IMG/VR virus record: IMGVR_UViG_3300031857_001595
Coordinates: 1-21,724 of that record
Strand: one strand, 5' to 3'
DNA length: 21,724 nucleotides
Source of the DNA: a virus
Shown: positions 1-21,724 of the stretch, in pieces
How positions within the stretch are numbered: position 1 is the first letter of the stretch
Layout: every line of letters begins with the position of its first letter
Made by a program: the position numbers and the translations under genes
The notes under the pieces: generated by a model
The model's database searches: none
Seen by the model: the letters and a program-made list of their open reading frames with translations, nothing else
What the model was told of the DNA's origin: nothing

Positions 1-37
1 CGCGATAGCCCCTCGACCCTCTCTCTCTCGCCCGAAA

Positions 38-56
38 CTTGAAGCCCCTCTTCAAG
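38..56. repeat. Perfect dyad over the -35 box (operator or hairpin candidate)
   Basis: CTTGAAG (38-44) and CTTCAAG (50-56) form a perfect 7-base inverted repeat with a 5-base centre. The left arm contains the candidate -35 hexamer. A competing 7-base pairing, TGAAGCC (40-46) with GGCTTCA (65-71), uses the same left arm, so two exclusive folds are possible. It could be a protein-binding operator, a terminator remnant from an upstream gene, or part of a packaging (cos/pac) region, which often lies just before the small terminase gene. No U-tract follows on the + strand. Confidence 0.45.
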
Positions 57-68
57 GCCCGTTAGGCT
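39..68 (+). promoter_or_regulatory. Candidate sigma70-type promoter of the packaging/head operon
   Basis: A -35-like hexamer TTGAAG (39-44) and a -10-like hexamer TAGGCT (63-68) are separated by 18 bases. The predicted start is near base 75, which leaves a leader of about 14 bases before the ATG at 89. The same -10 hexamer and the same 18-base spacer recur with a perfect TTGACA upstream of the major capsid gene, and this recurrence is the main support. The -10 is weak against TATAAT. No transcription data are available, so this is an inference. Confidence 0.5.
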
Positions 69-88
69 TCACGTAGAAGGAAGGAACC

Positions 89-469
89 ATGCGGACAGGG
101 AAGCCGGTCAAGCGGCGCGGCGGTGCCCGCGCCACAATCGACCCGACGACGACGCACACGATCGCCTACACGGACTACTTGCGGCAGTCGCTCGAGCAGC
201 TCGAGCAGGCGACCCTCGACGCGAGCGAGGCGGGCAGCTGGCAGGCAGTAGGCTCGCTGAAGCTCCGCGCCCTCGACACACGGAAGCTGCTCAACGACGA
301 GATCGCGAAGGCGTCGAGCCCCGACGACTCGATGAGCGACGAGCAGCTGCTCGGGATCATCGTGCAAGCGGTGGCCTCGATGCCGGCGCAGCATCTGGAG
401 CGCCTCGAGGATGCGATCGACCTGCGGCGTGGCGGGAAGGTCGTGCGTCTCGCGGGTAGTGGCGCGTGA
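89..469 (+). CDS. Small terminase subunit candidate
   Basis: This 126-residue protein has a basic N-terminus (residues 1-16, rich in Arg and Lys) followed by mostly helical sequence. A helix of the type seen in phage terminase small subunits lies around residues 27-70, followed by a second helix near 80-112. A purine-rich ribosome site (AAGGAAGG, 78-84 region) supports the ATG at 89. The stop overlaps the large terminase start as GTGA. Position carries most of the call: small terminases usually sit directly before the large subunit, recognise the packaging start site and hand DNA to the motor. No helix-turn-helix signature is clear enough to prove it. The alternative is an unrelated small protein of the packaging operon. 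Confidence 0.55.
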   Translation: MRTGKPVKRRGGARATIDPTTTHTIAYTDYLRQSLEQLEQATLDASEAGSWQAVGSLKLRALDTRKLLNDEIAKASSPDDSMSDEQLLGIIVQAVASMPAQHLERLEDAIDLRRGGKVVRLAGSGA

Positions 470-1851
470 GTCTCTCGGCTCTCGCCTCCGCTACGCACGT
501 CCTCGGCAAGCGGGCACACACGGACCCGCTCGCCTACTACCGGCCGACGCCACCTCAGCTCCGCTTCCTCCAGAGCTCATCGCAGATCAAGCTCTTCCGC
601 GCCGGGAACCAGGCAGGAAAGACGTGGTGTGGTGTGGCCGACTGCATCTGGCGGTGCCTCGGATCGCATCCGTACACGCTCGTCAAGGCGGCGCCGATCG
701 AAGCGTGGGTCGTCGTCGTGTCGTGGGAGCAAAGCCTCTCGATCCAGCAGAAGATTTGGAGTCTGCTACCGAAAGACAGTGTTGAAGAAGGCTGCACGTT
801 CGTCCACGGGAAGGGCTTCGTCGGGCGCACGCCGATCATTCGGTTCCGCAACGGTTCAGTGCTGCGCATCCGTACAGTCAACCAGGGCGCGCTCGCGCTC
901 GCTGGCGCGACGATCGACTACGTGCTGATCGATGAACCGCCGCCCGAAGCGATCTGGTCGGAGCTCGCGGCGCGCGTGCTGCGCCAGCGTGGACGGATCG
1001 CGATCACGATGACGCCGATCGGCCTCCCGCTCGGATGGTTGAAGAAGCTGGTGGAGCAGGGCGAGGTCGAGGACATCCACACGCCGCTCACGGTGGAGGC
1101 GACGACGCCGATCGGCGGGCGTCCGCTCCTCCACCAGCGCGACATAGACAAGCTCGAGGCGCAGGTGCTGCCGCAGGAGCGCGCCCAGCGCATCCACGGC
1201 GAGTGGGAGAGCGGGTGGGTCGAGGGCCGCGTGTTCTTGCAGTTCGATGCCGCGACGATGGTCCGAGACGAGGCGCCGGCTGGTGAAGCGCAGATCGGTA
1301 TCGGCATCGACCACGGGAAGGAGAGCGGCGCGCAGACTGCCGTCATGGTGGCGATTACGCGGACGGCGGACAATGAGCCCCGGATCACGGTGCTGGATGT
1401 CGTGTCCTCCAACGGCATGACGACGCCCGAGGAGGACGCCGCGCAGATCCTCGCGATGATCAAGCGCGCCGGCCTGCGCTGGGAGCAGATCGACCGATGG
1501 GTAGGCGACCGCGCGGCGATCTCCCGTCGAGGTGGAGCAATCAAGAGCAACGCGCTGCTGGTCCAGGCGTTCGAAAAGGCGCTCAAGATCCCGATCGGAT
1601 CGTGGCCGGCGCGGATCAACACCGCCTACAAGCCAGCCGGCTCGGTGTTTCACTCCTACCGGATCCTCCAAAGCGCCATGCTGCGCGGGGACTTCGTTGT
1701 CCATCCGAGGTGCAAGCGACTGATCGACGATCTCGGCAAGTTTGACGGGCGCGAAGCGTCTAACCACAAGCACACGCTCGACGCGCTAAGGTACGGCTGC
1801 GAGCTGATCACGCGCAGGGCCTACGCGCCCCAGCGCCTACGACTCGGATAA
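466..1851 (+). CDS. terL: Terminase large subunit (packaging ATPase and nuclease)
   Basis: This 461-residue protein has the two-domain layout of phage large terminases. The ATPase domain carries a Walker A motif, GNQAGKT (residues 47-53), a Walker B motif with the acidic pair D156-E157 in VLIDEPP, and a TMTP coupling motif (181-184). The C-terminal RNase H-like nuclease has the expected spaced acidic residues: D282 in GIDHG, D348 in VGDRA and D439 in LDALRYG. The enzyme pumps DNA into the prohead and cuts the concatemer. It starts at GTG 466, overlapping the previous stop as GTGA, so translation is probably coupled. Length is normal and no motif is missing. The family assignment is secure, but whether packaging is cos or headful cannot be read here. 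Confidence 0.95.
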   Translation: MSLSALASATHVLGKRAHTDPLAYYRPTPPQLRFLQSSSQIKLFRAGNQAGKTWCGVADCIWRCLGSHPYTLVKAAPIEAWVVVVSWEQSLSIQQKIWSLLPKDSVEEGCTFVHGKGFVGRTPIIRFRNGSVLRIRTVNQGALALAGATIDYVLIDEPPPEAIWSELAARVLRQRGRIAITMTPIGLPLGWLKKLVEQGEVEDIHTPLTVEATTPIGGRPLLHQRDIDKLEAQVLPQERAQRIHGEWESGWVEGRVFLQFDAATMVRDEAPAGEAQIGIGIDHGKESGAQTAVMVAITRTADNEPRITVLDVVSSNGMTTPEEDAAQILAMIKRAGLRWEQIDRWVGDRAAISRRGGAIKSNALLVQAFEKALKIPIGSWPARINTAYKPAGSVFHSYRILQSAMLRGDFVVHPRCKRLIDDLGKFDGREASNHKHTLDALRYGCELITRRAYAPQRLRLG

Positions 1852-1860
1852 GGGGGCGCC

Positions 1861-3606
1861 ATGCACTACTCCACGACTTCGACGCCAGCGCCTCCCGCTC
1901 CGGGCAACCCCGACGAGGCCCGCCGCGTTGAGCATACGCGGCACCGCTACGCGATGATGGAGGGGCGTTGGCTCCCGTTGCTGGAGGCCCGCCTCGAGCA
2001 GCAGATCGGATCTGTGCGCCGTGCAGCGTGGGGCATTGGTGACATTACTCAGTGCATGATGCGCACGACGAGCATCGAGCTCGCCACGCTCTACGACGCC
2101 GAGCCCGACGTGCGTCACTCGCAGATCGCGCCGAGCGCGAACCTCGATCGCCTGATCGGCTCCTCCGGGTCGATCGCTCGGAGCGGACTGTGGTCGCAGA
2201 TGACGCGCTTCCAGGCGCTGACGATCGCTCTCCGAGAGATGTGGATGCGCGTCGAGGTCGTGGACGGGCGCATCGTCTACCGTCCCGTCCCGCCACACAT
2301 GACGTTCGCGGAGGCCGACGCGGCGAAGCCGACTGTGCCCGTCGTGTTCGGGGAGCTGCGCCTCCGCTGGATCGCGGACAAGCACGTATGGACGTTCGAC
2401 GTGTGGGACATCCGTGATCCCGAGTTCCCCACCTACCGGGTCTTCGAGGCGCTCGACGGGTGGAAGTTTGGGCGGAACTTGACCATGGAGCTCCACGGCG
2501 CGACCTACGACGGCGCCGACTACCCGGCAGCGTGGCGCCGCCAGAACGGGACGCCGGTCATTCCGGCGCAGCTGTACCATGCCAGCACCTACGGCGATCG
2601 GCTGTTCGATCCCTTCGCCAACATCGAGCTCTACGAGGCCACGCTGAACCTCGGCGTGCTGTACTCGTACCTCAACCATGCCATCCGAGACGCGAGTCAC
2701 CCGCAGCGGTACGCTGTGGGCGTCCGGGTGGCGGGCATGGATGCGGTGGATCTCGGCTCCCGCGCGAGCCGCTCGGAGGTCACGACCGATCCCGCGACGA
2801 TCCTCATGTTCGACCCGATCGGTGAGACGACGCAGCCGATGCTTGGACAATTCCTCGCCGGGTCGGACGTGTCGAAGCTGGAAGAAGTGATCTCTGCGAT
2901 CGCCCACCGCGCCGCGACGGACGCCGGCCTCGCGCCCTCGGAGCTCCAGCGCACGTCGGGCTCTGCCCGTTCCGGGTACGCGATCAGTCTCTCGCAGGAG
3001 GGCAAGCGGGTCGCGCAGCGCCGGTACGTGATGCAGTTCCGCGCCGCCGACGAGGCGCTCGTCGGACTCTCGGCCATCCTGTTCAACCGCTGGGCGGAGG
3101 CCAACTCCGAGCCGACGAACTACCCGGAGGGCGGGTACTCGGTCCTGTACCGCGAGATCCCACTCTCTCCGCAGGAGATGGAGGCGAGGCGTAAGCACAT
3201 TCTCGAGATGCGCGCTGCCGGTCTGATGAGCGACGTGGACGCGCTGCGCTTCTTCGGCTCGCTGAGCGAGCAGGATGCAGTCGCGCAGCTCGCGCAGATC
3301 CGCGCCATGCGCGGAGAGGCGGCGCCTCCCGCGGAAGAAGGACAAGAGACGCCGGAAGCGCCGCCCGCCGCCGACGTATCGCGCGAGCATGCCGAAGCGA
3401 TGTCTGAGGCGGTCGATGAGCTCCGCGCTTCTGAGGAGGCGCTCGACGGACTGCTGGCTGGCAGCGTGACCGAGGACCAGCGGGACATCCTGCGCGCGGT
3501 GCTGGAGTCTCTGCGCGAGGCGCGCGGCTACCTCACGGGCGAGGATGTCGAGGCAGAGACGGAGCTCCCCGGAGAAGTCGAGAGCGAAGCCTCCGAGGAG
3601 GCGTAG
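1861..3606 (+). CDS. Portal protein
   Basis: This 581-residue protein directly follows the large terminase, the usual place for the portal. The start is supported by an AGGGGG ribosome site 5 bases before the ATG. Residues 20-130 are helical; a mixed beta region with many aromatic residues follows to about 260. The section at 330-400 has the portal-type pattern of a long helix, AGLAPSEL, then SGYAIS (371-376) and a basic helix. After about residue 485 the protein becomes acidic and rich in Ala, Glu and Pro. Portals form the dodecameric ring at one capsid vertex that docks the terminase and later the connector. The fold resembles SPP1 gp6/DUF4055-type portals by pattern only. A long antisense reading frame here is a GC-rich shadow. 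Confidence 0.88.
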   Translation: MHYSTTSTPAPPAPGNPDEARRVEHTRHRYAMMEGRWLPLLEARLEQQIGSVRRAAWGIGDITQCMMRTTSIELATLYDAEPDVRHSQIAPSANLDRLIGSSGSIARSGLWSQMTRFQALTIALREMWMRVEVVDGRIVYRPVPPHMTFAEADAAKPTVPVVFGELRLRWIADKHVWTFDVWDIRDPEFPTYRVFEALDGWKFGRNLTMELHGATYDGADYPAAWRRQNGTPVIPAQLYHASTYGDRLFDPFANIELYEATLNLGVLYSYLNHAIRDASHPQRYAVGVRVAGMDAVDLGSRASRSEVTTDPATILMFDPIGETTQPMLGQFLAGSDVSKLEEVISAIAHRAATDAGLAPSELQRTSGSARSGYAISLSQEGKRVAQRRYVMQFRAADEALVGLSAILFNRWAEANSEPTNYPEGGYSVLYREIPLSPQEMEARRKHILEMRAAGLMSDVDALRFFGSLSEQDAVAQLAQIRAMRGEAAPPAEEGQETPEAPPAADVSREHAEAMSEAVDELRASEEALDGLLAGSVTEDQRDILRAVLESLREARGYLTGEDVEAETELPGEVESEASEEA

Positions 3607-4049
3607 TGCCGTTCGTCTCGGACGCACAGCGCGAGTACCTGCGGCGGAATGAGCCAGCGGTCTACCGCGAGTTCAAGAGGGCAGAGGAGCGCGGCGAGCT
3701 CGACCTACGCCCGCCGGCTACGGTGGCTGCGGCTGCTCGTCGTGGGCTTGAACTGCGCGCCGAGTACGGACGTGGCGGGACGGCTGTGGGTGTCGCCAGG
3801 GCGCGCGACCTCGGCAACCGACGCACGCTCACGATCGAGACGGTCAAGCGCATGCTCGCCTACTTCACGCGTCACGAGATCGACCTCGAGGCGCCCGCCG
3901 CGAAGCGCGGCAATCCCGGCTACCCGAGCGCCGGCTACATCGCGTGGCTCCTATGGGGCGGCGATGCTGGCCGAACGTGGGCGCGGAAGATCGTCAGACA
4001 GCAGGCGCGGATCGAAACCGCGCTTCAACGCAAGAAGGAGGCAGAATGA
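3606..4049 (+). CDS. Conserved phage head-operon protein with an ARARD/WLLWGGD motif
   Basis: This 147-residue basic protein starts at GTG 3606, overlapping the portal stop by one base, with AGGAGG at 3596-3601. The N-terminus (FVSDAQREYL) resembles the opening of many small phage head proteins. The rest carries a motif recalled from unrelated phage genomes: ARRGLELR, GGTAVGVARARDL, a helix ending in FTRH, and PSAGYIAWLLWGGDAGRTWA near the C-terminus. The function of that motif is not established to my knowledge. It lies between portal and scaffold, where many phages encode a prohead protease or a minor head protein, but no Ser-His protease signature is visible. A role in head assembly or as an internal structural protein is inferred from position. 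Confidence 0.8.
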   Translation: MPFVSDAQREYLRRNEPAVYREFKRAEERGELDLRPPATVAAAARRGLELRAEYGRGGTAVGVARARDLGNRRTLTIETVKRMLAYFTRHEIDLEAPAAKRGNPGYPSAGYIAWLLWGGDAGRTWARKIVRQQARIETALQRKKEAE

Positions 4050-4594
4050 GCGCAGAAGAAGGAACGACGACTGTAGATGACGGCGGCGCGAATGCCCGCA
4101 TCCGGCAGCTTGTCGCGCGCGTGAAGGAGCTCGAGTCCCGCGTGGGCGAGCTCCAGCCGCTCGCGGAGACTGCCGAGAAGTACCGCACGCAACTCGACGA
4201 GCAGAAGGCGATGTCGAAGGCCGAGCGCGAGGCGCTTCGCCTCGAGCGCGAGATCATGTCCGCTGGTGTCATGGACGCCGAGGGACTCGAGTACGTGCAG
4301 CACGCGTACTCCAAGCTGCCCGCCGAGGGCCGTCCCTCGATCTCGGAGTGGCTGGGCAACAAGGAGGCGCTTCCGAAGGCGGTGCGCGCGTACCTGTCGG
4401 ACACTGCCGCGCCGACGACTACGACGGCAGCGCCGACGCCCGCACCTGCGCCCGCGCCCTCGACGGCACGCGCTGCGGTGGCGGCGGCGCCAGACGCTCC
4501 GCAGAGCTGGACGCCCGAGGCGATCGCGCGTCTGTCTCCGCAGGAGTTCAAGGCCAACCGCGAGGCGATCTTCGCGGCTTTGCGCGCGGGTTGA
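4046..4594 (+). CDS. Capsid scaffolding protein candidate
   Basis: The ATG at 4046 is chosen over an upstream in-frame start at 3944 because it overlaps the previous stop as ATGA and has AAGGAGG at 4035-4041. The 182-residue product has an acidic N-terminus, a strong heptad coiled coil (about residues 17-70, rich in Glu, Leu and Arg), a mixed middle, a Pro/Ala/Thr linker (about 115-155) and a C-terminal helical tail. A long coiled coil plus linker and a small basic C-terminal helix, placed directly before the major capsid gene, is the hallmark of scaffolding proteins, which template prohead assembly and then leave. No protease domain is fused. The call rests on architecture and position, not on a sequence motif. 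Confidence 0.75.
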   Translation: MSAEEGTTTVDDGGANARIRQLVARVKELESRVGELQPLAETAEKYRTQLDEQKAMSKAEREALRLEREIMSAGVMDAEGLEYVQHAYSKLPAEGRPSISEWLGNKEALPKAVRAYLSDTAAPTTTTAAPTPAPAPAPSTARAAVAAAPDAPQSWTPEAIARLSPQEFKANREAIFAALRAG

Positions 4595-4620
4595 CACCCG
4601 AGCGGGAGTATGTGTAGGCT
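4591..4620 (+). promoter_or_regulatory. Candidate promoter of the major capsid gene
   Basis: A perfect TTGACA -35 hexamer (4591-4596) is followed after 18 bases by TAGGCT (4615-4620). The -35 box overlaps the stop codon of the scaffold gene. Predicted transcription starts near 4627, giving a leader of about 90 bases before the capsid ATG at 4718. The same spacing and -10 hexamer occur before the first gene of the operon. A dedicated promoter fits the need for hundreds of capsid copies per virion. Confidence 0.6.
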
Positions 4621-4654
4621 GGCAGTGCGAGGCACTACCTCGCACGCGCTCGGG
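4597..4654. repeat. Nested inverted repeats in the capsid leader
   Basis: Two perfect 8-base inverted repeats are nested. The outer pair is CCCGAGCG (4597-4604) with CGCTCGGG (4647-4654). The inner pair is GTGCGAGG (4625-4632) with CCTCGCAC (4638-4645), closing a 5-base loop. The inner hairpin would lie at the very 5' end of a transcript from the candidate promoter. The outer left arm lies in the promoter spacer, so only read-through RNA from upstream could form the full structure. There is no U-tract, so a simple terminator is unlikely. mRNA protection or an operator are alternatives. Confidence 0.6.
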
Positions 4655-4717
4655 CCGAGCTCCCGTCATCAGCGATAGGCGCGGTCTAACCTCGATAATC
4701 TCAAGGAGGCCGCTACT

Positions 4718-5641
4718 ATGGCCAACGAAGTCTACTACAGTGGTTTGTCTGGCAACGCCCGCGTTGCCGCTATTCTCAACCAGGCCGTGCTGATGAAGCT
4801 GACGGACACCGCCAGCCTGGTCAACCACCCGGCGATCGTGCAGCTCCGCGCCATGAACGGCTCCGGCTCCAGCGTCGTGCAGGTGCCTGTCGTGTCGTGG
4901 GGCGCCGACGCGATGGCGGCGGTCGCTGAGAACGCTTCGGTCTCCAACACCTCGCTCACCAGCACCAACGCGAACGTGACGATCGCTCGTCAGGCGCTTC
5001 GCCGCCAGATCAGCGACCTCGCGCAGCTGACCGCGACCGGCATCCCCATGGATGTCACGGTGGACAACCTCGCGTCGGACATGGTTCTCGCGTACAACAA
5101 GCGCGTCACGACCATGCTCACCGCGCTGTCCTCCGGGTTCTCGACCTCGGTCGGCTCGACGGGCGTGGACCTCTCGGTCTCCACCTTCTACAACGCTATC
5201 TTCGCCCTCCAGCTCCAGGCCAACGACGGACAGTTCGTGGCCGTGCTCCACAACCAGCAGATCAACGACCTCATGTCCTCGCTCCGCTCCGAGACTGGCC
5301 CCGGCCAGTACCTCCAGAGCGCTCAGGCGGGCGTCGAGGCGAAGGGCCCCGGCTTCAAGGGCTCCCTCTTCTCCGTGGACCTGTACGGATCGAACACCGT
5401 CCCGACGGCGAACGCCGGGGCAGACTTCCTCGGGATGATGTTCACGCGTGGCGCGATCGGCGTTGCGACCGGCACCGCCGCCCCGGTGATCGGCTCCACC
5501 ACGACCGTGCCGCAGAGCCCGATTGTTGTCGAGTTTGAGCGTGACGCCAGCAATGGCAGCACGATCATCGTCGGCTCTGCCTTCGTCGGCGTGGCCGAGC
5601 TCGATGACCTGCGCGGCGTCGGCGTCCTCAGCGACTTCTGA
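4718..5641 (+). CDS. Major capsid protein, HK97-type fold (inferred)
   Basis: This 307-residue protein has a strong AAGGAGG site (4703-4709) before its ATG. It is beta-rich with regular Ala/Ser/Thr/Val content, consistent with an abundant shell protein. The region around residues 55-90 (VVQVPVVSW, then AENASVSNTSLTS) looks like the E-loop part of HK97-fold capsids. A long helix at about 115-140 could be the spine helix, and VGVAELDDLRGVGVL closes the C-terminus. There is no N-terminal delta-domain helix of about 100 residues, which fits the separate scaffold gene upstream. It is flanked by its own promoter and terminator. Identification rests on position, length and composition; the fold was not computed. 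Confidence 0.88.
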   Translation: MANEVYYSGLSGNARVAAILNQAVLMKLTDTASLVNHPAIVQLRAMNGSGSSVVQVPVVSWGADAMAAVAENASVSNTSLTSTNANVTIARQALRRQISDLAQLTATGIPMDVTVDNLASDMVLAYNKRVTTMLTALSSGFSTSVGSTGVDLSVSTFYNAIFALQLQANDGQFVAVLHNQQINDLMSSLRSETGPGQYLQSAQAGVEAKGPGFKGSLFSVDLYGSNTVPTANAGADFLGMMFTRGAIGVATGTAAPVIGSTTTVPQSPIVVEFERDASNGSTIIVGSAFVGVAELDDLRGVGVLSDF

Positions 5642-5653
5642 TCGCTGAACCAC

Positions 5654-5700
5654 AAGCGCCCGTCTCGGTGGTTACTCTACCGGGCGGGCGCTTCTGCGTT
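5654..5700 (+). terminator. Terminator-like hairpin after the capsid gene
   Basis: AAGCGCCCG (5654-5662) pairs perfectly with CGGGCGCTT (5685-5693). The stem can be extended by three more pairs, two of them G-U, and then by GGT/ACC closer to the loop. The following CTGCGTT is only weakly T-rich, so termination may be partial. Partial termination would lower downstream expression while letting the rest of the operon be read. The right arm resembles the stronger terminator after the tail-tube gene. Confidence 0.65.
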
Positions 5701-5723
5701 CGCCTCACGAAGAAGGAGACAAG

Positions 5724-6389
5724 ATGGCAGCGACTTTCGGCACCAGCGGGACCGGCAACTTCGCCGCGCAGCCCGCCTCTCGACCGCAGGCAATGAAGGA
5801 GCTCGTGCGCCTCGAGCCGCGTCCGGCATGGTGGTACATCCACCATCCTGCGCGGTGGACGTTCCGCGAGGGCGAGTGGGTGCCGTGGCTGTCGGTGCTG
5901 GCTGCTGACCCGGGCGTGTCCAACGTGGACAAGGACGGCAGCACGGACGCCGCCGAGGTGGCGAAGCGCCGCCGGGGATGGACCGTGATCCCGTGGGAGG
6001 CCGAGGCGGGCGGGTACTGCGTGGCCTACGATGGCGTGGCCGGTCTGGTCCACCTGTCGAAGTGGGAGATTCCTAAGGTCGTGGCGGGACAGACCCGAAT
6101 TCAGTCCGACGAGGAGGGCTATTGGGCGTTCTGCAAGTCTCTCGTCGGGACGTACATCGACCTGCCAGATCCTGACTTCATCGGCGTGCAGATCGAGCGC
6201 CAGCAGAAGAAGGTGGATGAGTGGCGAGAGAAGGCGCCGAGCTCTCCGTTCCACCGCGATGCGCTCGCCGTCGAAGAGGCGCTGCTCGAGTCGATGATCT
6301 CCGCGAAGGAGCGCCTCTACAATCCTCCTGCTCCGGGTGAGGAGCCCGAGCCCGCGCCGAAGCCGAAGGTGCGTCGAGGCCGCGCATGA
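5724..6389 (+). CDS. Conserved capsid-adjacent phage protein of unknown function
   Basis: This 221-residue protein begins at an ATG with a GAAGGAG ribosome site. The N-terminus is Gly/Ala/Thr-rich and extended. Residues 30-60 are notably aromatic (WWYIHH, PARWTF, WVPWL). The middle is alpha/beta, and residues 150-195 form a charged helical hairpin (IERQQKKVDEWREKA and EALLESMISAKERLY). The C-terminus is a Pro/Glu/Lys tail ending in basic residues. I do not recognise a named family. Its place just after the major capsid gene and before the adaptor suggests a minor head or capsid-associated protein. The stop overlaps the next small gene as ATGA. Confidence 0.8.
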   Translation: MAATFGTSGTGNFAAQPASRPQAMKELVRLEPRPAWWYIHHPARWTFREGEWVPWLSVLAADPGVSNVDKDGSTDAAEVAKRRRGWTVIPWEAEAGGYCVAYDGVAGLVHLSKWEIPKVVAGQTRIQSDEEGYWAFCKSLVGTYIDLPDPDFIGVQIERQQKKVDEWREKAPSSPFHRDALAVEEALLESMISAKERLYNPPAPGEEPEPAPKPKVRRGRA

Positions 6390-6535
6390 GCGGCGAGCGC
6401 GCAGGCTACCGCGAGGCGATGGAGCGCATGGCGCGTCAGCTGCGAGACGGCGGCATGCCCGCCGACAAGGCGCGGCAGACGGCGCAGGATGCGGCGAAGC
6501 GTCAGGATCAGCGGGAACGCGATAAGGGCCGGTAA
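6386..6535 (+). CDS. Small basic helical protein (49 residues)
   Basis: This short reading frame starts at ATG 6386, overlapping the previous stop as ATGA, and ends at TAA 6533-6535. The 49-residue product is strongly charged, with about ten Arg and a helix-forming pattern (EAMERMARQLRDGG, then ADKARQTAQDAAKRQDQR). The ATGA overlap, the filled gap between two longer genes and the sensible amphipathic composition argue that it is real. The ribosome site is poor (a CGAGG element about 11 bases upstream), so translation probably depends on coupling. Function is unknown; nucleic-acid binding or a minor head component is possible. Confidence 0.6.
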   Translation: MSGERAGYREAMERMARQLRDGGMPADKARQTAQDAAKRQDQRERDKGR

Positions 6536-6549
6536 GCACGGAGGTCGGG

Positions 6550-7308
6550 ATGTCGCTCGCGGAGACTGTCTACACTGCGCGGTTCCGCTCGACGGAGACG
6601 ATCGAGCGTGGACGCACGCAGGTACTGACCTGCCCGACTTCCCGTGCCGGCGCGACGGCTACCCCGACTGCCGGCACGTTCTCGCTCTACCGTCCCGATG
6701 GATCGGCGCTGGTGTCTGCACAGGCGGTGACCATCCCGCCGGCCTCGGTGGCGCAGTACACGCTCTCGGGCGCTACGACGAGCGCGGAGGCGCTCGGAGA
6801 GGGCTGGTTGTGTGAGTGGTCTTTGACCATGCCTGACGGGGTGTCCCACACCTTCCGCAACGACGCCGCGCTCTGCCGCAGAACCCTCTATGTATGCATC
6901 AGTCAAGACGACCTGACGATGAGGCACTCGGACCTTCCGGCGCTGCTCGGAGCCGCGACCTCGTACCAGCCGTACATCGACGAGGCTTTCTTCAGCATTT
7001 GCAGCCGCCTCGTAGCAGCGGGGCGTAGACCGTACCTCGTGATCCAGCCGAGCGCGCTTCGGGACTGCATGCTGCATCTGGCATTGCATCTAATTTTCCT
7101 CGATTATTCCACAAGCGCCGGGGATGGCGGGCGGTGGCAGGCGTTGGCCGAGCATTACCGCGTGCAGTACGAGGCGGCGTGGGGACAACTCCGCTTCACG
7201 TACGATGAAGCCGACGAGAACACGGTCGATCCGAGCAAGAAGAAGTCTGCGTCAAGCCAAATTTGGACCAACGGACGCGGATACTCTGCTACGGCATGGT
7301 GGCGCTGA
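6550..7308 (+). CDS. Head-tail adaptor with an added N-terminal beta domain
   Basis: This 252-residue protein has GGAGG about 6 bases before its ATG. Residues 1-115 look like a beta-sandwich domain, with FSLYRPDGSAL, a Ser/Thr-rich middle and GEGWLCEWSLTMPDG. Residues 116-235 are helical (DLTMRHSDLPALL, YIDEAFFSICSRLVAAGRRP, LRDCMLHLALHLIF, then a long amphipathic helix). This helical part matches gp6/gp15-type adaptors that bind the portal ring and close the neck. The C-terminus is Lys/Ser-rich and flexible. It lies between the capsid genes and the tail terminator, as expected. The adaptor role of the C-terminal half is reasonably supported; the role of the N-terminal domain is unknown. Confidence 0.65.
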   Translation: MSLAETVYTARFRSTETIERGRTQVLTCPTSRAGATATPTAGTFSLYRPDGSALVSAQAVTIPPASVAQYTLSGATTSAEALGEGWLCEWSLTMPDGVSHTFRNDAALCRRTLYVCISQDDLTMRHSDLPALLGAATSYQPYIDEAFFSICSRLVAAGRRPYLVIQPSALRDCMLHLALHLIFLDYSTSAGDGGRWQALAEHYRVQYEAAWGQLRFTYDEADENTVDPSKKKSASSQIWTNGRGYSATAWWR

Positions 7309-7751
7309 TGGCGGCTAAGACGATCCGGCAGCTGCGCGAGGACGTGACGACGCGCCTCCTCACGCTGACGGGGTGGAAGGAGAGTCGGGTAGCTCCCGAC
7401 AACTTCGGGCGAGACGCTGATAGCATCGCCCATAAGGCATTCTCGGTCGCGCCCACGGAGACGACGGACCTCCGGCAGTACCGAGGGCGGCCCGCTGAGG
7501 GCACGCTGGTCGAGACTGCGCTCGAGGTGCGGTACTCGTGGCGCCTCGCGCCGAAGTCGATGAGCGACACCTACGACGACGCCCTCGATGGAGAGCAGGC
7601 GCTCGTGAACAAGCTCATGGCCTACGATGCGACGTGGCCGCTGTCCTACAAGTTCCAGCTCGTGAGCCTGACTCGCACGACGAATGACGCCGGGGAGTGG
7701 GTACAGGGCACTATCAGCTTCCGAGTCGTGCAGACCCTCCCGCTTCAATGA
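7308..7751 (+). CDS. Tail terminator / tail completion protein candidate
   Basis: The start at ATG 7308 is preferred because it overlaps the previous stop as TGATG and has GGTGG 5 bases upstream. Longer starts at 7263 and 7296 are possible but run deep into the adaptor gene. The 147-residue product opens with an amphipathic helix (IRQLREDVTTRLLTL), followed by strands with FSVAPTETTDL and EVRYSWRL, a helix (DALDGEQALVNKLMA) and final strands (FQLVSLTRT, GTISFRVVQTL). This alpha/beta order is that of the tail-terminator family (lambda gpU-like), which caps the tube and joins it to the head. It lies directly before the tail-tube gene, the canonical position. Confidence 0.7.
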   Translation: MAAKTIRQLREDVTTRLLTLTGWKESRVAPDNFGRDADSIAHKAFSVAPTETTDLRQYRGRPAEGTLVETALEVRYSWRLAPKSMSDTYDDALDGEQALVNKLMAYDATWPLSYKFQLVSLTRTTNDAGEWVQGTISFRVVQTLPLQ

Positions 7752-7757
7752 TATGAT
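7749..7757 (+). promoter_or_regulatory. Candidate extended -10 promoter of the tail-tube gene
   Basis: TGATATGAT at 7749-7757 matches an extended -10 element (TGN plus a TATAAT-like hexamer, 5 of 6). The TGN is also the stop codon of the tail-terminator gene. A weak -35 (TGCAGA, 7729-7734) lies 17 bases upstream. A start near 7764 would give a 15-base leader to the tube ATG at 7779. It is supported by a similar element before the lysis genes. Confidence 0.5.
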
Positions 7758-7778
7758 CCTGCTCCAGTGAGGTAGACC

Positions 7779-8279
7779 ATGCCCATTTCGTCCATCGTCA
7801 AGAACTTCCGCGACGGCACGATCACGCTCGCCTCTGGCGGTGGATCTCCGATCACGCTGACGGTTCAGTACGAGAACGGCGACTTCTCGCTGACTGGTGC
7901 GAATAGCGGCGCTGGATCCTACGAGATCACGAAGTACCTCGATCGCGGCGACCTCGGGACCGTCCGGCGCACCAACCGCAGCTTCCCTACCGGGTCGTTC
8001 TCGGCGCATCTCACGGATCTGAGCGATGCCACCCAGAACACGCTCTGGGACGCTGTGAACCAGACCGGATCCTTCTCTGCTGCCGTGTCCACGCTCGGCG
8101 CGAATGCGGACGTATACACGCTCAATATCACCCTGAGCATCGAGGGCACGACGCTGGGGGAGGCGGCAGACCATACGCTCGTCATGAACAACTGCCGTTG
8201 TTCCATTGATCTCTCCGAGGGCGACCCCGACTCCTTCTCCCTGTCGTTCGAAGTTCTGGGCGCCATCACGGCGACTTGA
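7779..8279 (+). CDS. Major tail tube protein
   Basis: This 166-residue protein is almost entirely beta-strand by composition (Gly, Ser, Thr, Val), with DGTITLASGGG near the start, a middle of short strands and FSLSFEVLG at the C-terminus. This is the pattern of siphophage tube proteins, which stack as hexameric rings around the tape measure. The site TGAGG lies 7 bases before the ATG. It sits between the tail terminator and the chaperones, as the tube gene does in most siphophages. It has its own candidate promoter and a strong terminator, as expected for an abundant protein. The call is from composition, size and position. Confidence 0.82.
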   Translation: MPISSIVKNFRDGTITLASGGGSPITLTVQYENGDFSLTGANSGAGSYEITKYLDRGDLGTVRRTNRSFPTGSFSAHLTDLSDATQNTLWDAVNQTGSFSAAVSTLGANADVYTLNITLSIEGTTLGEAADHTLVMNNCRCSIDLSEGDPDSFSLSFEVLGAITAT

Positions 8280-8298
8280 TCGCGCTGTGATCGAGGAT

Positions 8299-8335
8299 GC
8301 CCGTCGTGCTACGGTACGGCGGGCGCTTCGTTTTT
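8299..8335 (+). terminator. Strong intrinsic terminator after the tail-tube gene
   Basis: An 11-pair stem runs from 8299-8309 to 8314-8324. It contains two G-U pairs and is closed by a UACG tetraloop (8310-8313) on a C-G pair, a very stable loop class. GCTTCG and a run of five T (8331-8335) follow. It lies wholly between the tube gene stop (8279) and the chaperone ribosome site (8341-8350). This is the clearest terminator in the window. Chaperone and tape-measure transcription must therefore depend on read-through or antitermination. Confidence 0.85.
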
Positions 8336-8353
8336 GCGCCAAGGAGAAGGACA

Positions 8354-8713
8354 ATGGACGTACAGATCAAGGGACGCACGATCACGCTGGCAGCGCCAGC
8401 CTCGCACGCCGCACGGACAAAGGCGCTCGTGGCGCTGGCTCAAGACGGATGGATCGGTCTGGGCGCGGCGCTGGGCGTGTGCTGGGCGGGTCGCCCCGGC
8501 CTCAAGGCTACGCTCGCAGGCTGCAAGTGGGACGGGCTGGCCTATGGCGCTGCTGTGCGCGACGAGCTCCACGCCGCAGGTGTACCGGAGTCCGAGGTCA
8601 GCGATGCCGCGACGAAGGCGGTGCAGCTGCTCGTGGACTCCTACCCGCGCGAGGAGGCGGTGCAGGCACACGCGGATTTTTCCGAGGGCCGGACGGAGGG
8701 CTCGACGCCGTAG
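8354..8713 (+). CDS. Tail assembly chaperone, short form (gpG-like)
   Basis: The ATG at 8354 follows AAGGAGAAGG and lies after the terminator. An in-frame start at 8297 would place the terminator hairpin inside the gene and is rejected. The 119-residue product has an N-terminal beta hairpin (VQIKGRTITLA), then helices with a Gly-rich turn (GLGAALGVCWAG) and a C-terminal amphipathic helix ending in DFSEGRTEGSTP. It sits between the tube and tape-measure genes and has an overlapping -1 frame, exactly the arrangement of lambda G/GT. Such chaperones coat the tape measure before tube polymerisation and are absent from the virion. The family is assigned by synteny and by the frameshift. Confidence 0.75.
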   Translation: MDVQIKGRTITLAAPASHAARTKALVALAQDGWIGLGAALGVCWAGRPGLKATLAGCKWDGLAYGAAVRDELHAAGVPESEVSDAATKAVQLLVDSYPREEAVQAHADFSEGRTEGSTP

Positions 8714-8907
8714 CGCTCGAGATCGGCCTCACGTACTGCGGAGATCCTGGCGCCTTCTACAGCTGGAGCGTGGACCAGCAGGAGCGCGTGCTGGGCTGGT
8801 GGCGCGCGAAGCACACGCCGCCGAAGCCGAAGCGAGGCCGAATGGCGCCGCGCGAGGGTGATACAGTGAGCACGTCAGGCGCCGCCTTCTGGGGCCTCGG
8901 AGGTTGA
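8354..8907 (+). CDS. Tail assembly chaperone, -1 frameshift fusion (gpGT-like)
   Basis: The predicted product shares codons 1-109 with the short chaperone, then shifts back one base at the T run and continues from base 8680 to the TGA at 8905-8907, giving about 184 residues. The extra 75-residue part has no start codon of its own in a sensible place. It contains ALEIGLTYC, FYSWSVDQQERVLGWW and a basic Pro/Lys/Arg tail. This helix-Trp pattern resembles the T domains that recruit tube subunits in other siphophages. The T-frame ends one codon before the next gene, so it fills the gap exactly. That the T-frame is coding is well supported; the shift efficiency and exact site are not known. Confidence 0.72.
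8677..8683 (+). promoter_or_regulatory. Candidate -1 ribosomal slippery site
   Basis: The sequence T TTT TCC (codons GAT-TTT-TCC in frame 0) contains five T in a row. A Phe tRNA on TTT can re-pair perfectly after slipping one base back; the Ser codon TCC would re-pair on TTC with one imperfect middle position. The site is therefore a partial X-XXY-YYZ heptamer. It lies 30 bases before the frame-0 stop (TAG, 8711-8713). Weak pairing CTCGA/TCGAG (8701-8705 with 8717-8721) follows 17 bases later. Confidence 0.6.
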
Positions 8908-9591
8908 GTGCCGGGTACACGCCGATACGTGAAGGAGCGCGCGAGTGTCGAGATCAGCGGCGATCTCGACGCCGCCATCCAGCGCCTCGTGCGTGACGTG
9001 GCGGGCGATGTCGTGGATGCCGTGGAGAGCATCGTCTCCACGACCGCCGAGGAGACGCGAGACAAGTGGTACACGCTCGTGTCCAAGCGCAGCGGCAGAT
9101 CAGGAGAGGGCACGGACTACCGACTCGAGATCAAGGGTGACGTGATCCGAGGTGTCGTCTTCAACGACGCGAAGCAGTTCGCAAAGCGCTCCACCAACGT
9201 CGATTTTCAAGGGAACCTACTCCCCGGCGAGACGAAGAAGAGCGACACGCAGCGAGCGACCGAGGAGTACTACGCGTACTTTGTACACACGCCCTCGCCT
9301 TTGTCCCTGTCTGTCCGCGCGGTACCGCTGGCAGAGTACCGAGAGCTCATGCGCTACTTCCGGCGCACCGGGGCGCTCCCGCCTAACTACGTCGCTCGCG
9401 CCTACCGCGATCGCCTCGGGCGTCGGCGGCCTGTCGGCGTCGGTAAGATCGTGAACAACCCGAAGGCGGGCGACGGAAAGCGCGTGTGGCAGACTCTTGT
9501 CGTGCAGGGCCACAAGGCGATCGTGAAGGATCAAGCGCTCGCGCTGGATAGAGCGCTGACCGCGACCGGCAAGAAGCTGGCAAAGGGGTAG
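8908..9591 (+). CDS. HK97 gp10-like neck or minor tail protein candidate
   Basis: This 227-residue protein begins at GTG 8908, directly after the T-frame stop, with CGGAGG 4 bases upstream. The first half has a long amphipathic helix (about residues 20-55, DLDAAIQRLVRDVAGDVVDAVESIV) running into AEETRDKWYTLVSKRSGRSG and then strands (YRLEIKG, VIRGVVFND). Helix, basic Gly/Ser turn and strands together resemble HK97 gp10-type connector proteins. The second half is Arg/Lys-rich with RYFRRTGALPPNYVARAYRDR. If the resemblance is right, its place between chaperones and tape measure is unusual, since gp10-like genes normally precede the tail terminator. It may instead be a minor tail protein. Confidence 0.45.
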   Translation: MPGTRRYVKERASVEISGDLDAAIQRLVRDVAGDVVDAVESIVSTTAEETRDKWYTLVSKRSGRSGEGTDYRLEIKGDVIRGVVFNDAKQFAKRSTNVDFQGNLLPGETKKSDTQRATEEYYAYFVHTPSPLSLSVRAVPLAEYRELMRYFRRTGALPPNYVARAYRDRLGRRRPVGVGKIVNNPKAGDGKRVWQTLVVQGHKAIVKDQALALDRALTATGKKLAKG

Positions 9592-9594
9592 ATC

Positions 9595-11472
9595 ATGGCG
9601 ACCGCAGAGCTAACCGTCACAGCGAACCTCGCCGGCCTGCGTCAGCAGCTGGAGACCATCCCGGGCATCACCGCCGAGCAGGCGAAGCTCATGGTGGCCG
9701 AGCTCAACAAAAGCCTCAAAGCGTCCGAGACGGCGGCGAAGCGAGCAGCTGGCGAAACAAAGCGCGCGATGCAGGACACGCAGCGCGCCGCCGAGAAGGC
9801 ATCGGCTGCGACCGCCGACGTAGGCGACAAGTTCGGCAAGGTCGGGAGCTCGGCCGGCAAGGTCGCGGGCGTGCTCGATCTCCTCGTGCCCGGCCTCGGC
9901 GGCGCTGCTCGCGGTGTCGCTGACGTAGCGGACGGAATGGAGGTGGCCGCGCAGGGCGGCGACAAGCTGGCGATCGGCCTCGGCGTCGTAGGCGCCGCAA
10001 TGGGCGCAGTAGCGCTCGCAACGCAGTACTACGCTGAGCAGCTGGCAGCGGTCGAGGCAGTGAATGCGAAGGCGGCGCAGGCGGCTACTGAAGCGGTCGC
10101 GCGCACAAAGGCGCTCAAGGATGTCGAGGAGGAGCTCGCCCTCCAGACGGCGATCGCCACTGGCGCGATCACTGAGGAGGAGGGCGCGATCATCTCGCGC
10201 ACGGCTGCGGTGCGTAGCGCGTATGACGCGCAGCGCCAGTACCTCGAGGCGCAGGTAGCGACCACGAAGGCGGCGCTAAGCGCCGACGGCGCAACCACTG
10301 ACGCATACGGGACGTACCTTGATGCCGAGAAGGCGCTCGCGGCGTTCACCGAGCGCGAAGGCGAGGCGGTCGCGCGCGCGCAGGAGCTGGAGCAGGCAAA
10401 GATCCGAGAGGCCTCGGCACAGCGCGCCAGCGCGCGCGCGCGCGAGAAGGCGGCAGAGGCCGCGAAGCGCCTGGCAGAAGAAGAGGCGAAGTTCGAGGCC
10501 GCGAGCGCAGCACGCTCGGACCTCGGCAAGCTGACGCTCGACTACGCGGCCGGCCTCGAGAAGCTGACCGCCGCGCAGGCTGTCGGTCTGACCGAGGAGC
10601 AGAAGGCGATCGCAGCCGGCAAGGAGCGCCTCGCGCAGCTGGACGACCTCGCCCTCCGCACGCGCTACTTGGCGCTCAGCACGGAGGAGGAGGCGCGTGT
10701 CGATGCCGAGGCGGCGCAGGCGCGTGTAGCGATCCGGCAGGACGTGCAGGCGCAGATCGACGCGATCGAGGCCGCCGCCGCCGAGAAGCGTCAAGCGATC
10801 CGAGACGAGGATCTCGCAGCTGAGACTGCCGCAGCCGAGGAGCGCGCCACGCTACTGACGGATGCGCTCGGTCAGGGCTTCGACACGGTGCGCGGGCTTC
10901 TCGAGGAGGGCGCCGCAGCGAGCGCCGATAAGGTGGCCGCGCTCCAGCAGCAGCTCGAGCAGGGCGCGGAGAGCCTGTCGCAAGCCGAGCGCGAAGCGCT
11001 CAAGGACCGCGTGGAGGCGCAGCGCGCCGCAGCGATCCGAGCGTTTGAGGTGGCGAAGGCGGGCAAGCTGGCCGAGGCGATCATCAACACGGCTACGGCG
11101 GTGACCGCAAACCTCGCCAATCCGGTAGCCGCTGGCATTGTGGCCGCGATCGGTGCGGCGCAGGTGGCGACGATCAGCGCCGAGCAGCCTGCATTCCACA
11201 GCGGCGGCATGGTGGGCGGGCCGGATCAGGTAGGCGCTCGCCTCGTAGCAGGCGAGGGCGTGCTGTCCCGTCAGGGTGTGTCGAGCATCGGAGGACCGGA
11301 GGCCGTGCGCGCCGCGAACGCTGGCGTGTCGCAGGCGCCTGTCGTCGTGGCAGTCAACCAGTACAGGCACGAGGTCTTCCGTCCGTTTATTCGTGATCAC
11401 CTGAGACTCGGGGGCGGGCTTGCCGACGCGATAAGGGGTCAGCGCACGATCGGAATGAGGGAGGCTCTGTAG
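9595..11472 (+). CDS. Tape measure protein
   Basis: This 625-residue protein is nearly all alpha-helix, rich in Ala, Glu, Gln and Lys. A heptad region at residues 35-75 is followed by a hydrophobic stretch (about 90-145, including LVPGLGGAARGV and IGLGVVGAAMGAVALA). Long coiled coils extend to about 490, then come a second hydrophobic region and a C-terminal FHSGGMVGGPDQVGARLVAGEGVLSRQG. That C-terminal pattern (GGMV, then a GEGVL-type motif and GGPEAV) is characteristic of tape measures. It sets tail length and later enters the host envelope with the DNA. At about 0.15 nm per residue the tail would be near 90-95 nm, an inference. No lytic domain (transglycosylase or peptidase) is visible inside it. 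Confidence 0.92.
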   Translation: MATAELTVTANLAGLRQQLETIPGITAEQAKLMVAELNKSLKASETAAKRAAGETKRAMQDTQRAAEKASAATADVGDKFGKVGSSAGKVAGVLDLLVPGLGGAARGVADVADGMEVAAQGGDKLAIGLGVVGAAMGAVALATQYYAEQLAAVEAVNAKAAQAATEAVARTKALKDVEEELALQTAIATGAITEEEGAIISRTAAVRSAYDAQRQYLEAQVATTKAALSADGATTDAYGTYLDAEKALAAFTEREGEAVARAQELEQAKIREASAQRASARAREKAAEAAKRLAEEEAKFEAASAARSDLGKLTLDYAAGLEKLTAAQAVGLTEEQKAIAAGKERLAQLDDLALRTRYLALSTEEEARVDAEAAQARVAIRQDVQAQIDAIEAAAAEKRQAIRDEDLAAETAAAEERATLLTDALGQGFDTVRGLLEEGAAASADKVAALQQQLEQGAESLSQAEREALKDRVEAQRAAAIRAFEVAKAGKLAEAIINTATAVTANLANPVAAGIVAAIGAAQVATISAEQPAFHSGGMVGGPDQVGARLVAGEGVLSRQGVSSIGGPEAVRAANAGVSQAPVVVAVNQYRHEVFRPFIRDHLRLGGGLADAIRGQRTIGMREAL

Positions 11473-11473
11473 C

Positions 11474-14400
11474 ATGGCCACCGCAATCACCCGCTCCTAC
11501 CTGCGCGGCCTCCTGCTGCCAGATCCGCGTCTCACCTACGACGCGTACTCGTCTACGCTGAGCACTGCCACGCAGGCGGGTCCAGTGCCCGGAGAGGCTG
11601 TCGCAGCACAAGATACCTACGCCACGCTCGCGGCTGTCGGCACGCAGAGCGCAGGCGGCAGTCTACAGGTGCAGGCGATCCGCGCCGGCATGCCGGGGCT
11701 CGATAGCGCCGGCATCACCTGGCGCAACACGGGCGACCCGCTCTACCGAGGGCTCGATGTACCGGCGATCGTCAGCGGCTTCGGCAACGTCGCCTATACG
11801 ACAACGGCGGGCCTGTACCGAGATGCCTACGTGTTCGCGGCTTCGACCGATACCCTCCTCGTCGTGTACGAAAACACGGTGCAGGGCAGCGTCCGATGCT
11901 CGTACCGCACTGATACCGCATCGACGTGGACCGATGTGCAGGTGTTCAGCCACTTTGGCGTGACGGGTAGTGTCTACACTACGGGCGCCCGAGCATGTGG
12001 CCTCGAGCTCCCGAGCGGGCGCCTGCTGGTGTTCTACGCGGTCGAGGACGCGAGCGCCTCGACGGTCAACGTGGGCATGTCCTACAGCGACACTGATGGC
12101 GCGACGTGGACGCGCGGACAGACCGGGTGCCTTGAGGCTGCGATTAGCACGACGAGCCAGAGCATCCGGCGCATGCGCGCCGCGTACCTCGCCGGGCAGA
12201 TCGTGCTGATGGTCGATGTCGTGGACACGAGCACCGCCTACTCGCAGCGGATGGCGCAGTACGCGAGCGCGGACCTCGGTGCGTCCTTCCAGCTCGTTGA
12301 TCAGTACAGCGGCGCGGACCTGGACAATCACGGCGGGTTCCCCGACGTGGCAGCACAGGGTGACGTGTACGTGCTGACGTACATCCGGCGCGAGAACCAC
12401 GCGACCTATGGGCTCCTCAACAGGCCGTGGAGTCGCACGCTGGCGAACGCATACGCGAAGTTCTCGGCAGCGGTCGAGGCGCGCATGCAGGACGCTTCCA
12501 ATCCGATGTCATGGGCGACGGGCACGACGACGTGGGCCGACGCAGACATGGCGCTGTGTGCTGCGGAGGGCGGGCGCCTCTACGCTGTCGGGCGCGATGC
12601 CGTGGCAGGTGGCCTCGATGCGCTCGCGGTGCGCTCGACGGATGACGTGGGCGCGACATGGTACGGGCTTGGGTCGAGCTCGCACCCGACAACGAAGGCG
12701 ATGCTCTGGCGCGGCGAGAGCGTGGCAGTCCACCCGCGCTATCTGTCGGCAGCGTGGCAGCGTGGCCGGATGATCGTGGCGCACCAGCACAACAGCGTGA
12801 CGGCGCTCGCGGAGTCCTCGATCTCGATCATGGCCGCAGGCGGGTGGGCAACGGTCAACCTGCCGTCTCTGTCCGGCGCTCCGACGCACGCGCGTCAGGT
12901 GGCGTGGGAGCGGACGTGGCTCCCCTACGATCTGCCGCAGACAATGGACGCAGTGAGCTGGGCCTTCACAAGCACGGGCGCCCCTACTGTCGCCTTCGAC
13001 ACCGCCGGGATGAATGTCACGGGTGGCGTAGGCGACTCCGCGACGTGGACAGGATCGCCCACGGGCACGCTCCAGCAGGGCGTGATCGCGGAAGGCTGGG
13101 TGGATGTCAACAACGGGCAGAGTACGATCCGCGTCCGTGCGGGTGTGGGCGGTCCTGCGTCGTTTGAAGCCTCGGTCGTTGCGACGCCGACGACGATCTC
13201 GCTCCTCGACGTGACAGGTGCCGTCACGATCGCGACGGTCAACACCGCCGCCGCCGCCTCGGGCGTGTGGCTGCGGATCGCGGTCGGGCGTGTGGCGACC
13301 TCGGGCACGGGTCAGTGTGTCGCCTGGTACGCGTTGGGAGCTCGAGGCGATGCCGAGGATCGCGCGTGGGTGCAGGTAGGCGCATCGACTGCGCTGGTGC
13401 AGGGCGCGTCTACGACGCACCGCGTGCAGTTCACCTCGGGCGTCGGCGCGGGCGTCATCGTCAACAGCGTGTGGCGATGGATGTCCTACGTGTCGGGCGC
13501 CTACGCTGGCACGGCGCAAACCGGGATCTACAATGTGCCCGCGAACCCGGGCGACCTCTTGGCGCGTGACCTCGCTGCTGAGCCTGTCTACGTCGCGGGC
13601 GGCGTCAGCGTGTACGGCACGGATGGACCAGCCTACCGCTCGGACGCTTGGACGATCGACGCGGCCTATCGCTACCCGATCCGCGCAATCCATGCCGAGG
13701 AGGAGCCAAGTCCTCGTCGGGCGTGGCGCTCCACGACGACGGCGAGCGAGCAAATCATCGCGTGGGAGCTGGACGGGACGCTGACGAGTCCGTTCCTGGG
13801 CCCGGCGCGCGTGCTGTACCTCGGCGGGATCAACTTCCGTACGGCGTATTGGGAGGGCCGAGACGGCGCGAGCGTGTGGCAGTCAATCGCCACCATCGAC
13901 GCCGCGAATGGGCAGACGGGCCTCGGCTTTGTCCTCGATCACAACATCGTCACCGCTGCTACGCCGTTCGGCGGGGGGTACATCGATCGCACGATCACGG
14001 CGAACGAGCTTGCCGGCGCCTACTGGTCCTCTTCGGGAGGTACGCGCGTGCGACCGATCGCCGTCAACACTCCGGGGGTCTGGCCCAGCTTGACGACGGG
14101 GGACGGTACGAAGGTTCGCATGACCATCACTCCGCAGGCGGGCGACCCAACGAACGGCAACGACGGCGCGATCATCATGCCGAGCGTGACCGTCATCGCT
14201 GCGGAGAGCGCGAGCCCGAGCACGGAGTACAACGCATACCGTCTCCGCATCCCTGCCCAGACGACGAGCGAGGGCTATTTCGCGATCGGCGTGTGCGTCA
14301 TGGGCTACTTCCACGTATTCGGAACGCAGTACAGCGCGAACCGATCGCAGAGCATGTCACCCGCCTACGAGCTCGTGGAGGGCCGTGGCGGTGCTCGCCG

Positions 14401-14788
14401 GGCTACCCGCCTCGGTCCTGCGCGTCGGGCGGTAGAGGTGTCGTGGGATGAGGGCGTCGACGCGAAGCAGATCGCAGGCAACGACGCCAACTACGTGCGC
14501 CTCCACGCGAGCGGGCCGGGTATCGCCTCGGTCGCTGACGTGGCGCCCTCGATGCTGGGCGTGCTGGAGCAGCTGGACGGCGCAGTGACGCCGATCGTGT
14601 ACCTGCCGCGAGTCGTCCCGATGACAGGCGGCACGACGGTACGGACCATCGTAGAGCCTCCGCTGATGCTGTACGGGCGCATCCGTACCGAGTCGCTACA
14701 GGTGGATACCGTGCAGGGTGACGAGTACGACACGACGACGGGCGAGGTCTACCGCTTGGCGCGCGTGCGGATCGAAGAGGAGCTGTGA
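11474..14788 (+). CDS. Large tail-tip protein with a sialidase-like Asp-box region
   Basis: This 1104-residue protein follows the tape measure, with GGGAGG at about 11459-11464. Residues 1-100 form a distal-tail-like N-terminus (GSLQVQAIRAGMPGLDSAGITW). Residues 105-470 carry Asp-box-like repeats: TDTASTW (146-152), SDTDGATW (205-212), SADLGASF (265-272) and TDDVGATW (389-396). Each follows a short strand, as in BNR/sialidase beta-propellers. Residues 490-700 look like a lectin-type jelly roll with many Thr/Ser/Val strands, and the remainder is beta-rich to a short acidic C-terminus. The stop overlaps the next gene as GTGA. It is probably a virion tail-tip protein that binds or degrades a surface glycan. 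Two of the four boxes are degenerate, so the catalytic state is unknown. Confidence 0.75.
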   Translation: MATAITRSYLRGLLLPDPRLTYDAYSSTLSTATQAGPVPGEAVAAQDTYATLAAVGTQSAGGSLQVQAIRAGMPGLDSAGITWRNTGDPLYRGLDVPAIVSGFGNVAYTTTAGLYRDAYVFAASTDTLLVVYENTVQGSVRCSYRTDTASTWTDVQVFSHFGVTGSVYTTGARACGLELPSGRLLVFYAVEDASASTVNVGMSYSDTDGATWTRGQTGCLEAAISTTSQSIRRMRAAYLAGQIVLMVDVVDTSTAYSQRMAQYASADLGASFQLVDQYSGADLDNHGGFPDVAAQGDVYVLTYIRRENHATYGLLNRPWSRTLANAYAKFSAAVEARMQDASNPMSWATGTTTWADADMALCAAEGGRLYAVGRDAVAGGLDALAVRSTDDVGATWYGLGSSSHPTTKAMLWRGESVAVHPRYLSAAWQRGRMIVAHQHNSVTALAESSISIMAAGGWATVNLPSLSGAPTHARQVAWERTWLPYDLPQTMDAVSWAFTSTGAPTVAFDTAGMNVTGGVGDSATWTGSPTGTLQQGVIAEGWVDVNNGQSTIRVRAGVGGPASFEASVVATPTTISLLDVTGAVTIATVNTAAAASGVWLRIAVGRVATSGTGQCVAWYALGARGDAEDRAWVQVGASTALVQGASTTHRVQFTSGVGAGVIVNSVWRWMSYVSGAYAGTAQTGIYNVPANPGDLLARDLAAEPVYVAGGVSVYGTDGPAYRSDAWTIDAAYRYPIRAIHAEEEPSPRRAWRSTTTASEQIIAWELDGTLTSPFLGPARVLYLGGINFRTAYWEGRDGASVWQSIATIDAANGQTGLGFVLDHNIVTAATPFGGGYIDRTITANELAGAYWSSSGGTRVRPIAVNTPGVWPSLTTGDGTKVRMTITPQAGDPTNGNDGAIIMPSVTVIAAESASPSTEYNAYRLRIPAQTTSEGYFAIGVCVMGYFHVFGTQYSANRSQSMSPAYELVEGRGGARRATRLGPARRAVEVSWDEGVDAKQIAGNDANYVRLHASGPGIASVADVAPSMLGVLEQLDGAVTPIVYLPRVVPMTGGTTVRTIVEPPLMLYGRIRTESLQVDTVQGDEYDTTTGEVYRLARVRIEEEL

Positions 14789-16626
14789 GCGTGGATATCT
14801 ACTGGCTCCTCGACCTTGAGTTTGCCGGGCAGGTGCTGCGCCTGAGCACGACCGATCTCGACGTGTCGAGCGATGACGGCGTGCTCCACTACGATGGCGG
14901 GCTCGCGGAGGTCACGCTGTCGGAGGCCGTGGAGATCCTCGATAGCCAGCTGACCGAGGCGAGCGTCTCGATCTCGGCGGTGCTGCCCGTGGACGTGCCG
15001 ACGCTGATCGCGCGCGGTCATCGCCTCGAGGGCGCTACGGGCACGCTCGCGCTCTGGCGGGAGGGACAGACCTACGAGCAGCGCCGCGTGCGCCTGATCG
15101 GACGCGTGCAAGATCCCGAGTACGGCAGTCGCTACGAGCCGATCGACTTCACGCTCGCGGACGAGGTGTGGCAGACGGACATCGAGACGCCGCCGCTTGG
15201 CCTCGAGGTGACGGGTGCTACGTGGCCGGACAGCCTGCAGGACACGTACTTCGCGGGCTGGGCCGTAAAGCCTGACCTGTTCAGCTCGCTGCTAAGCGAG
15301 GATCTGAACCTGCCATACCCTGTCGTCTTCGGGAAGCCGGGGCGCACGTCAGGGCTGAGCGATCCTGCGTGGGAGGGATCCATCGCCGTCCACATCTCGC
15401 GCGATCGTGGGAGCGTCGGCGTGGCGGCTACACCCGGTCCTGCGATCGTCATCGCCGGGCACCGCGTCAACGCCGAGAGCGTGTACCTGTACACAGAGTC
15501 CATCAGCAACGCGACGTGGAACTTCCACAAGAGCGGTTTCCCGTTCGGCTTCCCGAGCGACAACGGCTTCCTTGTGGAGCACTGGACGGACGCGCGCGGG
15601 AACGTCGTGGCGGTCGTGCCTGGAGTGTCGCGCGGAGACACGACAGGAGCGGCGTCGGCGCTGGTAAACGGCGTGTCGGTGTGCACGCTCGGCAGCGACT
15701 ACATGAACAGCGAGCTCGGAGACGACTCCTACCGAGACTATGACGACGGCAATGGAAGCAAGGTCTACGTCCCGATTTACGTGGGATGGTACGACCGCAC
15801 GCGCTCGGATGAGGGCGGCGGTCTGATCGGTGACGACGGCGAGCTCGTGCGCGGCGCGGGTGACGTGCTGACGTACCTGCTGCGTCAGACGGGCATGCAG
15901 GTAGACGTAGGGCGCTGCGCCGCTGCTGCCAGCCTGCTCAACGACTTCAAGATCGACTGCGCGATCGACGCGCGCGTGAACATCTGGGAATGGCTCTCGG
16001 CCAACCTCCTGCCGATCCTGCCGTGCTCGATCGCCACCGGACCCGAGGGCCTCTACCCGGTCGTGTGGCGATACGACGCGACGGCGCGGGATGCACGCTG
16101 GGAGATCGACGTAGACGCGGATCCAACGATCTCGCGGGCGGGACGCGTGAAGATCGACTCGAGCAAGGTCGCCAACAAGTTCCGGATCGACTTCTGTCGC
16201 AACCGCCGTACCGACGAGCCGATGCAGTACCGAGGACTCGACGCGACCTACGATGCCGACGAGCCCAGCGTCCGAGGCTCGTACCTGTGTGCGGTGTCGC
16301 AGGCGCGCTACCGGACGACGCGCGACTCTGGTATCCGTGAGCAGCAGATCGACACGTCGATCGTGTGGGATGTGGCGACCGCAGACGCGATCCTCGCGGT
16401 ACAGGCGCGGGCCTATGCCTTGGCACGCCGCACGGTGTCGTATGTCGTGGGTGGCGAGCGCTGGGATGCGATCGAGCGCGGCGACATCGTGACGGTCACG
16501 GACTCGGAGATCGGCCTCGACGCACAGGTGGCGATGGTCCGAGAGGTCCAGTGGGATAGCTCTGGCAGCGTCGGCCTGAGCCTGCTGATCATCGAGGATC
16601 CCGCCCGCGATATACGGTCCGCGTAA
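14785..16626 (+). CDS. Tail hub / baseplate-like protein
   Basis: This 613-residue protein starts at GTG 14785, overlapping the previous stop as GTGA. Its first 130 residues are beta-rich (VLRLSTTDLDVSSDDGVLHYDGG and LWREGQTYEQRRVRLIGRVQD), like the opening domains of hub proteins. The motif LPYPVVFGKPG (176-186) matches a pattern I recall from siphophage tail hub proteins. The middle is Asp/Gly-rich; the C-terminal third has IWEWLSANLLPILPCS and closes with strands typical of hub barrel domains (GDIVTVTDSEIGLDAQVAMVREV). It would sit at the tail end below the tape measure and hold the fibres. Position after the tape measure and tip protein supports this; homology was not tested. Confidence 0.6.
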   Translation: MSVDIYWLLDLEFAGQVLRLSTTDLDVSSDDGVLHYDGGLAEVTLSEAVEILDSQLTEASVSISAVLPVDVPTLIARGHRLEGATGTLALWREGQTYEQRRVRLIGRVQDPEYGSRYEPIDFTLADEVWQTDIETPPLGLEVTGATWPDSLQDTYFAGWAVKPDLFSSLLSEDLNLPYPVVFGKPGRTSGLSDPAWEGSIAVHISRDRGSVGVAATPGPAIVIAGHRVNAESVYLYTESISNATWNFHKSGFPFGFPSDNGFLVEHWTDARGNVVAVVPGVSRGDTTGAASALVNGVSVCTLGSDYMNSELGDDSYRDYDDGNGSKVYVPIYVGWYDRTRSDEGGGLIGDDGELVRGAGDVLTYLLRQTGMQVDVGRCAAAASLLNDFKIDCAIDARVNIWEWLSANLLPILPCSIATGPEGLYPVVWRYDATARDARWEIDVDADPTISRAGRVKIDSSKVANKFRIDFCRNRRTDEPMQYRGLDATYDADEPSVRGSYLCAVSQARYRTTRDSGIREQQIDTSIVWDVATADAILAVQARAYALARRTVSYVVGGERWDAIERGDIVTVTDSEIGLDAQVAMVREVQWDSSGSVGLSLLIIEDPARDIRSA

Positions 16627-17147
16627 TGCCAGCAGCGCGCCGCCCACTCCTCCCGCCGAAAGCCAACATGAACGCTCGCGTCGGCGTGCGGGTCAACGCG
16701 GCAGGCGGCGGTACGACCGAGTACCTACGCCGGGCTGTGCGGTTCCTGGCGGGGAGCGGGATCACGCTGGCTCTCGTGGACGACAGCGCCAACGAAGAGG
16801 CCGAGCTCACGATCACGAGCACAGGTGGCGGCGGGTCGGCGCCGACGACGCAGGTGATGTCTTACCGGCTGTTCACGGCCGGCGTAGGCGCCGCGTCCAC
16901 GACGGCACTGACGACGGACTACACGATCGCCGTAGACCCGACGACGACGGCAGCGACCGTCAATCTGCCGGCTGCGTCCACGGTCACCGGGCAGCTGTTC
17001 GTCGTGAAGCACGTCAATAGCAGCGCCAACACGGTGACGATCGACGCGAGCGGCAGCGAGACGATCGACGGTAATCTCACGCTGCTCCTCACGGCGTACA
17101 ACTCCGCGACAGTGCAGAGTACTGGCTCTGCGTGGGTGATCCTATGA
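16626..17147 (+). CDS. Tail fibre-like structural protein
   Basis: This 173-residue protein overlaps the hub stop as TAATG. After a basic start it has AVRFLAGSGITLALVDDSANEEAEL (residues about 37-61), a pattern frequent near the N-terminus of phage fibres and spikes. A Gly-rich hinge (TGGGGSAP) follows, then a C-terminal domain with VNLPAASTVTGQLFVVKHVNSS, NTVTIDASGSETIDG and a final VQSTGSAWVIL. The last block is a widespread module in phage fibre and surface proteins. It is likely exposed on the tail and either contacts receptors or carries other fibres. The exact receptor cannot be read. Confidence 0.78.
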   Translation: MPAARRPLLPPKANMNARVGVRVNAAGGGTTEYLRRAVRFLAGSGITLALVDDSANEEAELTITSTGGGGSAPTTQVMSYRLFTAGVGAASTTALTTDYTIAVDPTTTAATVNLPAASTVTGQLFVVKHVNSSANTVTIDASGSETIDGNLTLLLTAYNSATVQSTGSAWVIL

Positions 17148-17413
17148 GCTACCTCGTACCTCCGACGACGACGGCAGCACGCGCGCCGCTCGTCACTGAC
17201 GACGCAGGCGACGGCTACCGGATCGGCTGGATCTGGGTCGATACTGCCGCTCGTGCTGTGTACATGCTCGCGGACGCGGCGGTAGGCGCTGCCGTGTGGC
17301 GCCATGTCGGCGCCGCGCTGCTTCTCTCCTACGCCAGCACTGCTACCGACATCGACTACCAAAAGGCCGGCGCTGTCGCAGCGTTCGCGCCTGCCGACTT
17401 CCGGGTGAACTGA
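17144..17413 (+). CDS. Small virion-associated protein with a GYRIGWIWVD motif
   Basis: The start at ATG 17144 overlaps the previous stop as ATGA and has GGGTGAT upstream; a start at 17132 is less likely. The 89-residue product has an extended Thr/Ala-rich N-terminus followed by DDAGDGYRIGWIWVDTAARAVYML and AAVGAAVWRHVG. This GY-x-G-x-W-VD ... Y ... GAAVW pattern is common in small domains of phage fibre proteins and in accessory genes beside them. The C-terminus (DIDYQKAGAVAAFAPADFRVN) has no clear motif. It is probably a fibre component or fibre-associated protein encoded with its neighbours, since the three adjacent genes overlap or nearly touch. Confidence 0.7.
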   Translation: MSYLVPPTTTAARAPLVTDDAGDGYRIGWIWVDTAARAVYMLADAAVGAAVWRHVGAALLLSYASTATDIDYQKAGAVAAFAPADFRVN

Positions 17414-17415
17414 CC

Positions 17416-18387
17416 ATGCCAAACCCAACGCTCAACTGGCGCTATGTCGGAGTGCAGACCTTCACGGCGGGATCTTTGCCGGGCACGCTCGACGCGCTGT
17501 ACACGCTCGGCATCGCGACGACGTATGCAGACGGATCCGCGCGTGCGCCTGGTACGGGTAGCGCGTGGACGTGGGCGCGTGAGCAGACGAGCGGCACGAC
17601 GGTCGCCGTCTACGGCAACCCGCCGACGAACGCGCTCGGCATGCGCTACATCCTCGCCGGATCGACCTCGGCGGTCGCGTATACGGTGCTGACGCCAGAC
17701 ACCGCGACGGCTACCGGGCAGCTCGTCGGCGCCATGCAGAAGGGCGCGGGGGCGTTCACGACGTGGGGCTCCGCTACGCCGTTCACGAACGGCGGTTTCA
17801 GCGGCTACTGGCGAGCCGCACGCCCACACGCGACGGTCGCATACGACAGCATCTCTCTATGGGAGTCGCAAGAGGGCTGCATGGTGCAGCTGGCGCAGGC
17901 GAGCACGGGCAGCACGTCGATCAACGGGTTCGGCGCGCTGTTCGACCCGGTCGGCAGCACGGCCAATCAGGCCGAGAGCGACGGGCGCCTCTACAGCATG
18001 TTCACCGCCGGGTCGCTGAGCGTGACGAGCACTACGATTTTCAACACTGCCGGCGATGGGTCATCGTTCGGCCAGCACGTCGCGACGGTCAATGGATCAC
18101 ACGCCGGCTTCTTCACACCGGGCGCGAACACGATCCGCACGAGCTTGCGGTTCGGGGCGTTCACTCCGTCGAGCACGCTCACGACCGCCGATAGCGAGCC
18201 GGTCGGGATCCCGCTGGCGATCACGGATCTGGTCACGGGCAACTTTCGCGGCGCCTCGCGTCAGTGGTACGTGACCAAGGACCAGTTTTCCCGCGTGACC
18301 GTCATCGTGGCGCCCAACACGATCGGCTACACGGTCGCAGCGACGACGAACACGACGGCAGGCGATGCCGTTATGGTGAGGTACTGA
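17416..18387 (+). CDS. Beta-rich fibre or receptor-contact protein
   Basis: The ATG at 17416 lies 2 bases after the previous stop, with GGGTGAAC upstream; longer in-frame starts would run through the 89-residue gene and are rejected. The 323-residue product is Thr/Ser/Gly/Ala-rich and strand-forming throughout. Landmarks are NWRYVGVQTFTAG at the start, FSGYWRAARPHATVAYDSISLWES in the middle and RQWYVTKDQFSRVTVIVAPNTIGYTV near the end. I do not recognise a named family. The composition, the fibre neighbours on both sides and a small gene just downstream point to an exposed tail adhesin or capsid/tail decoration protein. Confidence 0.7.
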   Translation: MPNPTLNWRYVGVQTFTAGSLPGTLDALYTLGIATTYADGSARAPGTGSAWTWAREQTSGTTVAVYGNPPTNALGMRYILAGSTSAVAYTVLTPDTATATGQLVGAMQKGAGAFTTWGSATPFTNGGFSGYWRAARPHATVAYDSISLWESQEGCMVQLAQASTGSTSINGFGALFDPVGSTANQAESDGRLYSMFTAGSLSVTSTTIFNTAGDGSSFGQHVATVNGSHAGFFTPGANTIRTSLRFGAFTPSSTLTTADSEPVGIPLAITDLVTGNFRGASRQWYVTKDQFSRVTVIVAPNTIGYTVAATTNTTAGDAVMVRY

Positions 18388-18388
18388 C

Positions 18389-18574
18389 ATGCTCGACTAC
18401 TTGAGTGCGGTGTGCGCCGCGAACCCTGACATTGCCACGCTCATGGTGCCGCAGCGCGTACACGACGAGGCGGGCGTGGACATCGTAGACGGTCGCGCGC
18501 TTGTCGTCTGGACAGAGGAGTACTGCGAGGGACTACGGGTGGACGGTAGCCTCGTCGTGCGCTTCTTCGCATAG
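18389..18574 (+). CDS. Small unknown protein after a fibre gene (61 residues)
   Basis: The ATG follows the previous stop by one base, and GGTGAGG lies upstream. The 61-residue product has a hydrophobic N-terminal helix (LDYLSAVCAANPDIATLMV), then a compact strand-rich part with VDIVDGRALVVWTEEYCEG and LVVRFFA at the end. It has no transmembrane signature and no recognised motif. A comparable 65-residue gene follows the glycine-rich adhesin at 20762, so a small partner after each adhesin is possible. The size and position also allow a fibre-assembly helper, but no sequence evidence supports that. Confidence 0.6.
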   Translation: MLDYLSAVCAANPDIATLMVPQRVHDEAGVDIVDGRALVVWTEEYCEGLRVDGSLVVRFFA

Positions 18575-18583
18575 GGCGCCGCG

Positions 18584-18592
18584 TGCTATAAC
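18584..18592 (+). promoter_or_regulatory. Candidate extended -10 promoter of the lysis genes
   Basis: TGCTATAAC at 18584-18592 matches an extended -10 (TGN plus TATAAC). No convincing -35 is present (TTCTTC at 18563-18568 is weak), as is common for extended -10 promoters. The element lies in a 34-base intergenic gap directly before the holin candidate at 18609. A start near 18599 would leave only about 10 bases of leader. Confidence 0.45.
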
Positions 18593-18608
18593 GGCGCGAG
18601 AGGTGGCC

Positions 18609-18842
18609 ATGACAGACGGCGACTCCAGCGCTCTCGCGTCATTGTTTGCGCAACACATGAAGCAGACCTCGATCGACCGCCGCGAGCAGACTGCCGAGTT
18701 TACGCGCGGGCTGGATGGCCTCCGCAGCGACATCCGCATCCTCGGCGCCCTCGCCCTCCTCGGCATCCTGGCGCTCGCCGGGATCCAAGTGACTACTGAT
18801 CACGTCACCTTTACGCCGCCCGTGGCGCAGGCGGCAGAATGA
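18609..18842 (+). CDS. Single-transmembrane holin candidate
   Basis: The ATG at 18609 follows AGAGGTGG; an upstream in-frame start at 18501 lies inside the previous gene and is rejected. The 77-residue protein has a polar, charged helix (residues 10-42, with several Arg and Glu), one strong membrane segment at about 44-61 (ILGALALLGILALAGIQV) and a short C-terminal tail. It immediately precedes and overlaps the endolysin gene as ATGA. Small membrane proteins in this position are usually holins, which open the inner membrane at the programmed time. One membrane segment fits the T4-type class but is not diagnostic. It could also be another lysis-associated membrane protein. Confidence 0.65.
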   Translation: MTDGDSSALASLFAQHMKQTSIDRREQTAEFTRGLDGLRSDIRILGALALLGILALAGIQVTTDHVTFTPPVAQAAE

Positions 18843-19309
18843 GCGACGTGTCCAAACACTTCTCGTGGGCTGAGCTGACCCGCACGGGCTCGACCGAGCT
18901 CCAGCAGATCAACCGGCACGAGGCCGAGCAGTGTCGTGCGGCGCTGACGGCGCTCGCTACGACGATCCTCGAGCCGATCCGCGCGAAGTTCGGCCCGTTG
19001 AAAGTGAATAGTGCCTTCAGGGGGCCGAGCGTGAACGCGAAGGTCGGCGGCAGTAAGACCTCGCAGCATCTACGCGGCGAAGCTGCTGACATCGTGGCGC
19101 CCTCGGTCACCGTCGAGGAGCTCCACCGCTGGATCATCGAGGAGTCGGGCCTGCCATATGGGCAGTGCATCCTGGAGAAGACTTCACCCGCGCGTCCGTT
19201 CTCGTGGGTGCATGTTTCGCTCGGGGAGCCGTGGCGCAAGGATACACTGTGTCGGCAGGCGCTCGTCTACGACGGCGCTGGTCACTACACGACGTGGGAG
19301 GCAAAATGA
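18839..19309 (+). CDS. Endolysin, M15A-type D-Ala-D-Ala peptidase
   Basis: This 156-residue protein starts in an ATGA overlap with the holin candidate. It shows the M15A pattern clearly: SAFRGPSVNAKVGGS followed by the zinc ligands H77 in SQH, D84 in AADI and H125 in WVHVS, with a Glu-containing ILEK strand between them. Family members hydrolyse peptide bonds in peptidoglycan stems or cross-bridges. There is no signal peptide, so it would rely on the holin for release, and no wall-binding domain, which is the globular form common for Gram-negative hosts. Length is normal for a single-domain enzyme and all three metal ligands are present. Confidence 0.93.
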   Translation: MSDVSKHFSWAELTRTGSTELQQINRHEAEQCRAALTALATTILEPIRAKFGPLKVNSAFRGPSVNAKVGGSKTSQHLRGEAADIVAPSVTVEELHRWIIEESGLPYGQCILEKTSPARPFSWVHVSLGEPWRKDTLCRQALVYDGAGHYTTWEAK

Positions 19310-19491
19310 AGATCGACGCTGCCGAAGCTGCCGAGATCGCCGTGGAAGCGGCGCAGCTGATCGCTCATCTACAGGGCGCGCTTCGCAAGGACGACGATGG
19401 CGTCGTGCGCCTTGATCCGGTCGAAGGGCGTAAGCTGGTGAAGCACCTGCTCAGCCTCACCAAGTCGATCTCCTTCGCCCTCCTCGACTGA
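19306..19491 (+). CDS. Small helical protein downstream of the endolysin (61 residues)
   Basis: The ATG at 19306 overlaps the endolysin stop as ATGA and has GGGAGG 4 bases upstream; a longer frame from 19165 is an overlap artefact. The 61-residue product has an Ala/Glu/Ile N-terminal helix (DAAEAAEIAVEAAQLIAHLQGAL), a polar turn (RKDDDGVVRLDP) and a second helix (GRKLVKHLLSLTKSISFALLD). It has no membrane segment, lipobox or signal peptide, so it is not an obvious spanin. Tight linkage to the lysis pair suggests the same transcript, but a lysis role is not shown. Confidence 0.65.
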   Translation: MKIDAAEAAEIAVEAAQLIAHLQGALRKDDDGVVRLDPVEGRKLVKHLLSLTKSISFALLD

Positions 19492-19499
19492 GGTAGACC

Positions 19500-19877
19500 A
19501 TGCCAACCCCGATCTATCGCATCATCACGTCGGCCTCGGGCACGCTATCCAGCGCAGGCAGCAGCACGAAGGCGACGATCTCTCTGGGCGACTCGTTGAA
19601 GGTCGTGCGCCTCTACCGAGTCAAGGTGCTTCGGACGGCAGGGACGGCGACGACGTTCACCCCGCGTATCTACTCGGCCTCGGGTGGCACGGCAGGCGCG
19701 ATCACGCAGGAGTTCGCAGGCAGCACGACGGCGATCGCGGACCTGTGCGACGTGGCGCTCGACGGCGTGTACTGCACGACGGACGCAGCAGGCGCGATCT
19801 ATCTTGAGCCTGGACCCACGGGCGTGAGCACGGACAACGTGTTCTCATATCAGATCGTCTATGAGGTGCTCGCATGA
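19500..19877 (+). CDS. Small beta-rich virion protein (125 residues)
   Basis: This 125-residue protein is strand-forming and Thr/Ala/Gly-rich: LSSAGSSTKATISLGDSLKVVRLYRVKVL at the start and AIYLEPGPTGVSTDNVFSYQIVYEVLA at the end. The general look is a small jelly-roll or Ig-like structural domain. Its start region (TGAGGTAGACCATGCC) is identical over 16 bases to that of the tail-tube gene. The stop overlaps the glycine-rich adhesin gene as ATGA, which ties the two together. A base, collar or anchor for that adhesin is a reasonable inference; no family is recognised. Confidence 0.68.
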   Translation: MPTPIYRIITSASGTLSSAGSSTKATISLGDSLKVVRLYRVKVLRTAGTATTFTPRIYSASGGTAGAITQEFAGSTTAIADLCDVALDGVYCTTDAAGAIYLEPGPTGVSTDNVFSYQIVYEVLA

Positions 19878-20758
19878 CCACACAGGCGAAGCCGACATCC
19901 ACGCGGCAGGCTGGCGGCGCTACGATCACCGGGGTCTATGGCAACGGCGGCGATGGCGTCCTCTCGGTTGTCGGCACTTACACGCAGACGACGGAGCGCC
20001 ACTGGCAGACGCTGACGATCCCGAGCGGCGGCATCTACAAGCCGAGCGGACATCGCACGATGGTTCGCGGCACCTGCACGATCGACGCGGGCGGCTCGTT
20101 CAACGACGACGGCAACAGCGGCGCCTCGGGCGGCGCTGCCATCGCGGCGCGTCAGTGGCTCGGTGGAGCGGCGGGCGCGGGTGGCACCTCGCGCAACACG
20201 ACGGGCAGCGGCAACCCGGGCGGGGGCTCGGGTGGCGGCAGCTCGCCTAACGATACCGGGGCTGCGCCTACGGGCGGCGCGGGTGGACAGGGCTCGGGCG
20301 CCTACCTCGGTGGCGCGGGCGGTGGAGCAGCTGCGCCTTCTCCGGTCGTGCGTGCTGCTGGTCACTGGTATCAGGGCCGGTACGGTGCCACGGCGTTCAA
20401 CGGTGGCGGCGGCGGCGGGTCGGGTGGGTGCATCGTGAACACGGACGCGCCTGTCTCGGGTCGTGGCGGCGGCGGTGCTGGGATCGTGTGGCTGGCAGCT
20501 GCCACGCTGGCCAACAGCGGCACGATCAGCGCGAACGGCGGCGCAGGCGAGAACGCGAGCGGCACGGCTACCCTCGGCGGCGCAGGTGGCGGCGGCGGCG
20601 GCGCTGGTGGCATCGTCTGGCTGATCACCAACACGCCGGCTGGACAGTGCGGGACCGTCACTGCGAACGGCGGCACGGGTGGCACGGGCATCGGGTCCGG
20701 CACTACCGGATCGACCGGCACCGCTGGCTCTGTCTGTCTCGTCAGCTTCGGAGGCTAA
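19874..20758 (+). CDS. Glycine-rich adhesin, polyglycine-helix type
   Basis: This 294-residue protein has two parts. Residues 1-85 form a beta domain (ATITGVYGNGGDGVLSVVG, WQTLTIPSGGIYKPSGHRTMV, GTCTIDAGGSFNDDG) like the opening of glycine-rich surface proteins. Residues 85-294 are dominated by Gly-rich runs broken by short hydrophobic strands. An approximate repeat of about 43 residues is visible: GIVWL at 203-207 and 246-250, and GTISANGG (216-223) with GTVTANGG (260-267). Such Gly-rich sequence can pack as polyglycine-II helices, as in the adhesin of phage S16. It would bind the host receptor through its variable loops. The structure class is inferred from composition. Confidence 0.72.
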   Translation: MTTQAKPTSTRQAGGATITGVYGNGGDGVLSVVGTYTQTTERHWQTLTIPSGGIYKPSGHRTMVRGTCTIDAGGSFNDDGNSGASGGAAIAARQWLGGAAGAGGTSRNTTGSGNPGGGSGGGSSPNDTGAAPTGGAGGQGSGAYLGGAGGGAAAPSPVVRAAGHWYQGRYGATAFNGGGGGGSGGCIVNTDAPVSGRGGGGAGIVWLAAATLANSGTISANGGAGENASGTATLGGAGGGGGGAGGIVWLITNTPAGQCGTVTANGGTGGTGIGSGTTGSTGTAGSVCLVSFGG

Positions 20759-20761
20759 GCC

Positions 20762-20959
20762 ATGCAGGATCTTCTGATCGTCCCGCCGACGTGGAGCGCC
20801 TCTGAGGCGACCGCGCTCGCCGTCTCCGAGTGCTGCGTGGCGTACCTCGTGGGCATCCCGCCCGTGTACGCCATGCAGGCCGACGCACAGGGATGGACTG
20901 TCCCGTGCGTCGTGACCGAGGATGCTGACGGGTCGATCAGCGCATGGCGGGCGGTCTAA
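20762..20959 (+). CDS. Small unknown protein after the glycine-rich adhesin (65 residues)
   Basis: The ATG lies 3 bases after the adhesin stop. The 65-residue product has a helical N-terminal half (SASEATALAVSECCVAYLVGIPPVYAM) and a strand-forming acidic end (WTVPCVVTEDADGSISAWRAV). Three cysteines are present (C24, C25 and C49). No motif is recognised. Direct linkage to the adhesin suggests a partner, chaperone or small structural role. The stop overlaps the next gene as TAATG. Confidence 0.6.
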   Translation: MQDLLIVPPTWSASEATALAVSECCVAYLVGIPPVYAMQADAQGWTVPCVVTEDADGSISAWRAV

Positions 20960-21300
20960 TGCCGGCGGTCAATCTCGCGATCCTGCCTGGGATCCCGTAT
21001 GTGTATAGCGGGACGACGCCATCCACGATCAACACATGCCAGCTGGTCACGCTGCCGCCTGTGTCCGGCGTCAACATCGTGATCCACAATCGGGACAAGG
21101 CCTCGAAGGCGCTACGCGTGTCCTTCGCCTCGGCGCTGACGCAAGACGGCGCGGCGCCGAGCCTGTTTTTCACCATCACCGACAGCATCCAGATCAAGAC
21201 AGACACGAGCGCAGCGTCGGGCTTCCAGCTCGCCAGCACGCTCGCGCTGTTCTCGGACTCGGCATCCGTGAACTACGAGATCCTGTTCATCCCGACGTGA
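20959..21300 (+). CDS. Small beta-rich protein at the end of the late operon (113 residues)
   Basis: The ATG at 20959 is chosen because it overlaps the previous stop as TAATG and has GGCGGGCGG upstream; an in-frame ATG at 20944 would add five residues. The product is strand-rich: LPGIPYVYSGTTPSTINTCQLVTL, VNIVIHNRDKASKALRVSFASAL, FFTITDSIQIKTD, then VNYEILFIPT. This looks like a single beta-sandwich domain, as in small head or tail decoration proteins. It is the last + strand gene in the window and its 3' end overlaps the facing minus-strand gene by 28 bases. Function is unknown. Confidence 0.68.
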   Translation: MPAVNLAILPGIPYVYSGTTPSTINTCQLVTLPPVSGVNIVIHNRDKASKALRVSFASALTQDGAAPSLFFTITDSIQIKTDTSAASGFQLASTLALFSDSASVNYEILFIPT

Positions 21301-21485
21301 GCGCTGATCTCGACCTCGACCGTGTGGACGATCTGCTCGCAGGACACGCACCGACGACGACGGACGACGTAGACGGTAGCCTCCTGCGTGACCCGCTTCG
21401 CCATGCGCCGGCGAGCGGGCGATAGGTCCGCAGGGTGCATCGTCTGAATGACGTGCAGGACGCCACCGCACCGTGTGCATGTCAT
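21273..21485 (-). CDS. NrdR-like zinc-ribbon protein without an ATP-cone
   Basis: This 70-residue minus-strand protein has C3-x2-C6 near the start and C46-x2-C49 later, with VRRRRCVSCEQIVHTVEVE around the second pair. That block closely resembles the zinc ribbon of the ribonucleotide-reductase repressor NrdR (RRR-x-C-x2-C ... T-x-E). The distance between the cysteine pairs is larger than in NrdR, and the ATP-cone domain is missing. It may bind DNA or RNA as a small regulator, or only hold a structural zinc. It shares an ATGA overlap with the gene upstream on the same strand, which supports that both are real. Confidence 0.6.
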   Translation of the reverse strand: MTCTRCGGVLHVIQTMHPADLSPARRRMAKRVTQEATVYVVRRRRCVSCEQIVHTVEVEISAHVGMNRIS

Positions 21486-21724
21486 AGATCACCATCGTCT
21501 TTCAGAAGTTCCCGAGCATAGACCGCCAGCTGCGCGCGCTCGTGGGGCTCCCCGAAGCACACGCTGTCAAGGAACATGCGGCGGGCCTCGCCGGCCTCGA
21601 GCTCCTGCATCCTCGCGCGCATGGCCGAGAGCTCCTGCCCCAGCCGATCGGCTTCGGCACGCGCCCACGTATGAGCCTCGCGCATCTGCCGGTTCTCGGC
21701 GCGAACCGCCTCGAGCGCACGGAG
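21482..21724 (-). CDS. Partial coiled-coil protein, 5' end outside the window
   Basis: The minus-strand frame is open from its stop (21482-21484) to the window edge without interruption. An internal Met codon at 21683-21685 is a possible start, but codons before it continue the same heptad pattern (LRALEAVRAENRQ), so the gene probably begins beyond the window. The visible 80 residues hold a Leu/Ala/Arg/Glu coiled coil, then a short segment (MFLDSVCFGEPHERAQLAVYARELLKDDGDL). The stop overlaps the zinc-ribbon start as ATGA. No family is recognised. It may mark the start of the non-structural gene region. Confidence 0.55.
   Translation of the reverse strand, partial: LRALEAVRAENRQMREAHTWARAEADRLGQELSAMRARMQELEAGEARRMFLDSVCFGEPHERAQLAVYARELLKDDGDL

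Follow-up and report, generated by a model that had tools for sequence, protein, structure and literature searches.

The capsid locus and its promoter

The DNA analysed here, which we call the window, is a stretch of 21,724 nucleotides with a G+C content of 67% corresponding to positions 1-21,724 of the IMG/VR virus record IMGVR_UViG_3300031857_001595. All features of the capsid locus described below lie on its plus strand. An open reading frame at 4718-5641 encodes the major capsid protein (MCP), although its product had no match in PHROG or Pfam. An AlphaFold model of this protein (pLDDT 62.9, pTM 0.61) matched HK97-fold phage capsids, the best structural match being the capsid of phage NF5 (E 2.4e-14), and an earlier note on this DNA had been right to speak of a capsid gene here. 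The start codon is preceded by the Shine-Dalgarno (SD) sequence AGGAGG (4704-4709), and an ORF at 3944-4594, just upstream of the capsid promoter, has the position of the scaffold gene. Farther downstream, the product of 18839-19309 contains a Peptidase M15 domain (Pfam PF08291, E 1.8e-15) and is likely an endolysin.

The capsid promoter consists of the -35 box TTGACA (4591-4596), which overlaps the TGA stop codon (4592-4594) of the upstream ORF, an 18-nt spacer and the -10 box TAGGCT (4615-4620), and the transcript would start at about 4626-4628. A scan with a stricter consensus found 0 promoters and missed this one. At a looser threshold the 21.7-kb window contained just two sites, the capsid promoter and CTGGCA-17-TACAAT at 13506 within the long ORF 11474-14788. 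In 29 aligned leaders of relatives the whole TTGACA and four letters of the -10 box (TAGnnT) are invariant.

Relatives provided 53 distinct promoters, and 39 of these have the sequence TGTCA (at least four of its five letters) exactly 3 nt after TTGACA, with at most one match at any other offset. A dyad TGACA-N3-TGTCA with variable N3 is thereby formed over the -35 box, at the position that corresponds to 4592-4604 of the window. This dyad is likely the operator at which some regulator acts on the capsid promoter, and it has been lost from the window's own clade.

Only the inner of the nested palindromes is maintained in relatives

Nested palindromes had been described over the capsid promoter and leader in the earlier note, with outer arms CCCGAGCG (4597-4604) and CGCTCGGG (4647-4654), inner arms GTGCGAGG (4625-4632) and CCTCGCAC (4638-4645) and a further pairing of CGGGAG (4603-4608) with CTCCCG (4660-4665), and on re-reading the letters all of them were present at these positions. 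Raw palindromes of this kind are not above chance in the window, since shuffled sequences hold as many: perfect 8-bp hairpins with loops of 3-8 nt numbered 5 versus 6.2 expected, and 8-bp arms spaced by 30-50 nt numbered 21 versus 21.4 expected. Which arms matter is visible only through comparison with relatives.

The inner arms form an 8-bp hairpin with the loop CACTA (4625-4645), here called P1. In the 29 aligned leaders 94.0% of the P1 cells are paired and 35 cells are altered on both sides, which 0 of 500 shuffles matched; the paired share was 75.0 ± 1.7% in shuffles and 28-69% when the arms were slid along the alignment, and 7 of the 8 pairs have changed on both sides. The rows are related sequences, for which the shuffle control is insufficient alone, and the slid control retains their relatedness. 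Arm variants comprise GTGCGAGG/CCTCGCAC, GTGCGGGG/CCCCGCAC and TGCGGCGG/CCGCCGCA as well as the shorter AGCGGC/GCCGCT, GAGGGC/GCCCTC and GTGAGGG/CCCTCAC, and the wobbles observed are five G-U and no A-C. By the criterion of compensatory change in relatives, P1 is a real RNA helix, limited to certain lineages, namely the window's clade and some others. With the predicted start at 4626-4628 and the promoter spacing conserved, P1 is a stable hairpin within a few nucleotides of the predicted 5' end, which supports its earlier placement at the extreme 5' end of RNA made from the local promoter.

A leader peptide or attenuator was rejected at this position, as the 29 leaders do not conserve the reading frame that starts at GTG 4625, and so was an intrinsic terminator, as there is no T run and 0 terminator-like sites were found in 3500-6500.

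The compensatory changes sought in relatives were thus present in the inner arms and lacking in the other two pairings. For the outer arms, 59.9% of the cells are paired in relatives versus 58.9% in shuffles, and we rejected them as a helix; for CGGGAG/CTCCCG, proposed as a further competing pairing, the figure is 63.2% in both, and it was rejected likewise. Among relatives, the 5' outer arm is carried only by the window's clade and by L050, a relative with the window's exact 18-nt promoter spacer; we judge it to be a chance match within the promoter spacer, where most relatives have the second half of the dyad described above. Conservation of the 3' outer arm is due to a larger element of which it forms a part (about 4645-4683), and the outer palindrome is, on this comparison, a chance overlap. 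This larger element, directly downstream of the inner hairpin, is the main feature of the leader and had been overlooked in the earlier note.

A conserved element of two helices and a single strand follows P1

In aligned upstream regions, P1 is followed at once by a near-invariant stretch, CGCG-NN-CGGG-loop-CTCCCG-TNANNAGYGANAGG-CGCGG. In the window it begins with the 5' strand of a helix P2, CGCG(CT) (4645-4650; base 4645 also belongs to P1), followed by a hairpin P3, CGGG-CCGAGCT-CCCG (4651-4665), which includes the CTCCCG arm and part of the 3' outer arm. A conserved strand, TCATCAGCGATAGG (4666-4679), comes next and leads into the 3' strand of P2 (P2'), (GG)CGCG (4678-4683), which pairs with the 5' strand. 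The family form of the conserved strand is UNANNAGYGANAGG, and in distant relatives it reads GUNAACAGCGNNA. These distant relatives share the plan of P2 around a P3 of 3-5 bp (often GGG-UCGCA-CCC), then GUNAACAGCGNNA, then P2'. The P3 stem varies among relatives (CGGG/CCCG, CGAG/CTCG, CGTG/CACG, AGG/CCT, CGG/CCG).

As P2 is CGCG/CGCG nearly throughout the window's clade, support for this helix comes from the distant relatives, where we found GUCCC/GGGAC (L200), CUCGCC/GGUGAG (L193), CUGGC/GCUAG (L073), GUUC/GAAC (L213), GGUC/GACC (L216), CUCU/AGAG (L221) and GGG/CCC (L184, L186). The energies of the duplexes that 20 anchored P3 hairpins, picked without use of P2, form between their own flanks sum to -172.4 kcal/mol, and 0 of 100,000 permutations of the flanks reached a sum as low; with one hairpin per group (16 hairpins), 1 of 100,000 permutations was as low. 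This permutation analysis excluded L211, whose leader has a hairpin insertion, as well as the second registers found for L205, L221 and L067, and pairing is uneven by individual, the rank of a hairpin's own flanks among the 20 spanning 1 to 9. In the L211 leader the additional hairpin lies inside the strand between P3 and P2', and in the L069 and L198 leaders the element is separated from the start codon by some 60 additional nt that contain a further G+C hairpin.

A first covariance model was built from five distant elements, none of them of the window's clade; searched over 51 sources, it matched positions 4646-4682 of the window (E 0.0029). The hits of this model at E 0.02 or better, 23 in number (22 distinct), were assembled into an alignment, A9, that was fitted to the structure. 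For P2, P3 and the pseudoknot described below, 94.8% of the A9 cells are paired versus 73.5% in shuffles and 36-55% when slid, the covariation amounts to 0.484 versus 0.118 ± 0.023 in shuffles, and all five P2 pairs are altered on both sides. Comparison of relatives thus shows a conserved structured leader in which P2 encloses P3 and the strand UNANNAGYGANAGG or GUNAACAGCGNNA lies between P3 and P2'. A hairpin CCTCC...GGAGG that would sequester the SD sequence was found in 23 of 39 leaders versus 14.8 expected and was rejected as too weak; the SD sequence of the window itself is outside the conserved fold.

A predicted pseudoknot between the P3 loop and the conserved strand

The CGC of the P3 loop probably pairs with GCG of the conserved strand, forming a predicted pseudoknot. 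C2 of the loop faces G in most lineages, whereas the contact fails in L213 and in L184/L186/L190, where it faces A, and in L216, where it faces U; at the matching position the 29 members of the window's clade have G-C in 14, G-U in 6 and A-C in 9 cases, and the loop-strand pair is altered on both sides in two cells of A9. The prediction was tested in a further viral scan, in which a G in place of the loop C was expected to be faced by C or U in the strand. Among the 56 stretches, five lineages were element-like (L274, L291, L300/L308, L305 and the L329 group). By our own tally, these five lineages with a TGGC loop have C as facing base in three cases and U in two, all of which pair, and the background for this comparison, also by our tally, is C or U in 22 of 42 hits.

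Distribution and genomic context of the element

The first viral scan with the window MCP gave 80 relatives, alignment-based scans gave the best 80 of 142 and the best 80 of 159 relatives, and two single distant MCP queries gave 15 and 8; all these sets overlap. Among cultured phages only weak homologs of the window MCP were found, and in two of them, HTVC112P and DSL-LC06, the scaffold and MCP genes are separated by only 15 and 29 nt and there was no model hit. A search of cellular genomes with the MCP profile returned 32 stretches and 0 relatives, the exact element pattern returned 0 stretches from cellular genomes, and blastn of the element against cultured phages gave chance-level matches or none.

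The element precedes HK97-type capsid genes down to 36-40% identity. When IMG/VR was searched with a DNA pattern of the core that is blind to proteins, 37 stretches were obtained, and by our reading 27 of them lie 23-100 nt upstream of MCP-like ORFs; the remaining 10 are not MCP leaders. Diverged MCP-like ORFs among the 27 were tied to the family by profile comparison (L279, L267) or by reading (L291).

A second model was trained on 23 rows, one of them from the window; over 70 sources it gave the window E 7e-6 and a single hit, no second copy being found elsewhere in the window. Many members of the window's clade are scored weakly or missed because their P3 loop, GCAAGCU, differs; L015 and L018, for instance, were found at E 0.11 and L020 was not among the second-model matches listed. 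A model scan of 30 complete virus records gave matches in 23 at E 0.1 or better, some of these matches being coding hits that were set aside, and most of the matching records have one place only. Second hits in L015 and L018 were rejected as coding; as G004 is the record that contains L017, the hit at its position 28421 was equated with this coding hit, and hits in L277, L283, L264, L294 and L296 were set aside because no MCP lies downstream. Of 87 leaders, a loose descriptor of the element matched 86 and a strict one 67; the corresponding numbers among 5000 random windows were 824 and 265, the random windows not having been cleared of leaders; given this looseness, the descriptor was not used as stand-alone evidence. 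L017, L208 and L244 were too short for this comparison, and the single miss of the loose descriptor, L237, is a degenerate copy.

The position of the element relative to sigma-70-like promoters was determined for 28 elements, hand-picked from model hits and by reading. In 21 of the 28 a promoter ends 5-26 nt before P2, whereas 361 of 56,000 positions drawn at random from these loci have one. The gap between promoter and P2 is 7-16 nt in 16 elements and 22-24 nt, with room for P1, in 5, including the window. The end of P3 lies 43-108 nt upstream of the start codon, and the gap from P2' to the start codon is 25-95 nt. By this count the capsid mRNA would begin with the element in most lineages. 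This role is not universal, as 7 of the 28 have no promoter reaching the threshold at 5-26 nt from P2. In L300/L308, moreover, no promoter is visible; there the element stands before an MCP homolog (hhalign E 2.9e-16), and 14-15 nt separate it from the scaffold-like ORF upstream.

Tandem copies of the element occur in three records, L282/L199 (L282 1341-1432), L274 (3530-3607) and L291 (3084-3168), and in the first copies of L274 and L291 the loop reads TGGCA and the strand has changed to match it. Element-like motifs were also seen before a scaffold-like 220-aa protein (L305, 6261) and, in L329 (9368), L322 and L314, before a non-MCP protein of 168-209 aa; this latter motif starts 7 nt past the end of the upstream ORF, at a distance of 9-15 nt from the start codon.

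Leaders and capsid genes seem to be reassorted by recombination: the L050 leader, with the window's exact spacer, stands before a capsid 70% identical to that of the window, and in the L243/L084 case L243 combines an L052-like leader with a capsid 53% identical to that of L052.

Possible functions of the leader

Taken together, the comparisons indicate that this conserved structured RNA, led by P1, is very probably a cis-acting leader element of the MCP mRNA. Action at the RNA level is favoured because of the compensatory changes, the presence of G-U and absence of A-C in P1 and the fixed relation to the transcript start. The location at the 5' end speaks for protection of the mRNA or for an action on RNA polymerase during elongation, and the conserved unpaired letters together with the tandem copies favour recognition by a protein or a ligand. 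We tentatively put first a combination of 5'-terminal protection with protein recognition that tunes capsid output. According to this reading, the compact 5'-terminal fold would shield the capsid mRNA from 5'-end-dependent decay, its conserved loop and strand would be recognised by a protein of phage or host, and this protein would tune capsid synthesis, so that the fold would act in cis, at the RNA level, to set capsid output. It was ranked ahead of the four alternatives taken up first below; these readings overlap, and the likelihoods that we attach to them are not meant to sum to one.

It is possible that the element is an autogenous translational operator, at which the capsid or scaffold protein binds and represses MCP translation. 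The gene-specific position, the conserved loop and strand, the tandem copies in three records and the element of L300/L308, which does without a promoter nearby, are consistent with such a role, and a precedent is T4 gp32, which acts at a leader pseudoknot (PMC3014915). Against it stand the variable gap between P2' and the start codon, the SD sequence outside the fold and the near-identical leaders in front of differing MCPs (window and L050, L243 and L052).

We doubt that the structure is a plain 5'-end stabiliser, in which P1, or P2/P3 where P1 is absent, merely shields the mRNA from decay in an ompA-like manner. Such a role would fit the 21 of 28 elements in which structure begins within a few nucleotides of the expected transcript start, and a P1 that retains pairing and not sequence, as a mere stem would, but it leaves the conserved single-stranded letters, UNANNAGYGANAGG or GUNAACAGCG, and the tandem copies unexplained.

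A processive antitermination or antipausing RNA that acts, like HK022 put, on RNA polymerase leaving the capsid promoter is an unlikely explanation. Two hairpin modules lie just past a promoter, as described for putL (PMC9378689), and head a late transcript here, yet the same source places put before early operons with a length of about 70 nt; the elements had no Rfam match, no promoter is visible in L300/L308 and no terminator-like site was found in 3500-6500. A small-molecule riboswitch or a ribozyme, for which the compact fold, the invariant unpaired letters and the tandem arrangement could speak, is less probable still: there is no Rfam match, no linked metabolic gene and no conserved alternative expression fold, the SD hairpin being present in 23 of 39 leaders versus 14.8 expected.

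That the conserved letters form a DNA site (operator, packaging or recombination) is highly improbable, for P1 and P2 keep complementarity as letters change, wobbles in P1 are G-U only and the position of the element tracks the transcript start; what resembles a DNA operator is the separate dyad over the -35 box. Finally, the proposal in the earlier note that outer and inner palindromes together let the leader distinguish local from read-through RNA is hardly credible and lacks evolutionary support because the outer and CGGGAG/CTCCCG pairings are not kept in relatives, although in the window alone the predicted fold of read-through RNA pairs CGGGAG with CTCCCG and so disrupts P3.

Returning to the favoured combination of protection and recognition, a broader and more speculative proposal is that the capsid mRNAs of a whole superfamily of uncultured tailed phages are marked by a new class of leader RNA with a pseudoknot. 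This RNA would serve as binding site at which the capsid protein, a different morphogenesis protein or a factor of the host would meter capsid synthesis, making it a phage-wide RNA operator for virion stoichiometry. A covarying leader fixed before the capsid gene in phages with less than 40% capsid identity offers a handle on the question of how phages match capsid subunits, needed by the hundreds, to the amounts of portal and scaffold. To our knowledge, structured RNAs controlling phage structural genes have been described only in a few cases. The covariance model can be used on any virome and could lead to capsid genes that current protein families miss, the window MCP, missed by PHROG and Pfam, being itself an example.

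Comparison with known systems

Judged by its letters and predicted fold, the element is a new family within a known kind, the structured phage mRNA leader, and it is absent from Rfam 15. None of the 4227 families of this release matched the window at the gathering score; for 4560-4760 at E 10 or better, only two below-gathering matches to snoRNAs on the minus strand were obtained (best E 0.13), and 19 loci of relatives (11 + 8) gave no match at an element at E 1 or better. In the literature on structured, leader or capsid phage RNAs, of which most subscription papers were beyond reach, we recognised nothing as this element, judging by titles and the openings of abstracts.

Stem-loops of the ompA type at the 5' terminus are proposed mRNA stabilisers. 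P1 resembles them in its location at the extreme 5' end; in contrast to them, it is followed by a conserved module with specific unpaired letters. Mu-gpT-DE RNA is associated with a Mu-like capsid gene and shares with the element the status of a candidate cis RNA tied to a phage capsid gene. It is listed as RF03012 in PMC7657543, and it differs in that the search of all 4227 Rfam families matched none of our elements.

HK022 putRNA (PMC9378689) has two stem-loop modules just after a phage promoter, belongs to early operons, measures about 70 nt and acts on RNA polymerase. The element likewise has two stem-loop modules right after a phage promoter, but it is a capsid leader; the two are compared here by description. 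In gene 32 of phages T4, T2 and RB69 a leader pseudoknot is the translational operator, located 67 nt upstream of the start codon (PMC3014915). The element is similar in being a small leader, predicted to be pseudoknot-like, in a phage mRNA, with the end of P3 at a comparable range of distances from the start codon. It differs from the gene 32 leader in the gene that it precedes and in its fold, in which P2 encloses P3, and in its location, mostly at the 5' end of the capsid transcript and across a wide set of phages.
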